NCBI GenBank assembly: GCA_022226955.1
Contig: CP092079.1
Coordinates: forward strand, 3,221,546-3,285,545
Direction: 5' to 3'
Source of the DNA: Nitrospira sp.
Lineage (GTDB): Bacteria; Nitrospirota; Nitrospiria; Nitrospirales; Nitrospiraceae
DNA: 64,000 bases
Shown here: positions 1-64,000 of the stretch, in pieces
How the letters are laid out: the number at the start of each line of letters is the position of its first letter
Position numbering within the stretch: the first letter of the stretch is position 1
Notes under the pieces: model-generated
Database searches by the model: none
What the model saw: the letters and a program-made list of their open reading frames with translations, nothing else
What the model was told of the DNA's origin: nothing
Program-made: the position numbers and the translations under genes

Positions 1-61
1 CCGCCACCGCGGCCACCGTTCCCGCAGAGACTTTCAAAAACTGTCTGCGTGACAAAAACAT
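1..61 (-). CDS. Tat-exported protein, N-terminal fragment
   Basis: Only the first 20 codons lie in the window; the gene runs off the left edge. The translation starts MFLSRRQFLKVSAGTVAAVA, a textbook twin-arginine signal (S-R-R-Q-F-L-K) followed by a small hydrophobic stretch. A strong Shine-Dalgarno AGGAGG (70-75 on the complement) lies 8 bases before the ATG. Signals of this form are typical of molybdopterin oxidoreductases such as formate dehydrogenase alpha subunits, but other Tat substrates share the pattern, so the product is an inference. The long empty region upstream suggests this is the first gene of its operon. Confidence 0.65.
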   Translation of the reverse strand, partial: MFLSRRQFLKVSAGTVAAVA

Positions 62-614
62 TGTGCACACCTCCTAAGTTGAGGGCTCACCGAGCCCACG
101 GACCGCCTTCCTCTCTACAACCGACCCCACCACCCCCCTTCCTCCTTCGATCTGTCAGAAAACCTCCAAAGATCACAGCAAGACGAAGCTCGTGATTCTT
201 GATCTTGCTAGTTATTTGGCAAATGCTTTTTGACATAGCAGGTCTCCACTATCGCAATATCCAAACCATTTGGACCGTCTATGTCAGCGTCTGACTAACA
301 TTCATAAGGCACTGATATGTTTATTTAAATTTACTCACTTTCGTGCTTCTGACGAATTCAGCACGTTTCAGCTTATGAGTAGTTTCTGTACCAATGGCTC
401 TAGCGTGTGAGTGCTTACATCAATATTTTTCTCACAAAAACAATTTGTTACAAAAATTAATCCGAGAAGATGAATGGTGATACCAATTAGTAACGTTACC
501 CCTCGTATGACATGATGAATAAACTCAGGACCTGCATAGAATTCGTAGATTGAGCTTCTTGACAGTGTCAGTCTGTCTCAGTAGAATCCCACCTCTTCGT
601 GAGTCTTCTTGAGA
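62..614. other. AT-rich intergenic region
   Basis: About 550 bases without a convincing gene, between the divergent Tat-signal gene and tRNA-Gly. It is visibly AT-richer than the flanking genes. It holds a perfect 6-bp hairpin GGGCTC-ACC-GAGCCC (83-97) in the leader of the minus-strand gene, a 10-bp palindrome GTAACGTTAC (490-499) that could be an operator, and the tRNA promoter at its right end. I see no coding potential. Confidence 0.5.
559..587 (+). promoter_or_regulatory. sigma70-type promoter of tRNA-Gly
   Basis: TTGACA (559-564), a 17-base spacer, then TAGAAT (582-587). This is a near-perfect housekeeping promoter whose predicted start is about 20 bases before the tRNA. Confidence 0.75.
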
Positions 615-689
615 GCGGGAATAGCTCAGTGGTAGAGCATCGCCTTGCCAAGGCGAGGGTCGAGGGTTCAAATCCCTTTTCCCGCTCCA
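615..689 (+). tRNA. tRNA-Gly (anticodon GCC)
   Basis: A full cloverleaf can be drawn: acceptor GCGGGAA pairs with TTCCCGC, the D arm starts TAGCTCAGTGGTAGAGCA, the anticodon stem-loop is CGCCT-TGCCA-AGGCG with anticodon GCC, and the T arm contains GGGTTCAAATCCC. The CCA end is encoded. It stands alone, with its own promoter upstream. Confidence 0.97.
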
Positions 690-780
690 TATAGTTCTGA
701 TAGTTTAGTTCTGAAGGTTCGTTGCCCTCCCTATCGAATTCGACTCTTTTCCCCAAATACGTATTTCGTTGATAAGACCG

Positions 781-1740
781 ATGGATATTGAGGTCTTTTT
801 CGAAGATATCCTCCGAGCAAGAGAAACGCTCCGCAATATTTCCCTTATCACCCCGGTCAAGACCAATGTAGAACTTGATACTCTAGCGGCCGCCACTGTC
901 TTTCTGAAATGCGAGACCGCTCAACGGACAGGATCTTTCAAGTTTCGCGGAGCCTACGTTGCAGCCGCGCAAGTGAAAACGAGGGCCGTTAGCCAAACCA
1001 TCGCTACCATTTCATCTGGAAATCATGGCCAAGGACTCGCCTTGGCCGCAAAATTACTCGGCCTTTCAGCACACGTAGTCGTGCCGAAACCGTATGTGCC
1101 GCAGAAGCAGCATGCGATTGTTCAGCATGACGCCCAGGTGACCATCGCGGATGATCGCGCGATGGCCGACCACGCCCTTCAGGAAATCCTCAAACGCGAG
1201 AATGCCTGGCCTATCCATGCATTCAATGATCCTCAAGTGATCGCCGGCCAGGGAACCATCATGCTGGAGCTGCTCCAACAGGTCAGCAATCTAGATGCGG
1301 TCTTGGCGCCGGTCGGGGGAGGGGGCTTATTATCGGGCCTGTGCGTAGCAGCTCACCGTCTCAATCCACGCTTATTGCTCTATGCCTGTGAGCCTCTTGG
1401 AGCCGCGGATGCTCTTGAATCGATTCGTCATAACAAAATCGCGCCGATGACAAATCCTCAGACTGTAGCGGATGGACTTCGAACCAGTCTCGGCAGCAGA
1501 ACACTTCCTATTTTGCGGCGTCATCTCACGAATGTATTTCTGGTTTCGGAGGAAGAGATTCTAACCGCGATGCGATTCTCACAGGAAACACTCACGCTGA
1601 AGATAGAACCCTCTAGCGCTGTAGCTCTAGCTCCGCTGCTTCGACGGGAGACCGCACTCATCGGCCGACGAGTTGGGGTAGTCCTGACCGGAGGGAATGT
1701 AGACATGGATTCGTTCTGGCACTCGATCGCTCGTGCGTGA
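781..1740 (+). CDS. serine/threonine dehydratase-like PLP enzyme
   Basis: A 319-residue fold-type II PLP enzyme of the threonine dehydratase / serine racemase / hydroxyaspartate ammonia-lyase group. The Schiff-base lysine sits in SFKFRGA (about K54), the substrate loop is SSGNHGQG (78-85), and the phosphate-binding glycine loop is PVGGGGLLSG. It lacks the C-terminal ACT regulatory domain of biosynthetic IlvA, so a catabolic dehydratase or racemase is more likely; the exact substrate cannot be read. I use the ATG at 781; a TTG at 769 would add four residues. No strong ribosome site is visible. It converges with the transglutaminase gene. Confidence 0.85.
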   Translation: MDIEVFFEDILRARETLRNISLITPVKTNVELDTLAAATVFLKCETAQRTGSFKFRGAYVAAAQVKTRAVSQTIATISSGNHGQGLALAAKLLGLSAHVVVPKPYVPQKQHAIVQHDAQVTIADDRAMADHALQEILKRENAWPIHAFNDPQVIAGQGTIMLELLQQVSNLDAVLAPVGGGGLLSGLCVAAHRLNPRLLLYACEPLGAADALESIRHNKIAPMTNPQTVADGLRTSLGSRTLPILRRHLTNVFLVSEEEILTAMRFSQETLTLKIEPSSAVALAPLLRRETALIGRRVGVVLTGGNVDMDSFWHSIARA

Positions 1741-1772
1741 CACGACGCGAAAGGCCTGTTGAATTGCCACGC

Positions 1773-3968
1773 CTATGAATGTACCGGAGGATCGAGCAAC
1801 GCGAGCTGCTTCAAGCTGCGATAGGCTAACTCGATTTCCTGCTGAGTGAGAATGACTTTCCCGAAGCGGCCCCGGCAGTAGAGCTCCGTGATTGTCCCCA
1901 CCGATTCACCTGCAACCGCCCACTGCTGCCGCACGAGTCGCAGAAACTCTTGCGGAGTGGCGTTCTGAGGCTTTGAAATTCCATGGCGCGCGATCTGTTT
2001 GAGGACGCCACGGTAAATCTGTCCGATGACGACATGCTCACGAGCAATAGGGTCTGCATGCCTCCAACGGTTCCATGGTTTTCGTTGCACGAGCCATATC
2101 GCCAAACCAAGCCCGAGCACGATGCAGCTCAGAAAACCAATCGTGAGACGCACGTTTCCCTCGGCAACACGACTGAGAAGCTTGCCTGCAAAATCACCCG
2201 CAGGTGCCACTAGGGAAGACAAAGAACTCCAGGCCCGATCGCGAACCACCGTCGTCCCTTCTTTGAGCCCACGCATAACCGCTAACTGATCGGCCGCGTT
2301 GTACTGGACAAAGAAGCGGTTCCAGCGCAGGCGAAGGGTATCGATCACCCGGCTCGCGGCAAACCACTGTGAATCTCCGACTGCTTCGCTGACGGCCGGA
2401 GTGGGATCCATCGTCACCCAGCCGGAACTGGGCAGATGCACTTCCACCCACGCATGGGCGTCCCGTTGCCGCACAAGATAGTAGTTGCCATATTCATTCC
2501 ACTCCGTCGCAAGAAAACCCGTAACCAACCGGGCAGGAACTCCCACGTTGCGGAGCAACACAACCATGGCCGTCGCATAATGTTCGCAATATCCCGTTTT
2601 CCGCTCAAACAGAAACTCTTCGAGCGGGCGCGCTTGCAGGCCGGGGGAAATATCGAGACTGTATCGATAATGTCTGGAGAGGTACGTTTCAATCGCCTGG
2701 GCTTTCTCATAGGCACTCGTTTTCGTTCCCACGATCTCACGCGCGAGCGCCCCAACACGCTCGGACGACTCCGGGAGCTGTAAGAAATGCTGCCCAAAAA
2801 CCTCGGTGTATACCGCCGGCTGAAATTGAAGATCAGCCGCAGCCACCGGGGTGGTTCGAGAATGCACGGTGTATTCGAGACGCGTTGCGGATGGGAATGG
2901 GAGATAGATGGCGCCGGTCGGATCGGACTGAATCGCCAAAAATTGTCCACTGATCGACTCAGGATGAGGAGCCGCAAAGAGTACGGCCGTATCGAGCGCT
3001 TCAAGCAAAATCGTTTGGCGAATGACCTGGCCTAGCGGGCGAGGCGAACGCGAAGAAGCATGCCGAACCGTAAACGTCCCAACCGGCGATTCGGCCAACG
3101 CCCGACGATGCGACAGTCGAGTCGTCCAGGACTTGCCGTCATATCGGTCATACGCCATCCCTCGCAAATAAAACCGGTCCATCTGCAGCCCGGTCCGGTC
3201 CGGAAGTTCCACGCGCATCACAATACCCGGATCGCGCTTAATGGGACCAATCATGCCAAGATTGACAGTTTCGGAAAACCCCGAGGTGCGAATCCCTTCT
3301 CCGGACCCTTTTTGCCCAAACCCTGCACTGACACGAGGAATGGTAAAGAAGATCAAAACCGTGAGACATAACGCACCGCCGGCAAGGCTGTTCGCCAACC
3401 AGAATAACTCCGGCGTGATCTGCTCCCGTCCTCGAAATATAAGCGCCGGCTCATTGGGAAGACTCGGAGTGCCATCCTTCCCATCGGATTCTTTGGTGAG
3501 CTGGTACAGCAAAAGCGTCCATACTCCCATCAGCAGATAGGCAAGAAACACTGGCACGTACCAGAGATCCGTAGTCGACGCGGCGGATCCGAGAATCGCC
3601 ATCAAACTGATTGCGTAGAGGTGAAGATAATCCCGTCGCTGATCCAGGTTGAACAGCTTGATGACCATTAGGATCAGGAGAAAATGCACACCGGCCTGCA
3701 GAAGATCTGCGGAAACCCATAATAAGTCGGCCCAGAACCCGGCGAATGCGATCACGGTCAGAATATTCCAAGCCGTGGTCGATAACCGGATTCTATCCAG
3801 CACGCGACGAAGTCGATCTGCGCCAAGAATTCGCAGAAGACTCACGATCAAGGCGCTCCCGGTAAACAGCACCAGCCATTCCGGCAAATTCGTTCCAAGC
3901 GAAAGCCCGATAAACGAAGCAGCAGCCAGCAGCACGGAGGACAGCCGTAATGCTTGATTAAACGGCAT
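1773..3968 (-). CDS. TgpA-type transmembrane transglutaminase
   Basis: A 731-residue membrane protein of the DUF3488/transglutaminase-like family (TgpA of Pseudomonas is the named relative). The N-terminal ~200 residues contain several hydrophobic segments, followed by a large extracytoplasmic domain with the transglutaminase core: C461 in GYCEHYATA, H505 in DAHAW and D521 in MDPTP form the expected triad. One more membrane segment lies near residue 610 before a cytoplasmic tail. The gene overlaps the upstream DUF58 gene by 11 bases, so the two are probably translationally coupled. Together with MoxR and DUF58 it forms the widespread MoxR-DUF58-TgpA unit; its physiological substrate is unknown. 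Confidence 0.9.
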   Translation of the reverse strand: MPFNQALRLSSVLLAAASFIGLSLGTNLPEWLVLFTGSALIVSLLRILGADRLRRVLDRIRLSTTAWNILTVIAFAGFWADLLWVSADLLQAGVHFLLILMVIKLFNLDQRRDYLHLYAISLMAILGSAASTTDLWYVPVFLAYLLMGVWTLLLYQLTKESDGKDGTPSLPNEPALIFRGREQITPELFWLANSLAGGALCLTVLIFFTIPRVSAGFGQKGSGEGIRTSGFSETVNLGMIGPIKRDPGIVMRVELPDRTGLQMDRFYLRGMAYDRYDGKSWTTRLSHRRALAESPVGTFTVRHASSRSPRPLGQVIRQTILLEALDTAVLFAAPHPESISGQFLAIQSDPTGAIYLPFPSATRLEYTVHSRTTPVAAADLQFQPAVYTEVFGQHFLQLPESSERVGALAREIVGTKTSAYEKAQAIETYLSRHYRYSLDISPGLQARPLEEFLFERKTGYCEHYATAMVVLLRNVGVPARLVTGFLATEWNEYGNYYLVRQRDAHAWVEVHLPSSGWVTMDPTPAVSEAVGDSQWFAASRVIDTLRLRWNRFFVQYNAADQLAVMRGLKEGTTVVRDRAWSSLSSLVAPAGDFAGKLLSRVAEGNVRLTIGFLSCIVLGLGLAIWLVQRKPWNRWRHADPIAREHVVIGQIYRGVLKQIARHGISKPQNATPQEFLRLVRQQWAVAGESVGTITELYCRGRFGKVILTQQEIELAYRSLKQLALLDPPVHS

Positions 3969-5076
3969 GGAGCCTGCCTTGAAGCATCGATTCTGTCACA
4001 AGACCATCGGGGCGCACGCCACGGAAAAGCTTCCTTGGCTCTCCCCAGGGCACGATTAGAATGGTGGATCCTTCTTCAGAATCATACGAAACATCGTCGA
4101 GGAATAACTGAGGCTCGGGTCCATCGGGATTCCGTCGTTCGCAGAGCGCCAAGGATTCCATGAGCTGTAAGAAATGAGCCTCGTTCTGGCCAAACGGAGA
4201 GGACATTCCTCCGACAACCAGCCGAACCTGATAGCCCCTTGCTCCGAGGTCCTGCGCTAGCGACGCAGTGAGAGAGACCGCTTCTTCAAATAGCTGCTCA
4301 TGGCTGAGGGGGGCGAGAAGTGAGAGCAGAAGCGTAACACGTCGCTGATCCTCCGCCTCCATTTCACGAACCATGAGCTTGGAAGTTCGGGCCGTAGAGA
4401 GCCAATGAATCGTGCGGGAATCGTCGCCGGCCTGATATTGACGCAGATTGTAGAGATCGCTTCCGTGCCCTTTGCGCGGCAGACTGAAATCCTGGCCAAA
4501 CAAGGCCGCCCCCTGAAACAATGCGCTCTCGACCGGCTTGATGACCGGAGCCACCACCACCGATCCATTGAGAAGGTAATAGGCCTTCTTATGGAAGAGG
4601 CCGAATGGAAACGACGTCCCGACACGCACTCCGTCGAAAAGCAACCGCCCGCGCCTGGTCGCAATCAGAGGATAGGACAAGATCTGGCTGGCTCCAGACA
4701 TCAATTGCCACACAGTGAGGCCTCGATCAATATCCTGTTCGCCCGCCACGTCCCAGAGATGCAAAGAAAAACTCGGAAGACGGGATTTGCGATTGGCCAC
4801 GACGACCGTTGCGGTCACCGGTTCACCAACATACACAAGATCGGGAAGATGACGGTGAAATGCCAACCGACGAAGGCATAGCTCTGCCATGATGCCGGAC
4901 ATCAAGATGATGCTCAGCATCATGGCTAGGAGCAGGTAGAACAGATTATTGCCCGTATTGATCGCGGCGACCGCCACCGCGAGCGTGAAGAAGAGAAACC
5001 GCGCGCCTTCCGTCGTCACCCGGGTCGAGCGATGCCGAAGAAAATGCCTGAACAAACGACGCGCGCGGGTGAGCAT
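3958..5076 (-). CDS. DUF58 domain protein
   Basis: A 372-residue protein with two adjacent hydrophobic segments near the N-terminus (about residues 25-70) and a soluble DUF58 region. The family signature RQYQAGDDSRTIHW followed by AR is present. I start at the ATG at 5076 (MLTRARRLF), since the longer reading frame would run into the end of the MoxR gene. DUF58 proteins are routinely encoded between a MoxR AAA ATPase and a transglutaminase, as here, and are thought to contain a vWA-like fold acting with the ATPase. The 3' end overlaps the transglutaminase gene. Confidence 0.9.
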   Translation of the reverse strand: MLTRARRLFRHFLRHRSTRVTTEGARFLFFTLAVAVAAINTGNNLFYLLLAMMLSIILMSGIMAELCLRRLAFHRHLPDLVYVGEPVTATVVVANRKSRLPSFSLHLWDVAGEQDIDRGLTVWQLMSGASQILSYPLIATRRGRLLFDGVRVGTSFPFGLFHKKAYYLLNGSVVVAPVIKPVESALFQGAALFGQDFSLPRKGHGSDLYNLRQYQAGDDSRTIHWLSTARTSKLMVREMEAEDQRRVTLLLSLLAPLSHEQLFEEAVSLTASLAQDLGARGYQVRLVVGGMSSPFGQNEAHFLQLMESLALCERRNPDGPEPQLFLDDVSYDSEEGSTILIVPWGEPRKLFRGVRPDGLVTESMLQGRLHAV

Positions 5077-5113
5077 ATCGACAGTATCTCGATGGAAAAG
5101 AATGCACGCCCTG

Positions 5114-6055
5114 CTAGACAGGGACGGGAACGGACTCGACCAGGTCCTGAATAATCTGCTCCGACTGTTCAAAGCTGCGATGACGCGCGCCCTGCGACCG
5201 GCTCACCATAATGCGATGTGACAGCACCGCAGGAGCCAGCTCTTTGATGTCGTCCGGCAAGCAGTAGGCCCGTCCCCGCACGAAGGCCAGCGCTTTGGCC
5301 GCTCGACAGAGCGCGAGTGCGCCGCGCGTACTGACTCCCAGCGATAACAAGTCCGACTGCCGGGTAGCCAGCACGATAGCCAGCAAATACTCCATCAGGC
5401 TCTCTTCCATCAGCACATCGTCGACCTGCTGTTGCAACGTGAGCACATCTTGCGCCGTAGCAACCGGCTGGAGCGCCTCTGCGGGATGAAGGGATTGCGG
5501 CCGCTCCAGCACCTTGCGCTCTTCTTCAGGCGACGGATATCCGATTTGCACCCGCATCAAGAACCGGTCAAGCTGGGATTCGGGCAAGGGAAATGTGCCG
5601 TGATACTCAGCGGGATTTTGGGTGGCAATGACCATGAACGGTTGATGAAGAGGACAGGTCTGGTTATCGACCGAGATCTGGGCTTCACTCATCGCCTCCA
5701 GCAAACTGCTTTGCGTCTTGGGCGTCGTTCGATTGATCTCGTCGGCCAGCACAATATTCGCGAAGATCGGCCCAGGCACAAATTCAAACCCCTGCTTTTG
5801 CCGATTGAAGATGGATACCCCGACGATGTCGGACGGCAGAAGATCGCTAGTAAATTGAATGCGCTTGAACGAACAGTCCAACGAACGAGCTAGACTATGC
5901 GCCAGGGTCGTCTTCCCGACCCCTGGCACATCCTCGAGCAACAAATGTCCGCGAGCCAAGAGCGCCACGACGGTCAGCTCAATGACTTTGGATTTGCCCT
6001 TAATCACACGGGCGATGTTCTCCTGAATGGAGGAAACCAGTTGAGTGGATTTCAT
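5114..6055 (-). CDS. MoxR-family AAA+ ATPase
   Basis: A 313-residue AAA ATPase. Walker A is GVGKTT (45-50), Walker B reads VLADEINRT, and the sensor region contains VIATQNPAEYHGTFPLPESQLDRF, the hallmark of the MoxR family. The C-terminal lid domain carries the usual SLGVSTRGALALCRAAKALA helix. MoxR proteins act as chaperone-like ATPases that activate partner proteins, commonly the vWA/DUF58 proteins encoded next to them. The DUF58 start lies 37 bases downstream, so this is likely the first gene of the MoxR-DUF58-TgpA transcript. Confidence 0.93.
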   Translation of the reverse strand: MKSTQLVSSIQENIARVIKGKSKVIELTVVALLARGHLLLEDVPGVGKTTLAHSLARSLDCSFKRIQFTSDLLPSDIVGVSIFNRQKQGFEFVPGPIFANIVLADEINRTTPKTQSSLLEAMSEAQISVDNQTCPLHQPFMVIATQNPAEYHGTFPLPESQLDRFLMRVQIGYPSPEEERKVLERPQSLHPAEALQPVATAQDVLTLQQQVDDVLMEESLMEYLLAIVLATRQSDLLSLGVSTRGALALCRAAKALAFVRGRAYCLPDDIKELAPAVLSHRIMVSRSQGARHRSFEQSEQIIQDLVESVPVPV

Positions 6056-6189
6056 GGGGTTGAGTGGCCGTTCCTATTGAAATGAAAATGCTGGCAAGAC
6101 CAGTCGAAAGTCTAACAAAGGGTCTGCAGACGGTCAATTTTTCATCGGTATCTTGCGGAAGGGCAGCCAGCACGCCCTCGGGAAAGTGG

Positions 6190-7509
6190 CTATGGCTGCC
6201 GATCTTCTGGGACGAGCGTGAGAAACCAAGGAGGGCTCTCTTCGCGCATGTGCATGAATTGACGGGCGGTACTACTGGCAGGAACCCCGGGAAACACGGC
6301 CCCTCGCCGAATCCACACATCCCGAAATCCAACAGCAGGCTGCGCCACTCCGGGCGCTTCTTTTTCAGAAAGACGCGAGCGCAGCGTGCCGAGTTGAGCG
6401 AGTGAGACGCTTTCTCCCACGGTCAGTTGCATCAAGCGCTGGTAGATGTCACCGAATATGGCCGGAAGGTTCTCCGGATTGAACGGCTGGTTCTGGGGAC
6501 GGTAGCGGGTATCTTCCAGCAATTGTGCGAGTATCTCCCAGAACACTTGAGAATCCACCGCGCCCAGCACACCAACCAACCCACGGCGGGCCATGAGACT
6601 CAGGAGGGCAACTGGCCCGCGAATATCGAATTTCCATGAGGGAAAAATCAGGGATCGCTCCCCATGCTGCACTTCGAGCGCGGGCTCTCCTTCATAGCGC
6701 ACCCTGCGAAACGCCCCTTTACTCCGTCGAAGATCCTCCTGGATGACTGCATCAGAGAGCCGCGTCGGCTCATAAGCAAACGTCGGCGTCGCAGGAGCCC
6801 AGCACGTCACCAGCGTATACCGTGCCGCCAGATGGCCGGCCTCATCCAGCTCATGAAGATCGAACATGTCCTGATTACCGTAGAAACGAAAAGTCAGGCC
6901 CGGTCTCGCTTGCAATTGAGCAATCCGGTCTCGTCCAGGATGTAATGGCCCGCCCAGTTTCGAGCGAGGATCCAAACGATCCACTGCGTGCAGGACTAAT
7001 TCCTGTTGCTGCGCAAGAAGCATGGGAAGATAGCCATCGACGAGCTCACCGGCAAACGAAAGATCGCCAGCCCCCAAATCGAGAACTGTGGCAACGGGCG
7101 TTGCACGCAACAGATCGAACGGGTTGGACAGATCTTGAAGCGCGCGCGCCACCTCTTCGCTGGAAAGATCTGCGGCAGGCCATTTCGACGCTCGACCTTG
7201 AACGAGACCAGCATAGAGACACAACGAGCGAAATGCTTTGGATGGCGGGCAGCCCGTTAGAGTTTTCAGTGCGGCACCATCAAGGTCTTGGACACGGCGA
7301 GCCTGGCCTTGAACCAGCGCTTCCGTCAGTGCGGCCTTCACTTGAAAAGTCAGTGGAGCCGCCTGAAGCCGCTGAACCAATTGTTCCACTATCGACGGGA
7401 AGACCGCCGCCTCAAGAAGGCGCCTGGAATCCTCCCACTTCTGCTCGGATTCACCGGCCGCGCGACTCACGGCTCGGCGGAACGCTGCGAGGTCGTTGCT
7501 CTCGGACAT
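6190..7509 (-). CDS. methyltransferase-like protein, unknown role
   Basis: A 439-residue protein. Near residue 140 it has VLDLGAGDLSF, a good match to motif I (SAM-binding) of class I methyltransferases, followed by an acidic-strand region and VTCWAPATPTF. The first ~130 residues and the last ~150 match nothing I recognise. The ATG at 7509 is preferred over a TTG at 7524; neither has a clear ribosome site. It is upstream of moxR on the same strand with a 134-base gap, so it may or may not share the transcript. Methyltransferase activity is inferred from a single motif. Confidence 0.6.
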   Translation of the reverse strand: MSESNDLAAFRRAVSRAAGESEQKWEDSRRLLEAAVFPSIVEQLVQRLQAAPLTFQVKAALTEALVQGQARRVQDLDGAALKTLTGCPPSKAFRSLCLYAGLVQGRASKWPAADLSSEEVARALQDLSNPFDLLRATPVATVLDLGAGDLSFAGELVDGYLPMLLAQQQELVLHAVDRLDPRSKLGGPLHPGRDRIAQLQARPGLTFRFYGNQDMFDLHELDEAGHLAARYTLVTCWAPATPTFAYEPTRLSDAVIQEDLRRSKGAFRRVRYEGEPALEVQHGERSLIFPSWKFDIRGPVALLSLMARRGLVGVLGAVDSQVFWEILAQLLEDTRYRPQNQPFNPENLPAIFGDIYQRLMQLTVGESVSLAQLGTLRSRLSEKEAPGVAQPAVGFRDVWIRRGAVFPGVPASSTARQFMHMREESPPWFLTLVPEDRQP

Positions 7510-7636
7510 AATCAAAACCGACAATACATCTGAATAACAGGCTTCTCGAACTGGCTTAGGAAAAAAGAGAATAGTGGCGCCCTTCTTCTCCCGTCAAGAC
7601 AACAGGCTTGTCGTACCGAATTTGCTATGTTAGGAA

Positions 7637-8647
7637 ATGCGTATGCGCCCAGCGTTTGCCCACCGGTTTTCACTCTGCCGTATCCTCTCTCTTCTATTTT
7701 TGATTATCGGACCGATGCTTTTCACCGCCTGCGCCGGCAGTCGATCTACGATTCCTTCAGGACCCTCTGTTGCATCCTGGCAAGCAGGCCGCGTGATTGA
7801 CGTCAAAACGGGGCGAACCATCGATCTCCCGGCATTCCTGACAACACTCACCCATTTTGACATCGTCTACCTTGGAGAAGAGCACTACAATCAACACCAC
7901 ATCGATGCCGCATTAACCGTTTTACACACGATGCTGACGAACGGCCGCCAGCCAGTGCTCACAATGGAGATGTTTGGATGGGACGGGCAGCCCGCCTTGG
8001 ATCAATATCTCTCCGCGCCTGGTCAAGACCGACAAACGTTTCTCGATCAAAGCCGCTGGAAGCAGAACTGGGGAGGCGCCTTTGACAACTACGAGCCATT
8101 AGTAAATTTTTCCCGGGAGCACAGGATTGCGCTCCGTGCCATGAATCCGCCTAAACCGCTGATTCGCCAGGTCGTGAAAGCCGGCCTCGATGAAGCTCGA
8201 ACGGGACAGGATTGGGTCGAATGGGGAATGGATCGTGAAGACATTGTCGATGACCCAGCCTATCGTGCCAGAATTCTGGATCAGCTGAAACGCTGCCACG
8301 GAGGAGGGAGCGACGAGGATTATGCCAGGATGTACGAAGCCTCGATGGTGCGCGACGAAGGCATGGCCAAAACGGTGACGGCGGCTCTTCTCATCGCCCG
8401 CCAAAGGCCGCAGGACCATGCCATCATTCTCAGCTACACGGGCGGCGGACACATTCAATTTAACCTGCCGATCCCAAGGCGCGTCACTCGCCGCATCGAT
8501 GGGCCTATCTCACAAGCAACGGTGTACCTCACCTCCTTCGATCAATCGCGCATTCAGGATATTCAGGACCTCATACATGACGGCATCGCGGATTATGTAT
8601 GGCTCACTCCCATCGGCCAGCAGGGTGCGCCACAGCGTTGTCGATAA
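7637..8647 (+). CDS. ChaN-family lipoprotein
   Basis: A 336-residue predicted lipoprotein. The signal peptide ends in a lipobox with the cysteine in LFTACAGS. The mature part matches the ChaN / DUF399 family (iron- or haem-associated, in the TraB/Tiki-like fold): the motifs DIVYLGEEHYNQHHID, TMEMFGWDGQPALDQYL and the late YTGGGH are present. ChaN homologues bind haem, and an iron-uptake role has been proposed; the substrate here is not readable. Divergent from the methyltransferase-like gene, with 112 bases between them. A second ATG lies two codons downstream. Confidence 0.85.
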   Translation: MRMRPAFAHRFSLCRILSLLFLIIGPMLFTACAGSRSTIPSGPSVASWQAGRVIDVKTGRTIDLPAFLTTLTHFDIVYLGEEHYNQHHIDAALTVLHTMLTNGRQPVLTMEMFGWDGQPALDQYLSAPGQDRQTFLDQSRWKQNWGGAFDNYEPLVNFSREHRIALRAMNPPKPLIRQVVKAGLDEARTGQDWVEWGMDREDIVDDPAYRARILDQLKRCHGGGSDEDYARMYEASMVRDEGMAKTVTAALLIARQRPQDHAIILSYTGGGHIQFNLPIPRRVTRRIDGPISQATVYLTSFDQSRIQDIQDLIHDGIADYVWLTPIGQQGAPQRCR

Positions 8648-8751
8648 CATCCTCCCCGAAAAGCGTTTGCGAGACCGCGACAAGAACTGCCCCATTTGTT
8701 GACAGAGTGGGACCAGAGAGGCAGACTACGCCACAGCTACAAGCAAACTCC

Positions 8752-9672
8752 ATGGCAACCATACGAAACAAAATTCCCTGCAGCGCTGACCGGCTCGGTC
8801 TTCTGGACCCCCAGATGATCAAGGCAGTCGTTGAGGTCGCCGCCTTTCAGATCGGCCATCAATATTTATCCGAAAATCGGGTTCGCATTGTAGACGCAGA
8901 CGACGCGCAAATTTCTTCTGCGGTGATTGGGAATTCGGGGCTCTATGAACAAACCATCCGGTTAAAAGACGGACACCTCATTTCAAAGTGTTCCTGCACC
9001 CTTCCCGAAGAACCGATTTGCCGCCACTGCATCGCCGTCTTGCTCGAATACCACCGGTGGTCCCAGCCGAGACAGCCTCGAAAAACCAAAGATACTCCGC
9101 GCGATACTAAAGCAGCCGCGCAACCAGAACCTCTGAATAATGGAAACGGAACATCGACTATGGGCTCAAGTTCCTCCGCCGACGTCAAGCTCAGTGAAGT
9201 TATGGTGTTTGTGGAGTGGCTGCAACCTGCGATCAAAGCTATCGAGCATGCCCAGTCGGTGCCTCTGCCTCCTCAGATCGCTCCAGGAGAAGTCGCGAAC
9301 TGGATTCAGACGATCCGTACTCTGGAGGATCGCCGCCGAGATAGCGAAGAAGTTCAGTTGAAACTGGAATCCGACATGCGGGATCGAGAAGCCTATGTCG
9401 CCAGATTAAGTCAGCAGCTCCAGGCTTCTACCGCGGAAGCGAAGACGGCTCAGGCAACCGCGCAAGCCCTTCAGCAAGAAGTCGCAATCTACAAGGCCGC
9501 TTTAAGCAAAGTCGCTGAAGTTTCAGGAGAAATCAGCCGCTACGATAGTCAGCTCAAATCGATGGCTCAGGACTTTGTCAGTAAAGGAAATCATCTTGAT
9601 CGAATGGCCGGCTCCTGCAAGCAAGTCGCCGACGCCCTGAACTCCATCATTAAACAATCCGCTCCACGGTAA
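8752..9672 (+). CDS. SWIM zinc-finger coiled-coil protein
   Basis: A 306-residue protein. The N-terminal third holds a SWIM-type zinc-binding pattern C80-S-C82-(7)-C90-R-H92 preceded by a beta-rich region (YEQTIRLKDGHLISKC), the usual layout of SWIM domains in SNF2/MuDR contexts. No helicase is attached. A charged, Gln/Lys-rich linker (about 100-135) leads to a conserved-looking block and a long coiled coil (about 185-270). The function is unknown; DNA or protein binding is an inference from SWIM domains. The start was placed at the ATG at 8752, because the longer frame would begin inside chaN. The gene appears monocistronic. Confidence 0.7.
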   Translation: MATIRNKIPCSADRLGLLDPQMIKAVVEVAAFQIGHQYLSENRVRIVDADDAQISSAVIGNSGLYEQTIRLKDGHLISKCSCTLPEEPICRHCIAVLLEYHRWSQPRQPRKTKDTPRDTKAAAQPEPLNNGNGTSTMGSSSSADVKLSEVMVFVEWLQPAIKAIEHAQSVPLPPQIAPGEVANWIQTIRTLEDRRRDSEEVQLKLESDMRDREAYVARLSQQLQASTAEAKTAQATAQALQQEVAIYKAALSKVAEVSGEISRYDSQLKSMAQDFVSKGNHLDRMAGSCKQVADALNSIIKQSAPR

Positions 9673-9728
9673 ATCCCTTCCCATACCAAGCGCACATTAT
9701 TCCCCTTCCCTGTTCATAGACTGGGATC

Positions 9729-9758
9729 TTGCGCTACTCCAAGCAATTTCTGTAGAAT
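9729..9758 (+). promoter_or_regulatory. sigma70-type promoter
   Basis: TTGCGC (9729-9734), an 18-base spacer and TAGAAT (9753-9758), about 40 bases before the small membrane protein start. Confidence 0.55.
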
Positions 9759-9799
9759 GCGATCCTCATTTTCGAAATACCCTTGAGGGAGGCATGATC

Positions 9800-9991
9800 A
9801 TGATGAAGAGATTACTGGAAGCAGGAAGCTTGGCGTTCGCGGTCGTACTCACGGTCGCTCCGCAGGTCCTGGCAAACGAAGCGCATGGCGATGGTCCCCC
9901 AGACTACAGCGGCATCACCGGATTGTACTATGTCATGATTGGTGGAATCCTGGCATACGGTGTGTACGACACATTTCTGAAAAAGTCGTAA
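9800..9991 (+). CDS. small exported membrane protein, unknown
   Basis: A 63-residue protein: a signal peptide (MMKRLLEAGSL to about QVLA), a short polar stretch NEAHGDGPPDYSG, and one transmembrane helix (GLYYVMIGGILAYGVYDTFL) ending in KKS. The ribosome site GGGAGG (9787-9792) is 7 bases before the ATG at 9800, whereas an earlier in-frame ATG at 9794 is only one base away and is unlikely to be used. It has its own promoter and a strong terminator, which supports a real, separately expressed gene. No family is recognised. Confidence 0.75.
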   Translation: MMKRLLEAGSLAFAVVLTVAPQVLANEAHGDGPPDYSGITGLYYVMIGGILAYGVYDTFLKKS

Positions 9992-10018
9992 TCTCCCCGT
10001 CGCATTGATTTGTATCGA

Positions 10019-10053
10019 CTTCTGCCTGGCCGAGATCTCGGCTCAGGCGGAAG
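10019..10053 (+). terminator. Rho-independent terminator
   Basis: A long hairpin CTTCTGCCTG-GCCGA / TCGGC-T-CAGGCGGAAG with one bulge and one G-T pair, followed by the T-rich run TTTGTCTTTCT. It ends the small membrane protein gene and may also serve tesA from the other side. Confidence 0.75.
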
Positions 10054-10085
10054 TTTGTCTTTCTGCAATTTGGCGCCGCTGCTCC

Positions 10086-10724
10086 CTATTTATTCAGAAG
10101 CGGCTGCAATCTCCCCAGCATCATTTCCACAATTGCGCGATAGCCTTGGGCCGTCGGATGGATGCCGTCGGCCTGGTTGAGCGTATTGGAAGCCGCCACC
10201 CCTTCAAGGAAAAATGGGATGAGCGGCAGGCGATAGCGCGCGGCCAAGTCGGGATAGAGTCGTTCGAACGCGGTAAGATAGTCGTTGCCGTAGTTGGGCG
10301 GAAGCTTCATTCCGGCCAACACCACTTGCGTGCCGGCCTGCTGCAGCTGCTGAATGATGCGCTCAAGATTGGCTTTCGTCTCTTCTACTCGCAATCCTCT
10401 CAGGCCATCATTGGCCCCCAGCTCAAGAATGACGATGGCCGGCTTGCTCCGCAAGATCCATGGCACACGACGCAGGCCGCCCGCCGTCGTCTCTCCACTG
10501 ACACCCGCATTGATGACCCGATAGCGCAACCCAAGCGCATCCAATCGCCGCTGCAACTCTGCCGGATACGTCTCATCGACGGCCACGCCAAGTCCAGCGG
10601 TCAGACTGTCTCCAAACGCCACGATTCTCGCTCGGTCATCGACCGATGGCGGGCCCGCTGCCCAAGCGAGAGTACCTGCGCTTACAAGCCCAATTAGAAT
10701 AAGCCAACCGACATACGCGCGCAT
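10086..10724 (-). CDS. tesA: TesA-like arylesterase / lysophospholipase L1
   Basis: A 212-residue secreted SGNH/GDSL hydrolase. The signal peptide spans about residues 1-23 (ending AWAA), block I is FGDSLTAGLG with nucleophile S40, the glycine and asparagine of the oxyanion hole are in NAGVSGETT and ELGANDGLRG, and the Asp-His pair is in ADGIHPTAQGY. The family hydrolyses acyl thioesters, lysophospholipids and aryl esters in the periplasm. The start at 10724 gives a clean signal peptide; an upstream ATG would add 11 residues. It is divergent from a ybbA-ybbP ABC exporter pair, the same neighbourhood as in E. coli. Confidence 0.88.
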   Translation of the reverse strand: MRAYVGWLILIGLVSAGTLAWAAGPPSVDDRARIVAFGDSLTAGLGVAVDETYPAELQRRLDALGLRYRVINAGVSGETTAGGLRRVPWILRSKPAIVILELGANDGLRGLRVEETKANLERIIQQLQQAGTQVVLAGMKLPPNYGNDYLTAFERLYPDLAARYRLPLIPFFLEGVAASNTLNQADGIHPTAQGYRAIVEMMLGRLQPLLNK

Positions 10725-10776
10725 TCCACGCCTGTGAAATTTTGCCCGAGGTTCCATAGACGTTCCATATTCGTAC

Positions 10777-10784
10777 AGTATAAT
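10777..10784. promoter_or_regulatory. overlapping divergent -10 elements
   Basis: In the tesA/ybbA intergenic space the plus strand has TATAAT (10779-10784) and the minus strand has TATACT (10777-10782). No convincing -35 element accompanies either, so the two genes may share a compact divergent promoter region. Confidence 0.4.
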
Positions 10785-10830
10785 ACCATCTTGCGGACTG
10801 CCCCGAGATGAGAAAGGAACGCACCATCCT

Positions 10831-11529
10831 ATGATTCGCATCGCCCAACTTTCCATGAGCCTCGCCGCCGGAGGGCGAGCGGTTCCCATTCTGGACAACA
10901 TCTCGTTGGAGATCCCCGACAAACAAACAATCGCGATTATCGGACCATCGGGAAGCGGAAAGTCGACGCTCCTCGGATTGATGGCCGGCTTGGATCGTCC
11001 GACCGCAGGCTCAATCGAGTTAGATGGGGCAGAGTTAACAACGATGTCCGAAAACGCCCTCGCCAAATTCAGGCGCGCGAAGATCGGCTACATCTTTCAA
11101 TCGTTCCACCTCATTCCCACACTCACTGCCTTGGAGAATGTCGCTGTTCCCCTTGAACTGAGCGGCGAGCGGGAAGGCCATGTGCGCGCGGCGGAATTAT
11201 TGGCTTCAGTCGGACTGGCCGGCCGCCTCGATCATTATCCCGTGCAACTTTCCGGCGGAGAGCAGCAGCGCGTCGCCGTTGCGCGGGCGTTTGCCTGCCG
11301 ACCGCCATTTCTCTTTGCCGATGAACCGACCGGCAATTTAGACAGCGCGGCAGGGATGCAGGTGATCGACCTCCTTCTGGCCATGCATCGAGATGTTGGC
11401 ACCACCCTGATCCTCGTCACGCACGACCACGACTTGGCCGGCCGAATGCAGCGAGTCGTCACACTGCGCGATGGCCGTATCGAGTCCGACCAGCTGACGG
11501 ATTCTCTTTTGGCGGCTTCCCTTTCGTGA
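10831..11529 (+). CDS. ABC transporter ATP-binding protein, YbbA/LolD type
   Basis: A 232-residue ABC ATPase of the LolD/MacB/YbbA group. Walker A is GPSGSGKST (38-46), the Q-loop region is YIFQSFHLIPTLTALENV, the signature is LSGGEQQRVAVARA and Walker B is LFADEPTGNLD; the H-loop histidine follows in VTHDHDLA. It overlaps the permease gene by 4 bases (GTGA), showing translational coupling. By context it powers the FtsX-type permease encoded next to it. In E. coli the ybbA-ybbP-tesA neighbourhood is conserved, but its substrate is not firmly known. Confidence 0.92.
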   Translation: MIRIAQLSMSLAAGGRAVPILDNISLEIPDKQTIAIIGPSGSGKSTLLGLMAGLDRPTAGSIELDGAELTTMSENALAKFRRAKIGYIFQSFHLIPTLTALENVAVPLELSGEREGHVRAAELLASVGLAGRLDHYPVQLSGGEQQRVAVARAFACRPPFLFADEPTGNLDSAAGMQVIDLLLAMHRDVGTTLILVTHDHDLAGRMQRVVTLRDGRIESDQLTDSLLAASLS

Positions 11530-14189
11530 ACACATTTATCCTAAAAATGGCGTGGCGCGAAACGCGCGCGGCCTGGCGGCATTTTTTCTATTTCCTCACC
11601 AGCATCGCGGTAGGAGTGGGAGCCCTCGTGGGGGTCTCCCTATTTTCCGCTCACCTTGAGCAGGCGGTCACAAAAGAAGCGCGCGGCCTGCTCGGAGGCG
11701 ATCTTGAAGTGCGCCTCTCCCGCCAGATGAGTCAGCAAAGCCTCGCATGGCTGACCTCGCTAGCTGGTCGAGAAATCACGACGACGCATGTGAGCGAGTT
11801 GATCGGCATGGCCGCGCACGCTTCCGGAACGAAGTCCGACGGCCAATCGTCGCAAATCGTCGAACTCAAGGCCGTGGACGCGCTCTATCCGTTTTATGGA
11901 ACCCTTCGCGTGGAACCGGATCGTCCATTGTGGGATCTCCTGCAACTCCAGCCGGCCGGTTGCCCTGGGCAACCCTGCTGGGGCGCGGTCGTTCAAGAGT
12001 CGCTACTCATTCGAATGGGCCTGGCGCTCGGCCAATCGCTCACCATCGGCCAAGCCACCTTCCGCATCACCGGAATTGTGCGCACCGAGCCGGACCGCAT
12101 GGCAAACGCCTTTAGCTTAGGCCCGCGCGTGTTGATTGCCCAGGACGGGCTCCGCGCCACAGAACTGGTGAAACTCGGCAGTCGCGTACGCGAGCGCTAT
12201 CTTCTCAAGACTCCGGCCGCTCTCGCGGTTGAACCGCTCCTGTACGAGTTGCGGAGCCGCTTGGCGGAGGAATCCGCGCGTGTGTCGACCTATAAGGACG
12301 CGCAGCCTCAACTCAAACAATTTCTGGAGCAATTAACGCGGTATCTCGGGCTCATCGGACTGACCGCGCTGTTTGTCGGCGGGATCGGCGTCGCCACATC
12401 CGTGCGGGCCTTCTTGCGCGAAAAGCTGGTCACCATCGCCATTCTGAAAGCCGTCGGCGCCGATTCTCCGACCATCATTCAAACCTATGCGGCCCAGGCC
12501 CTCTTCTTGGGACTGGCCGGAAGCGGCGCAGGACTGGCTCTCGGCATCGGCTTGGAGCAAGCCGTGCCCTGGATGCTGTCTTCATGGTTCGCCTCGGACA
12601 TGCTGGGGCAAATCGGGTTTACATCGGGCCCATCCCTATATTCACTCCTGCCGCTAGGCAAAGGCCTCGCCCTCGGCCTGCTGACCACGCTGCTCTTCAC
12701 CTTGTGGCCGTTGCTGGCCATTCGATCCGTCAAACCGGTCGCGCTCTTGCGGCGCAACGCGCTCACGTCGGAACCGTCTCCGGGCGCTACTGGCCGAACA
12801 TGGCGCCAGCGCCTCGATCGGACGCAGCTGCTCACCGCGGGAACCATCGTCGTCGGACTCGCCCTGCTGTCGATGTGGCAGGCTGGAACATGGAAAATTG
12901 GGCTGCTTTTCATGGGAGCCTTCTCGCTCGCCCTCGCATTGCTCGGCGGCATCGCCTGGATCGTAATCCGAATCCTTGCGGCCGTCGCGCGGCCTCAACA
13001 ACTGGCCGTTCGTCATGCCATCGGCAACATCGTTCGCCCTGGAAGCCAGGCGGTCAGCATGACTATCGCCATCGGCATTGGAGTCATGGTGATTATTACC
13101 GTCGCGCTGGTTGAGCGAGCCTTGCTCCGGCAGATCGGCGAGAGCCGCCCCGTCGATGCGCCAACGTTTTTCTTTATCGATATTCAGCCCGACCAAGTCG
13201 ACGGCATCTCCCGCCTGCTCCGCGACCGGATCGCGGCCCATGCGCCGACGTTGACGCCGCTGGTCCGCTCACGTCTCATGGCGGTGAACGACCAACCCAT
13301 CAAGACCGAAGCCGTCTCCGAGGAGGATGAACGAACCGCGCAAGCGGCCGACAAGGAGCAGCGCCGAAAAGCCTGGTACCTCACCAGAGAATATGTGCTG
13401 ACCTTCTTAGATGAATTGCCGAAAGACAACGTCATCGTGAAAGGCCAGTGGTGGACCGCTGGCCAGACTTTTTCCGTCCCCATCGTCTCAGTCGAGGAAG
13501 AGGCGGCGAAGGCGATGGGACTGGACATCGGGGACAAGATCGAGCTGGATATCCAGGGCACCCCGCTGATCGCGGAGGTCGGCAGCATTCGCAAGGTGGA
13601 GTGGGGCAACCTCTCCACAAACTTCTACATGGTCCTGTCACCCGGCTCGCTGGATGGCGCGCCCCTCACATATGTGGCGACCGTGCAGGTCCCACCGGCC
13701 GACGAAGTGCCGCTACAGCAAGCGATCGTCGCCGGATTTCCTAACGTGACGGCAATCAATATCGGCGATGTCCTCGACAGCTTCGCCCGCATCCTCGACC
13801 GCCTCTCGCTAGCCATTCGCACCATCGCGCTCTTTTGCGTCCTCACTGGAGGGCTCGTCATGGGAGCGGCGCTCGCGGCCACCCGGTATCGCCGGCTCTA
13901 TGAATCCGCCGTGCTGAAAGCCTTGGGCGCCACAAGAGGGCTGCTCATCGGATCGTTTGCGCTGGAGTATCTGTTGCTGGGCATCGTGGGAGGCGCAATT
14001 GGCGTCGGATTGGCCAGCGCCTTGTCCTGGGCGCTGCTTCGATGGGTATTCGAACTCGACTGGGCGCTGCATCCCTCCGTATTGCTGATCGGACTAGGGC
14101 TGACGATAGGCCTCACGCTTCTCGTGGGATTTCTCAGCACCTACCGCCTGCTGGGACAACGGCCGTTGCCCGTCCTCCGATACGAATAA
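11526..14189 (+). CDS. FtsX/MacB-like ABC permease, YbbP type
   Basis: An 887-residue permease with two FtsX-like modules. There is a transmembrane helix near residues 20-40, a large periplasmic domain, a bundle of three helices (about 260-400), a further pair near 435-490, a second periplasmic region, and three C-terminal helices ending TYRLLGQRPLPVLRYE. The double FtsX layout and length match YbbP/SalY-type lipid- or lysophospholipid-related exporters. The GTG start overlaps the ATPase stop. Convergent with the PilZ gene, 41 bases away. Confidence 0.9.
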   Translation: MNTFILKMAWRETRAAWRHFFYFLTSIAVGVGALVGVSLFSAHLEQAVTKEARGLLGGDLEVRLSRQMSQQSLAWLTSLAGREITTTHVSELIGMAAHASGTKSDGQSSQIVELKAVDALYPFYGTLRVEPDRPLWDLLQLQPAGCPGQPCWGAVVQESLLIRMGLALGQSLTIGQATFRITGIVRTEPDRMANAFSLGPRVLIAQDGLRATELVKLGSRVRERYLLKTPAALAVEPLLYELRSRLAEESARVSTYKDAQPQLKQFLEQLTRYLGLIGLTALFVGGIGVATSVRAFLREKLVTIAILKAVGADSPTIIQTYAAQALFLGLAGSGAGLALGIGLEQAVPWMLSSWFASDMLGQIGFTSGPSLYSLLPLGKGLALGLLTTLLFTLWPLLAIRSVKPVALLRRNALTSEPSPGATGRTWRQRLDRTQLLTAGTIVVGLALLSMWQAGTWKIGLLFMGAFSLALALLGGIAWIVIRILAAVARPQQLAVRHAIGNIVRPGSQAVSMTIAIGIGVMVIITVALVERALLRQIGESRPVDAPTFFFIDIQPDQVDGISRLLRDRIAAHAPTLTPLVRSRLMAVNDQPIKTEAVSEEDERTAQAADKEQRRKAWYLTREYVLTFLDELPKDNVIVKGQWWTAGQTFSVPIVSVEEEAAKAMGLDIGDKIELDIQGTPLIAEVGSIRKVEWGNLSTNFYMVLSPGSLDGAPLTYVATVQVPPADEVPLQQAIVAGFPNVTAINIGDVLDSFARILDRLSLAIRTIALFCVLTGGLVMGAALAATRYRRLYESAVLKALGATRGLLIGSFALEYLLLGIVGGAIGVGLASALSWALLRWVFELDWALHPSVLLIGLGLTIGLTLLVGFLSTYRLLGQRPLPVLRYE

Positions 14190-14230
14190 GCCGCGCGCGT
14201 CTTATACGTTTTGATGGATAGGACGAGTGC

Positions 14231-14731
14231 TTAGCGGGGAAGAGCCGGTTCCGGCAGCCAGAGATCCAGAATGCCGCGGATACGGCGTTGATCCTGGCGA
14301 TGCAACTGCGTAAATCTCAAACCGATTTCCCCTTGAGACGAGGACCGGACAATCGCCTCCTCCACCGTGATGGGAAACGATGCATTGGAATGCTGAAACT
14401 CTAATTCCACTCTGGTCCCTGGAACCACGGGATGCTCGCAGCGAATCCGGCAGCCGCGAATCGATAAATCCTGGATGATCCCCTCCTCCCCCAACTCATG
14501 CGGCGAGGCATGCAGCGGCTTCAGCCATACGGGGAAATCGACCGTCACGCGATCGAAATTGCGGCGGGGATTCGCGGCCACTCGGCCAAGGAATGCGCGG
14601 AACCGCCGCGCGCAGAGCTGGCAGCGGAACGGATAGACCGTCACAGAACCCAAGAGCCTATCCGTGAGCGATTGGCGAACCGCGAGCCGAGTTTTTGTGG
14701 TACCGCAGAACGGGCACGCCGCCGACCTCAT
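14231..14731 (-). CDS. PilZ protein with N-terminal zinc ribbon
   Basis: A 166-residue protein. The first 40 residues carry a four-cysteine zinc-ribbon pattern (C6-P-F-C9 and C37-Q-L-C40). It is followed by a PilZ domain with both c-di-GMP motifs: the RxxxR arm in RRNFDR and the D-x-S-x-x-G motif in IQDLSIRGCRI. It is therefore a likely cyclic-di-GMP receptor, unlike the two degenerate PilZ paralogues at 52.7-53.8 kb. The effector target is unknown; the zinc ribbon could mediate protein or nucleic-acid contact. Confidence 0.85.
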   Translation of the reverse strand: MRSAACPFCGTTKTRLAVRQSLTDRLLGSVTVYPFRCQLCARRFRAFLGRVAANPRRNFDRVTVDFPVWLKPLHASPHELGEEGIIQDLSIRGCRIRCEHPVVPGTRVELEFQHSNASFPITVEEAIVRSSSQGEIGLRFTQLHRQDQRRIRGILDLWLPEPALPR

Positions 14732-14865
14732 AACACCACCCTTTTATCCCATCACGAGTGGTCGCCATCGTACGTGCGCGCGCGCCGCTTCAGCTACCCC
14801 CTAAAAGTACAAGACGAAAGGCGCGAGCGCCATATCGAAGGGCCGCCTCGGCATCCAATGCGGCA

Positions 14866-17589
14866 TCAGGGGCGCAACAACTCACGGAGATTTTGGCTCT
14901 CTCGACTTCGGAAGGTCACCGCGATGCGCAACTGCTCGAGATATTGGTCCAATGTTTTTCCGCCGAGATCGATCTTGCGGGACAGAAAGAACGCGCGCAC
15001 GTCCTGCTCAAGCTCAGCCGTCGCCAGGGCGACAACGCCGCCGCACATGCGGCGCAAGCCTTGCTTTGGAAACAGCCGGTCCATCTGCTCCCAATTCGCC
15101 TTCACAAACTCCCAGGCCTGTTCACGCCCATACACATTGCCCATCACGGCACTGACGACAAAGGGCGCGTCCTGCGTACGGATCTCGCCAGTAATCGTGC
15201 GGGCGAGAGTCCGCGCCAGCAATGCCGGAGAGTGAAAGGCCGCCAATGCAAATAAATATCGTCGCTCCTCTTGCGGCGTCGTAGCGGCTTGGGAACGATT
15301 GGAGAACTCGTTATAGCGCGCCTCGTCGCCAGTACGAGCCAGGATGGCAACCAGCGCGGGGACAAGATTGGGATCTATGCGTGAAGGATCTGCGCGGTAC
15401 TGCCGATACTGCTCCGCCGCTTGCGCCTGAGTCGCCGTGTCATTGCCGAGTCTCCCCAATGCGCCGATCAACTCTCCCCGCAACTGTTTAATCAACTCAT
15501 CTTCACCGGACTTCGGCTGCCACGTAAGCGCTGTCACAGCGGGCATGAGACGCGCGCGGACGAGGGCTTCCAGGGCCGGCCGGTCTTCGTCCGCGATAAT
15601 GCGATTCAAAAATGAAAAGGAATCGAGAAGGACCGCCCACACATTCTTATCCCGTTCGCCGGTGAAGTGGCTGGTCAGCTGCAAATAATCGGACAGTGGC
15701 GTAAGCCCCGAGACCGTCGTTGCCCAGACATCGCTGACTAGATTGAAGCGCTCGCTCGGAGCGAGGCGATCGACTCCAGCCATCACGATCCGTTGCAGCA
15801 GCGAAGAGTCATACCGCACCCGATAGAATCCGTGGCCAGCTTCATTGGCGAACAGATCCTGCACACCTTGCGGAAGACTCACGCGCATCTCCCGATCCGT
15901 CAAGAGAAGACGGCGATGTTCAGTGGCGCCGGCGGCGGTGATCCGGAGCGGAACGGGAATCTGCCACCGCTGTTCGGTCGATTCGGACGACGCGAGATAG
16001 GTAAACCGCTGCTGCGAGAGCACCAGTTCCGTCTCGCTCTCCTGGCGCACCGTCACAAGCGGATAACCTGGCTGAAAAATCCAGCCGTCCATGAGCTCGG
16101 GAACCGCTTGCTTCGCCGCCTGCCCCAACGCCACCCACAAATCGTTCGTGTCCGCATTCCCATACGCATGGGCGCGAAGATAGCGCCGCACGCCTTCGCG
16201 AAAGACCGCCGGCCCGATATGTTGTTCGAGCATCCGCAGCACGGACGCCCCTTTTTCGTAGGTCAGCACATCGAACATGGCATCGGCGTCTTTCGGGGCG
16301 CGCACGGGATACTCGATCGGACGGGTGCTCAGCAGGCCATCCACGGAAAAGGCGGCGGCGCGCGAGACACCGAATGCGTCCCAGCGTTTCCATTCCGGCT
16401 TCCACGCATCGACCGCAAGCATTTCCATGAAGGTGGCGAAGGCTTCGTTCAGCCAGAGCCCGTTCCACCAGGACATGGTGACCAGATCGCCGAACCACAT
16501 ATGGGCATTCTCATGGGCAACAACATCGGCCACCCGTTCCCGCTCCGCATGCGTCCCGGTGCGCTCATCGACCAGCAAGGCAGTCTCCCGAAAGGTAATG
16601 GCGCCGAGGTTTTCCATGGCGCCGGAGGCAAAGTCTGGAATGGCAAGAAGATCGAGCTTATCCCCTGGATAGGGAATCCCGTAGTAATCTTCAAAGAACG
16701 CCAGCGACGCTGCCGCGATTTCGAGACCGAACGGCGTGAGCGGCTGCTTCCCCGGCACCGTCCAGAGACGCAGAGGAGTCTTGCCGACAAGCACCGCTTT
16801 CGTCGCTTCAAGCTGCCCAACAATGAAGGCCACGAGATAGGTGGACATCTTCATACTATCGGCAAACCGCATCACCCGTTTGCCGGACTCGATGGAATCG
16901 GACAACACGGCCGTATTCGAAACCGCCGTGAGGCTCGGATCGATCACGAGGGTTGTGGCAAAGACCGCTTTAAAATCCGGCTCATCCCAGCAGGGAAAGG
17001 CGCGCCGGGCATCGGTCGCTTCAAACTGTGTGGCCGCCATGGTGTGGGTCGCGCCGGACTGATCTTTATAGGTACTGCGATAGAAGCCGCGCAGATGGTC
17101 GTTCAATATTCCTTGAAACACCAGCGTGAGCCGCGCCTCGCCGACGGAAAGAGGGCGTGGAAAGGTCAACCGGCAGCGCTGCGTCGCCGGATCGAGTTCG
17201 ACCACCGCATCGAGCCGCCCACCGGCCGAGCCTTCGACCGTCGCCGATGCAATCGTGAGATCGACCGCATTCAGGATGATGGTACTAGTCGCCTGCGCTA
17301 CTGTGACGGTAACGACAGCGCGGCCTGAAAAGGTCGCGCTGCGCAGATCCGGCTCTAACCGTAAGTCATAGCGATGCGGCACCACATGCCTAGGTAACCG
17401 GTATGGATCCAGACTGCCGGAAACATCGTCGAGATTCATATCTTTGCCTTTCGGTTGTGTCGGAGTGGTTGCGGCAATGGCCGGACGGATAACCGAGAGA
17501 AGAAGAGGCGCTAGTGGCAGAACCGCCAACCCACAGGCTCGTCCAGCCAGGGCCGCGAACAAATGACGCCTGCCGACGGATTCACTCAT
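14866..17589 (-). CDS. M1-family aminopeptidase (exported)
   Basis: A 907-residue zinc aminopeptidase. The exopeptidase motif GAMENLGAITF and the zinc site HENAHMWFGD (about residue 357) with the downstream glutamate in WLNEAFATFME are intact, followed by the usual ERAP1-like C-terminal helical domain. The N-terminus has GRRHLFAALAG and a long hydrophobic stretch ending IRPAIA, consistent with export, possibly by Tat. It overlaps rpiA by 4 bases (ATGA) and is the last gene of the sugar-phosphate operon, an odd partner for those enzymes. Confidence 0.92.
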   Translation of the reverse strand: MSESVGRRHLFAALAGRACGLAVLPLAPLLLSVIRPAIAATTPTQPKGKDMNLDDVSGSLDPYRLPRHVVPHRYDLRLEPDLRSATFSGRAVVTVTVAQATSTIILNAVDLTIASATVEGSAGGRLDAVVELDPATQRCRLTFPRPLSVGEARLTLVFQGILNDHLRGFYRSTYKDQSGATHTMAATQFEATDARRAFPCWDEPDFKAVFATTLVIDPSLTAVSNTAVLSDSIESGKRVMRFADSMKMSTYLVAFIVGQLEATKAVLVGKTPLRLWTVPGKQPLTPFGLEIAAASLAFFEDYYGIPYPGDKLDLLAIPDFASGAMENLGAITFRETALLVDERTGTHAERERVADVVAHENAHMWFGDLVTMSWWNGLWLNEAFATFMEMLAVDAWKPEWKRWDAFGVSRAAAFSVDGLLSTRPIEYPVRAPKDADAMFDVLTYEKGASVLRMLEQHIGPAVFREGVRRYLRAHAYGNADTNDLWVALGQAAKQAVPELMDGWIFQPGYPLVTVRQESETELVLSQQRFTYLASSESTEQRWQIPVPLRITAAGATEHRRLLLTDREMRVSLPQGVQDLFANEAGHGFYRVRYDSSLLQRIVMAGVDRLAPSERFNLVSDVWATTVSGLTPLSDYLQLTSHFTGERDKNVWAVLLDSFSFLNRIIADEDRPALEALVRARLMPAVTALTWQPKSGEDELIKQLRGELIGALGRLGNDTATQAQAAEQYRQYRADPSRIDPNLVPALVAILARTGDEARYNEFSNRSQAATTPQEERRYLFALAAFHSPALLARTLARTITGEIRTQDAPFVVSAVMGNVYGREQAWEFVKANWEQMDRLFPKQGLRRMCGGVVALATAELEQDVRAFFLSRKIDLGGKTLDQYLEQLRIAVTFRSRESQNLRELLRP

Positions 17590-18287
17590 TGCTCCGGCGC
17601 ATGGTGGAGGGCCACTCCGTGAGGAGCTCCGACGATCAGGATCGTGGTCCGGCCGACAAAGAGTCCGGTTTCGACGATGCCGGGGATGCGGTTCAACGCG
17701 ATCTCAAGTGCTCCCGGCTGATCGATTCGTGCCACATGAACATCCACGATCATGTTGCCGGCTTCGGTCTTGAACGGAACGCCGTTTCGCTCTCGCAACA
17801 CAACCCGGCTGTTGGTCAAGCGCTCGATTTCACGCGCCGTACTGCCCCATCCAAACGGAACGATTTCGATGGGAAGAGGGAAGGATCCTCCCAGCACAGG
17901 AACTTGCTTCGTATAATCCACCATCACGATGAATTGCTTCGCGGAGGCCGCCACGATCTTTTCTTTCAAGAGGGCGCCACCGCCGCCTTTGACCAGGTTG
18001 AACCCGGGATCGACTTGATCGGCGCCGTCGATCGCCACATCGATTTCCCACCGATTGTCGGTATCGATCAAGACGATCCCGGCTGCTTTGGCAAGCGCCG
18101 CCGTTTCATGCGAGGTGGGTACCCCGCGCAGCCGCATTCCGGCACGCACTTTTTCGCCGAGCGCGGCGATCATATGTTTGGCTGTCGAACCAGTGCCCAG
18201 TCCGACGATCATCCCGTCGCGAACGAACTCGACGGCTTCCACGGCCGCGGCCTTCTTCAGATTATCGAGATCGACGTGCGTGGTCAT
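17586..18287 (-). CDS. rpiA: ribose-5-phosphate isomerase A
   Basis: A 233-residue RpiA that interconverts ribose 5-phosphate and ribulose 5-phosphate in the pentose phosphate pathway. The substrate-binding loops GLGTGSTAKHMI and DGADQVDPGFNLVKGGGGALLKEKI are textbook. It is coupled by 4-base overlaps to glk upstream and to the aminopeptidase gene downstream, so it belongs to the pgi-pgl-glk operon. Confidence 0.95.
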   Translation of the reverse strand: MTTHVDLDNLKKAAAVEAVEFVRDGMIVGLGTGSTAKHMIAALGEKVRAGMRLRGVPTSHETAALAKAAGIVLIDTDNRWEIDVAIDGADQVDPGFNLVKGGGGALLKEKIVAASAKQFIVMVDYTKQVPVLGGSFPLPIEIVPFGWGSTAREIERLTNSRVVLRERNGVPFKTEAGNMIVDVHVARIDQPGALEIALNRIPGIVETGLFVGRTTILIVGAPHGVALHHAPEQ

Positions 18288-19357
18288 GGCGCAGGGGCAG
18301 GAGCATGGGAAAGGGCCGCGGCAACGGATGCCGCGCCGAGCAAGGCCGTCTTCTGATTCATCACGACTTTCACCGGCATGCTGCTCAGCAAACGCTTGTA
18401 CCGCCCTTTGTTGACGAAGGCTTTCATAAATGTGCCGTCCTGAAGTTTCTTAATCAGTTTCGGCGCGATCCCGCCGGCCACATATACTCCATCGAGCGAC
18501 AGCGCCTTGAGCGCCAGATTGCCGGCTTCGGCGCCATAGATAGACGCAAACAGATCCAGCGCCTGCTTGGCAATATCGGCCTGGCCCTTCAGACCGGCTT
18601 CGGCAATCTCGGCAGCCGGATCGCCGGCCTTGATTTTCTCCGCGAGCCAGGTCGGTTCATTTTTCTTCGTGTCGCGGACATACTCGTAGATCGCATTCAG
18701 CCCGGGCCCTGAAAGAACTCGCTCATAGCTGACGTGAAGGAACTGGCTGCGCAGATAGCGCAAGAGCTCGATCTCGTAGTCGTTATTCGGAGCAAAGTCG
18801 GCATGGCCGCCTTCCGACGGCATCGGGCGATAGGACTTGCCGTCCCAAAAAAGAATGGCCTCGCCAAGCCCGGTCCCGGCCGCGATGAGCGCCAGTGCCT
18901 GACGTTTTTGTGGAGGATTGCCGGGATTGAGCACCTCCACTTCGTCAGGCCGCAGCAGCAAAATTCCATACGCGGTTGACTCAAGATCGTTGAGCAGTTG
19001 GACGCGAGGTATCTCGAATTGTTTGGCGATCGCCGCCCCATTGACGACCCAAGGCAAGTTGGTGGTCTGGGAATGATTCTCGATTACTGGCCCGGCAACC
19101 CCAAAACATGCCGCCGCGATCTTAAGCGGCTCTTCAGGAATGGATTCAACCTCTTCCTCGCCTGACGCTTCACCTTCGAGATCGTCCAACGATTTCGGCG
19201 GCGGTGGAGGCGTGAGGAACTCTTCCAGAATCTCTTCCAGCGATTTGTAATCCGCGCTATGAAAAGTCTCGAGCCTTATTGGCTCCACCCGCTCGACAGA
19301 CCAATCGTAGAGCGCGAGATTCGTCTTGGTTCCACCGATATCGCCTGCCAATATCAT
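18284..19357 (-). CDS. glk: glucokinase
   Basis: A 357-residue Glk-type glucokinase. The phosphate-1 motif is LAGDIGGTKTNLALYD, the sugar-binding region reads QLLNDLEST, and the second phosphate loop is AAGTGLGEAIL; the usual EGGHADFAP is also present. An acidic insert with a run of prolines (about residues 42-70) is longer than in E. coli Glk. The start is set at the ATG at 19357 with AAGGA 8 bases upstream; the longer frame would overlap the pgl stop. It feeds glucose 6-phosphate to Pgi and the oxidative pentose phosphate branch. Confidence 0.93.
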   Translation of the reverse strand: MILAGDIGGTKTNLALYDWSVERVEPIRLETFHSADYKSLEEILEEFLTPPPPPKSLDDLEGEASGEEEVESIPEEPLKIAAACFGVAGPVIENHSQTTNLPWVVNGAAIAKQFEIPRVQLLNDLESTAYGILLLRPDEVEVLNPGNPPQKRQALALIAAGTGLGEAILFWDGKSYRPMPSEGGHADFAPNNDYEIELLRYLRSQFLHVSYERVLSGPGLNAIYEYVRDTKKNEPTWLAEKIKAGDPAAEIAEAGLKGQADIAKQALDLFASIYGAEAGNLALKALSLDGVYVAGGIAPKLIKKLQDGTFMKAFVNKGRYKRLLSSMPVKVVMNQKTALLGAASVAAALSHAPAPAP

Positions 19358-19376
19358 CGTCTGTCCTTCTGCCGCC

Positions 19377-20129
19377 TTATCGCGCGAGCGCGGCGGCCGC
19401 GGCATCGTCGAGCAACCACACCAGCCGTCCGCCGTCCGGTTTTACCTGAGCCGCCGGCAATGCCCGCTCGGCCTGGGTTTCCGGCTGGATGATAGCACGA
19501 ACGGTCTGCGCCTTCCCGGCGCCTGGCACGAGGAACAGTACCATAGTCGCCCGGTTGATCACACCTAGGGTCAGGGTTAAACGAGCAGGAATCCCCTTCG
19601 GCGACAGGCCGACCGCGACCAGACGCTCCCGCTCTGACAATGCCGCCGTTCCAGGAAAGAGCGACGCCGTATGACCGTCCTCTCCCAGGCCAAGAAGAAT
19701 CAGATCCAAGCGGGGAATTTTCGGTGCGGGACTATGCGTGAGGGCCCTGACCGTCCGTTCATACTCCGCCGCGGCCAGGCCGAGGTCTGCGGATTCGCCT
19801 TGCATTCGATGGACCTGCGACGATCCAATCCCCAGTGGGCGGAACAATGCTTCCAGTGCAAGTCCATAGTTGCTATCGGGATGATCCGGTGGAACGCCCC
19901 GTTCGTCGCCAAACAGAAAGATCATGCGCTCCCACTGGCATTGAGTCCTCCATTCGCTGGAGGTCAGCGCTCTGTAGAGCGCTTTGGGAGTCGATCCTCC
20001 AGACAAAGCGACGATGCAGGAGCCCCGAGACCGAATGGCCTGGTCGGTGCTATCCCGAAAAAGGCGGCATGCGTTATCGAGCCAGTCCTGGCCGGGCTGG
20101 CACACCAAGATTTCAGGAGAGGCTGGCAT
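19377..20129 (-). CDS. pgl: 6-phosphogluconolactonase
   Basis: About 250 residues, of the DevB/Pgl type. LSGGSTPKALYRAL near the N-terminus and the family motif GEDGHTASLFPGT are intact. It hydrolyses 6-phosphogluconolactone in the oxidative pentose phosphate pathway. The ATG at 20129 follows the pgi stop (20131-20133); a GTG four codons earlier overlaps pgi by 11 bases and is equally possible. The presence of pgl suggests glucose-6-phosphate dehydrogenase and 6-phosphogluconate dehydrogenase elsewhere in the genome, as neither is in the window. Confidence 0.93.
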   Translation of the reverse strand: MPASPEILVCQPGQDWLDNACRLFRDSTDQAIRSRGSCIVALSGGSTPKALYRALTSSEWRTQCQWERMIFLFGDERGVPPDHPDSNYGLALEALFRPLGIGSSQVHRMQGESADLGLAAAEYERTVRALTHSPAPKIPRLDLILLGLGEDGHTASLFPGTAALSERERLVAVGLSPKGIPARLTLTLGVINRATMVLFLVPGAGKAQTVRAIIQPETQAERALPAAQVKPDGGRLVWLLDDAAAAALAR

Positions 20130-20130
20130 G

Positions 20131-21834
20131 TTACCTGGCACGACGGCTCGATCGTCGCTTCGCCCGTACTACCGGCCGGCTTGTCGGGCGCGACGGAGGA
20201 CAGAGCCGGTTTACGATGGCGTCAACCGTGGCGACCGGGTCGGTTCCAAGCATGACTCGAATCCCGGGGCGGCCATGAGCCTGCAACGATTCAAGGTCGC
20301 CGGTTGCCTGGGCCTTCGCCAATGTGCCGAATGAAAATGGTTGCCCAGGAATCGGAAGATCCGGCGTCATGCGATCAACGAGTTCCAGAAAGACGCCGCT
20401 TGCCGGGCCGCCCTTGTGCAATTGTCCAGTTGAATGCAGGTAGCGCGGGCCATAGCCGAACGTCGTGGTGACACGATGTTGCTGCACCAATGCTTTTCTC
20501 AGACGCCGGATCGCGGCTTCGAGCGGTTTTGAGGGAGTCGTATAGGCCAGAATAGCGACATACGAACCGGCCTGGAGGTGGCCGGCCAGCCCATCGGCCG
20601 CTTGGCGCGGGCGGCTCACCGCTGTCGCGGGCAGCCGGCCGCTGGCTTCATAACCATCGAGTACGCGCCTGGTGTTGTCTTTGCTCTCCTGTACATTAGG
20701 CTGATCGAACGGTTGGATCCCCAGCACATGGCCCGCTACGGCGGTTGCATATTCCCAGCGGAAAAACTCCGCGCCGAGATCGTACATATCGCGAAGCGCA
20801 AAGGTGAGCACAGGATGGCCCGCGCGCATGAGGGCATCGACCTGACGATCCAAGGCCCCGTTGTTTGCGTTCTTCAGCCTGAGATAGATAAAAAATCGAT
20901 CGGCGCCATACCTCTCTGGCGCAAGCACTGGCTCCTGCGCGACGGGCACAATGCCCTTGGTTTCTTTGCCGGTGCTCTCCGCGAGCAATTGCTCCGCCCA
21001 CAGGCCAAAGGTGTCGATGGGTGAGGACGCCAAAACAGTCACCTTGTCCCTCCCGGCTTTGGCGAGCGCCCCCATCGCGACTCCAAGAGAGGCGCCCGGG
21101 TTGTCTTCTATTGAACGCGCCTCGCGGCAGCGGCTGGCCATTTTCCCAGCGCGCTCTAATAACCGGGCAATATCCAGCCCCAGTAAAGCCGCAGGGACCA
21201 ATCCAAACAAGGAGAGCACGGAATACCGCCCGCCGATATCGGGCGGGTTGCTGAAAATCTGCCGAAAGCCGTGCTCCCGCGCCATGGTCTCGAGGCCGGT
21301 GCCCGGATCGGTGATCGCGATGAATTGCTGGCCGCCACGATTGTTCTTCGCCGCTGCCACCAGCTTCCAGAAGTGCGCGAAGAGGGACATGACTTCGATA
21401 GTCCCACCCGACTTGCTGGCTACGAGAAAGAGCGTGCGGGCAGGGCGAATCGACTCGGTCACCAGGCGAATCCATCCCGGCACGGTCGAGTCGAGCACCC
21501 AGAGGCGCGGAGCTCCCTTCTTCGACCCGAACGACGCGCGAAACACCTCGGGGCCGAGGCTGCTGCCACCCATGCCGAGCAACACGACATCTCTGATACC
21601 TTCTTGCTTCGCCGCGACCGTCAACGTCTTCAACGCCTGCACATGCGCAAGCATATCCTCCGGCAGCACCAGCCATCCCAGCCGATTGGTGATTTCAGTG
21701 GGCTCAGGCTTCCAGAGACGATGATCTTTGGCCCACAGCCTCGGGATCACTTGATTACGCACGACCGACTCACTTACCTCTCGGACCAATGCGTCGTACG
21801 GCTTGGCAAGATGCGTTCTAGAAGGGATGGCCAT
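20131..21834 (-). CDS. pgi: glucose-6-phosphate isomerase
   Basis: A 567-residue phosphoglucose isomerase of a divergent long type. Recognisable motifs are LLGMGGSSLGPEVF, ASKSGGTIEVMS, the strong GGRYSVLSLFGL block, and QPFDQPNVQESKDNTR near the catalytic glutamate. It looks like the isomerase half of the bifunctional transaldolase-isomerase proteins of some bacteria, but here no transaldolase domain is attached. It is the first gene of the pgi-pgl-glk-rpiA-aminopeptidase operon, with AAGGAG upstream of its ATG and a good promoter about 60 bases away. Confidence 0.9.
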   Translation of the reverse strand: MAIPSRTHLAKPYDALVREVSESVVRNQVIPRLWAKDHRLWKPEPTEITNRLGWLVLPEDMLAHVQALKTLTVAAKQEGIRDVVLLGMGGSSLGPEVFRASFGSKKGAPRLWVLDSTVPGWIRLVTESIRPARTLFLVASKSGGTIEVMSLFAHFWKLVAAAKNNRGGQQFIAITDPGTGLETMAREHGFRQIFSNPPDIGGRYSVLSLFGLVPAALLGLDIARLLERAGKMASRCREARSIEDNPGASLGVAMGALAKAGRDKVTVLASSPIDTFGLWAEQLLAESTGKETKGIVPVAQEPVLAPERYGADRFFIYLRLKNANNGALDRQVDALMRAGHPVLTFALRDMYDLGAEFFRWEYATAVAGHVLGIQPFDQPNVQESKDNTRRVLDGYEASGRLPATAVSRPRQAADGLAGHLQAGSYVAILAYTTPSKPLEAAIRRLRKALVQQHRVTTTFGYGPRYLHSTGQLHKGGPASGVFLELVDRMTPDLPIPGQPFSFGTLAKAQATGDLESLQAHGRPGIRVMLGTDPVATVDAIVNRLCPPSRPTSRPVVRAKRRSSRRAR

Positions 21835-21888
21835 GTGAGATTCTCCTTGGTTGACCTACCGAAGGATGATGTATCGACAGACTGGCGT

Positions 21889-21917
21889 ATCTTAGGAATC
21901 CATGTCCTAAAACGCAA
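21889..21917 (-). promoter_or_regulatory. promoter with operator-like palindrome for the pgi operon
   Basis: On the minus strand TTGCGT (21912-21917), a 17-base spacer and TAAGAT (21889-21894). The palindrome TTAGGA-N7-TCCTAA (21892-21910) overlaps the -10 and fills the spacer, where a repressor would block RNA polymerase. The regulator is unknown. Confidence 0.55.
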
Positions 21918-21940
21918 TGGGGGCTGACAGAAGCGATTCG

Positions 21941-22588
21941 CTATGGCTCGGAGGGACGGCGGATGATCGCCGGCATCCCATCTACAGTGGACCAGGCTAA
22001 GGACTGGGCCTGTTCGCTCGACAGGGCGATAGTGAGCGTCGGAACGTCATTCGACGATTGATCTCCGCCAAGATGTTGCTTCCAGGTACGGAGGCGCGTC
22101 CAGACCTTCCGGCTCGTCGCACGAATCCATTCCATCGCCCCTTGGTCAGCGGCAGGCTCGATGTCCATCGTCATCTCTGGAGTAAACGACAGTCGATACT
22201 CGGCCGGCATATCGGACAGGGAAATTGGTTCCTGCTCGGTCGTCGCGGACGGATCGATCTTGCGGCGAACCACCGGGGGGCGAGCCATTAAGCGAAAGGT
22301 GCCCGTCAACCGCGGAAGCTCGGCCACCGTCCATGCAGCGATGGAAAGCCGGTGAAGATCCACTCCGCGAGCCTTAATATGGATACCTCCTGACACAAGA
22401 TCGATCACCAGATAGGTTTGAGGCCGCGCCGCCAGCTTGAGCTCCTCTTCGAGGACCCGCGAGCCTTCTTGCAATGCCACAGGATCGTTTGCATCAAGAT
22501 CGGGAAATACCTCGCCTTCGGCGGCCCAGCCGGGAGCCGAGAACAGAAGTAGCATGGAAAAAGCAATGGAGAGGAGCATGGTTAGCAT
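21941..22588 (-). CDS. secreted protein of unknown function
   Basis: About 215 residues with a clear signal peptide (MLTMLLSIAFSMLLLFSAPGWAAEG). The mature protein contains TYLVIDLVSGGIHIKARGVDLHRLSI, reminiscent of the strand-rich start of L,D-transpeptidase domains (compare HYILVDTARNHLYVKR in the upstream gene), but no His/Cys catalytic motif is visible. It could be a non-catalytic relative or partner of the two L,D-transpeptidases encoded upstream on the same strand. Start choice is uncertain: GTG 22603, ATG 22588 or ATG 22579, none with a good ribosome site. Confidence 0.6.
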   Translation of the reverse strand: MLTMLLSIAFSMLLLFSAPGWAAEGEVFPDLDANDPVALQEGSRVLEEELKLAARPQTYLVIDLVSGGIHIKARGVDLHRLSIAAWTVAELPRLTGTFRLMARPPVVRRKIDPSATTEQEPISLSDMPAEYRLSFTPEMTMDIEPAADQGAMEWIRATSRKVWTRLRTWKQHLGGDQSSNDVPTLTIALSSEQAQSLAWSTVDGMPAIIRRPSEP

Positions 22589-22612
22589 CTGCACGAGAAG
22601 CACGAATGAGCG

Positions 22613-22730
22613 GGATGCTGAAACAGTCTGGACGGCAACGCCGCGGCGCGCGAGGAGCCACGTCGTGCGCGGCAGTCCGTTGAGCCTCTGAATGACGCGA
22701 GAACGCCGCTGGAAGATTGCTTCAGCATCC
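22613..22730. repeat. long inverted repeat enclosing GC-rich hairpin sequence
   Basis: GGATGCTGAA (22613-22622) is repeated as the exact reverse complement TTCAGCATCC (22721-22730). With one mismatch the arms extend to 13 bases (GGATGCTGAA-A/G-CA). The ~98 bases between them contain further self-complementary GC-rich tracts (GCCGCG / CGCGGC). It could be a folded RNA in the L,D-transpeptidase transcript, an extended terminator, or a degraded small mobile element. No coding sequence is involved except the extreme 5' end of the next gene. Confidence 0.4.
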
Positions 22731-22732
22731 TG

Positions 22733-23371
22733 CTAGAAGATCATGATCGGAGTCCCCACTCGAGCTAGCTGGTAGACACTTTTCAGATCATCGTCATTGA
22801 GCCTGATGCACCCATGCGTCACGTTCTTCCCGAGCAGCCGGGTATAGAGCGTGCCATGAATAAAGTAGCCTTTGCCGAACCCGAGCGCATAGTCGCCCAG
22901 CACGCCTTGCTCGACCCTGTCGGCGGGATTCTTAGGCACCACGAGTCCTTCTTCAATAAAGGCCCAATCCGGTTTCACCCACGCAGGATGCGTTAATTTT
23001 GACTGCACCGTAAATTCTCCGCGCGGCGTATCGAACACCCACTGGCTATTGCCTTCGCCGGGTTTATCGAGCACCACTCCGCTCCCCGTGGACGCGATCG
23101 CATCCAGCACGATTTCCTGGCTGCGTTTGACATAGAGGTGGTTTCGCGCAGTATCCACAAGAATATAATGTTGACGGGGCGCAAATTGCGCAAGCTGTTT
23201 CTTGAGGCTCTTGTATTGATTTTGCAGCCCCCGAAGCGCGGCGGGATCCGCGGGAGTCGGCTGAGGAACCGAGGCGATGGAGGACTGAAGCGGACTGCTG
23301 CTGTAGGGAATCAGGGCCACAAGCAGGCCAAAGGAAATGGCTGAACCTATAAGAAGAACGAGTCGCTTCAT
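22733..23371 (-). CDS. L,D-transpeptidase (YkuD domain)
   Basis: A 212-residue protein with an N-terminal membrane/signal segment (MKRLVLLIGSAISFGLLVALIPYSS). Next is a short Pro/Ala-rich linker and a YkuD domain with the catalytic block THGCIRLNDDD preceded by GKGYFIHGTL. Such enzymes make 3-3 peptidoglycan cross-links or attach lipoproteins to the wall in the periplasm. Start placed at the ATG at 23371 with AGGCGG upstream. It follows a second L,D-transpeptidase gene by 11 bases, so the two form an operon. Confidence 0.9.
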   Translation of the reverse strand: MKRLVLLIGSAISFGLLVALIPYSSSPLQSSIASVPQPTPADPAALRGLQNQYKSLKKQLAQFAPRQHYILVDTARNHLYVKRSQEIVLDAIASTGSGVVLDKPGEGNSQWVFDTPRGEFTVQSKLTHPAWVKPDWAFIEEGLVVPKNPADRVEQGVLGDYALGFGKGYFIHGTLYTRLLGKNVTHGCIRLNDDDLKSVYQLARVGTPIMIF

Positions 23372-23382
23372 AAGAGCCCGCC

Positions 23383-24528
23383 TCAGATTTCTTCTCCATG
23401 CGCTCCCAGCTGAGCTAAGGCCATGGCAACGGCGTTGCGCCCGGTCAACGCGCCGACGATACTCACCACACTTCCCTGTTCCACCCGTTCGAATAGCGCG
23501 TTCATCTGCGCATTGTCGAGCATGACACATCCCAGTGTTTGTGCCATCAATTCATTTTCGACGCCGTGAATTTCGATCTGGCCTCCGATCTGCTTCGCCA
23601 GAGGAATTCTCCCCGCCTTTTTGCCTTGCACGAATCGACGGCGATCGTCCTGGTTCGGATAGTCCAACACCAATGCTCGATAGAACTGCGTCCGGCCCGC
23701 GCCGCGCTTGTCTGTAATACGGTATTGCCCTTCCGGAGTCGCGCCATCACCCTGGAATTGTTTTTCGCGGATGCCATTGAACCCTAGCCGGACGGGATAT
23801 GATACCACCTTGTGCCCGTTCTTATAGAGAGTCAACATTCTCTCTGCCTTGCTGATGACGATGGCGGTCGATCGGTGTGTGCGGGACCAATCGATCGTCT
23901 GCTGTGCCATGGCCTGCCAGCTGCGGATATGCTGCTCATCCGCATAGCGTCCGAGCTCGCGGGCAAGAAGGGCCGACTGCACGCGCAGGGCTTTGCCCGC
24001 TAAATCGGCGGCGTCCATTGCGCGCCGATAGTCATGCTGGTCATAGAACGACCGGGCCTGCTTCACCAGCAAATCGCTTTGGACGGGTTTTCCACCTAAG
24101 ACAATGCGGCCATCGATGGCATCGATGTGCGACGAGAGCGCGCGCAGCCGTTCTTCTACGCGAAGCACATTCTGCTGCGCGCGCTGCTGCTGCGTTTGTC
24201 GTTCACTATGCAGCTTTGCGAGGGTGCTCCCGCCTTCTTCGTAGAGCCGGCGAAGTTCTGTTTCAAGCTCATTCGCTTCCCACGGCCATCGCACCAGATC
24301 GTCATCCGACTGCACGCGGGCACGGAGCGGCACCCATTGCCGCACAAAACGGGCATATTCTTCAGGAGCGACTTCGGGCGCTTTGAGCGCGACCAGCTGC
24401 TGATCGATCCGATCGATCGCACTGACCAATTCAGGCGGAATGGCTTGGACACAGGCGGACAGCGCTCCCGCCAAGACAAGTCCTTTGACGAGAGCCATCC
24501 AACCGCTTCTCACTGACACGACGGCCAT
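23383..24528 (-). CDS. L,D-transpeptidase-like lipoprotein
   Basis: A 381-residue predicted lipoprotein (lipobox cysteine about C26 in GALSACVQ). The middle is helical with a coiled-coil-like stretch (about 95-150). The C-terminal ~150 residues form a YkuD-type domain: STAIVISKAERMLTLYKNG, GDGATPEGQYRI, IEIHGVE and the cysteine in QTLGCVMLDNAQM. The cysteine block is GCVM rather than the usual GCIR, so the arginine is missing. It may still be active, since ErfK-like variants differ here. Same operon as the other L,D-transpeptidase and the upstream lipoprotein gene. Confidence 0.83.
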   Translation of the reverse strand: MAVVSVRSGWMALVKGLVLAGALSACVQAIPPELVSAIDRIDQQLVALKAPEVAPEEYARFVRQWVPLRARVQSDDDLVRWPWEANELETELRRLYEEGGSTLAKLHSERQTQQQRAQQNVLRVEERLRALSSHIDAIDGRIVLGGKPVQSDLLVKQARSFYDQHDYRRAMDAADLAGKALRVQSALLARELGRYADEQHIRSWQAMAQQTIDWSRTHRSTAIVISKAERMLTLYKNGHKVVSYPVRLGFNGIREKQFQGDGATPEGQYRITDKRGAGRTQFYRALVLDYPNQDDRRRFVQGKKAGRIPLAKQIGGQIEIHGVENELMAQTLGCVMLDNAQMNALFERVEQGSVVSIVGALTGRNAVAMALAQLGAHGEEI

Positions 24529-24542
24529 AAACCAATACTACC

Positions 24543-25163
24543 TCATTTTTTCTTCTGCGCAGAAGGTTTTCCCCTCCCCACTTTTGCCAGCGCGTTCTTC
24601 AACTCCGCAGAAACGGATTGCCCCTTGTCATGGATGGCTTTGGCCTGGGCCTGCGCAGCCGGATAGTCTTCTTTATCGATCGCCAATTGAATCTGATTCA
24701 GCGACGCCTTCAGCGCCTCGACATCGTTCTTAATGGCCTCAAGCGCTGCGCGGTCTTTGCCTACGGGAGCGCCGGCCACAAGCTCAACGGCCGATTTCAC
24801 CGCTTCCTGAGCGACTTGCTGCGCCTGAAGAGCGCCGGCCTTGGCCTCTTCCTTCTTTTTCACGGCGTCGGCCTTCACCAATTCACTGTCGGTCTTGGCA
24901 GAAACCGCCAGCTGTTCGGCTTTCCCATAGTCGCGAAAGAGGGCGAACTTTCCGTCCTGATCCGTTACTTCTTTTTTCATCGCCGTCACGGACGCTTCGA
25001 GCTTGGCGTATTCTTGCGCGCTATAGGTCGCCGCTCCGCTCATCTGTGCGTCTTTCAAGGCCTTTTCGGCCGCGTCGATTTGTTCGGCCGGAGGTTTTGC
25101 ACAGCCGGCGAGCAACATGGCACCGAGCATCAGTGACGCGAGCCGATTGATCGTAATGTTCAT
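24543..25163 (-). CDS. alanine/lysine-rich helical lipoprotein
   Basis: A 206-residue lipoprotein with lipobox LLAGC (Cys about 21) followed by an almost entirely helical sequence rich in Ala, Lys, Glu and Gln (AEKALKDAQ, KADAVKKKEEAKAGALQAQQVAQEAVKSAVE), resembling DUF4398-type periplasmic spacers. It ends in a basic KPSAQKKK tail. Fourteen bases separate its stop from the L,D-transpeptidase lipoprotein start. A periplasmic structural or wall-spacing role beside the L,D-transpeptidases is an inference. Confidence 0.7.
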   Translation of the reverse strand: MNITINRLASLMLGAMLLAGCAKPPAEQIDAAEKALKDAQMSGAATYSAQEYAKLEASVTAMKKEVTDQDGKFALFRDYGKAEQLAVSAKTDSELVKADAVKKKEEAKAGALQAQQVAQEAVKSAVELVAGAPVGKDRAALEAIKNDVEALKASLNQIQLAIDKEDYPAAQAQAKAIHDKGQSVSAELKNALAKVGRGKPSAQKKK

Positions 25164-25274
25164 CGTAGACTCCTTATGGTTCGAACGGAGGGACTGCTGA
25201 GCTCGCTGCGTATTTCTGGCCGCTCACCGAAGATGAGCGACCTTCTCGGCCCGGAACGCAAGGAAGGAGAAAAC

Positions 25275-25520
25275 TTAGCCGTTTTTCTTTTCCTTACCCT
25301 TCTTTTTACCTTTGCCGCCCTTCTTTCCCTTTTTGGTCTTCTTTTCCTTTTCTCCATCCACTTTCTTTTCGGTTTCAGCCGGAGCGCCCGCCGTAGGCGC
25401 AGCAGGAGCTGGGGCAGCTGGCTCTGCAACTGGAGCGGTTTCTTGCGCATGCAGATAGGGGCCGGTTGAGAACATAGCAGTGACCATAAGCGCCAGCAGG
25501 CTTGCTAAAATTCTACCCAT
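25275..25520 (-). CDS. small exported protein with lysine-rich tail
   Basis: An 81-residue protein. It has a signal peptide (MGRILASLLALMVTAMFSTGPYLHA) and an Ala/Pro-rich linker (about 26-48). The final third is extremely lysine- and glycine-rich (repeats of KKGKKGGKGKKK). The start is fixed by AGGAGGG about 7 bases before the ATG at 25520. The tail could bind acidic polymers such as lipopolysaccharide or nucleic acid, but that is speculative. The first minus-strand gene left of the strand switch; it may be transcribed with the lipoprotein/L,D-transpeptidase genes, 111 bases downstream. Confidence 0.7.
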   Translation of the reverse strand: MGRILASLLALMVTAMFSTGPYLHAQETAPVAEPAAPAPAAPTAGAPAETEKKVDGEKEKKTKKGKKGGKGKKKGKEKKNG

Positions 25521-25941
25521 GAAAGAAACCCTCCTGTAGTGTAATTGGTTGGGCATGGATGATTCGCCGAAGCATCGAATCTACCACCAAGCAGTCAAAG
25601 CAATAGCGTGTTCATTTACAAGCATATGGCAAGCTTAGTGCCATACTCATTTCTCACATGTAAGACCAATATCCACAGGGAAACCGCTATTTGTCAAATA
25701 ATTAGGATTGTCAGAGGAGTGCGGCGCTGTGGCACTCTGGCCGCTGAAGACACAAAACCGCCTCAGAAGTGAATGTTTACAGGGCGATGCCTGCCCCCAG
25801 CAATGTGGATGCATTCGTCCTATGAATTAATCTCTGGATTAATATTTTTTGACGCCTGGGAGAAATTGACACCTGGGTGCATGGCCAATATAATGCCGAG
25901 CTCGATTACTTCAACGAACTGCGATGTCCAGGGGGATTGTT
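25521..25941. other. strand-switch intergenic region; weak oriC candidate
   Basis: About 420 gene-free bases separating minus-strand genes on the left from a 20-kb run of plus-strand genes. It contains two DnaA-box-like 9-mers: ATATCCACA (25669-25677, one mismatch to TTATCCACA) and GCATCCACA on the minus strand (25804-25812). There is also an AT-rich block (25821-25851) and a direct repeat TTGAC(G/A)CCTGGG (25849-25860 and 25866-25877). The rpmH-rnpA-yidC-mnmEG-parAB neighbourhood is origin-proximal in many bacteria. Against it, dnaA is not in the window and only two imperfect boxes are present. Confidence 0.35.
25866..25894 (+). promoter_or_regulatory. perfect consensus sigma70 promoter of rpmH
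   Basis: TTGACA (25866-25871), exactly 17 bases, TATAAT (25889-25894). Both hexamers match the consensus fully, as expected for a ribosomal protein gene. The -35 lies within the second copy of the repeat TTGACACCTGGG. Confidence 0.9.
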
Positions 25942-26079
25942 ATGTCTTTTACGTCTCAGCAGCCTTCCAATCTGAAAAAAAAGCGTGAGCATGGTTTTCG
26001 TAAGCGAATGAGCACAAAGAACGGACGGAAGGTCCTGGCTCGCCGCCGCGCAAAAGGCCGCGCTCGTCTGGCCGTCTAA
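25942..26079 (+). CDS. rpmH: ribosomal protein bL34
   Basis: A 45-residue protein that matches bL34 throughout: it starts [19 protein letters not shown] and continues with [21 protein letters not shown], ending ARLAV. It is a structural protein of the large ribosomal subunit. GGGGGAT precedes the ATG. It is followed, after an unusually long gap of 197 bases, by rnpA. Confidence 0.98.
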
Positions 26080-26276
26080 CGTTTTGTATTTCAGATACCG
26101 TTGAGGGGGCTGGATTCGTGGGCTTGCCTATGGCTTGCCTGCTGAGGTGCTTGAGCGCAAAGCAAAGAGAAGGTCGATGCTTTTTCTTTCGCTCTGCGTG
26201 ATGTGGCTGTCTATCCGACTCCTGCCGATTACTGCCTCCAACGAAATTATACGCACATCCTGGTGGGCATCGCGAT

Positions 26277-26639
26277 ATGAGCTCACGAGCCAGAACCGGC
26301 CCCATGTTCTTACGAGTCAGTCGGGATATTGAACAAGTGAAACGCCATGGGCGTCGCAGCTCAACGCAATATTTCAATTTGCTGGCGAGCCGGGCGGAGC
26401 ATTCTGTGAGCCAGGTGGGAATCGTGGTCGGCAGGCGATTTGGTAATGCCGTCACGCGCAATCGGTCCAAGCGGCGATTCCGAGAACTCGTCAGAGCCAT
26501 TTATCCAGACTTGATTCCAGGCTACCATCTGCTCGTATTCCCCAAGCGAGACGTCCTGACTCTTTCCTTCGGCGAGCTGAAGGAATTATGGACCGCCACG
26601 CTGTCCAAGCATCGCCTTCTGACCACGAGGCCGATTTAG
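26277..26639 (+). CDS. rnpA: ribonuclease P protein component
   Basis: A 120-residue RnpA, the protein cofactor of RNase P for tRNA 5' maturation. The family signature is intact: VGIVVGRRFGNAVTRNRSKRRFRELVR, with VKRHGRRSSTQYFNLL before it. The reading frame is open back to about 26202 but the first ATG is at 26277, giving MSSRARTGPMFLRVSRDI. No strong ribosome site is seen there. The stop lies one base before the yidD ATG. Confidence 0.93.
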   Translation: MSSRARTGPMFLRVSRDIEQVKRHGRRSSTQYFNLLASRAEHSVSQVGIVVGRRFGNAVTRNRSKRRFRELVRAIYPDLIPGYHLLVFPKRDVLTLSFGELKELWTATLSKHRLLTTRPI

Positions 26640-26640
26640 T

Positions 26641-26853
26641 ATGCGCCGGCTTCTCCTAGGACTGATTCAAGGCTACCGATATGTGATCTCACCATGGTTA
26701 GGTCCGGCATGCCGGTTCGATCCGACCTGTTCTCAATATGCCATGGATGCCATCAGCCAACGAGGCTGCCTGGAGGGCTTGGGACTGACTGTGATCCGCT
26801 TGCTCAAATGCCATCCCTTTCATGCCGGTGGGTTCGACCCGGTTAAAAAATAA
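26641..26853 (+). CDS. yidD: membrane protein insertion efficiency factor YidD
   Basis: A 70-residue protein with the full family pattern: LIQGYRYVISPWLGPACRFDPTCSQYA and KCHPFHAGGFDPVKK. It assists YidC/Sec membrane insertion from the cytoplasmic face. It lies directly between rnpA and yidC, its normal place. Confidence 0.96.
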   Translation: MRRLLLGLIQGYRYVISPWLGPACRFDPTCSQYAMDAISQRGCLEGLGLTVIRLLKCHPFHAGGFDPVKK

Positions 26854-26884
26854 CGCAACGCTAATGCAGAAAGCACGTATCTAG

Positions 26885-28555
26885 ATGATGGAGAAACGGG
26901 TCATCGTTTTCTTGGTGTTATCGCTGGCGATTATTTTCGGATACGACTATGCGCTGAAAGAGATGGGCTGGCTCCCTCAGCCTTCGGTCACACAAGAAGC
27001 GTCTGTGGCATCCGAGACAGACCAGACACCCCCATCGACCGAATCGACCCCAGCTTCGTCCGCGCCCAATCCGAGCGCGGCGCAGACACCTGGGCAGAGC
27101 CAGCCTTCTTCTCCGAGGCTTGACGGATCAGCTTCTCCGCTCACTCCAACGGAAGAGACGGTGAGCATTGAGACCGATCTGTATCGAGCAAAAATCTCGA
27201 CTCGCGGCGCGGTTCTGACTAGTTGGGAGCTGAAGCGATACCAACAGACCGCGACCGATTCAGCCCCGGTTCAATTGGTCAGGCAGGGATCGAAATTTGC
27301 CGGACCATTCGCCATCGTGACGGCCGATGCGGAATTGACCAAAGCCTTGAATCACGGCCTCTACGCTGTCTCACAAGATTTCTCCACCCTCGATAGCGCT
27401 CATCCGACCGGCCACGTTACACTTCAGTTTCGCGATGAATCGAAAAACCTGCTGCTCGAGAAAGTCCTAACCTTTCATGCCGACAGCTACTTGGTCGACA
27501 TTGCAATCCGAACGACGGGCCTGGACGGCGACCTCACGGTCGGCTTAGGAACGAATTTCGGCATTGTGGAATGGGGCGATGGTTTGATTGGCCAAATTGG
27601 CTCGGCCTCCTTCGTTGATGAAAAGGTCGACAAGGACGAGCCCGACTCTGAAGTTGAGCGCAAAGGCGCCGTGCATTGGCTCGCGCTGCAAGACAAATAT
27701 TTCCTTTCCGTATTGATCCCAAAGCAGGCCTCATCCACCGTGGTTAAAAAAGAAGGCGACAAACTGCTTTCCGCGGGGGTGCGTTTTTCGGCCCAGCCGG
27801 CTGGCTCTCCGTTCAACCTTCAGCTCTACGCCGGCCCTAAAGAATACGATTCTCTCGCGGCCATGCATCTTGGCATCGAAGACACGATCGATTTCGGCTG
27901 GTTTGTTTTTGGCAGCTGGAGCGTTGTGAAGGCCGTGGCCAAGCCGATTTTCTATGTCCTTCGCTTCATCAATGACTATACCCATAACTACGGCGTCACT
28001 ATTATTTTGCTCACGATGATGCTGAAGGTCCTCTTTGTGCCGCTCCAGTACAAGAGCTACAAATCCATGAAGCAAATGCAGGTCATTCAGCCGAAGGTCT
28101 TGGCGGTTCAAGAAAAATTTAAAGAGGATCGGGATCGGTTGAACAAGGAGTTAATCAAGCTCTATCGCGACCATAAGGTGAACCCCGTCGGAGGATGCCT
28201 CCCGATGGTCTTGCAGATGCCGGTCTTTGTGGCGCTGTTCAACATTCTCTATATGACCATCGACCTGCGTCAGGCGCCTTTCATGGCCTGGATTACCGAC
28301 CTGTCCGTACAAGATCCTTACTATGTGCTGCCGATCATTATGGGAGTCACCATGGTAATTCAGCAGAAAATTACCCCGACCACCATGGACCCAACCCAAG
28401 CGAAGATCATGTTGATGCTCCCAGCATTTATGACCTTTCTGTTCATCAATTTTCCGGCGGGGCTCGTATTGTACTGGCTCACCAATAACGTGCTCACCAT
28501 TTCCCAGCAGATTATTACCGACCGCGTGATTTTTGCGAACAAGCCGGTTATTTGA
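26885..28555 (+). CDS. yidC: membrane protein insertase YidC
   Basis: A 556-residue Gram-negative-type YidC. Transmembrane segment 1 is near residues 6-25, followed by a Ser/Pro/Thr-rich linker and a large periplasmic domain. The C-terminal insertase core starts about residue 345, with NYGVTIILLTMMLKVLFVPL, the cytoplasmic hairpin YKSYKSMKQMQ, and the conserved GGCLPMVLQMPVFVALF. The large periplasmic domain supports a diderm organism. Two adjacent ATG codons (26885, 26888) make the start ambiguous by one residue. Confidence 0.97.
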   Translation: MMEKRVIVFLVLSLAIIFGYDYALKEMGWLPQPSVTQEASVASETDQTPPSTESTPASSAPNPSAAQTPGQSQPSSPRLDGSASPLTPTEETVSIETDLYRAKISTRGAVLTSWELKRYQQTATDSAPVQLVRQGSKFAGPFAIVTADAELTKALNHGLYAVSQDFSTLDSAHPTGHVTLQFRDESKNLLLEKVLTFHADSYLVDIAIRTTGLDGDLTVGLGTNFGIVEWGDGLIGQIGSASFVDEKVDKDEPDSEVERKGAVHWLALQDKYFLSVLIPKQASSTVVKKEGDKLLSAGVRFSAQPAGSPFNLQLYAGPKEYDSLAAMHLGIEDTIDFGWFVFGSWSVVKAVAKPIFYVLRFINDYTHNYGVTIILLTMMLKVLFVPLQYKSYKSMKQMQVIQPKVLAVQEKFKEDRDRLNKELIKLYRDHKVNPVGGCLPMVLQMPVFVALFNILYMTIDLRQAPFMAWITDLSVQDPYYVLPIIMGVTMVIQQKITPTTMDPTQAKIMLMLPAFMTFLFINFPAGLVLYWLTNNVLTISQQIITDRVIFANKPVI

Positions 28556-28628
28556 ACCCTCGGAACTTTTACGAATGGCCATTCGTTCTGCAATCAGCCT
28601 AGGATGATATCGACAATAGAGCGCCACC

Positions 28629-30059
28629 ATGCGAAGTGCCGGAGGGTCAGGAGATACGATCTGCGCGGTCGCTACCCCGGTGGGCGACGGCGGGATTGGC
28701 ATTATACGTATTAGCGGGCCTGACACGCTCTCGATCGCCAGCCGATTTATTCGCCTTCGTTCCGGAATCCCCCTGCGCACACTCGAATCGCATCGTCTTT
28801 ACCTTGCCGATATTTTGCGAGTGAATGCCGCCTCGACCGACATCGCACTAGCCTTTCAGCCTCCCATCGATCAGGCGCTGGTGGTTTATATGAAAGCTCC
28901 ACGCTCGTATACGGTGGAAGATGTCCTCGAAATTCATGCGCATGGAAGCCAGACGGTATTGGCCATGATTTTAGAATCTTGCCTTCAGGCAGGATGCCGC
29001 CTCGCAACGCCTGGAGAGTTTACCAAGCGGGCGTTTTTGAATGGGCGCTTGGATTTATCCCAGGCTGAAGGTGTCCTGGCAACAATCCAAGCCACGTCCG
29101 AGCAGAGCTTAGCTATCGCGCAGCGCCATCTTCGTGGCGATCTCAAGCGTGAAGTCGATCAATTGAGATCCCGTCTCTTGGCCATGCTGGCACACCTTGA
29201 AGCGGGAATCGATTTCGTCGAAGAAGATATCGAATTCGTTGGCCGAAACGAATTGACAGCGGTCTTACGGGAGACAGCGGACGCAGTCAATGCCGCGCTA
29301 CATTCATCGAGAACCGGCCGCGTACTAAGAGAAGGGGCGCGGGTCGTCATCGTGGGCCGTCCCAATGTAGGCAAGTCGAGTTTGTTGAATAGATTACTGG
29401 GCGATAATCGCGCCATCGTCACGAATATCCCCGGGACCACACGCGACCTGATCGAGGAGACCGTTCACTTTGACGGATGCACGCTCTCCCTCGTCGACAC
29501 CGCCGGATTACGAGAAACCTCCGACGCCGTTGAGCAAGAAGGCATTCGCCGAACGGAAGAAGCTGTGCGCGATGCCGACCTTCTTATCGCTGTGGTCGAT
29601 GTCGCAGACTTGGTCCAATCAACCTTACTCTCAGACGCCATGTTTGATAGGGACAATGTGATCGTTGCGCTGAACAAGATAGACCTGCTCACTCCCGATC
29701 AGGTAGCGGACTTGTCCCATCGCTTCGTTTTGCCAGGTGGCAGCGCGCCACTGCCGCTATCGACTGTGACGGGTGAGGGACTCGCGACATTACGAGAAGT
29801 TATCAAGGATAGGATTGGGCTCCGCGGTTTCGAGCCATCTCAAAGTGTTACGATTACAAATATTCGACATCAGGAAATTTTTCTTCGATGCCGCGATTAT
29901 CTGGCACAGGCCCTTGCTTCAATCGAATCGGGCACGCATCCGGAATGCGTGGCGGTGGATCTTCGAGGCGCCGCAGATACGCTTGGCGAAATTACCGGCG
30001 CCATTACCTCGGATGAAATCCTTCATCGAATCTTTTCCCAGTTTTGTATCGGGAAGTAG
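28629..30059 (+). CDS. mnmE: tRNA modification GTPase MnmE
   Basis: A 476-residue MnmE, which with MnmG makes the 5-carboxymethylaminomethyl group on wobble uridine of certain tRNAs. The N-terminal folate-binding region starts DTICAVATPVGDGGIGIIRISG. The G domain has GRPNVGKSSLLN, the DxxG in LVDTAGLRET and NKIDLL. The C-terminal catalytic motif C-I-G-K is intact at the very end. mnmG starts 17 bases downstream. Confidence 0.97.
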   Translation: MRSAGGSGDTICAVATPVGDGGIGIIRISGPDTLSIASRFIRLRSGIPLRTLESHRLYLADILRVNAASTDIALAFQPPIDQALVVYMKAPRSYTVEDVLEIHAHGSQTVLAMILESCLQAGCRLATPGEFTKRAFLNGRLDLSQAEGVLATIQATSEQSLAIAQRHLRGDLKREVDQLRSRLLAMLAHLEAGIDFVEEDIEFVGRNELTAVLRETADAVNAALHSSRTGRVLREGARVVIVGRPNVGKSSLLNRLLGDNRAIVTNIPGTTRDLIEETVHFDGCTLSLVDTAGLRETSDAVEQEGIRRTEEAVRDADLLIAVVDVADLVQSTLLSDAMFDRDNVIVALNKIDLLTPDQVADLSHRFVLPGGSAPLPLSTVTGEGLATLREVIKDRIGLRGFEPSQSVTITNIRHQEIFLRCRDYLAQALASIESGTHPECVAVDLRGAADTLGEITGAITSDEILHRIFSQFCIGK

Positions 30060-30076
30060 GAAGTAATAGGTGATTT

Positions 30077-31963
30077 ATGAGCCAACCGTTCGATGTGATC
30101 GTAGTGGGTGGAGGACATGCGGGGTGCGAAGCCGCTCTCGCCGCAGCTCGCATGGGTGCACGAACCCTGCTACTGACTATGGAAAAGGACCGAATCGCCC
30201 AGATGTCCTGCAATCCCGCAGTCGGGGGAATTGCCAAAGGTCATCTGGTAAAGGAGATCGACGCTCTTGGCGGGGAAATGGGCAGAAACACCGATCGAGC
30301 CGGCATTCAATTTCGATTTATCAATACGAGCAAAGGACCGGCCGTCAGAGCCTTACGGGCGCAATGCGATAAGAAGCTGTATCGCATGGCCATGCAACAG
30401 ACGTTAGCCGCCGAGCCCTGCCTTACGATTCGAGAAGGTACCGTTGATCGCCTTCTCACTTTGGGGCCACGGATAGCCGGTGTAGTGACAGGAGATGGGA
30501 CCACGATCAATGCTCTTGCAGTCGTCCTTACATCGGGCACTTTCCTTAAGGGTCTTATTCACATAGGCCTGAACCACTTTCCAGCCGGGCGTGCCGGCGA
30601 AGCCTCCGCAGAACATCTTTCCGATTGCATGCGCGACCTAGGATTTGAATTAGGCCGCCTGAAAACCGGCACTCCACCGCGACTCGACCGAGATTCGATC
30701 GATTTCTCCGTCATGGTTCCGCAACCAGGCGACAACCCTCCCACGCCATTCTCCCATCGTACAGAGCGCATTACTACGCCTCAACTTCCTTGCCATTTAA
30801 CATATACAAATAAGCAAACCCACGACATCATCAGTAAGAATCTCGATCGCTCCCCTCTCTATAGCGGCGTCATCGACTCGATTGGTCCGCGATACTGCCC
30901 TTCAATCGAGGACAAGGTCGTACGGTTTGCAGATCGAGAGCGGCACCAGATATTCATCGAACCAGAAGGCATTGATACAAAAGAGTTTTATCCGAACGGA
31001 ATATCAACAAGCCTTCCAGTTGATGTTCAGAGCGAAATACTTCGCACCATCCCAGGCCTTGAACAGGCCAAAATGCTCAAACCTGGCTATGCGATTGAAT
31101 ATGACTATTTCCCACCACGTCAGCTCCACCAAACACTTGAAACAAAATACGTTTCAGGGCTCTATCATGCTGGGCAGATCAACGGGACATCTGGGTATGA
31201 AGAAGCGGCGGCTCAAGGGGTCATGGCTGGTATTAACGCGGTATTGAAAATTAGAGAATTAGATCCACTCATCCTCGATCGATCGCAAGCCTATATCGGT
31301 GTACTCATCGACGATTTGATTACGAAGGATGCGCGCGAGCCATATCGTATGTTTACATCGCGCGCTGAATATCGGCTCCTTTTAAGACATGGGAATGCCG
31401 ATCTACGGTTAATGGATATCGGCCATCAGATCGGATTAGTTTCACCACATAATTACGATCGGCTTCTTAGGAAACGTGATGGCATTGCAAGGGAAATTGG
31501 TCGACTGAGTACAACCAGGCCAAAAATTACTGATGAAATTTGCACGCAGCTTAATTGGGCAACCATAGATGGGCGCCTTTCCTCCCAAACATTTGCGCAG
31601 CTGCTCAAGAGACAGGAGTATTCATATAGAGATCTTTTGGTGAAGTTTAATGGATTGCCCATTGAAAATGCCGAAATTATTGAAGAAGTTGAACTGGAAA
31701 TAAAATACGAAGGCTACATCAGAAGGCAACTACAGCAAATTGGACAATTCAAAAGACTCGAACTAAAAACGATACCAACAACTTTTGATTATGGATCAAC
31801 TCAAGGATTTTCTCGTGAAGTTATTGAAAAGCTATCGCGAGTGAGGCCTGCAACAATAGGACAAGCATCACGAATTGCCGGAGTTACTCCTGCGGCTATC
31901 TCACTTCTCATCGTTGCAATAGAAAAATTTAGGCGACAAGGTCAGCAACCAGCTGAAGTTTGA
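30077..31963 (+). CDS. mnmG: tRNA uridine-5-carboxymethylaminomethyl synthesis protein MnmG
   Basis: A 628-residue FAD protein, partner of MnmE. The dinucleotide-binding start [19 protein letters not shown] is intact, as are [16 protein letters not shown], the cysteine-containing EFYPNG block, [16 protein letters not shown] and the C-terminal [19 protein letters not shown] domain. From roughly base 30800 onward the DNA becomes clearly AT-richer, with more A/T-ending codons than the first half, although the protein stays complete. Confidence 0.97.
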
Positions 31964-32019
31964 CATGACCGCCAAATCATTCAGCCCTTTCTCTTGACCT
32001 CACTACTGCAATCACGTAT

Positions 32020-32679
32020 GTGTTCCACGTGGAACATAAAACAGATATCCAATCGCTATTATCCATTTCGTCCTCTTCGATTGGAGTCGACCTGACTGCT
32101 GATCAATCCGGCAAGCTCATTATCTATTTAGAGCAGCTTAAAAAATGGAACGAGACCACTAATTTAACCAGTATCGTTAAAGATGAAGAAATTGTTGTAA
32201 AACACTTCATCGATTCAATTGCTGCTGTTAGAGCGGAAAGCTTCATAGATGGAAGCCTCGTCTTTGACATTGGGACTGGCGCAGGGTTTCCAGGAATACC
32301 AATAAAAATACTACGACCAGATCTGCGGTTTGTTCTCATTGAACCGTCAAAGAAAAAATCATCATTTCTAAGATATATTACTGGTCTATTGAGACTCAAA
32401 GACGTTGATATTTTTGAAGGGTCAATGGAGAAATTCATAAGTAACTCCATAAATCAAGAACAAGCTAACTACATTGTTGCGCGAGGGATAAAGTTTGAAT
32501 TCATCATTGATTTATCAAGAGCCATATTGACTAAAAATGGGAGAATACTCTTATTTCTTTCAACTCTTGTTGACAAGTCGAGAATTAACTCAAAAGCTAT
32601 TATTGAAAATGAATACTCTTTTGACCTTCCGATGGGATATGGAACAAGAGTTATTACGAGCATCTCTCTTTCATCGTGA
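32020..32679 (+). CDS. rsmG: 16S rRNA (guanine-N7)-methyltransferase RsmG
   Basis: A 219-residue RsmG (GidB) that methylates G527 of 16S rRNA. The motifs LKKWNETTNLTSI, the SAM loop VFDIGTGAGFPGIPIKI and SSFLRY are present. The first codons read MFHVEH because a parS site overlaps the start, a pattern known in other bacteria where gidB and parAB are adjacent. The gene is strikingly AT-rich compared with the rest of the window. Confidence 0.95.
   Translation: MFHVEHKTDIQSLLSISSSSIGVDLTADQSGKLIIYLEQLKKWNETTNLTSIVKDEEIVVKHFIDSIAAVRAESFIDGSLVFDIGTGAGFPGIPIKILRPDLRFVLIEPSKKKSSFLRYITGLLRLKDVDIFEGSMEKFISNSINQEQANYIVARGIKFEFIIDLSRAILTKNGRILLFLSTLVDKSRINSKAIIENEYSFDLPMGYGTRVITSISLSS
32021..32036. other. 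parS centromere site 1
   Basis: TGTTCCACGTGGAACA, a perfect 16-bp palindrome and a standard chromosomal parS sequence bound by ParB. It overlaps codons 1-6 of rsmG and lies about 1.5 kb from parB. Confidence 0.93.
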
Positions 32680-32694
32680 GTATTAAATAAATGC

Positions 32695-32710
32695 TGTTCC
32701 ACGTGGAACT
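32695..32710. other. parS centromere site 2
   Basis: TGTTCCACGTGGAACT, identical to parS site 1 except for the last base. It lies in the rsmG-parA gap, just before the parA start, where ParB could also autoregulate parAB. Confidence 0.85.
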
Positions 32711-32736
32711 GAATTTATTTAATGGGAAGGCAAGTA

Positions 32737-33513
32737 ATGGCAAGGATAGTTGCAGTTGCCAATCAAAAGGGAGGAGTCGGAAAAACAACGACTTCCGTAA
32801 ATCTTTCAGCAGCAATTGCGCTTCAAGGTAAATCAGTTTTACTAGTCGATCTCGATCCACAGGGCAATGCAACCAGTGGAGTTGGGATCGACTCGCGATC
32901 ATTACAAAAAACAATATACAACTGCCTAATAAAACAGGATATTTTAGAAAACGTTGTTCAAAAAACAAGCACCACTGGTCTATCTATCCTGCCATCAAAT
33001 GCCGATCTCGCCGGAGCAGAAATCGAGCTAGTTAACGTTGAAGGAAGAGAGCACCATCTTCGCGATGCAATCAAAAATACACACAACACATACGATGTCA
33101 TCGTACTTGATTGCCCACCAGCTCTCGGCATCCTTACGATTAATGCTCTCGCTGCCGCAAAATCGGTCCTCATTCCAGTGCAATGTGAATACTACGCCAT
33201 GGAAGGACTCTCTCGGCTTATGGACAGCATCGAGCGAGTAAAACGTTCGATTAACCTCGACCTCTTCATAGAGGGAATCGTACTGACCATGTTTGACGCA
33301 CGCAATACTTTAGCTCGCCAGGTGTCCGAACAAGTCCGAAACCATTTTGGGGGGAAAGTCTACCAAGCCGTCATTCCTAGAAACGTAACACTCGCTGAAG
33401 CCCCGAGTTATGGACGGCCAGGAATTCTCTATAATATGGCTTCATCGGGATCACAAGCCTATCTCTCACTTGCGAAGGAGTTTCTCGACAATGGAGAAAA
33501 AAGCACTAGGTAG
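32737..33513 (+). CDS. parA: chromosome partitioning ATPase ParA (Soj)
   Basis: A 258-residue deviant Walker ATPase. MARIVAVANQKGGVGKTTTS carries the deviant Walker A, DLDPQGNATSG the second motif and VIVLDCPPALG the Walker B. It moves ParB-parS complexes on the nucleoid. The start at 32737 has GGAAGG six bases upstream; the longer frame adds five unlikely residues. The parB ATG overlaps its last 23 bases. Confidence 0.97.
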   Translation: MARIVAVANQKGGVGKTTTSVNLSAAIALQGKSVLLVDLDPQGNATSGVGIDSRSLQKTIYNCLIKQDILENVVQKTSTTGLSILPSNADLAGAEIELVNVEGREHHLRDAIKNTHNTYDVIVLDCPPALGILTINALAAAKSVLIPVQCEYYAMEGLSRLMDSIERVKRSINLDLFIEGIVLTMFDARNTLARQVSEQVRNHFGGKVYQAVIPRNVTLAEAPSYGRPGILYNMASSGSQAYLSLAKEFLDNGEKSTR

Positions 33514-34339
33514 AGGTCTCGATGCATTGCTATCTGACGGCCGCGCGGCGGCCCCGAGCAATGCGGCAGACGTTCAACGGATCAAAATCGATGCGATTGT
33601 GCCCAATCGCTACCAGCCGCGGCAAATCTTCCATCCGACAGAGCTGGCGGAGCTCGCCGCCTCAATAAAAGAAAGCGGTTTGCTTCAGCCAATTTTAGTC
33701 CGCCGAAAAGGCGATGGCATTTTTGAGCTCATATCGGGCGAGCGGCGATGGCGCGCCTCCAAAGAGGCCGGCCTCGACACCATTCAAGCCGTCGTACGCA
33801 ATTGCACCGACCAAGAAGCCATTCTCTTCGCTCTCGTTGAAAATCTTCAACGAGAAGACCTCAATCCCATGGAAACCGCCAGAGCCTATTCAAGAATGAT
33901 GAACGAATTCGAATTAACTCATGAGGGTATTGCACAAAAGGTCGGCTGCGATCGATCATCCGTGGCTAATTCCGTACGTCTACTCAACCTCCATCCCGAT
34001 GTGCAAACTCTTGTCGAGTCGGGAGCTCTTTCAGCCGGACACGCCAAAGTCCTTCTTGCGCTGGACAGTCCTGAGGCGCAATGCACCGTGGCAAAGGCTG
34101 TTGCGACCCGTACCCTGTCCGTTCGTGAGACCGAACGGCTCGTTGCCACATCACGCACGCCAAAAAAACAGGTAAAATCGGCAATACCTGCGTCGCAGTG
34201 GGGCGACGTAGAATCACGCCTGCAGAAACGGTTTGGGACGCGCGTCACCATCGAATCGGCGAGAAAAGGAGGCAAAGTCATCATCCATTATTACTCCGAC
34301 CCAGAGCTGGAAGGTATCATCGATAACCTCCTTTCCTAA
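33491..34339 (+). CDS. parB: chromosome partitioning protein ParB (Spo0J)
   Basis: A 282-residue ParB. The start EKKALGRGLDALLS is conserved. The CTPase/nuclease-like domain contains IVPNRYQPR, ISGERRWRASKEAGL and ENLQREDLNP. The central helix-turn-helix is THEGIAQKVGCDRSSVANSVRLL, and the C-terminal dimer domain ends GKVIIHYYSDPELEGIIDNLL. It binds the two parS sites upstream. Overlap with parA shows coupling. Confidence 0.97.
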   Translation: MEKKALGRGLDALLSDGRAAAPSNAADVQRIKIDAIVPNRYQPRQIFHPTELAELAASIKESGLLQPILVRRKGDGIFELISGERRWRASKEAGLDTIQAVVRNCTDQEAILFALVENLQREDLNPMETARAYSRMMNEFELTHEGIAQKVGCDRSSVANSVRLLNLHPDVQTLVESGALSAGHAKVLLALDSPEAQCTVAKAVATRTLSVRETERLVATSRTPKKQVKSAIPASQWGDVESRLQKRFGTRVTIESARKGGKVIIHYYSDPELEGIIDNLLS

Positions 34340-34502
34340 CCTGGAGCTCTCTTTCTCATGCCTCACACACATTCTGAAAAAAACATAATAGTTGCTTTTC
34401 TCTCAACTAACGTTAAATATCTTCCTCAGACATTCCGATACAGCAACTAACAGGGGCTAACCCTATCATCTTTTATCCCGAAGCAGAGGAGGGGCATCGA
34501 CC

Positions 34503-35003
34503 ATGTGGAAATCAGACAAGCAGGATGGAAAGCGCACGATGGCAGAAGAAGTCGAAGCGGAAGACACCTCACTTTCTTCTAACCTCGGCCGTCAGGAAGC
34601 CTCAGAAGACGTCAGTGCTTTTGTTGGAAAGGGCGTTGAGTTTAAAGGCACTATCTCCTACAGCGGAACCGTTCGAATTGACGGATCTCTCGACGGAGAG
34701 ATCCATACTGACGGCGTCCTTCTCGTAGGTGAAGAGGCCGTGATCACGGCCAAAGTGACGGCGGGCACCATCGTCTGCAAAGGAAAAATCACGGGCGACG
34801 TTGTCGCGAAGGAAAAAATTAAGCTCCGCGCCCCAGCCATCGTCAACGGCGGGATCAAGACGCCCATGCTTTCAATTGAAGAAGGCGTGCTCTTCAACGG
34901 AACCCTCGAAATGTCGCAAGGAATTCGAGAAGTCCCACGAGAGACCCCTCTTCACCCGGTTGGCATCTCGGGCCAAGGCGGCATCAAAAGAATAAACGGT
35001 TAA
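34503..35003 (+). CDS. bactofilin
   Basis: A 166-residue bactofilin. A variable N-terminal tail (about 1-43) is followed by the right-handed beta-helix core: FVGKGVEFKGTISYSGTVRIDGSLDGEIHTDG, then repeated strand pairs (VGEEAVITAKVTAGTIVCKGKITGDV). Bactofilins form nucleotide-free filaments that position envelope enzymes or, in Myxococcus, ParABS components. It lies 163 bases after parB and is followed by a second bactofilin. Confidence 0.92.
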   Translation: MWKSDKQDGKRTMAEEVEAEDTSLSSNLGRQEASEDVSAFVGKGVEFKGTISYSGTVRIDGSLDGEIHTDGVLLVGEEAVITAKVTAGTIVCKGKITGDVVAKEKIKLRAPAIVNGGIKTPMLSIEEGVLFNGTLEMSQGIREVPRETPLHPVGISGQGGIKRING

Positions 35004-35094
35004 TTTTTCCGGTCACGCAATAGAATCCGCTCATCGGGGTCCTGCACCCGTGACACCCGGTGAGCCTGCTGTATCTGGAAGGACCTTTGATCGC

Positions 35095-35538
35095 ATGTGG
35101 GCAATTGGCGACAAGAAACCATCCCCTTCGGACGACGACAATTTCACTTTTCTCGGGAAAGGGGTTGAGTTCAAAGGGGTCGTGAATTTCGACGGCACCG
35201 TGCGCATCGACGGGAAACTGGAGGGCGAGATACATACCACGGGCACCTTAATCGTGGGAGAATTCGCCGTCATTAAAGGCATCATTTCCGCAGGCACGCT
35301 GCTCACCAGTGGCAAGATTAACGGAACCGTCACCGCCACGGAAAGAATCCAAATTCTCAAACAAGGCGTCCTTATCGGAGATATCCGAACTCCTGCCATT
35401 GCCATAGAAGACGGCGCGCATTTTCATGGCATGTGCGATATGGGCGCCCATCGCTGGGCCGAAGAACATCCCCAATCGGCCAAGAATGTCCACGACCTCA
35501 CTCTCCACCGAAATAAACTGCGCGCGCCCGACCTCTAG
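35095..35538 (+). CDS. bactofilin (second copy)
   Basis: A 147-residue bactofilin similar to the one just upstream (FLGKGVEFKGVVNFDGTVRIDGKLEGEIHTTG). It has a shorter N-terminal tail and a histidine-rich end (HFHGMCDMGAHRWAEEH). The ATG at 35095 (MWAIGDKK) mirrors the MWKSDK start of the first copy and has GGAAGGA upstream; the GTG at 35050 would add 15 residues. The pair probably arose by duplication and may co-polymerise. Confidence 0.9.
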   Translation: MWAIGDKKPSPSDDDNFTFLGKGVEFKGVVNFDGTVRIDGKLEGEIHTTGTLIVGEFAVIKGIISAGTLLTSGKINGTVTATERIQILKQGVLIGDIRTPAIAIEDGAHFHGMCDMGAHRWAEEHPQSAKNVHDLTLHRNKLRAPDL

Positions 35539-35573
35539 CCCTTTCTTCGGCCAGACAGTACAATAGCCGTACT

Positions 35574-36671
35574 ATGTCACGCCCAACCGTCCTCCTCGGC
35601 ATGAGTGGAGGAGTCGATAGCTCCGTTGCGGCACTCCTACTGACTCGGCAAGGATTCGACGTCCACGGCGTCACCCTGCAAGTCTGGGAGCACGAGAACG
35701 AAGAAGTCGCAGCCTCGAAACGCTGGGAAGAGCGCGGCTGTTGCAAAGTTGGCATCGCGAGATACGTCGCGAAACAACTCAACATCCCACACGAGCTCAT
35801 CGATTCACGCGCACAGTTTCGTACCGCGGTTATCGATGATTTTGTTGCCGCCTACACAAATGGAACAACCCCCAACCCCTGCGTCCGCTGCAACGAACGA
35901 GTGAAACTCCGGCAGCTTATCGAGCTCGCAGAGTCCAAAAACCTCTCGTACGTCGCAACCGGCCACTATGCTCATGTCGGCAGAAGCGAGGATCGGCTCT
36001 CTCTTATGAAAGGAGCCGATGCCCGCAAAGACCAAAGCTATTTCCTCTACCGCATCCAGGCATCCTGGCTCAATCGACTGCTCTTTCCCGTAGGGCACAT
36101 GCAGAAGGCCGATGTTTGGAAAGAGGCTGCCGCCCTGGGACTTCCTGAAGAAGAGATGAAGGAGAGTCAGGAAATCTGCTTTGTGAGTCACGGCGACTAT
36201 CGCACCTTCCTTCAGGAACAGCCAAATCTTCAAGCTACGCCTGGTCATTTCATAGACGAAACCGGGGCCCCACTAGGCACTCATGAAGGCATTCCCTTCT
36301 ATACACCGGGACAACGGCGAGGGCTGGGAGTTGCAACAGGACAACGCCTCTATGTTCAGCGCGTCCAACCAACGACCAATACCGTGGTCCTTGGCCCGGA
36401 AGAACATCTCCTCAGCTCTTCCTGCACCGTAAAAGATCTCAATATCCTCGACCAAAGACTCCTGACCGCCTCTTCTCTCGTTCACTGTAAAGTGCGGTAT
36501 GCCACCCCCCCCTCACCCGCAACAACGATTCCTCTCGCTGCCGGACAGATGGCGGTCAAATTCAGCCAGCCGCAACGGGCACTCAGTCCTGGGCAATCCG
36601 CCGTATTTTATGACGGCGATCGCGTGCTCGGGGGTGGGATCATCGATACAATTGAGTCGCATCCGGCCTAG
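35574..36671 (+). CDS. mnmA: tRNA-specific 2-thiouridylase MnmA
   Basis: A 365-residue MnmA, which puts sulfur on C2 of the wobble uridine of Glu, Gln and Lys tRNAs. The PP-loop is GMSGGVDSSVAALLL, the first catalytic cysteine is in NPCVRCNERVK, and the second is in SQEICFVSHGDY; the C-terminal beta-barrel is present. It works on the same nucleotide as MnmE/MnmG encoded upstream. Confidence 0.97.
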   Translation: MSRPTVLLGMSGGVDSSVAALLLTRQGFDVHGVTLQVWEHENEEVAASKRWEERGCCKVGIARYVAKQLNIPHELIDSRAQFRTAVIDDFVAAYTNGTTPNPCVRCNERVKLRQLIELAESKNLSYVATGHYAHVGRSEDRLSLMKGADARKDQSYFLYRIQASWLNRLLFPVGHMQKADVWKEAAALGLPEEEMKESQEICFVSHGDYRTFLQEQPNLQATPGHFIDETGAPLGTHEGIPFYTPGQRRGLGVATGQRLYVQRVQPTTNTVVLGPEEHLLSSSCTVKDLNILDQRLLTASSLVHCKVRYATPPSPATTIPLAAGQMAVKFSQPQRALSPGQSAVFYDGDRVLGGGIIDTIESHPA

Positions 36672-36722
36672 CCCTACTCCCCGCTAGCCTCCTTCCAAAC
36701 CACGAAATCACTGGTCTGCACC

Positions 36723-36751
36723 TTGTTGCCGCAAATCGCCAGTGTTAACAT
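36723..36751 (+). promoter_or_regulatory. possible promoter of the GTPase module
   Basis: TTGTTG (36723-36728), a 17-base spacer and TAACAT (36746-36751), about 130 bases before the first gene of the module. Both boxes are imperfect. Confidence 0.35.
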
Positions 36752-36883
36752 ACCGCGCAGAAACCTTATACCGTTAGAGATGCCAGCACGGTCGCCATCT
36801 TCTAGCGGACGGCGCGATATATCACCCTCTTTCCTGGACCATGACCCCATCATGCTCCAGAGTACGGATCTAAGGAGCCGCCT

Positions 36884-37483
36884 ATGTCAACCGAAACCGC
36901 GGACACGCAAGCCCCTCCGCTCGCCGCCGAGCCATCCACATCGCCATCCCATTTTCCGCCGGCCGGCGACAATACCCAGAACGGCAATCTTGAAAAGATT
37001 CGCGACATTCTTTTCGGCGCACAAGTCCGCGATCACGACCGGCGCTTCTCCGCGCTGGAACAAAACCTTGCCAAGGAGGCCGCCGCGCTCAAAGCCGAAC
37101 TCACGAAACGATTCGACTCGCTTGAAGCCTTTATGCAGCAGGAAGTGGCCATCCTGTCCAGTCGTCTGCAACAGGAACAGCAGGCCCGCGGCGAAGCCAT
37201 GCAACACCTCGTCAGAGACCTCACCAGCCTCGGAGCCGTGGTCGAACGCAACGCCACCAGCCTGGTTGAACAAGCCGGACATTCGGAACGCACCCTACGC
37301 CAGGAAATCCTAGGCCACGTAAGCGCGCTCAACGACATAATCCGTTCCACCCAAGATCAACTCTCAGACTCTCTCAATCGCTCCGTAGCGGATCTGCGGC
37401 ATGCCAAGACGGACCGAACCGCACTCGCGGAACTATTGGCTGAGCTGTCGCACAAACTCCAGCAGGGCTCGCCCACATCCTAA
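36884..37483 (+). CDS. coiled-coil protein of the GTPase module
   Basis: A 199-residue soluble protein. A Pro/Ala-rich N-terminus (1-33) leads to LEKIRDILFGAQVRDHDRRFSALE and then a nearly continuous coiled coil (about 55-190) rich in Glu, Gln, Leu and Arg. No signal or membrane segment is present, so it is cytoplasmic. I recognise the N-terminal block as recurring in small proteins encoded with OmpA-like and Rab-like GTPase genes, but know of no assigned function. AAGGAG precedes the ATG. It is the first gene of a tight same-strand unit. Confidence 0.72.
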   Translation: MSTETADTQAPPLAAEPSTSPSHFPPAGDNTQNGNLEKIRDILFGAQVRDHDRRFSALEQNLAKEAAALKAELTKRFDSLEAFMQQEVAILSSRLQQEQQARGEAMQHLVRDLTSLGAVVERNATSLVEQAGHSERTLRQEILGHVSALNDIIRSTQDQLSDSLNRSVADLRHAKTDRTALAELLAELSHKLQQGSPTS

Positions 37484-37510
37484 CGACCTGGAGGCAAGGA
37501 GCCGGCACTG

Positions 37511-39298
37511 ATGAATCAACCCAGGTCCAGCAACCAGCCTCCCTCGGCTGATACAACCGCGAGCCCTCAGCTAAAACAAGAATGGGCTGAGCTTCGCACA
37601 CTGTTGCTCGCTCCCGAACAAACCCAGCTGACAGAACTCCGCGATCGTATTGACCGCACCGAGATCGATGCCCGCTCCATCGGCAACGTGCTCGCCGAGG
37701 CCATCGCCTTGCGAGGCAAGCAGGACGAGCGACTGACCGCCGCACTCACCCCTCATGTCCAGACCGCCTTGACGAGCTCCGTACGCCGAACCCCCCATGT
37801 GATCGCCGAAGCCATCACTCCCATCATGGGTCCGGCTATCCGCCAAGCGATCGTCCGCGCGTTGCAAGGGATGATGCAGTCGTTCAATCAGACCATCGAC
37901 CACAGCCTATCCTTCAAAGGCCTTGCCTGGAGAATCGAGGCCTGGCGAACCGGACGCCCCTTCGCCGAGGTCGTCCTGCTGCACACATTGCGGTTTCGCG
38001 TCGAACAGCTCTTTCTCATCCATCGAGACACCGGCCTCCTTCTCCATCACGTCGCATCGGACACCGCCATTATTCACGATCAACAGCTGGTATCCGGCAT
38101 GCTGACGGCCATTCAAACCTTTGTGCAAGACACCTTCAGCACGCAGCGAGGGCAGACGCTCAATACCTTGGAAGTCGGAGAATGCCGGCTCTTGATCGAA
38201 CAAGGCCCCCAGGCCATCCTGGCCTGCGTTGTCAGAGGCACCGCACCAGGATACCTTCGAGCTCAGGTGCAGCAAACACTCGAATCCATTCAGCTCGACT
38301 ACGCCGACGCCTTCGCCGCCTTCGATGGCAATCCTTCAGGCTTCGACGCGACGCACGACCGTCTCATGGGCTGCATGCAGACTCAGTACGACCAGCCCCG
38401 CACAAAAATCTCTCCCATGACCTGGGCCATCCTTGCCCTCATCTTCATTGCCATCGTCTTTTGGGGCTGGACGTCCTATCAAAGCAACCAGCGCTGGCAG
38501 CGCCTGGCGCAGCACATTCGCACCATGCCGGGAATCGTCGTGACGGCGCTCGACCGCGACGGTCAGACAATCACCCTTGAGGGGCTGCGCGATCCACTCG
38601 CAGCGAACCCGGAAGAACTCTTGGTTGAGGCAGGAATCCCCCGTGAGCGGATCAACGCTCGCTGGACTCCGTTCTATTCCCTCGACCCTCAATTCGCCGG
38701 CGAGCGCGCAACCTTGCTCCTCCATCCGCCAGAGACCGCGACACTCCACTTCAATGAGGGCCGCCTCACCGCCAGCGGGGCCGCACAAGAAAACTGGGCG
38801 ACCCACGCCAGACAGGTGGCCGCCTTGCTCCCAGGCGTTCGTGAATATCGCGATGAAGACCTTCGCATCGTCTCGCGCGCGGATCTCATTGCCCAATTGA
38901 ACCGAACTAGCTTCTCCTTCGAGAGCGGCTCCTCCACGCTCTCCGAACAAGAATTAAACAAGGTCGCGCCGGTCAAACAGCTGCTCGAAGACTTGCGCCA
39001 GTCCGCGCGCGCTTCTTCTGGCGAGACAAGTATCGTCGTCGAAGCAATCGGCGATGCCGATCCTGCCGGACCAGAAATCATGAACTTTCTGCTGGCCACC
39101 GCGCGCGCGCATGCCGTCCTCGCCGCCCTTGGAGGAACCACCGCATACCCCCCGCTCACCCTCAGCGCGAGCGTGGAACCAACCTCGCTCACCGGGCAGA
39201 AGCGCGGCAGTACGATGAATACTTCGAACGCGCAACGACGCACCACCCTCCTCGTCACACTCAGGCACGCTCCCAGCCACGCGGACTCCGCGCCATGA
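37511..39298 (+). CDS. one-pass membrane protein with OmpA-like C-terminus
   Basis: A 595-residue protein. About 300 N-terminal residues look soluble and cytoplasmic, including a stretch of amphipathic helices (IAEAITPIMGPAIRQAI) and a mixed alpha/beta part. A single transmembrane helix lies at about 303-324. The rest is periplasmic, with a BON-like segment (IVVTALDRDGQTITLEGLRDPL) and an OmpA-like end in which the peptidoglycan-binding residues appear as VEAIGDADPAG and ARAHAVLAAL, degenerate but recognisable. The topology would connect a cytoplasmic GTPase to the cell wall. Its TGA overlaps the GTPase ATG. Confidence 0.75.
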   Translation: MNQPRSSNQPPSADTTASPQLKQEWAELRTLLLAPEQTQLTELRDRIDRTEIDARSIGNVLAEAIALRGKQDERLTAALTPHVQTALTSSVRRTPHVIAEAITPIMGPAIRQAIVRALQGMMQSFNQTIDHSLSFKGLAWRIEAWRTGRPFAEVVLLHTLRFRVEQLFLIHRDTGLLLHHVASDTAIIHDQQLVSGMLTAIQTFVQDTFSTQRGQTLNTLEVGECRLLIEQGPQAILACVVRGTAPGYLRAQVQQTLESIQLDYADAFAAFDGNPSGFDATHDRLMGCMQTQYDQPRTKISPMTWAILALIFIAIVFWGWTSYQSNQRWQRLAQHIRTMPGIVVTALDRDGQTITLEGLRDPLAANPEELLVEAGIPRERINARWTPFYSLDPQFAGERATLLLHPPETATLHFNEGRLTASGAAQENWATHARQVAALLPGVREYRDEDLRIVSRADLIAQLNRTSFSFESGSSTLSEQELNKVAPVKQLLEDLRQSARASSGETSIVVEAIGDADPAGPEIMNFLLATARAHAVLAALGGTTAYPPLTLSASVEPTSLTGQKRGSTMNTSNAQRRTTLLVTLRHAPSHADSAP

Positions 39299-39795
39299 TT
39301 CAGAAAAAAATCTGTCTGCTCGGTGGATTCGCCGTCGGAAAGACCAGCCTCATCCGCCGTTTCGTCACCGATGCGTTTTCGGAGCAATATCACACGACCA
39401 TCGGCGTCACGATTGAAAAGAAAACCCTCCTCGTCGACGACCGAGACGTGACACTCATGATCTGGGATCTCTATGGAGAAGACGATTTTCAAAAAATGCG
39501 AGAGTCGTATTTGCGAGGCTCATCCGGCTACATTCTCGTCGCTGACGGCATGAGGCGATCGACATTGGATACGGCGGAAGCCCTCCACCAGCTGGCTCAA
39601 TCGACGCTCGGTCCGGTGCCCTTCGTGCTCATCGTGAACAAAGCCGACCAGCGCAAGGAATGGGAAATCGATGAGCCCACCCTCGCGCGGCTGCGAGACA
39701 AGGGATGGCTGGTCTTCACCGGAAGCGCCAAGACCGGCGACGGAGTACCCGAACTCTTTCTGCGGCTTACGCACATCATGTTAGAAGCCGCCTAG
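39295..39795 (+). CDS. Rab/Ras-like small GTPase
   Basis: A 166-residue stand-alone small GTPase remarkably like eukaryotic Rab proteins. The P-loop is GGFAVGKTS (10-18). Switch I has YHTTIGVTIEKK with T35. Switch II has IWDLYGEDDF, where D58 and G61 are kept but the catalytic glutamine position is E62, followed by SYLRGSSGYILVADG. NKAD (115-118) and SAK complete the guanine site. There is no C-terminal prenylation cysteine. Bacterial relatives (MglA, Rup families) regulate polarity and motility; the function here is unknown. Coupled to the membrane protein by a 4-base overlap. Confidence 0.88.
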   Translation: MIQKKICLLGGFAVGKTSLIRRFVTDAFSEQYHTTIGVTIEKKTLLVDDRDVTLMIWDLYGEDDFQKMRESYLRGSSGYILVADGMRRSTLDTAEALHQLAQSTLGPVPFVLIVNKADQRKEWEIDEPTLARLRDKGWLVFTGSAKTGDGVPELFLRLTHIMLEAA

Positions 39796-39813
39796 CGGCG
39801 CAACTGAACTGCC

Positions 39814-41616
39814 ATGGCGCCATCCAGCTCACCCAACGCTCTGCCTCAGAATATGATGGCGGCCCTCTTTCAACGACTTGGCGCCGCTCTGCTCGAACGG
39901 GTCGGGACGGGACATACATTTCGCCTGATTGGAACGCCGCCATCCTGGTGGGTCGCCACCTTCACAGCGCCGCTGGAATCGCTCATTGACGTCGGAAGCC
40001 TCTCTCCTTTTCTGCAACACTTCCTGGAAGAAAGCGAATCGACGTGGAGGGACAACTCCGACCAAGTACTTCGATCGGGTCCCTGGAGTCATCGCGACCG
40101 TGCATCCGTCCTGCACCAATTCGAAGCCACCGCACTAACCGTGGCGCGCCGTCCACTGCTCCTTATCGAATGCATCGATGAACAGTGCGCCCAATTGCAG
40201 ACCCTCTTACAGCAAGCCCGTGATCAGCGTTTGCAGCATATCGACCAAGTCAAAACCCACGAACGAACCCAGGCATCTCTGACAGGATCTCTGGCCATCA
40301 CCATGCAAGAACGCGACGATGTCCTGGCGCTTCTCCAACAGCTGGATCTAGCCGCCATCGTCACCGATCGACAAGGCCTGGTCACCTTCATCAGCCCGCG
40401 CTGCCTTGCCTGGATCGAACGCGCGGCCACAGCGGTCATCGGCCAGCCATGGGAACAGGGTCTCCCCCTGGAGCCCGCAGACCGCACGCATCTTCGCCGA
40501 ACATGGAACGCGCGCCAGCCGCAACGAGGACGGCAGACCTTGCGCTTGGCAAGCGCCACCCCACGATGGGTCGACTACGAAATCCATGCGGACCCACAAT
40601 CCCCTGAACGGCGCATCATCCTGCTGCAGGATCGCACGGAGGTGCAGCAGTTACGGCAGCAGCTCGATCACCACTCACAATTTCACGACCTGGTTGGACG
40701 CAGCCCGGCCATGTTGCAGATCTATCAACTTGTCCGCGATGTGGCGCGGGTCAACTCCACGGTCCTCATTGAGGGCGAGACAGGAACCGGAAAAGAACTT
40801 ATCGCCAGAGCCATCCATTATTCCAGTTCACGGAAAGACCGGCCCTTTATCGCCGCGAACTGCGCAGGCTTGACGGATTCACTGCTGGGCAGCCAGCTGT
40901 TCGGCCATAAGCGAGGCGCCTTCACCGGCGCCATCGAGGATCATCATGGACTCTTCGAATCGGCTGACGGCGGCACCCTGTTTTTGGATGAAATCGGAGA
41001 CATCCCATCCGCCGTCCAAACCAGCTTGCTCCGAGTCCTCCAAGAAAAAGAAATCACGCGCCTGGGAGAAACTCGCCCACGGAAGGTGAATGTGCGCATC
41101 CTTGCCGCTACTCATCACAATCTCAATGAAGACGTTATTCGCGGCACTTTTCGCGCCGATTTGCTCTATCGCATTCGCGTGGCGCGCATCCACTTGCCGC
41201 CGCTGCGGGATCGGCGAGACGACATTCCCTTGCTCGCCCAGACCATGCTCGCTCAAGTCTGTGCCGCCACGGGAAAAACGATCACGGATCTGCATCCTGA
41301 CAGTCTCCAGCTGCTCATCGCCTACCTTTGGCCCGGCAATGTCCGAGAGCTAAAAAGCGCCGTCGAATTTGCCGTGATCAGCGCCCGCACGACCTGCCTG
41401 ATGCCGGCCGACTTTCCCGAGGAACTGCGCCACTCCCAATATAGCCATCTGCCTCCATCTTTCCAGGAATCGCACAGCACTGAACCGAAAGCGCACCTGC
41501 TTCGAGCGCTCCAGCAAGCACAAGGAAACCGGACGGAAGCCGCGAAGATTCTCGGGGTCAGTCGCGCCACACTCTATCGCCGGCTCCTCGCACATGGCAT
41601 CGACGTCGCCGAATAG
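39814..41616 (+). CDS. PAS-containing sigma54-dependent activator
   Basis: A 600-residue bacterial enhancer-binding protein. The first ~155 residues form a sensor region I do not recognise (FQRLGAALLERVG, FRLIGTPPSWWVATF). A coiled coil and a PAS-like domain follow (about 165-285, LDLAAIVTDRQGLVTFIS). The AAA+ domain has Walker A GETGTGKE (321-328), the sigma54-contacting loop GAFTGA (368-373) and FLDEIGD. A Fis-type helix-turn-helix ends the protein (NRTEAAKILGVSRATLYRRL). All motifs needed to activate sigma54 are intact. It starts 18 bases after the GTPase gene and probably acts on the promoter just downstream. Confidence 0.93.
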   Translation: MAPSSSPNALPQNMMAALFQRLGAALLERVGTGHTFRLIGTPPSWWVATFTAPLESLIDVGSLSPFLQHFLEESESTWRDNSDQVLRSGPWSHRDRASVLHQFEATALTVARRPLLLIECIDEQCAQLQTLLQQARDQRLQHIDQVKTHERTQASLTGSLAITMQERDDVLALLQQLDLAAIVTDRQGLVTFISPRCLAWIERAATAVIGQPWEQGLPLEPADRTHLRRTWNARQPQRGRQTLRLASATPRWVDYEIHADPQSPERRIILLQDRTEVQQLRQQLDHHSQFHDLVGRSPAMLQIYQLVRDVARVNSTVLIEGETGTGKELIARAIHYSSSRKDRPFIAANCAGLTDSLLGSQLFGHKRGAFTGAIEDHHGLFESADGGTLFLDEIGDIPSAVQTSLLRVLQEKEITRLGETRPRKVNVRILAATHHNLNEDVIRGTFRADLLYRIRVARIHLPPLRDRRDDIPLLAQTMLAQVCAATGKTITDLHPDSLQLLIAYLWPGNVRELKSAVEFAVISARTTCLMPADFPEELRHSQYSHLPPSFQESHSTEPKAHLLRALQQAQGNRTEAAKILGVSRATLYRRLLAHGIDVAE

Positions 41617-41650
41617 CCTCGTTCCAAACCCCTCATGTCTGCGCCTATGA

Positions 41651-41704
41651 TGAGACAGGCGCCGTGAGACAGCCCTGTCTCCTGCGACAGCGGCACTGAG
41701 ACAG
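41651..41704. promoter_or_regulatory. TGAGACAG repeats, candidate activator binding sites
   Basis: Three copies of TGAGACAG (41651-41658, 41665-41672, 41697-41704). The second is followed by its mirror image, giving a 7-2-7 inverted repeat GAGACAG-CC-CTGTCTC (41666-41681). They lie about 60-110 bases upstream of a sigma54-type promoter, a suitable place for enhancer binding by the activator encoded immediately upstream. A further GAGACAG occurs at 41794-41800. Confidence 0.55.
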
Positions 41705-41761
41705 AGTGACCGCAGCGCGCAGAAAGCTCACGCCATTCAAACTGAATATCTCCGCAAGCCG

Positions 41762-41777
41762 TGGCACAAACCTTGAT
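41762..41777 (+). promoter_or_regulatory. sigma54-type (-24/-12) promoter
   Basis: TGGCAC-AAACC-TTGAT: the GG pair of the -24 element (41763-41764) is exactly 10 bases from the GA at -12 (41775-41776), where the consensus is GC. It differs from TGGCAC-N5-TTGCA mainly at that cytosine. It lies 65 bases before the response-regulator start and directly after a sigma54 activator gene. Confidence 0.6.
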
Positions 41778-41841
41778 CTACCTCTCGGACCTAGAGACAG
41801 ACCTCGTTTGAACAAACCGTCTGCGTGCAACAGGACTCCCA

Positions 41842-42558
41842 TTGCTTAGGCCACGATCCACCACATCGCCACCGATTCGAGTCGTTCCTGTCGATGATTC
41901 GGTATTCGCGCGAGAAGGAATCAGGGCCATCCTCACGTCGGATCGCGGCATTCAGGTGGTTGGCGAAGCCGACAGCAGGGCGCGCGCCATTGAAGAAGTC
42001 CATCGCACCAAACCCGATGTCGTGATTATGGATATGCGCTTACCCGATGGCACCGGGTACGACTCCTGTCGAGACATCTTGTCGGCTTTTCCGCGTACGC
42101 GAATTCTGTTCTTCTCGGCCTACAGCGACTACAATGCTCTCTATGAGGCCGTCATGGCAGGGGGGCATGGGTATCTGACCAAAGATACCGAGGCCAAAGA
42201 CCTCCTCCGCGCAATCAAGACGATTGCCGCAGGGCAATCACTTTTTGAGCCGAACGAGGCGAACCACAATCTTTCCCGGAAAGAGGACCACACCACGAAT
42301 GCCCCGGCGGCTCTCCCGCCGATCCTCTCGCGAATCGATCTAACACTCCTCTCGTTACTGGCTAAGGGAGCCACCAACAAGGCCATCGCCGTCGTTCTCA
42401 AGAAAGAGCCGCACACCATCGTCACACTGCAGGCGGCCCTCTATAAAAAACTGCGCGTCACGCGGCGGGCCCAAGCGGTTCACCATTTCATCACGCAACT
42501 CAGCCAGCATTACCCCCCTCTCGACATCACCCCCATCTCCGCACGTGGGAAAGGATAG
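41842..42558 (+). CDS. NarL/LuxR-type response regulator
   Basis: A 238-residue response regulator. The receiver has the acidic pair in VVPVDDS, the phosphoacceptor aspartate in VVIMDMRLPDG, the serine in FFSAYSD and the lysine in YLTKDTE, so it can be phosphorylated. The C-terminal domain is a recognisable but divergent LuxR-type helix-turn-helix (LLSLLAKGATNKAIAVVLKKEPHTIV ... LYKKLRVTRRAQAVHHF). The only plausible start is TTG at 41842 with AGGA upstream. No histidine kinase is adjacent. It is preceded by a sigma54-type promoter, so its expression is probably controlled by the upstream activator. Confidence 0.85.
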   Translation: MLRPRSTTSPPIRVVPVDDSVFAREGIRAILTSDRGIQVVGEADSRARAIEEVHRTKPDVVIMDMRLPDGTGYDSCRDILSAFPRTRILFFSAYSDYNALYEAVMAGGHGYLTKDTEAKDLLRAIKTIAAGQSLFEPNEANHNLSRKEDHTTNAPAALPPILSRIDLTLLSLLAKGATNKAIAVVLKKEPHTIVTLQAALYKKLRVTRRAQAVHHFITQLSQHYPPLDITPISARGKG

Positions 42559-42562
42559 TCCT

Positions 42563-42940
42563 ATGCTTCCCAAGGGCCTCCTCGTTGTCGATCCACACAA
42601 TCAGACTTTTCTACTGGTCCCAGAAAAAGATCTAGAGACCACTGGCTACACCCTCTCCGTGCTCCAGCTCCAGCAAGATCAGTGGGTCCGCCTGCAACCC
42701 GCCTCTTCACGAAAACTTCGCGAAAGCATGTTGGGAGCCTTGCTCGAATTTTTCGGCAATCTCTGCCGGACTCTGAATGACAGTGACGATCGTGCGCACC
42801 AGATCAAACGTCTCGCCCCGAAGAGCGCGCCACCTGCAATCAACCAACACCCTCGCATCCCCGCCGCTCAGGGAAGGCGGCTCGGCCGGCAACCCGGCAA
42901 GACCGTTTCAAAACAATCGCGCCCCCTTGGGGCAACATGA
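42563..42940 (+). CDS. small hypothetical protein
   Basis: A 125-residue protein starting MLPKGLLVVDPHNQTFLLVPEKDLETTGYTL, with a polar, basic tail (QGRRLGRQPGKTVSKQ). The ATG at 42563 is 4 bases after the response-regulator stop with AAGGA upstream, so both are co-transcribed. No signal peptide, membrane segment or known domain is seen. Confidence 0.6.
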   Translation: MLPKGLLVVDPHNQTFLLVPEKDLETTGYTLSVLQLQQDQWVRLQPASSRKLRESMLGALLEFFGNLCRTLNDSDDRAHQIKRLAPKSAPPAINQHPRIPAAQGRRLGRQPGKTVSKQSRPLGAT

Positions 42941-43060
42941 ATAGAAGGCCTGAGCCAACGAAATCGTTCGCGCAGACCTGCGGCACATCGGTCTTGCTCG
43001 ATGTCGCGAATCGCACAATTGTGCCTCGTCCACCGCGGTCCGACGTAATTCGATTCCGTC

Positions 43061-43089
43061 TTGCACAACCATAGGTAGTCGGGTATACA
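43061..43089 (+). promoter_or_regulatory. sigma70-type promoter of the DUF481 gene
   Basis: TTGCAC (43061-43066), a 17-base spacer and TATACA (43084-43089), about 105 bases before the start codon. The leader it would produce contains the hairpin at 43133-43161. Confidence 0.55.
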
Positions 43090-43132
43090 AGACAAAATGC
43101 ACGATTTGGCCAGTCAGTCTTAGTGAAATTCA

Positions 43133-43161
43133 AACACCGCAGCGCCGCAATACGCGGTGTT
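43133..43161 (+). promoter_or_regulatory. leader hairpin
   Basis: AACACCGC (43133-43140) pairs perfectly with GCGGTGTT (43154-43161) over a 13-base loop, followed by TTCC. It sits in the 5' leader of the DUF481 gene, about 34 bases before its start, and could be an attenuator or stabilising element, or the terminator of the preceding operon. Confidence 0.45.
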
Positions 43162-43194
43162 TTCCATATACCCAGAAATACGAGAGGGGAAAAG

Positions 43195-44280
43195 ATGAAG
43201 AACCTGTTTGCCATGCTGACGCTCTGTACCGCCATACTCTATGGCGGCATGGCGGCTTTTGCAGCCGATGCGCCCGCGCTTCCGCTCGACGTTGTGACCC
43301 TCAAGAACGGCAGCATGATCTACGGAGAAGTCCTCGAGATGGCAGACGGCATCCTCGTCATGAAGACGCCATCCAGCCCAGACAATGTCATTAAGGTGAA
43401 GTGGAGCGACGTCGCCAAACTCGACGTCAATCATCCGATCCCGTTTCACCTCAAAGAAGGCAGCACCATTGTCGGAACCGCGACAGCCGGACCCGACGGC
43501 AACCTGAACATTCAATCTGAACCGCTGAAAGGCTCACTCACCGTTCCGCTGGATACCATCGGATCCGTGAACCCCCTGGTGCAACCTCCCGTGATTTACA
43601 CGGGCAGCATCACCGGCGCCTACTCCCAGACTACCGGAAACAGCCATCTCAAAAACGCCAGCTTACTGGGAGACTTCGTCGCCCGCAGCGAGCAGCTCCG
43701 GCTCTCGATCAATGGCCGGTACGTCTACGGAGACAATGCCAACACCCTCAGCGCCCGGAATGCTCGTGGGACGATCAAGCTGGACTTCTTCGTCACGAAA
43801 CGCTTTTACTGGTTTGCCTCCGCCTACTTCGAAAACGATCGTTTCCAAGATCTCAAGATGCGGACAGCCCTCGCGTCCGGCCCCGGCTATCAATTCATCG
43901 ATCGAGGAGACTTCAGCGGCATTTTCAAAGACATGACGTTCTATACGGAAACCGGTGTGGCCTTTTTCAATGAAGACTTCCGCGTCGCGAACGACCAGTC
44001 GAGTCTGCGTGCCCGCGTTTCGATGAAATGGAACTGGCCGCTCTTCGACGATCGCATCACGTTCTACCATTTCAACGAATTTTACCCCTCGATGGAAAAC
44101 GCCTCGAACTACTTCCTCACCATGGACAACGGGGTCCGATTCAAAATCTGGGAAGGATTCGTCAGCGGGTTTCAAGTGACGACACGGTACAATAGCCGGC
44201 CGGCGCCGGGCACCGGCGACACCGACAACCTGTATCTCTTCACCCTCGGATACAGTTTCGATACAACCAGAAAACGATAG
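43195..44280 (+). CDS. DUF481 outer-membrane protein
   Basis: A 361-residue exported protein. A signal peptide (MKNLFAMLTLCTAILYGGMAAFA) is followed by a small beta-rich domain (VTLKNGSMIYGEVLEMADGILVMKT), seen as an SH3/Sm-like module ahead of DUF481 domains. A DUF481 beta-barrel of alternating strands ends in an aromatic/basic strand (LYLFTLGYSFDTTRKR). DUF481 proteins are salt- or stress-induced outer-membrane barrels of unclear function (YdiY in E. coli). The start at 43195 follows GAGGGGA; the longer frame has no support. Confidence 0.87.
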   Translation: MKNLFAMLTLCTAILYGGMAAFAADAPALPLDVVTLKNGSMIYGEVLEMADGILVMKTPSSPDNVIKVKWSDVAKLDVNHPIPFHLKEGSTIVGTATAGPDGNLNIQSEPLKGSLTVPLDTIGSVNPLVQPPVIYTGSITGAYSQTTGNSHLKNASLLGDFVARSEQLRLSINGRYVYGDNANTLSARNARGTIKLDFFVTKRFYWFASAYFENDRFQDLKMRTALASGPGYQFIDRGDFSGIFKDMTFYTETGVAFFNEDFRVANDQSSLRARVSMKWNWPLFDDRITFYHFNEFYPSMENASNYFLTMDNGVRFKIWEGFVSGFQVTTRYNSRPAPGTGDTDNLYLFTLGYSFDTTRKR

Positions 44281-44332
44281 TGTGCACCGGTAACAGGCAA
44301 CTCACCCTCTCATCCTCCAAGGAGGACAGACG

Positions 44333-44746
44333 ATGTTAAAAGAATTTAAAGACTTTGCCATGAAGGGCAATGTCATGGATATGGCTATCGGTGTCATCAT
44401 CGGTGGCGCATTTGGGAAAATCGTCTCATCGCTCGTCAGCGATGTGCTGATGCCCCCCCTGGGCTTATTGATGGGCAAGGTGGACTTCTCCAGCCTGTTC
44501 ATCAATTTATCCGGAACGCCCCAGCCCTCGCTGACCGCAGCCAAAGCGGCTGGAGCCCCGACGATCAACTACGGGGTGTTTCTACAAGCCACCTTCGACT
44601 TCATCATCCTCGCCTTCGTCATCTTCCTGCTGGTGAAGCAAATGAACCGTTTCAAAAAAGAAGCTCCACCGGCTCCGCCGGCCGGGCCGACAAACGAGGA
44701 GAAGCTCTTGATGGAAATCAGGGATGCGCTCAAAGGGCGGCAGTAA
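44333..44746 (+). CDS. mscL: large-conductance mechanosensitive channel
   Basis: A 137-residue MscL. The conserved N-terminus [35 protein letters not shown] is present, with two transmembrane helices (about 15-45 and 77-100) and a C-terminal helix. It opens under membrane tension on hypo-osmotic shock to release solutes. AGGAGGA precedes the ATG. Next to a DUF481 protein and an OmpA lipoprotein, it fits an envelope/osmotic context. Confidence 0.96.
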
Positions 44747-44814
44747 CTCAGTAACAATGCGGCAACAACTCGCAGACACGCATTCACTATCATCCTACTA
44801 ACTAAGGAGACCCG

Positions 44815-46035
44815 ATGACACGATACAAATCCCCCCTTCTGGTCCTAAGCCTCCTGGCCATCACCGGATGTTCATCTTGGGAACCGATGTGCCCGGACAA
44901 CGGATTCAAATACCGCATCTGCCCTCAAGGCACCGTCCGGAATGCATCGACAGACTATGCCGCCCGCCTCGCCGCCGCCGAACAAGAACGGCAGCGTCTT
45001 GCTGACGAACTCGCCGCGGCAAAGAAAGAAAACGGCGCCCTCAGCGACCGTGTGAAGGCGCTTGAAAGCCAGCTCGCCGACCGCGACCGGGAGTTGGCTG
45101 CCCTTCGCTCAAGCGCTGGAGACTCCTCAAGGCTCGCCAGCCAGCTCTCCTCCGCACAAGGCGACCTCAATCAATCGAATGCCCGCACGGCCGAGCTTGA
45201 ACGTCAGCTCGCCGCCGCCCAGTCGGCCGCAAGTGGCGATAAGGACAAACTGGCTGCACTACAAGCCGGAGCCAGCGATAAAGACCTGCTGGCCTCGGAC
45301 CTGGCCGCAGCCAAACAACGCAACACAGACCTCGCCACGCAACTCGCCGGCCTTCAAGCCGGAGCCGGCGATAAAGACCAGCTGGCCTCGGACCTGGCCG
45401 CAGCCAAACAACGCAACGCAGACCTCGCCGCGCAGCTCGCCACCATGGGCGGGGCCGCAGGCGACAAAGAAAAAATCGCCTCTGAACTGGCCGCCAGCAA
45501 ACAACGCGTCGCAGAACTCGAAAAAATGTTGGCGGATCGCGACAAAGAACTCGCAGGCCTCCGCGGCGACCTGTCCGCTGAAATGGCCAAATTGAAAGAA
45601 GCGCAGCGCGGCTTGCTCCGTGCGCTGAGGCCGCAGATCGACAAGCAGGCCATTGCCGTCGATCTGAATAACGAGCGCTTGCTCATCAACCTGGCATCAG
45701 GCTATCTGTTCGGCTCGGGAGAAGATGAGCTGAAACCGGCCGGCGCCGATGCGCTGAAGCAGGTCGGAGCGATCTTGAAGGATTATCCTGAGTACAAAGT
45801 TGCCGTCGATGGCCATACCGACAACCGGCCAATCCGCAGCGCATTGAAAAAGAAATTCCCGACCAACCAAGAACTCTCTGAAGCGCGCGCGGCCAACGCG
45901 GCCAAAGCCCTGACGGAAGGCGGCCTGGGCGCGGCCACGACACACGGCTACGCCGACACCAGGCCAGCAGCTCCAAACACGACCGACGCAGGCCGGGCGA
46001 AAAATCGCCGGGTCGAAATCCGCGTTACCAAGTAA
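44815..46035 (+). CDS. OmpA-family lipoprotein with repeated coiled coil
   Basis: A 406-residue lipoprotein. The signal ends LLAITGC (lipobox cysteine about 19). A long coiled coil (about 48-270) contains three 31-residue repeats (starting LQAGASDKD, LQAGAGDKD, MGGAAGDKE). The C-terminal OmpA domain is well conserved: YLFGSGEDELKPAGADALKQVG, VDGHTDNRPI and NAAKALTEGGL with the downstream NRRVEIRV. It would span from the outer membrane to peptidoglycan, with the coiled coil as a spacer. A strong terminator follows. Confidence 0.9.
   Translation: MTRYKSPLLVLSLLAITGCSSWEPMCPDNGFKYRICPQGTVRNASTDYAARLAAAEQERQRLADELAAAKKENGALSDRVKALESQLADRDRELAALRSSAGDSSRLASQLSSAQGDLNQSNARTAELERQLAAAQSAASGDKDKLAALQAGASDKDLLASDLAAAKQRNTDLATQLAGLQAGAGDKDQLASDLAAAKQRNADLAAQLATMGGAAGDKEKIASELAASKQRVAELEKMLADRDKELAGLRGDLSAEMAKLKEAQRGLLRALRPQIDKQAIAVDLNNERLLINLASGYLFGSGEDELKPAGADALKQVGAILKDYPEYKVAVDGHTDNRPIRSALKKKFPTNQELSEARAANAAKALTEGGLGAATTHGYADTRPAAPNTTDAGRAKNRRVEIRVTK
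45259..45537 (+). repeat. 93-bp in-frame tandem repeats
   Basis: Three 93-bp units in the OmpA lipoprotein gene: 45259-45351 and 45352-45444 are nearly identical at DNA level, while 45445-45537 is degenerate. Each encodes 31 residues of coiled coil. The closeness of the first two suggests a recent duplication, and copy number may vary between strains, changing spacer length. Confidence 0.85.
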
Positions 46036-46056
46036 GTCCCGCCTCTTCACCGAACA

Positions 46057-46091
46057 GAAGCAGGGTGCCGCAAGAAGCGGCATCCTGCTTC
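46057..46091 (+). terminator. Rho-independent-type hairpin
   Basis: A 15-bp stem (GAAGCAGGGTGCCGC with GCGGCATCCTGCTTC, one G-T pair) and a 5-base loop AAGAA, 21 bases after the OmpA lipoprotein stop. The T-run is absent (CCCCTC follows), but the stem is very strong. Confidence 0.75.
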
Positions 46092-46217
46092 CCCTCAGCA
46101 CATTCCATTATCAACCGATCAGAAATAGCCGCGTCGCGATCACAATCTTATCTGTCTACAACCGATAGACTCCGGATAAGCTCCTGATAAGGAAAATCCT
46201 CTGGCGATAGCAGGCCA

Positions 46218-47459
46218 TTACAATTTGCAGAGCGGTTGCTCCGCCGCTCCAATATTGGCGAGACCCGGCACCGTCGCAAGAAGCTTGTAGTGACCCAGCC
46301 CGAGTTCTTTTCCAAAGGCTTCTCCCACCAGCACATCCTGCACATGCTGGTGATCCGACGCTCGAAAACGAGACCGCCCTTCCTTCAATCCGTCGAATTC
46401 ATGCCCTTCCAAGGCCTTGATTAGAGCCGACGTTTCGGTCGTACCGGCTCGCTGGATCGCCTCGAGGATCTGCGTCATCGCGGCATACCCCAAATAACAG
46501 CGCGACGTTGGCGTATGACTGTACTTATCGATCACGCCTTGGATGAATCGCCGCGAACTCTCAGTGTTGATCTTGGGGTCCCAGATAAGACCCCAGATTC
46601 CTGCGTTACTGGCGTATCCCAGCGGGCGCCCAATCTGCTCGCCGCTGATCATCCCGCCGACACCGATTTTCTCTTTTGCCAATTCCAGCTTGCCATATCC
46701 CTTCAAGGCATGCACAAGATCCCATCCATAGAGATTGAGAATGATCGCCGTCGGCTCCTTGTCCTTCGCCGCGCTGAGCGCCGAGACAAAGTCCGTGGAC
46801 CCGAACGGCATCAAGGCCTCGCCGACCAACTCCACCTTATGCGCCTCGGCCGCCTCGGCCATGGCCTGCGCGGCGGCTTTACCGTCAAGTGTACTCGTCG
46901 TGATCATGTACCAACGGGTTCCATAGTTCTTCACCAGATGCGGCACCACGGCCTGCGCCAGCATCCGCGCATTGGGCATAAACACGAATGTGTGGGAACT
47001 GCACGCCGCGCCGGTTAGCTCCGGAAGATACGAGCCGGTCACCATGAATAATTTATTTTCCTTTTGAGCCAATTCGCTGACGGTCAAGGCACAATCCCCG
47101 TTAAACGTTCCCATCAGCACATCGACGCGATCCTCCTTGATAAACTTCGTTGCAACCTTCACCGCCTGTTCCGGATTCGAGGCATCGTCGGCTTCCAAAA
47201 TCATCACGGGACGCCCCAGCACACCGCCGCGTTTATTGAACAGGTCCACCGCAACATTCGCCCCATGCACATCATGGATGGAGGACGTCTTATAGGGACT
47301 CGACAGCGGATCGAGCATCCCAACTTTGATTGGCTCTCCTGTTGCAGCATACGCACGGCCGCTGAAGTCCAGCGCCCGGTCGATCAGATCGCCAAACGCC
47401 AAGGCGCCACCGGTTGCGGCGGTCAACTGAAGAAATCGTCTGCGTGAACAGGCCGTCAT
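46218..47459 (-). CDS. Tat-exported type-1 substrate-binding protein
   Basis: A 413-residue periplasmic binding protein of the branched-chain amino acid / urea-amide type (LivJ/UrtA-like). A Tat signal (CSRRRFLQLTAATGGALAFG) leads to the fold: IKVGMLDPLSSPYKTSSIHDVHGANVAVDLFNKRGGVLGRPVMILEADDASNPEQAV is characteristic. There is no permease or ATPase gene nearby, so it may serve a transporter encoded elsewhere or act as a sensor protein. The ATG is preceded by AGGAGG. The ligand cannot be deduced; the resemblance to UrtA-type proteins is an impression. Confidence 0.85.
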   Translation of the reverse strand: MTACSRRRFLQLTAATGGALAFGDLIDRALDFSGRAYAATGEPIKVGMLDPLSSPYKTSSIHDVHGANVAVDLFNKRGGVLGRPVMILEADDASNPEQAVKVATKFIKEDRVDVLMGTFNGDCALTVSELAQKENKLFMVTGSYLPELTGAACSSHTFVFMPNARMLAQAVVPHLVKNYGTRWYMITTSTLDGKAAAQAMAEAAEAHKVELVGEALMPFGSTDFVSALSAAKDKEPTAIILNLYGWDLVHALKGYGKLELAKEKIGVGGMISGEQIGRPLGYASNAGIWGLIWDPKINTESSRRFIQGVIDKYSHTPTSRCYLGYAAMTQILEAIQRAGTTETSALIKALEGHEFDGLKEGRSRFRASDHQHVQDVLVGEAFGKELGLGHYKLLATVPGLANIGAAEQPLCKL

Positions 47460-47623
47460 ATGATCCTCCTTCTATCGCTCAAGGCATCTGTCTGATTTGA
47501 ATCGTGACAGTATTCGCAAGGGTACAATGTCATGGGAGCCATACTCAGCGTCATCTGGAACGTCACGCGCCTACGAATCACCCATAGTTTCGCAAATTGG
47601 AGGTAGGAGTATAGACAGGATGA

Positions 47624-47654
47624 GGCTCCGTGCAAGCTCAACTCGCACGGAGCC
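47624..47654 (-). terminator. hairpin after the HEAT-repeat gene
   Basis: A perfect 10-bp stem GGCTCCGTGC / GCACGGAGCC with an 11-base loop, lying downstream of the minus-strand HEAT protein gene and upstream of the binding-protein gene. No T-run follows. It separates the two transcription units. Confidence 0.6.
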
Positions 47655-47702
47655 CGATAGCCAACCAATCGCAGCAGGGGCAGTGCCTCTTCCAACGCTC
47701 CT

Positions 47703-48776
47703 TCAGCTATACTGATCCCACGTATCGCATTGCTTGATGGCCCAGAAAACAGCCTCTTTTAACTTCTTTAACACCTGATTGTCCGGATCGCGCAAAGCCT
47801 GCAGCTTCCTATCCGCTGCATAGAGGGGTTCTATCGACCGCTTATCGGGAATCTTTCCCAAAGCCCAGGCGACTTCCGTCAATACAACCCAATCGGTTTT
47901 CGGATCTTGCAGTTTGGCCAGCAAAGGGAGAACAACCGACGCGTCGCCATGCAGACCGCCCAGCTGCCCCAATCCCTTCGCGGCTGCGGCCTGAACATCG
48001 ATCTGCGGAGCGGTGTTCATGATATCCACCAGCAACGGAATGCCTTCTCTGCCAAGATTCCCCATCGCGACCAGCGCTTGCTTGGCCAGATTACGATCCT
48101 GGAGCACCTGTTTAAGCTTCGGCAGCGCTTCGTCCGCCTGCATCTCACCCAGCAACGAAATGATTTTAATCTTCCGAGGGAGACTCGCCTCAGTGGAATC
48201 CAACACCTTTAACAATCGTTCGGCATGTCCCCACTCAGCGGCGAGAATTAATGGAAACTCATACTTTTCAAGTTGGTCCTTCAGACGAGCCATGGCAAAC
48301 TCGCCGGGCTCAGCCGCCTGGGCCGAAGAAACGGCATCCTCGAAATCCGTGCGGACTTCCTTCTGCCATTTGATCTTCATCCCGCCCAATGCATAGGTCA
48401 GCTGGCAGGCCGGCCCCTTCCAGAGGCGAGAGGGCGCATCGGGCAGATCGTTGTCTCCCCCCGATGAGGCCGTGCCCTCCCAGGTCTTGCGCTGCTCGCA
48501 CTTCACTCGAAAGACCGCATCATGGGCCTTCGAGGCATCCTGCACCACCGTGTAGCCAACCTCCCCAAGACGGCGCGACACCACCGACACCAATGGACCG
48601 ACATCGGCCGCACCTTTGTCGGTCAACGCCAATACCTCGATAAGCACCACTTGAATCTTATCGAGCTGCGCTTTCTGTTCAGCCGTGAAATACTCCCGAT
48701 AAGCTCCAGCCGGAGCGCTCCAAAGCACCATGCCTAAACTGACGATGAAGGAGATAAAGAAAGAGAAATGATGCAT
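47703..48776 (-). CDS. exported HEAT-repeat protein
   Basis: A 357-residue protein with a signal peptide (MHHFSFFISFIVSLGMVLWSAPAGA). The first ~140 residues of the mature protein are of unknown type. The remaining part consists of HEAT/Armadillo-like repeats (LPRKIKIISLLGEMQADEALPKLKQVL, AKQALVAMGNLGREGIPLLVDIM, VQAAAAKGLGQLGG). The repeats suggest protein-protein scaffolding in the periplasm. The start at 48776 is fixed by AGGAGG upstream. Same strand as the binding-protein gene but separated by a hairpin. Confidence 0.75.
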   Translation of the reverse strand: MHHFSFFISFIVSLGMVLWSAPAGAYREYFTAEQKAQLDKIQVVLIEVLALTDKGAADVGPLVSVVSRRLGEVGYTVVQDASKAHDAVFRVKCEQRKTWEGTASSGGDNDLPDAPSRLWKGPACQLTYALGGMKIKWQKEVRTDFEDAVSSAQAAEPGEFAMARLKDQLEKYEFPLILAAEWGHAERLLKVLDSTEASLPRKIKIISLLGEMQADEALPKLKQVLQDRNLAKQALVAMGNLGREGIPLLVDIMNTAPQIDVQAAAAKGLGQLGGLHGDASVVLPLLAKLQDPKTDWVVLTEVAWALGKIPDKRSIEPLYAADRKLQALRDPDNQVLKKLKEAVFWAIKQCDTWDQYS

Positions 48777-49123
48777 CACACCACCTCCTTGCCCATATGG
48801 GAATTCCGGCAAATGACATCTACAACGCTCAACCTGCCAGTCCCCTCGCCGAATAACCTGAAAATCAGTATACGCTCACCTTCCAGTGCGAACCAGGCCT
48901 CACCTCCTGCTCCCGATCTCCCACTCGGAACAGCAATCCCTACAGTCTACGCTCATCGCCATCACTGCTCTCTCCTGCTCATTATCGAGAGGACCGGAAT
49001 CGATAAACCCCGCGAGAGTATGGGTTGACAGTAGGTCGCCTTCGACGGTACAAAAGGCTTACACAATCGCGTGTTTTGCTGTCTCAGCATCCACGTCGAC
49101 AGCCCCGCGATGCGCTCCACCGT
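48777..49123. other. intergenic region before tRNA-Leu
   Basis: About 350 bases between the divergent HEAT-protein gene and tRNA-Leu. Apart from the ribosome site of the HEAT gene and the tRNA promoter (49025-49054), I see nothing; it is C-rich and shows no convincing coding frame. Confidence 0.5.
49025..49054 (+). promoter_or_regulatory. sigma70-type promoter of tRNA-Leu and tig
   Basis: TTGACA (49025-49030), an 18-base spacer and TACAAA (49049-49054). It lies 70 bases before tRNA-Leu. Confidence 0.55.
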
Positions 49124-49206
49124 GCGAGCGTGGCGAAACTGGCAGACGCGCGAGACTTAGGATCTCGTGGGTAACCGTGGGGGTTCAAGTCCCTCCGCTC
49201 GCACCA
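49124..49206 (+). tRNA. tRNA-Leu (anticodon TAG)
   Basis: A class II tRNA of 83 bases. The acceptor GCGAGCG pairs with CGCTCGC, the anticodon stem-loop CGAGA-CTTAGGA-TCTCG has anticodon TAG (reads CTA), a variable arm follows (TGGGTAACCGTG), the T arm is GGGTTCAAGTCCC, and CCA is encoded. The tig gene starts 62 bases downstream, so they may be co-transcribed. Confidence 0.96.
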
Positions 49207-49267
49207 AATTTGACGACAGATCCGCTTGGGCCCGCCCCTCACAGAATGTGGAAGGATAGATACGATC

Positions 49268-50584
49268 ATGAAGATGGAAATGACTGAGCTGGGGCCTATG
49301 AAACGGGCATTGAAAATCGAAGTCCCTGCTCAGGAAGTCACGCAACGTTTCTCGCAAGCCTATACCCAATTGAATCGCCAAGTACGCATTCCAGGCTTCC
49401 GCCCCGGGAAGGCTCCGCTGGGCCTCCTTGAAAAGCGCTACGCCAAAGACGTTGAAGAAGATGTCATTCGCAACATCGTGCCGGATTTCTACGGCCGCGC
49501 CATCCGCGAAGCCGGGATCAGTCCGGTGCTGGTGGAAATCCCGCCGTTGGAACGGGTCAAGATCAAAAAAGATGAACCGTTCACGTTCACGGCCACTGTC
49601 GAAATCAAACCGACCATTGAGCTGCGCGACTATAAAGCGCCCAATCCGATTTCGCTCAAGCCGGACAAACGCACCGTCACCGACGAACAGCTGGATCGGG
49701 CGCTGGATGTCCTGCGGGAACAACAGGCGAGACTCGAAGCCGCTCCGCCAGGCACGGCGCTCGGCGAGGGAGATTTTGCGGTCGTTGACCTCGAAGGCTT
49801 TCTCGATGGCGCCCCGCTTGAAGGGACCAAGAAAGAAGGCCAGCTTCACAAAGTCGGGTCCAAAGCCGCGCTCCTCGGCATCGAGATCGACAGTTATTTA
49901 ACCGGCAAGAAAGAGGGAGACATCGTCGACATCCCTCAGATCTACCCCGGCAGTCACCCCGATACCCGGGTCGCCGGGAAAACCGTGAAATTCAGTCTAG
50001 CCATTAAAGGCGTGAAACAGAAAACGCTGCCAGCGCTCGACGACGAGTTCGCCAAGGACTGCGGACCTTTTTCGTCGCTTCAAGAGATTAAGGACAAGCT
50101 GCGCGGGGAGATGGAAAAAGCCCTCAAGCGCGACATCGATGAATCCTACAAAGACACCATTCTCAAACGGCTGGCCGAAACACACCACTTTGACCTGCCG
50201 GAAACTCTTGTCACGCGTGAACTAGACGCCATCGTCCGGCAGAGGCTCCAAGAGCAGCAACGCGGCAAAGCCACCGATCCATCGCCCGCCGCCACGGCCG
50301 AAGAGCTCAAGACCATCCGTGAAGAGAACCGCGACGAAGCCAACCGGCGCGTCAAAGTCGGCCTGATCCTCGAAGCCATTGCCACGAAGGAATCCATCTC
50401 CGTCAGCCAAGAAGATATGAATAACGAAGTCACCAGGCTGGCGACCGAACTCCGCGTTCCAGTCGCTGAGCTCGTGAAGATGATTCAGGCTGGCGGCCAA
50501 GACTCCATCGAAGAATTGCGCTCGCGCATCCTGGCGGATAAAGCGTTAGACTTTGTCTACCGCAACTCTGTCATTCAAGGCTAG
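49268..50584 (+). CDS. tig: trigger factor
   Basis: A 438-residue ribosome-associated chaperone. The ribosome-binding N-domain has IPGFRPGKAPLGLLEKRYAKDVEED, containing the signature loop GFRPGKAP. The FKBP-type PPIase domain covers about 155-240 (VDLEGFLDGAPLEG), and the C-terminal helical domain follows. The start at 49268 (MKMEMTELG) follows GGAAGGA. It heads the classical tig-clpP-clpX order. Confidence 0.96.
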   Translation: MKMEMTELGPMKRALKIEVPAQEVTQRFSQAYTQLNRQVRIPGFRPGKAPLGLLEKRYAKDVEEDVIRNIVPDFYGRAIREAGISPVLVEIPPLERVKIKKDEPFTFTATVEIKPTIELRDYKAPNPISLKPDKRTVTDEQLDRALDVLREQQARLEAAPPGTALGEGDFAVVDLEGFLDGAPLEGTKKEGQLHKVGSKAALLGIEIDSYLTGKKEGDIVDIPQIYPGSHPDTRVAGKTVKFSLAIKGVKQKTLPALDDEFAKDCGPFSSLQEIKDKLRGEMEKALKRDIDESYKDTILKRLAETHHFDLPETLVTRELDAIVRQRLQEQQRGKATDPSPAATAEELKTIREENRDEANRRVKVGLILEAIATKESISVSQEDMNNEVTRLATELRVPVAELVKMIQAGGQDSIEELRSRILADKALDFVYRNSVIQG

Positions 50585-50650
50585 ACAAGGCGCCTGCACG
50601 CGTCTTGAACGAGAGGCGCGCGCCTAACATTGCGGAAAGGAACTGAATCC

Positions 50651-51289
50651 ATGCTGGTCCCGATCGTAGTCGAACAAACCAATCGCGGCGAACGCTCATA
50701 CGATATCTACTCCAGGCTCCTAAAAGACCGCATTATTTTTCTGGGTGCGCCGATCGACGACATGTTCGCGAATCTCATCATTGCCCAGCTCTTGTTCCTT
50801 GAAGCCGAAGATCCTGAAAAAGACATCAATCTCTATGTGAACTCCCCGGGAGGAAGCGTCACAGCAGGACTCGGCATCTACGACACCATGCAATATGTGA
50901 AGCCTCCCATCAACACCATCTGTCTTGGCCAGGCGGCCAGCATGGGCGCGTTGCTCCTTACTGCCGGCGCGAAGGGCAAGCGCTACGCGCTGCCAAACGC
51001 CCGCGTGATGATTCATCAGCCCCTCGGTGGATTCCAAGGGCAAGCGACTGAAATCGACATCCATGCGAAGGAGATCCTGAAAATCCGCGAACGGTTGAAC
51101 GACATCATGGCCAAACACACCGGCCAGCCGATTGAAAAAATCTCGCACGACACCGAGCGCGACTATTTCATGTCCGCGGAGGAAGCCAAGAAATACGGTT
51201 TGATCGACGAGGTCATTACGCGGCAGTCCAAGCCGCTCAAGTCCGTGGACTCAGGAGACGCAGCCAAAGACGGGGCCAAGGGTAAGTAA
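50651..51289 (+). CDS. clpP: ATP-dependent Clp protease proteolytic subunit
   Basis: A 212-residue serine protease. The nucleophile is S97 in [11 protein letters not shown] and the histidine is H122 in [13 protein letters not shown]. It starts [31 protein letters not shown], the mature N-terminus of the family, with little or no propeptide. With ClpX it degrades unfolded and tagged proteins. clpX starts 13 bases after its stop. Confidence 0.97.
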
Positions 51290-51302
51290 CACAGGAGGGC
51301 GC

Positions 51303-52559
51303 ATGGCCAAGCAGGACAAGGTGGATCGACATTTGCGGTGTTCCTTTTGCGGAAAGAGCCGCGATGAAGTGCGCAAGCTGATCGCGGGGCCGACCGTCTA
51401 TATCTGCGACGAATGCGTCAACCTCTGCAACGACATCATTGCGGAAGACTGGGAAGAAGCCAAGGAAGAAATATCTTCCAAGCTTAAAAAGCCTGCCGAC
51501 ATCAAGCATCACCTCGATCAATATGTCGTCGGGCAAGACCGCGCCAAACGCATTCTCTCCGTCGCCGTCCATAATCACTACAAGCGCATTTCCTCGAAAG
51601 AAAAAGACGTCGACGACGTCGAGCTTCAAAAGGGAAATATCCTTGTCGTCGGCCCGACCGGGACGGGAAAGACTCTGCTGGCCCAAACCCTCGCCAAATA
51701 TCTCGATGTCCCCTTTACCATGGCCGATGCGACCACGCTGACGGAAGCAGGGTACGTGGGAGAAGATGTTGAAAACATCATCTTGAAGCTCCTCCAGGCC
51801 GCCGATTACGATGTTGAGCGGGCCGAGCGAGGCATCGTCTATATTGATGAAATCGACAAGATCAGCCGCAAAAGCGATAGTCCATCAATCACGCGCGATG
51901 TCTCCGGAGAAGGGGTGCAGCAAGCGCTGCTCAAGCTGATCGAAGGCACCGTCGCGAATGTCCCGCCGCAAGGCGGCAGAAAACATCCCCATCAAGAATT
52001 CATTCAAGTGAACACCAGCAACATCCTCTTCATCTGCGGCGGCGCATTCGTCGGACTGGACTCGCTCGTCGAGCAGCGCTTGAATCGTAAATCGATGGGG
52101 TTTGGGGCGGAAATTCGCGGACGCAGCGACGTTCGACTGGGAGAACTGCTTGCCCATGTGCAACCGGAAGATTTCCTCAAATACGGCCTCATCCCGGAAT
52201 TCGTGGGTCGCGTCCCCGTCGTCGCGACGCTGGAAGAATTGGATGAGCGGGCGCTCGTTCGCATCTTGACCGAACCGCGCAACGCCCTGACCAAACAATA
52301 TGAGAAACTGCTCTCCTTCGAAAAAGTGAAACTCAAGTTTACCGATGGAGCGCTCGGCGCCGTCGCGCGCAAAGCGTATCTGCAAAAAACCGGAGCCCGG
52401 GGGCTTCGCGCAATCCTGGAAGAAGTGATGCTCGATGTGATGTATGATGCTCCATCACAAAAGCAAATCAAAGAAGTCCTCATCACTGAAGACGCAATCG
52501 CCGGGAAAAATCCTCCGATTCGCATATTCGAGCAAGACAAAGACGCCAAGAGCGCGTAA
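51303..52559 (+). CDS. clpX: ATP-dependent Clp protease ATPase subunit ClpX
   Basis: A 418-residue AAA+ unfoldase. The N-terminal zinc-binding domain has [12 protein letters not shown] and CDECVNLC; Walker A is GPTGTGKT, with the pore loop GYVGEDVEN and Walker [11 protein letters not shown]. It ends in the family C-domain. ClpX unfolds substrates and feeds them to ClpP encoded upstream. A terminator follows. Confidence 0.97.
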
Positions 52560-52572
52560 CCGCGACCTTATA

Positions 52573-52596
52573 GCCGGGCCGCCCCTGTGGCCCGGC
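52573..52596 (+). terminator. terminator of tig-clpP-clpX
   Basis: A perfect 8-bp GC stem GCCGGGCC / GGCCCGGC with an 8-base loop, 13 bases after the clpX stop and followed by GTTCCTACTTTTCT. Confidence 0.75.
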
Positions 52597-52741
52597 GTTC
52601 CTACTTTTCTCGCCCTTCGCATCCTCCAATACCGGTTAACTTGGTCGCCTTGCCGCTGTTCGCATATTTGTCACGTATTACTCGACAACCGAAAATAACC
52701 GGCTATATTTAGGGAGTATCGGAATCGTCCGAGGAGGATTC

Positions 52742-53260
52742 GTGAAAATCCCTGTATCCCTCAGCCTTCGTCACAAGGGGAAAATCCTCGAACTGGACGC
52801 CTCACGGGAAATCGTGAATCTATTTGGAACCAATGGCGAGGCGATCGGGAGCCTCTCCTGGGATTTCGTCATCGATCAAATCCTCGCCTATCGCAAACCC
52901 ACTCTTCCAAAAGAAACGCGATCTGAGCCCCGCATCAATCTCGCCTTTCGAGTGCGATACAAAACTCCTGACGGAGACCGCTACGACAGCCGGGCTGGCG
53001 GCATCGGCGGCGGAGGTCTCTTTATCGAAAGCACCCTACCCCTCCTGGTCGGCACCAAACTCGCCATGGAGTTCTCCCTCCCGGAACAGCCCGCTGAATG
53101 GATTCGGGCTAAAGGCGTTGTTGCCTGGGTCTGTCCCAAGGCCGATCAATACACCTTTAGCCCCGGCATGGGCGTTCGCTTTACGGATATTCAACCGGAA
53201 GCCAGAGATAGAATTTTGGCCATTGTAAAAACCCTCGACGGCGCCGAACGGGCTGCGTGA
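52742..53260 (+). CDS. PilZ-domain protein with altered ligand motif (copy 1)
   Basis: A 172-residue protein. The N-terminal ~60 residues are shared with the next gene (LDASREIVNLFG, GSLSWDFVIDQIL). The PilZ domain follows with an RxxxR-like arm (RSEPR), but the usual (D/N)xSxxG motif reads GGIGGGGLFIES, so the acidic/amide and serine positions are replaced by glycine. C-di-GMP binding is therefore uncertain. The GTG start is preceded by GAGGAGG. Confidence 0.8.
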   Translation: MKIPVSLSLRHKGKILELDASREIVNLFGTNGEAIGSLSWDFVIDQILAYRKPTLPKETRSEPRINLAFRVRYKTPDGDRYDSRAGGIGGGGLFIESTLPLLVGTKLAMEFSLPEQPAEWIRAKGVVAWVCPKADQYTFSPGMGVRFTDIQPEARDRILAIVKTLDGAERAA

Positions 53261-53312
53261 CGCACCGATCGCCGACCTTCCATTGCGCCTGACCGACTGA
53301 GGCTTTATACAG

Positions 53313-53837
53313 ATGAAATACCCCATCGTCGCCACAGCTGAGCACCAAGGCAAACACCTCGCGGTCGACGCCGACCAAGAAATGATTCTGATCCACGATC
53401 CATCGGGCACTCTCCTGGGGGGAATTCCTTGGGGACGCATCGTCGATCAACTCCTGGCCAGCGATGATGACACGCGCTTTGCCCATTGCCGCACGTATCC
53501 TCGAGCCCCACTCGCACTAAAAGTCCGCTATTCCACTCCCGAAGGAAAACAGTTCGACAGCCTCACCGGTGGGATCGGTGGAGGTGGACTGTTCATCGAA
53601 AGCGGCACACCCTTGGCCACTGGAACAGAAGTGTCCATAGAATTCGCCTTGCCCGATCGGCCATGGGAAAAACTCAAAGCCAAGGGAAAAGTCGCCTGGA
53701 CAAGAAATCGCCCGGAACGGCATCTGCTCTTTCCTGGAATGGGGGTGCAGTTTACGGATATCGATGAGAAGGCCCAAGCCCAGTTGGTGGAACTCGTCGA
53801 GGCGTTGAATCGGAACCGTATCTCCCCATCTCCTTAA
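53313..53837 (+). CDS. PilZ-domain protein with altered ligand motif (copy 2)
   Basis: A 174-residue paralogue of the preceding protein with the same layout: a 60-residue N-terminal segment (LAVDADQEMILIHD, IPWGRIVDQLL), RxxxR in RTYPR, and the same glycine-rich GGIGGGGLFIES in place of (D/N)xSxxG. The two genes are separated by 52 bases and clearly arose by tandem duplication. Its last 86 bases overlap the 3' end of the convergent HEAT-lipoprotein gene. Confidence 0.8.
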   Translation: MKYPIVATAEHQGKHLAVDADQEMILIHDPSGTLLGGIPWGRIVDQLLASDDDTRFAHCRTYPRAPLALKVRYSTPEGKQFDSLTGGIGGGGLFIESGTPLATGTEVSIEFALPDRPWEKLKAKGKVAWTRNRPERHLLFPGMGVQFTDIDEKAQAQLVELVEALNRNRISPSP

Positions 53838-54579
53838 GCGTTTGCTCAGCCCAACGCCGAACTTGCGCACTCTCCTCACGCCCCGCAACAACACTCAACT
53901 CCTGTCGATCCTCACCCCCAGAAACGAATTGCAGCCGATACGCGACTTCCGCTCGAACAGAAGACGAAGGGTCTGCACTCAACCGACCGCGCAACAACGG
54001 CACCACATGCGGATCTCCTGATTCAACCAGCGCCACAACAGCAGCACGTCGAACGTCTGCGTCTGGATCGCGCAGAACTCCTAAAAGCGCCTCTATGACC
54101 TCAGGCCGATCGATCCCTTCCAATGCATGAATCACAGCACGACGCACAGCGGGATCGTCATGAGTCAACTGAGATTGCCACAGAGGCCAGAGCTCCTTGC
54201 CCTGATCGAGCGACGACAGTGTCTGAGCAGCCGCAGTGCGAACCGATGGGGCAGGATCGGCGAGTAACCGCGCAAGATGTTCGGTAGTGGCTCTCTCGAT
54301 AGGACCGACCTGGCTCAAACTATAGGCGGCAGCTTCCCGAACCATGACGGCTGGATCGCCTAACGCCAGGGTAAGGCCCTGAATAGCCTGCTGATCGCCA
54401 ACCTTTCCCAAGGCCTCCGCCGCAGTTCGACGCAGTACGTCATCGCGGTCTCGCAAAAGCTTGATCAGCGTTTCAACCGTGCTTTGAGGAGAGGAGCTAG
54501 CTGAAGATTGGTAGCAGCCAGCCAGTGAAACAAAACAGAAACCAAGCGGGACAATAGCAATAAGCACAGACCATCTCAT
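53752..54579 (-). CDS. HEAT-repeat lipoprotein
   Basis: About 275 residues. A lipoprotein signal (MRWSVLIAIVPLGFCFVSLAGC) is followed by successive HEAT-like repeats (DRDDVLRRTAAEALGKVGDQQAI, DPAVMVREAAAYSLSQVG, DPAPSVRTAAAQTLSSL, DPDADVRRAAVVALVESGD). They probably form a curved scaffold in the periplasm. The start is uncertain: ATG 54579 (short-spaced GAGG upstream), ATG 54594, or a TTG at 54615 overlapping the tatA stop. It follows the tatA gene closely, suggesting an operon. Confidence 0.75.
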   Translation of the reverse strand: MRWSVLIAIVPLGFCFVSLAGCYQSSASSSPQSTVETLIKLLRDRDDVLRRTAAEALGKVGDQQAIQGLTLALGDPAVMVREAAAYSLSQVGPIERATTEHLARLLADPAPSVRTAAAQTLSSLDQGKELWPLWQSQLTHDDPAVRRAVIHALEGIDRPEVIEALLGVLRDPDADVRRAAVVALVESGDPHVVPLLRGRLSADPSSSVRAEVAYRLQFVSGGEDRQELSVVAGREESAQVRRWAEQTLKEMGRYGSDSTPRRVPPTGLGPSHRYP

Positions 54580-54611
54580 CGATCCTCGGCTCATCTGAGA
54601 GTCCGTGATCT

Positions 54612-55415
54612 TCAAGCCTGCTTCGGAGGATCTTCTTCCACCGCTGGCAATTCTCTGGCCGCTTCCAAAGACTGCTGGAACTCTTTCTGCGCCGCATCCA
54701 TCTCAAATTGAACGGTCCGGACCTGAGGGTCCACGGTGTTCCGGACATCCGCGACCGTCTGCCGGAATGTCCGTAACGCGTCACCCAATCCTTCACCAAG
54801 CCCCTGCATATCGTTCGGAGTCAACCCCGCCGGAGCTTGAGCCGCTTTCACTTTGAGCGCGGCTTGCTGCGCTTGCACCCGCGCGACTGCGTCTTTGTTG
54901 ACAATCGCCGATGGACGCTTCGCCGCCGGCTTGGCTTGCGCGCCCGGAGGCAACGGAGGATATTGCGCGCGCGACATCGGAGCCGGCGCCGCCGCCCGCT
55001 CTTCCATCGACAACGCTTGTTGTCCCCCGCCCGTCTGAGCCGGTGGCGCAGCTGCCGCCCGAGGCGCTTGCGGAGATTGTGGGCCCATGTTGTACATCAT
55101 CGAGGCCGTCGTTCCCGGCGTCAGCTCAGGACCCGGCACATAAGGAACATTCGTCGCCTTCGGAGCTGCCGGAGCGGATGCGGCCGGCTGAGGGGCCGGT
55201 CTGTCCACTTGAGGTGTCTCAACTGCCGCGGTTGCTTCCGGTTGAGGCTGCGCCGCATCTACAGGAGGCGGCGGGATCTCGTTGACTTCTTTTTTAAAGC
55301 CCTTCAAGGCCTTGCCGACACCCTCCCCGATGGACGGCAATCGTCCCGCGCCGAAAATAATCAGCACGATCACCAAAATAATGATCAGCTCTGAAATCCC
55401 CATCGTCCCGAACAT
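54612..55415 (-). CDS. tatA: TatA-like protein with long tail and second amphipathic helix
   Basis: A 267-residue protein. The first 45 residues are a classical TatA: the transmembrane helix [23 protein letters not shown] (21-27), then the amphipathic helix [18 protein letters not shown] Pro/Ala/Gln-rich linker (about 46-200) follows. Uniquely, at about residue 205, a second amphipathic segment [17 protein letters not shown] resembles the first, leading to a charged helix ([20 protein letters not shown]) reminiscent of TatB. TatA normally has 60-100 residues. tatC is not nearby. Whether it acts as TatA, TatB or both is unknown. Confidence 0.82.
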
Positions 55416-55478
55416 GGTCGTACCCTTCCTGCTCGCGGGCGGTCACCCTTCTCTATCTCAACTCTCGTATCTCGGCTG

Positions 55479-55508
55479 AATCTAGCTGCCACAATAAGCA
55501 GCTGTCAA
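55479..55508 (-). promoter_or_regulatory. sigma70-type promoter of tatA
   Basis: On the minus strand TTGACA (55503-55508), an 18-base spacer and TAGATT (55479-55484). The spacer and -10 overlap the inverted repeat AGCTGC-N8-GCAGCT (55484-55503), which could act as an operator or end the M24 gene. Confidence 0.6.
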
Positions 55509-55541
55509 GGAAGCGAAGGCGGACGAAACGACAAGGGCAGG

Positions 55542-56747
55542 TCAGAAAATCGGGACAATTCCCGTCTGCAGCGGCTGGCCATACACCACCGCCTCTTGTT
55601 CAGACACATACACATCCAACTCACTCCGAATCCCGAATTCGTCAGGAAGGTAAATCCCGGGCTCAATGGAGAAACAGGTCTTGGGCATCAGTCGGCGGCT
55701 CTCTTGCGTTTCGAGGTTGTCGATATTCGCTCCGTTTCCATGCACTTCTTCGCCGATCGAATGCCCTGTCCGATGCACAAACCGGTCGCCATACCCGGCC
55801 TGGCTGATCACCCGGCGGCAGGCGTCATCGACCTCCCAGCCAAATGGGAATTGACCGGCGGCCACCCGCTGTTGCACAAACGACAGCGCCGCATCGCGTC
55901 CCTGCCGGACAGAGTCGAAGATCTCCCGATGGCGCGCGGGAACCTCACTCGCTGTAAACCCCGTCCAGGTGATGTCGCCATACACCGCTCCCGGCTCCTG
56001 GCGCTTTGCCCAGAGATCGATCAACACCAGACTATCGCGCAACACCGGCGACGAGGCCGCCGCCGTCGGTCCGTAATGAGGATCGGCGCTATGCGCATTC
56101 ACGGCGGCAATCGGTGGGCTCGACGTCACCATGCCCGCATCGTGAATCCGGCCAAGAATAAATTGCTGAAGATCATATTCGGTGAGCGCGCGACCGGCCC
56201 GGAGAGTCGAACCGACATGGGCAAAGGCCTCGTCGACAATCCGGCGTAACGCCGTCACCGCATATCGATGCGATTCGAGCTGCGCGTCCGTCCAAACCGC
56301 CTCGAAACGCTGAACGAGATCGGCGGCACTGACAACCTCTACATCGAAACTGCGAATCAGCTCGATCGTGCCGGCATCCACGCGCGAGAGGTACGGCACT
56401 GCGTTCAGCGGCGAATATTGCATCGCGATGCGACGCGAGCCCTTGAGAATCGACGCCAACAGCGTCTGCTGCTGCTCCCACGACACATAGAGCTGGTCCC
56501 GCCCGGGCAATTCTTCCAGCACATGCGGTTCAATACGATGCAGCAATTTGACGGGAGCGCCCTGTGCGGGAATCCAATAATACCAGCGGCGGGTCACATG
56601 GCGAGACGGATCGAGCAGCAAGACCCGGTAGGCCAGGGGATCGCTTCCGCGAAAATCATAGAATAGCCATCCGTCCGCCGTACCGCTCTCACGGATGGCT
56701 GCCTGAATCGCGGCGATACGCTCATGATACTGCGAAGACCTCGTCAT
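55542..56747 (-). CDS. M24-family metallopeptidase (Xaa-Pro aminopeptidase-like)
   Basis: About 401 residues. The N-terminal creatinase-like domain (about 1-150) precedes the pita-bread domain with all metal ligands: Asp in VLIDLWA, Asp in YGDITWT, His in HRTGHSIG, Glu in SIEPGIYL and Glu in RSELDVYV. It is therefore probably active against Xaa-Pro peptides, though members of the fold can have other substrates. The start at 56747 (MTRSSQYHERIA) is preferred over 56768. Confidence 0.88.
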   Translation of the reverse strand: MTRSSQYHERIAAIQAAIRESGTADGWLFYDFRGSDPLAYRVLLLDPSRHVTRRWYYWIPAQGAPVKLLHRIEPHVLEELPGRDQLYVSWEQQQTLLASILKGSRRIAMQYSPLNAVPYLSRVDAGTIELIRSFDVEVVSAADLVQRFEAVWTDAQLESHRYAVTALRRIVDEAFAHVGSTLRAGRALTEYDLQQFILGRIHDAGMVTSSPPIAAVNAHSADPHYGPTAAASSPVLRDSLVLIDLWAKRQEPGAVYGDITWTGFTASEVPARHREIFDSVRQGRDAALSFVQQRVAAGQFPFGWEVDDACRRVISQAGYGDRFVHRTGHSIGEEVHGNGANIDNLETQESRRLMPKTCFSIEPGIYLPDEFGIRSELDVYVSEQEAVVYGQPLQTGIVPIF

Positions 56748-56828
56748 GTACGGCATCATATTCGCCAAAGCAGGAAGCCGTCAAATCAGCAGCGGTCTGG
56801 GATGAGCGCCATGCTACAATGCACGACC

Positions 56829-57275
56829 ATGGCTCTTGAGACACCGCCGGATGCCACTCCCTATCGCGTAACGCTCTTCTTCGGCCCGGAACCGGTCGAC
56901 GACGATTCCAGCACACAGACCTGTGTCTTCAATGTGAAAAAACGCAGCTGGAAAGCCGGCATCCAGGTATCTGTCGACATTGCCACCGACCAGCTTGCCG
57001 CGCTTCAAGAAACCATTCGAGAGGCTGCTCCAATCGCCAAGGCTCTCGAAGTGTTACCCGAATCCGAACGCGTGGACGCCAATGCCCGCCTCCCGGATCT
57101 CGCCGCGCAAGCGATCGCCTGGTGCAAACTCGACCTGCGCCTGACTACTGGACTCCCGCAGGAAAACCAGCGGATCCTTAGCCATGAGCTCATCCCTGAA
57201 TTGAATCAAAGCCTGCTGACCCGCCGCGAGTATGCCATCACCTACATTCTTACAGAGCTCGACCTGATGCCATGA
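56829..57275 (+). CDS. conserved hypothetical protein
   Basis: A 148-residue soluble protein starting MALETPPDATPYRVTLFFGPEPVDDDSS, with a mixed beta (first 60 residues) and helical (remainder) composition. No known domain or active-site motif is seen. A TACAAT box about 16 bases upstream supports the ATG at 56829 over an earlier one at 56802. Divergent from the M24 peptidase gene. Confidence 0.55.
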   Translation: MALETPPDATPYRVTLFFGPEPVDDDSSTQTCVFNVKKRSWKAGIQVSVDIATDQLAALQETIREAAPIAKALEVLPESERVDANARLPDLAAQAIAWCKLDLRLTTGLPQENQRILSHELIPELNQSLLTRREYAITYILTELDLMP

Positions 57276-57318
57276 CTGAGTTCCGCGCCATTCACTAAAT
57301 GCCAACAGGGCAGGGGGT

Positions 57319-57346
57319 TTGCAAGCTTCTACGAATTTGTTATAAC
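57319..57346 (+). promoter_or_regulatory. sigma70-type promoter
   Basis: TTGCAA (57319-57324), a 16-base spacer and TATAAC (57341-57346), followed by a leader of about 75 bases with a small hairpin (AGACCG / CGGTCT) before the exported-protein gene. Confidence 0.5.
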
Positions 57347-57429
57347 GCCATGATAGTAATATCACCATTTTTCTTCAGACCGTAGATGCGATCCTAGAAT
57401 CCGGTCTTTGAAAAGGAAGGAGGATCTCC

Positions 57430-57846
57430 GTGACACAGCTTGGATTTATCCGCACACTCCCCTTGGTCGCATTCGTCGTCGTCATGACATTCACCTCGCT
57501 GATCGCCGCACCGGCCTGGAGCCAATCGTCATCTTCCGATAGCCAACAGGGCACGCCGTCCGGCGCGGGCATGCAAGCGGGCGCGGCTGTTTCAACCATT
57601 CTGTATTTCCCCTTCAAAGCCGCCTTTGCGATCGGCGGCGGCGTTGTCGGAGGACTCGCCTATTTGTTCTCCGGCTTGAATGAGCAAACCGCGAAGAGCA
57701 TTTGGATCCCGAGCATGTACGGCACCTATGTCATCACACCGGAGCACTTGTCCGGCGACCGATCTGTCCGGTTCCTGGGGGTTGCAGCCGAAAACGACGC
57801 TCCTGCAGGCAGCTCCAGCACGCCCGCCATGGAACCAGTCCGGTGA
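57430..57846 (+). CDS. exported glycine-rich membrane protein, unknown
   Basis: A 138-residue protein. Signal peptide (LPLVAFVVVMTFTSLIAAPAWS), a Ser/Gln-rich linker, then one hydrophobic glycine-rich segment (STILYFPFKAAFAIGGGVVGGLAYLFSG) and a C-terminal tail with IPSMYGTYVITPEHLSGDRSVRFLG. The GTG start is well supported by AAGGAGG. Similar short proteins appear in Nitrospira-like and deltaproteobacterial genomes as far as I recall, without function. The next gene starts 2 bases after its stop, so both share a transcript. Confidence 0.7.
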   Translation: MTQLGFIRTLPLVAFVVVMTFTSLIAAPAWSQSSSSDSQQGTPSGAGMQAGAAVSTILYFPFKAAFAIGGGVVGGLAYLFSGLNEQTAKSIWIPSMYGTYVITPEHLSGDRSVRFLGVAAENDAPAGSSSTPAMEPVR

Positions 57847-57847
57847 T

Positions 57848-58591
57848 ATGAAGCCCGTCATCGGCGTGACCCCAGACTTCAATGCCGGTGACCGCAAGGA
57901 ATGGGGTGGGCGAGAGCCCACCTACTTTCTCCGTGCCCGTTACGTCCGCGCTATCGAAGAACTCGGCGGCATCCCTCTCATTCTCCCCTTAGTCGCCGAT
58001 GCGGCTGGGCGGAGGCGGCTGCTCGAACGCGTCGACGGGCTTCTGCTGACCGGCAGCGGCCCCGACCTTCCGCCCCGCCTCTACGGAGAACGCCAGCGCT
58101 ACAAATTCCCACTCGTCAGCGAACGCCGCGCGAACTTCGAGCTGGACCTCGTGCATCTCGCTCACACGCGCGACCTTCCTGTTCTCGGCATCTGCGGCGG
58201 GATGCAGACCATCAATGTCGCCTGCGGAGGCAGCCTCTTCCAGGATTTATCTTCGCAAATGCCTCACGCGCTTCCTCACCGGCAGAAAACCAAAGCCATC
58301 CATCTGGCGCACTCGGTCGATATCGCGGCCGGAAGCCTCCTCAGAAAGATCGTTGCCAAAGCCACCGTGCGAGTGAATAGCTCACACCACCAATCCGTGA
58401 AAACCGTTGCCCCTTCGCTGATCGCGAGCGCGATCGCGCCGGATGGCGTCATCGAAGCCGTCGAATCCCCCGGCCATCGATTCTTCCTCGGCGTCCAATG
58501 GCATCCTGAATTTCTCTTCGAGCGACACATCGCCCATCGCCGATTATTCCAAGCCCTGCTCCGCGCCGCCGGCCGCACGCACACCACCTAA
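57848..58591 (+). CDS. peptidase C26 family, gamma-glutamyl-GABA hydrolase-like
   Basis: A 247-residue class I glutamine-amidotransferase-like hydrolase (PuuD type). The nucleophile C116 lies in LGICGGMQTINVACGG, preceded by LLLTGSGPDLPPRLYGE. The His-Glu pair is in GVQWHPEFLF. It cleaves gamma-glutamyl amides such as gamma-glutamyl-GABA in polyamine catabolism, although substrates vary. An amino-acid permease gene follows 70 bases later, which suits a role in gamma-glutamyl compound use. Confidence 0.88.
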   Translation: MKPVIGVTPDFNAGDRKEWGGREPTYFLRARYVRAIEELGGIPLILPLVADAAGRRRLLERVDGLLLTGSGPDLPPRLYGERQRYKFPLVSERRANFELDLVHLAHTRDLPVLGICGGMQTINVACGGSLFQDLSSQMPHALPHRQKTKAIHLAHSVDIAAGSLLRKIVAKATVRVNSSHHQSVKTVAPSLIASAIAPDGVIEAVESPGHRFFLGVQWHPEFLFERHIAHRRLFQALLRAAGRTHTT

Positions 58592-58660
58592 TGCCGGCTA
58601 AGCGCCGCCTTTTATAATTCACGCCGCATTGTTCCCACTGCCTGCTATACTACGCGCCAT

Positions 58661-60154
58661 ATGGATCCCGCTCCTGCTGAATCGACGACGCATCCAACGC
58701 GTGCAGATTCCGTGACACGCTGCCTGTTCCGCGCCAAATCCATCGAGCGCATTCTGGCCGATGCCGACCAGCCCCAATATCGCCTCAAGCGAACCTTGAG
58801 TGCCTGGGATCTCACGGCATTGGGCATTGGAGCCATCATTGGAACCGGGATCTTTGTCTTAATCGGAACCGCCATTGTCGGAGATGCAGGCCGGCCAGGA
58901 GCGGGGCCCGGGATCGTCCTGTCCTTCATCCTCTCCGGACTGACCTGTCTCCTCGCGGCGCTCTGCTATGCGGAATTTGCCGCGATGATTCCCGTGGCCG
59001 GATCGGCCTATACCTATTCGTATGCGACGCTGGGAGAATTCCTGGCTTGGATCACCGGCTGGAATTTGATTTTGGAATATGGCGTAGCCTGCGTGGCCGT
59101 CGCCATCGGCTGGTCCGGCTATTTCAACAATCTGCTGAAGCTCGCTGGGCTCGATCTACCAGACTGGGCCACCCACGCACCGGGAGGGCCGGAGGGCGGC
59201 CTGGCGAATATTCCCGCCGCCATCATTGTCCTGCTCGTGACGATCGTGCTGGTCATCGGCATCAAGGAAAGCGCCCGAGCCACCGGCATAATCGTCTGCC
59301 TCAAACTCGCCGTGATTCTGTTTTTCATCGCCGCGGGGACTCCGTCCGTCAACCCGGATAATTGGTCTCCGTTCATGCCGAACGGCTTCACGGGAGTCAC
59401 CGCCGCCGCCGCGACCGTCTTCTTTGCCTATATCGGATTCGACGCCGTCACCACAACGGCGGAAGAAGCCCGCAATCCGCAACGCGACCTGCCGATCGGC
59501 ATCATGGCGTCGCTCGGCATTTGCACAATTCTCTATGTGTCCGTCGCCGCCGTCCTGACCGGGCTCGTTCCCTATCGCCAGATCGACATTCACGCGCCGG
59601 TGGCGGAAGCGCTGCGCCTCGTGGGACATAAATGGGGAGCGGCTATCGTCGCCATGGGCGCCGTCGCCGGCATCACCAGCGTGCTGGTCGTCATGATGTT
59701 GGGACAGATTCGTGTGTTCTTCGCGATTTCGCGAGACGGGCTGTTAAGCCCCTGGCTGTCGACCGTCCATCCGCGCTTCGGCACCCCGCACCATGCCACA
59801 ATCCTAACTGGCATCGGCGTGGCGATTATGGCCGCCTTCGTCCCCATCGGCACCGCCGCCGACATGACAAACATCGGAACGTTCTTCGCCTTCACACTCG
59901 TCTGTATCGGACTCATCGTCCTGCGCTACGCCCGTCCTCATCAACCACGCCCATTCAAAACTCCGCTCATGCCATGGATACCGCTGCTGGGAGTCCTTTC
60001 CTGCCTAGGACTCATGTGGCAACTCCCCACGCTTACCTGGCATCGATTCGTCTGGTGGACGCTCGCCGGAGTAATTATTTATGGGGTATACGGTATGCGG
60101 CACAGCAAACTAGCCGCACAGACTCACAATCATTCATCGATCAATCACAAATAG
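58661..60154 (+). CDS. APC-family amino-acid permease
   Basis: A 497-residue transporter with about 12 hydrophobic segments. The APC signature LGIGAIIGTGIFVLIGTA is in helix 1, the cationic-amino-acid-transporter type FAYIGFDAVTTTAEEARNPQRDLPIGI is mid-protein, and the C-terminus has IPLLGVLSCLGLMWQLP. It most resembles the CAT/YfnA group (basic or general amino acids). It may supply or recover substrates for the neighbouring C26 hydrolase, which is inference. Confidence 0.9.
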   Translation: MDPAPAESTTHPTRADSVTRCLFRAKSIERILADADQPQYRLKRTLSAWDLTALGIGAIIGTGIFVLIGTAIVGDAGRPGAGPGIVLSFILSGLTCLLAALCYAEFAAMIPVAGSAYTYSYATLGEFLAWITGWNLILEYGVACVAVAIGWSGYFNNLLKLAGLDLPDWATHAPGGPEGGLANIPAAIIVLLVTIVLVIGIKESARATGIIVCLKLAVILFFIAAGTPSVNPDNWSPFMPNGFTGVTAAAATVFFAYIGFDAVTTTAEEARNPQRDLPIGIMASLGICTILYVSVAAVLTGLVPYRQIDIHAPVAEALRLVGHKWGAAIVAMGAVAGITSVLVVMMLGQIRVFFAISRDGLLSPWLSTVHPRFGTPHHATILTGIGVAIMAAFVPIGTAADMTNIGTFFAFTLVCIGLIVLRYARPHQPRPFKTPLMPWIPLLGVLSCLGLMWQLPTLTWHRFVWWTLAGVIIYGVYGMRHSKLAAQTHNHSSINHK

Positions 60155-60172
60155 CGGTCGGCAAGAAGACGA

Positions 60173-60616
60173 CTACTTCGTTTCAGCGGATGGCTCAGGA
60201 GAAGCAGCCGGGGCGGCTGTCGGAAGAGGAACTGCTGAGGCTGCGGCAGGAGCCACCGGGGCGGCTGACGCTGTAGGTGAAGAAACCGCAGCGGCGCCAG
60301 GTGGAGCCGGCGCGACGGCTGGCTTGGGAGGCGCAGCCGGTTTAGGCGGCGCGGGCTTCTCCGGCTTAATCCCGCCTTCCCAGGAAGGGCCTGAATACAT
60401 CTCTGCCGCCAGCCCCTTGGTTTTCCATTTATCTTCGAAATCGGCGGCGGCTTTGTTGGGAGTCTCGCCCACGCCCGTCACATCGTTCCAGGGATAGGCT
60501 TTCGGACCGATCTGGCAGGAGGATCCCGTGCGATTCAAATACAACGCAATCGGGTTGCCTCGATAGGGGCCGAGGTAGATATGCACGCAACCGACGTATT
60601 CAAGCAAATTCGCCAT
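60173..60616 (-). CDS. hypothetical protein with Ala/Pro-rich tail
   Basis: A 147-residue protein. The first ~75 residues (MANLLEYVGCVHIYLGPYRGNPIALYL ... YPWNDVTGVGETPNKAAADFEDKWKTKGL) look like a folded domain with two or three conserved-looking cysteine/tryptophan positions. The remainder is a low-complexity Ala/Pro tail. No signal peptide. The start at 60616 follows GGAG; the longer frame is unsupported. Convergent with the permease. Confidence 0.6.
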   Translation of the reverse strand: MANLLEYVGCVHIYLGPYRGNPIALYLNRTGSSCQIGPKAYPWNDVTGVGETPNKAAADFEDKWKTKGLAAEMYSGPSWEGGIKPEKPAPPKPAAPPKPAVAPAPPGAAAVSSPTASAAPVAPAAASAVPLPTAAPAASPEPSAETK

Positions 60617-60678
60617 GCCGGTCTCCAAGAGGGGGCATGATGCCATAACTCCATGGAAACAGGCAAGTCGAGAACGCT

Positions 60679-61206
60679 CTATGGATCAGTCCTTGGCGGC
60701 GCAACGGCGGATAGAGGCCGCTGCTCGGGCCGTCTCCGAATCATGAATATGGCGCCAATCAACGCGATGATCACAGCCACATTCAGCCCCACATCCATGA
60801 GGTACTGATAAAACTGCGTGTCCGTCATGCTTTGCTGATGCGAGAGTTCTGCGCCGGCCGTCAGAATTTTCCTGGTACAGGCAATGACACCCACCGACAG
60901 ATAGGGCTCCAGCTCCAATACTTCGGTTTGGAGAAAACGCACCACGGTCCGGAACAGCTCCAAGAGAATAATGACCAGCAAAATGTCATTCAACAACCTA
61001 AGGCCGGCTGGAAGAATGAGGACATGGCCTTTGGGATCGAACTGACCGGCGAGAAACACATACCAAGCATGGATAAACACCAGCATACCGAGGATCAACA
61101 AACTGAATCCCGCCGTGGCATACCCCAGGCGGTCCAGCCATTCCATGTATTGACACCATCGCCGCATCAACGCATTCCGGCGAGTCCTTAATTCGTCCGT
61201 CTCCAT
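60679..61206 (-). CDS. PsiE-type phosphate-starvation-inducible membrane protein
   Basis: A 175-residue membrane protein with four hydrophobic segments (YATAGFSLLILGMLVFIHAWYVF, GLRLLNDILLVIILLELFRTVV, YLSVGVIACTRKILTAG, MDVGLNVAVIIALIGAIFMI). The order and motifs (LLELFRTVVRFLQTE, IACTRKIL) match the PsiE / DUF1622-like family named for E. coli PsiE. The function is unknown. Eighteen bases separate it from the CCGH-motif gene upstream, so they are probably co-transcribed. Confidence 0.8.
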   Translation of the reverse strand: METDELRTRRNALMRRWCQYMEWLDRLGYATAGFSLLILGMLVFIHAWYVFLAGQFDPKGHVLILPAGLRLLNDILLVIILLELFRTVVRFLQTEVLELEPYLSVGVIACTRKILTAGAELSHQQSMTDTQFYQYLMDVGLNVAVIIALIGAIFMIRRRPEQRPLSAVAPPRTDP

Positions 61207-61224
61207 ACCTCACCTCCAGCCAGG

Positions 61225-61611
61225 CTACGCCGTACCGGACGGTCCGGTCTGCTCCGGCTCGGGAGAGCGCATCTGACCGAACTTTAATTCCCGCATCGAA
61301 CTGATCGTCAGAGAATGACCGCAGCAACGGATTTCCGCAAACCCTGCCCCACCATCCATAATCATCACCCGCAATCCGCAGGAGTCCGGATACAACTTCT
61401 TCTCATCCAAGACGACCGCCGACGGCAATATGCCACGCTTCCGGCCGGCGGGCGACCCCATCTCGGCAACAACATCGTCTTCTGTTAAATCATGGCCGCA
61501 ACAGACGATCTTCTCAAACCCCTCGCCGCCACCCATGACTTTGACAACCAACCCGCAGGCATGCGGATGGCGGGCCTGCTCATCGATGAAATCGCCTTTT
61601 TTGAGTGCCAT
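61225..61611 (-). CDS. protein with duplicated CCGH cysteine motif
   Basis: A 128-residue soluble protein made of two similar ~25-residue units about 59 residues apart. Each has one cysteine, a glycine-rich turn and a CCGH block: C19, C37, C38, H40 and C78, C96, C97, H99. The pattern Cys-Gly-Leu ... Gly-Gly-x-Gly-Phe ... Cys-Cys-Gly-His recalls the desulforedoxin/desulfoferrodoxin metal knuckle, but each unit lacks the first CxxC partner. A metal- or redox-related role is inferred. It starts MALKKGDFIDEQARHPHACG; the UMF1 transporter gene ends 9 bases upstream. Confidence 0.65.
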   Translation of the reverse strand: MALKKGDFIDEQARHPHACGLVVKVMGGGEGFEKIVCCGHDLTEDDVVAEMGSPAGRKRGILPSAVVLDEKKLYPDSCGLRVMIMDGGAGFAEIRCCGHSLTISSMRELKFGQMRSPEPEQTGPSGTA

Positions 61612-61620
61612 GTCGTGATC

Positions 61621-62904
61621 TCACTCCTGCGCTGCCGCCATGCCGCGGCGTTCATCCACTCCAAGAAATATGGCTAGGCCAATCGCAAAAAACAGCGCCA
61701 TCGACAAGACCGCCCAGCGCTGGCTCCCGGTCCAGACCGTCACTTCTCCGTAGACGATCGGTCCAAGAATCGCAGCGAATTTCCCCGCCACGGAAAAGAA
61801 CCCGAAGAATTCGCCCTGATGCCCCAGCGGCGTAAACCGGCCAAGTAACGTGCGGCTCACCGATTGATTGGCGCCAAGCGCCGCGCCGGCCACCAAGCCC
61901 AGCAGGTAAAACTGCAGCGGCGTCTGCACCGCCGCAGCCCCAATCACAACGGCAATCCATAGGAGCAACGTGATCGTGATCGACCGCACCGCCCCAATCC
62001 GATCCGCCACAAACCCGAACCCGACCGAGCCCAGGCCCGCTGTAATCTGCGTCACGAGGAAATAGATAATCAGATCGCCCGGCGTGAAGTCCAGGACTTT
62101 GTTCGCAAAAATACCCGACGCCACAATCACTGTATTGATCGCATCGGAATACAGTAAATAGGCGACGAAGTAGCGCCGGAGATCCCGATAGGCCGACAGC
62201 TGACGGGCGGTGTCGCGCAGCTGCTTCATGACCGCACGCCACACCACCACACCGGCGGTCAGCGGACGGGGCTGCGCCCGTTCTTGTAAAAAGAAAAAGG
62301 TGGGCAGGGCCGCAACAAGAAAAAACGCCGCCGTCATGACGAAACTCAAGCGATAGAGAGCCAGGTTCGACTCGGCGAAGCCGCCGGAGATGAAGGGGTA
62401 GGCCAGCACCAGCGAGAGCAACCCGCCGACATAGCCAAACCCCCATCCGTATCCGGACAACCGCCCCATCTGCTGCGGCGCGACGAGTTCCACCAGAAAC
62501 GCGCTGCAGAACACAAAGCCAATATCGAATCCGATATTGGCAATTCCGAAAATGAGGAGCCCGAGCGTCACATCACCGCGGGTCACGAGCCATAGCAGCG
62601 CTGTGCTGGCTACGCAGAGCAACGTGGAAACGATAAGCACCTGCCGTTTGACAGCCCGAATATCGGCCCACACCCCCAGAACAGGCGACACCAGCGCCAC
62701 GACCAGCATGGAAAGCGCATAGCCCCAAAACCAGAGTCGCTCGGCCATGCCCGGTGGAGCGACATCCGCAGCGGCGACCTGAATAAAATAGACGCTGTAG
62801 GCGACCGTCACGATCAGGGTGGAAAAGGAAGAGTTGGCGAAATCGTAGAAACACCAGGCCCAGAGCTCTCGGCGGCCAGCTGGAAAGGAAGGCGGGCTGC
62901 TCAC
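61621..62904 (-). CDS. UMF1/Atg22-type MFS transporter
   Basis: About 427 residues and 11-12 hydrophobic segments. The opening RRELWAWCFYDFANSSFSTLIVTVAYSVYF is characteristic of the UMF1 / vacuole effluxer Atg22-like family. Substrates of the bacterial members are not established; Atg22 exports amino acids from yeast vacuoles. I place the start at the GTG at 62904, which overlaps the nagZ stop as GTGA; the longer frame begins inside nagZ. Coupling to nagZ suggests a role in recycling wall-derived compounds. Confidence 0.85.
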   Translation of the reverse strand: MSSPPSFPAGRRELWAWCFYDFANSSFSTLIVTVAYSVYFIQVAAADVAPPGMAERLWFWGYALSMLVVALVSPVLGVWADIRAVKRQVLIVSTLLCVASTALLWLVTRGDVTLGLLIFGIANIGFDIGFVFCSAFLVELVAPQQMGRLSGYGWGFGYVGGLLSLVLAYPFISGGFAESNLALYRLSFVMTAAFFLVAALPTFFFLQERAQPRPLTAGVVVWRAVMKQLRDTARQLSAYRDLRRYFVAYLLYSDAINTVIVASGIFANKVLDFTPGDLIIYFLVTQITAGLGSVGFGFVADRIGAVRSITITLLLWIAVVIGAAAVQTPLQFYLLGLVAGAALGANQSVSRTLLGRFTPLGHQGEFFGFFSVAGKFAAILGPIVYGEVTVWTGSQRWAVLSMALFFAIGLAIFLGVDERRGMAAAQE

Positions 62905-63998
62905 ACCGCCGCTTTCGATAAACGTTCGCGGGCCTGATGGATGGACCGAAGCAAGACCTGATGGCTCCGGCACCCGACAATCAACTTGGCATCCGAAATG
63001 ACTACCGGCTTGTTTGGAACAAGGAATCGCTGCTTCAGCCTGGCCACTCGTTCCAACGATTGCTCCAGCCGCTCAATGCTGATCGACCCATCGGCCACCG
63101 CGCTGTCTAGGGCGGTCATGGCGGCGACTTCCCGACTGCGATCTTTGCAGATCAACGGCATGTCGCAGCCCGCCTGGATCGAGCGCACCGTCGCCTCTTC
63201 AATCCCGTAATGATCGATGATCGCATGCATCTCCAGATCGTCGGTCAGCACCACGCCATCGTACCGGAGCACGCCACGCAAAAAGTCCGTGATGATCGCG
63301 GGAGACAGTGTGGCCGGCTTCTGCTCGTCGAGCGCGCGGTACAGCACATGCGCCGTCATCAGCGCCGCCACCCCGTGGGCGGTCGCATGCCGGAACGGCG
63401 GAAACTCGATCTGCTCCAGCCGCTCTCTCGATGCCGTCACCACCGGCAACTCTTTGTGCGAGTCCACGCTCGTATCGCCGTGACCGGGAAAATGCTTCCC
63501 GCAGGCGACTACACGATTATCTTGCAATCCTCCCACCGTCGCCAAACCCAGCTCACCGACCGGACCGGGCGTCGCTCCAAAAGCGCGATCGCCGATCACG
63601 GGGTTGTCAGGATTGCTGTTCACATCCAACACCGGCGACATATTCATATTGATCCCGACTGCCCGAAGCTCCTTGGCAATCGTCGCGGCCGCCGCATAGG
63701 CGAGCTCCGACGAATTGCACCGCCCCAACACCTCGCAGGGAGGGAAAATCGTGAAGCCCTTCGGCAGCCGCGACACCCGTCCACCTTCTTGATCGATCGA
63801 GATCAAGAGCGGCGAATGGGGACTGCAGGCCTGCAGCGCATTGGTCAATTCGACAATCTGTTCAACCGATTCCAGGTTGCGCGAAAACAAAATGACGCCG
63901 CCCGGCTTGTACTCCTTGATGAACGCCGCCAAATCCGGCGTCACCGAAGTGCCCTCGAACCCCACCATGAACAACTGGCCGATCTTCTCGCGCGACAT
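62901..63998 (-). CDS. nagZ: beta-N-acetylhexosaminidase NagZ
   Basis: A glycoside hydrolase family 3 protein of 365 residues as visible. The family motif KHFPGHGDTSVDSH is intact, with the nucleophile aspartate in VVLTDDLEM and substrate-binding LLISIDQEGGRVSRL. NagZ removes GlcNAc from anhydro-muropeptides during peptidoglycan recycling in the cytoplasm. The ATG at 63998 lies two bases from the window edge and gives a typical length, but an upstream start cannot be excluded. The C-terminal ~30 residues extend past the usual domain. Confidence 0.93.
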   Translation of the reverse strand: MSREKIGQLFMVGFEGTSVTPDLAAFIKEYKPGGVILFSRNLESVEQIVELTNALQACSPHSPLLISIDQEGGRVSRLPKGFTIFPPCEVLGRCNSSELAYAAAATIAKELRAVGINMNMSPVLDVNSNPDNPVIGDRAFGATPGPVGELGLATVGGLQDNRVVACGKHFPGHGDTSVDSHKELPVVTASRERLEQIEFPPFRHATAHGVAALMTAHVLYRALDEQKPATLSPAIITDFLRGVLRYDGVVLTDDLEMHAIIDHYGIEEATVRSIQAGCDMPLICKDRSREVAAMTALDSAVADGSISIERLEQSLERVARLKQRFLVPNKPVVISDAKLIVGCRSHQVLLRSIHQARERLSKAAV

Positions 63999-64000
63999 CA

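Follow-up and report, generated by a model that had tools for sequence, protein, structure and literature searches.

The intergenic region described here, from a nitrite-oxidising Nitrospira, most likely represents an upstream activator sequence coupled to a sigma54 promoter and driven by the enhancer-binding protein (EBP) encoded directly beside it, which in turn appears to serve a little-studied Ras-like GTPase pathway of the Rup type. The region lies in the window, by which we mean the whole stretch of 64,000 nucleotides that was analysed. The genome consists of one contig of 3.6 Mb, and all genome-wide counts given below are pattern searches.

Architecture of the control region

The original prediction placed three copies of TGAGACAG and a 7-2-7 inverted repeat just behind an activator gene. 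The activator gene does end there, with its stop at 41616 and the first heptamer at 41651. Exact copies of TGAGACAG were found on the + strand at 41651, 41665 and 41697, and the inverted repeat, GAGACAG-CC-CTGTCTC, occupies 41666-41681. Two details of the array composition had to be revised. The final G of TGAGACAG is not conserved, leaving TGAGACA as the heptamer core, and an imperfect dyad, TGTCTCCTGCGACA, had been overlooked at 41676-41689. The array accordingly comprises five half sites: TGAGACA heptamers at 41651..41657 (half site 1), 41665..41671 (half site 2) and 41697..41703 (half site 5), all on the + strand, and the dyad at 41676..41689, which contributes half sites 3 and 4. When one mismatch is allowed, the 148 bp that separate the activator stop from the promoter box contain five heptamers; across 200 base shuffles the number averaged 0.30 and did not exceed 3.

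The predicted TGGCAC-N5-TTGAT box with GG-N10 spacing was likewise recovered as a sigma54-type -24/-12 promoter, TGGCACAAACCTTGAT, at 41762..41777 on the + strand. Its end is separated by 64 bases from the TTG (41842) at which the response regulator (RR) gene starts. Exact matches of the TGGCACAAACCTTGAT type occur once in the whole window while matches with two mismatches stand at chance level, and the pattern TGGCAC-N5-TTGMW has four occurrences genome-wide. The box reads GG-N10-GA; its spacing is canonical, but its -12 element is GA where the canonical element is GC. All the boxes recovered from related loci likewise deviate, with GT or GA at -12. The genome contains rpoN, and transcription from this promoter would start near 41788. 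A further element, AGAGACAG, lies at 41792..41799 (+ strand), just inside this putative transcript, with 3 of 8 positions invariant among the close genomes; it could be a feedback site.

Conservation of the array and promoter

The intergenic regions of eight genomes, the window included, that closely share both the activator and the RR were aligned. Across the five heptamers 30 of 35 positions are invariant (5/7 in half site 1, 7/7 in half site 2, 12/14 in the dyad and 6/7 in half site 5), compared to about 25% in the neighbouring spacers (2/7, 0/4 and 2/7) and 14/55 in the stretch between array and box. In the box itself 13 of 16 positions are invariant. Conservation of heptamers and box above that of the spacers defines the footprint of two functional elements, with TGTCTCCTGCGACA belonging to the array.

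More distant relatives retain the same design in altered form. The N-terminal half of the activator is matched in 37 of 79 Nitrospira genomes, mostly at 33-39% identity, and intergenic DNA was compared for those loci in readable orientation. In these loci the sequence 3′ of the activator contains TGTCTCA, the perfect palindrome TGTCTCATGAGACA, of which TGTCTCCTGCGACA is the counterpart in the window, and additional half sites, followed by TGGCA[C/T]-N5-TTG[T/A]. The start of the palindrome lies 110-113 bp ahead of the box, and the sites next to the palindrome are positioned about 20-21 bp to either side, which corresponds to two helical turns; the array spacing in the window is 14-18-14, as against about 21-20 bp in the distant arrays. 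The regular expression used for the promoter matches at a density of about 0.007 per 260 bases, yet nearly all loci have a box after the array.

The arrangement extends beyond the genus. In a sister genus (g12) a TGTCTCG-type site is present, with TGGCA[C/T]-N5-TTGA after it in three of five loci. Outside the family, two genomes (G055 and G313) have TGAAACA/TGAGACA/TGTTTCA-like sites followed by TGGCA[C/T]-N5-TTGTT. Retention of the repeat at orthologous loci, on which the original prediction had been staked, is thus observed: repeat and promoter are present in the eight close genomes and recur, in modified form, throughout the genus and family. Exceptions were found at individual loci. Locus L197 shows neither array nor box in the stretch examined, L122 has no box detectable by the regular expression and L202 has one only further away. 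At L124 (genome G034) the activator is followed by a partial second Fis helix-turn-helix (HTH) and degraded heptamers; neither the RR nor the small gene that accompanies it elsewhere was found at this locus.

A Rup GTPase cassette upstream of the promoter

The original prediction made no mention of the genes that precede the activator, all of which are on the + strand. The first (36884..37483) encodes a coiled-coil type protein with a weak Pfam Apolipoprotein match and is present in nearly all related loci. The second (37511..39298), also conserved in synteny, encodes a DUF protein with one transmembrane (TM) helix, predicted from a peak at about residue 300, and a weak OmpA match at the C-terminus (E 0.016). 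The third (39295..39795) encodes a Ras-like small GTPase of the Rup type (Pfam Ras, 5.9e-30), whose G3 motif is DLYGED, so that the Ras Gln is missing. The fourth (39814..41616) is the EBP gene. Its product consists of an N-domain containing Q133, a weak PAS-like match over residues 175-277, a Sigma54_activat AAA+ domain with the GAFTGA loop and a Fis HTH at 559-591, as identified by Pfam and sequence. Walker A and GAFTGA are kept in related activators, with GSFTGA in two of them. A structure prediction of the N-domain built from five close sequences gave a mean pLDDT of 41 and was left unused.

This gene order matches a described system. The Rup family was defined by Wuichet and Sogaard-Andersen (2014; PMC4316618), and no member had been characterised at the time. 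According to that paper, the Group 1 neighbourhood consists of a coiled-coil protein, to which the product of 36884..37483 corresponds, a DUF-TM-OmpA protein, a GTPase lacking the G3 Gln, and an output gene with an N-terminal region that carries an invariant Gln. Outputs are typically diguanylate cyclases/phosphodiesterases or histidine kinases, and a sigma54 activator is not mentioned in the section consulted; because the wording is 'typically', such an output marks a variant rather than an exclusion. Judged by gene content, the EBP is probably the output component of a Group 1 Rup cassette.

It is conceivable, though unlikely, that the sigma54 circuit is real while the EBP is an ordinary PAS one-component activator to which the Rup GTPase is functionally unrelated. 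The weak PAS match at residues 175-277 would suit such a protein. Against it, the order of the first four genes is kept across families of the taxonomic order. Throughout the genus, the locus reads coiled coil, TM-OmpA-like protein, GTPase, activator, array and promoter, RR and small protein, DUF481, MscL and OmpA. Moreover, several Nitrospira (loci L190, L191 and L192) possess a second, paralogous Rup block, in which a short stand-alone protein or a fused stretch after the GTPase aligns with the EBP N-domain, Gln included. Q133 itself is invariant in 22 of 22 EBPs and is among the few fully conserved columns once the stand-alone partners are added to the alignment. These observations favour the EBP as the partner of its GTPase.

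Rup-like GTPases with other fourth genes were also encountered: the gene after the GTPase encodes an adenylate/guanylate cyclase on Mesorhizobium and Rhizobium plasmids (L204, L205) and a long kinase-like protein on a plasmid of Nostoc. A QxAxExxL stretch can be recognised by eye in these cyclase and kinase-like genes (QKAYEMTL, QGANEANL), and its counterparts in the activators, likewise matched by eye, are QQARDQRL and QRARERML.

Proposed assignment of the array to the activator

The array is best read as the predicted enhancer of the adjacent EBP. The Fis recognition helix, SRAT[FL]YRRL, is almost constant across related activators. The array motif tracks the nearly invariant Fis HTH irrespective of the gene that lies downstream, and this points to the activator, and not the RR, as the probable binder.

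The downstream gene encodes a NarL/LuxR-type RR, and NarL-type regulators bind 7-2-7 inverted heptamers, so that the 7-2-7 repeat could in principle be an autoregulatory site of the RR itself. We consider this improbable given the behaviour of both partners in relatives. Distant relatives do not keep the 7-2-7 spacing, their dyad being 7-0-7, and joint conservation of 7-2-7 heptamers with the regulator, as would characterise a NarL-type site, is not what was found. The RRs differ between loci (about 31% identity, with helix TLQAALYKKL versus TRLQRIYKRL) whereas the array motif stays, and in some loci the RR is one gene further off or gives way to a receiver-less LuxR protein of 105 aa.

Binding by another EBP has to be considered since the genome contains many EBP domains (27 Sigma54_activat matches, about 25 domains) and their Fis helices are often alike. 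Assignment of the array to one of these roughly 25 proteins, or to a global regulator, is nonetheless slightly less probable again than RR autoregulation. No second array was found by pattern search of the genome, and nowhere else in it do two copies of TGAGACAG lie within 30 bp. Across the genus, the perfect palindrome is confined to one locus per genome: of the 18 genomes that contain TGTCTCATGAGACA, 17 have it behind this activator and the 18th (G092) in a relic of the locus. Nitrospira genomes without the cassette are also without TGTCTCATGAGACA, with the exception of this one relic. In the relic (L207, C170 about 4373) the array precedes DUF481-MscL and the GTPase-activator block has been lost.

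Even less credible is that the inverted repeats function at the RNA level, terminating or attenuating transcription behind the activator gene: an inverted repeat of 7 bp with a loop of 2 bases does lie between the two genes, but 41650-41700 has neither a T-run nor a terminator call, and the arrays of relatives mix direct and inverted heptamers with a zero-base loop in the dyad and a constant distance to the box. Both the terminator and the NarL-site readings were rejected on array geometry in relatives, missing terminator signal and RR turnover.

With the adjacent EBP as the predicted binder, a single array in the genome makes the circuit look local. The search for further arrays had been suggested together with the claim of a dedicated local circuit, and its outcome is in keeping with that claim. 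On sequence grounds, the local circuit is well supported by the locus specificity of the palindrome and by the array tracking the Fis HTH of the activator.

Genes downstream of the promoter

All genes that follow the promoter are on the + strand. The RR gene (41842..42558) has a TTG start with AGGA upstream and encodes a receiver and an atypical GerE domain. It is followed by an orphan small protein (42545..42940) without a Pfam or NCBIfam match, a DUF481 protein identified by Pfam (43123..44280), an MscL mechanosensitive channel (44333..44746) and a coiled-coil OmpA-domain protein (44815..46035); the last three are conserved downstream members of the locus by synteny.

The identity of the first gene varies. 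It is the RR in the clade of the window and apparently also at L115, a relative of the small protein, followed by the RR, in most distant loci, and in g12 the receiver-less LuxR/GerE protein of 105 aa. The proposed circuit from activator to RR can thus be retained, on sequence grounds, as far as the local activator and promoter are concerned; the RR as its target is specific to certain lineages. In the RRs of the distant loci (L110-L123) Glu takes the place of the phospho-acceptor Asp (MLEARVG / LVEVQVG), and the window clade keeps the Asp (MDMRLPDG). Both groups have an atypical GerE recognition helix.

Discussion

The following mechanism would account for the locus. The TM-OmpA and coiled-coil proteins may sense the state of the envelope, which the GTPase would relay to the EBP. 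Contact of the GTPase with the N-domain, involving the invariant Q133, would gate the AAA+ domain and de-repress the activator. The EBP is then expected to bind the TGAGACA half sites through its Fis HTH and to oligomerise, with DNA looping presumably bringing it to the sigma54-RNA polymerase at 41762-41777. The AAA+/GAFTGA machine would open the promoter for transcription from about 41788, driving the RR and the small protein and perhaps DUF481-MscL-OmpA. In a more specific version, which we put forward tentatively as somewhat less than an even chance, the GTPase directly gates the sigma54 activator and the N-domain supplies the missing catalytic Gln in trans, coupling GTP hydrolysis to one dedicated promoter.

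If true, this would make the genetic output of a Rup GTPase pathway readable for the first time. The conserved single target promoter offers a simple reporter, making both the signal of the cassette and the control of the activator by the GTPase directly testable. The locus also provides a motif-level sigma54 circuit for Nitrospira, for which our literature search returned no dedicated study. Neither later work on Rup-family GTPases nor a sigma54-activator output of such a GTPase with a defined target promoter was found in the literature searched. None of the papers searched contains the exact TGTCTCATGAGACA, and TGTCTC and GAGACA are both absent from the main text of the Desulfovibrio sigma54 regulome paper.

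Compared to known systems, the locus combines features of three. With NarL/NarP 7-2-7 sites it shares inverted heptamers ahead of the gene for a NarL-type regulator; here, however, geometry and sequence follow the EBP and not the regulator. Like the Group 1 Rup systems of PMC4316618, it has the coiled-coil gene, the DUF-TM-OmpA gene, the GTPase without G3 Gln and a fourth gene with an invariant Gln, but that fourth gene is a sigma54 activator and its DNA target can be read. Like the NtrC, PspF and NorR circuits, it has an AAA+ protein with GAFTGA, a Fis HTH, an array of half sites, a -24/-12 box and an adjacent target. It departs from that type in the GA or GT at -12, in an EBP that has no receiver domain and instead carries a Rup-partner N-domain, and in having a single site per genome.
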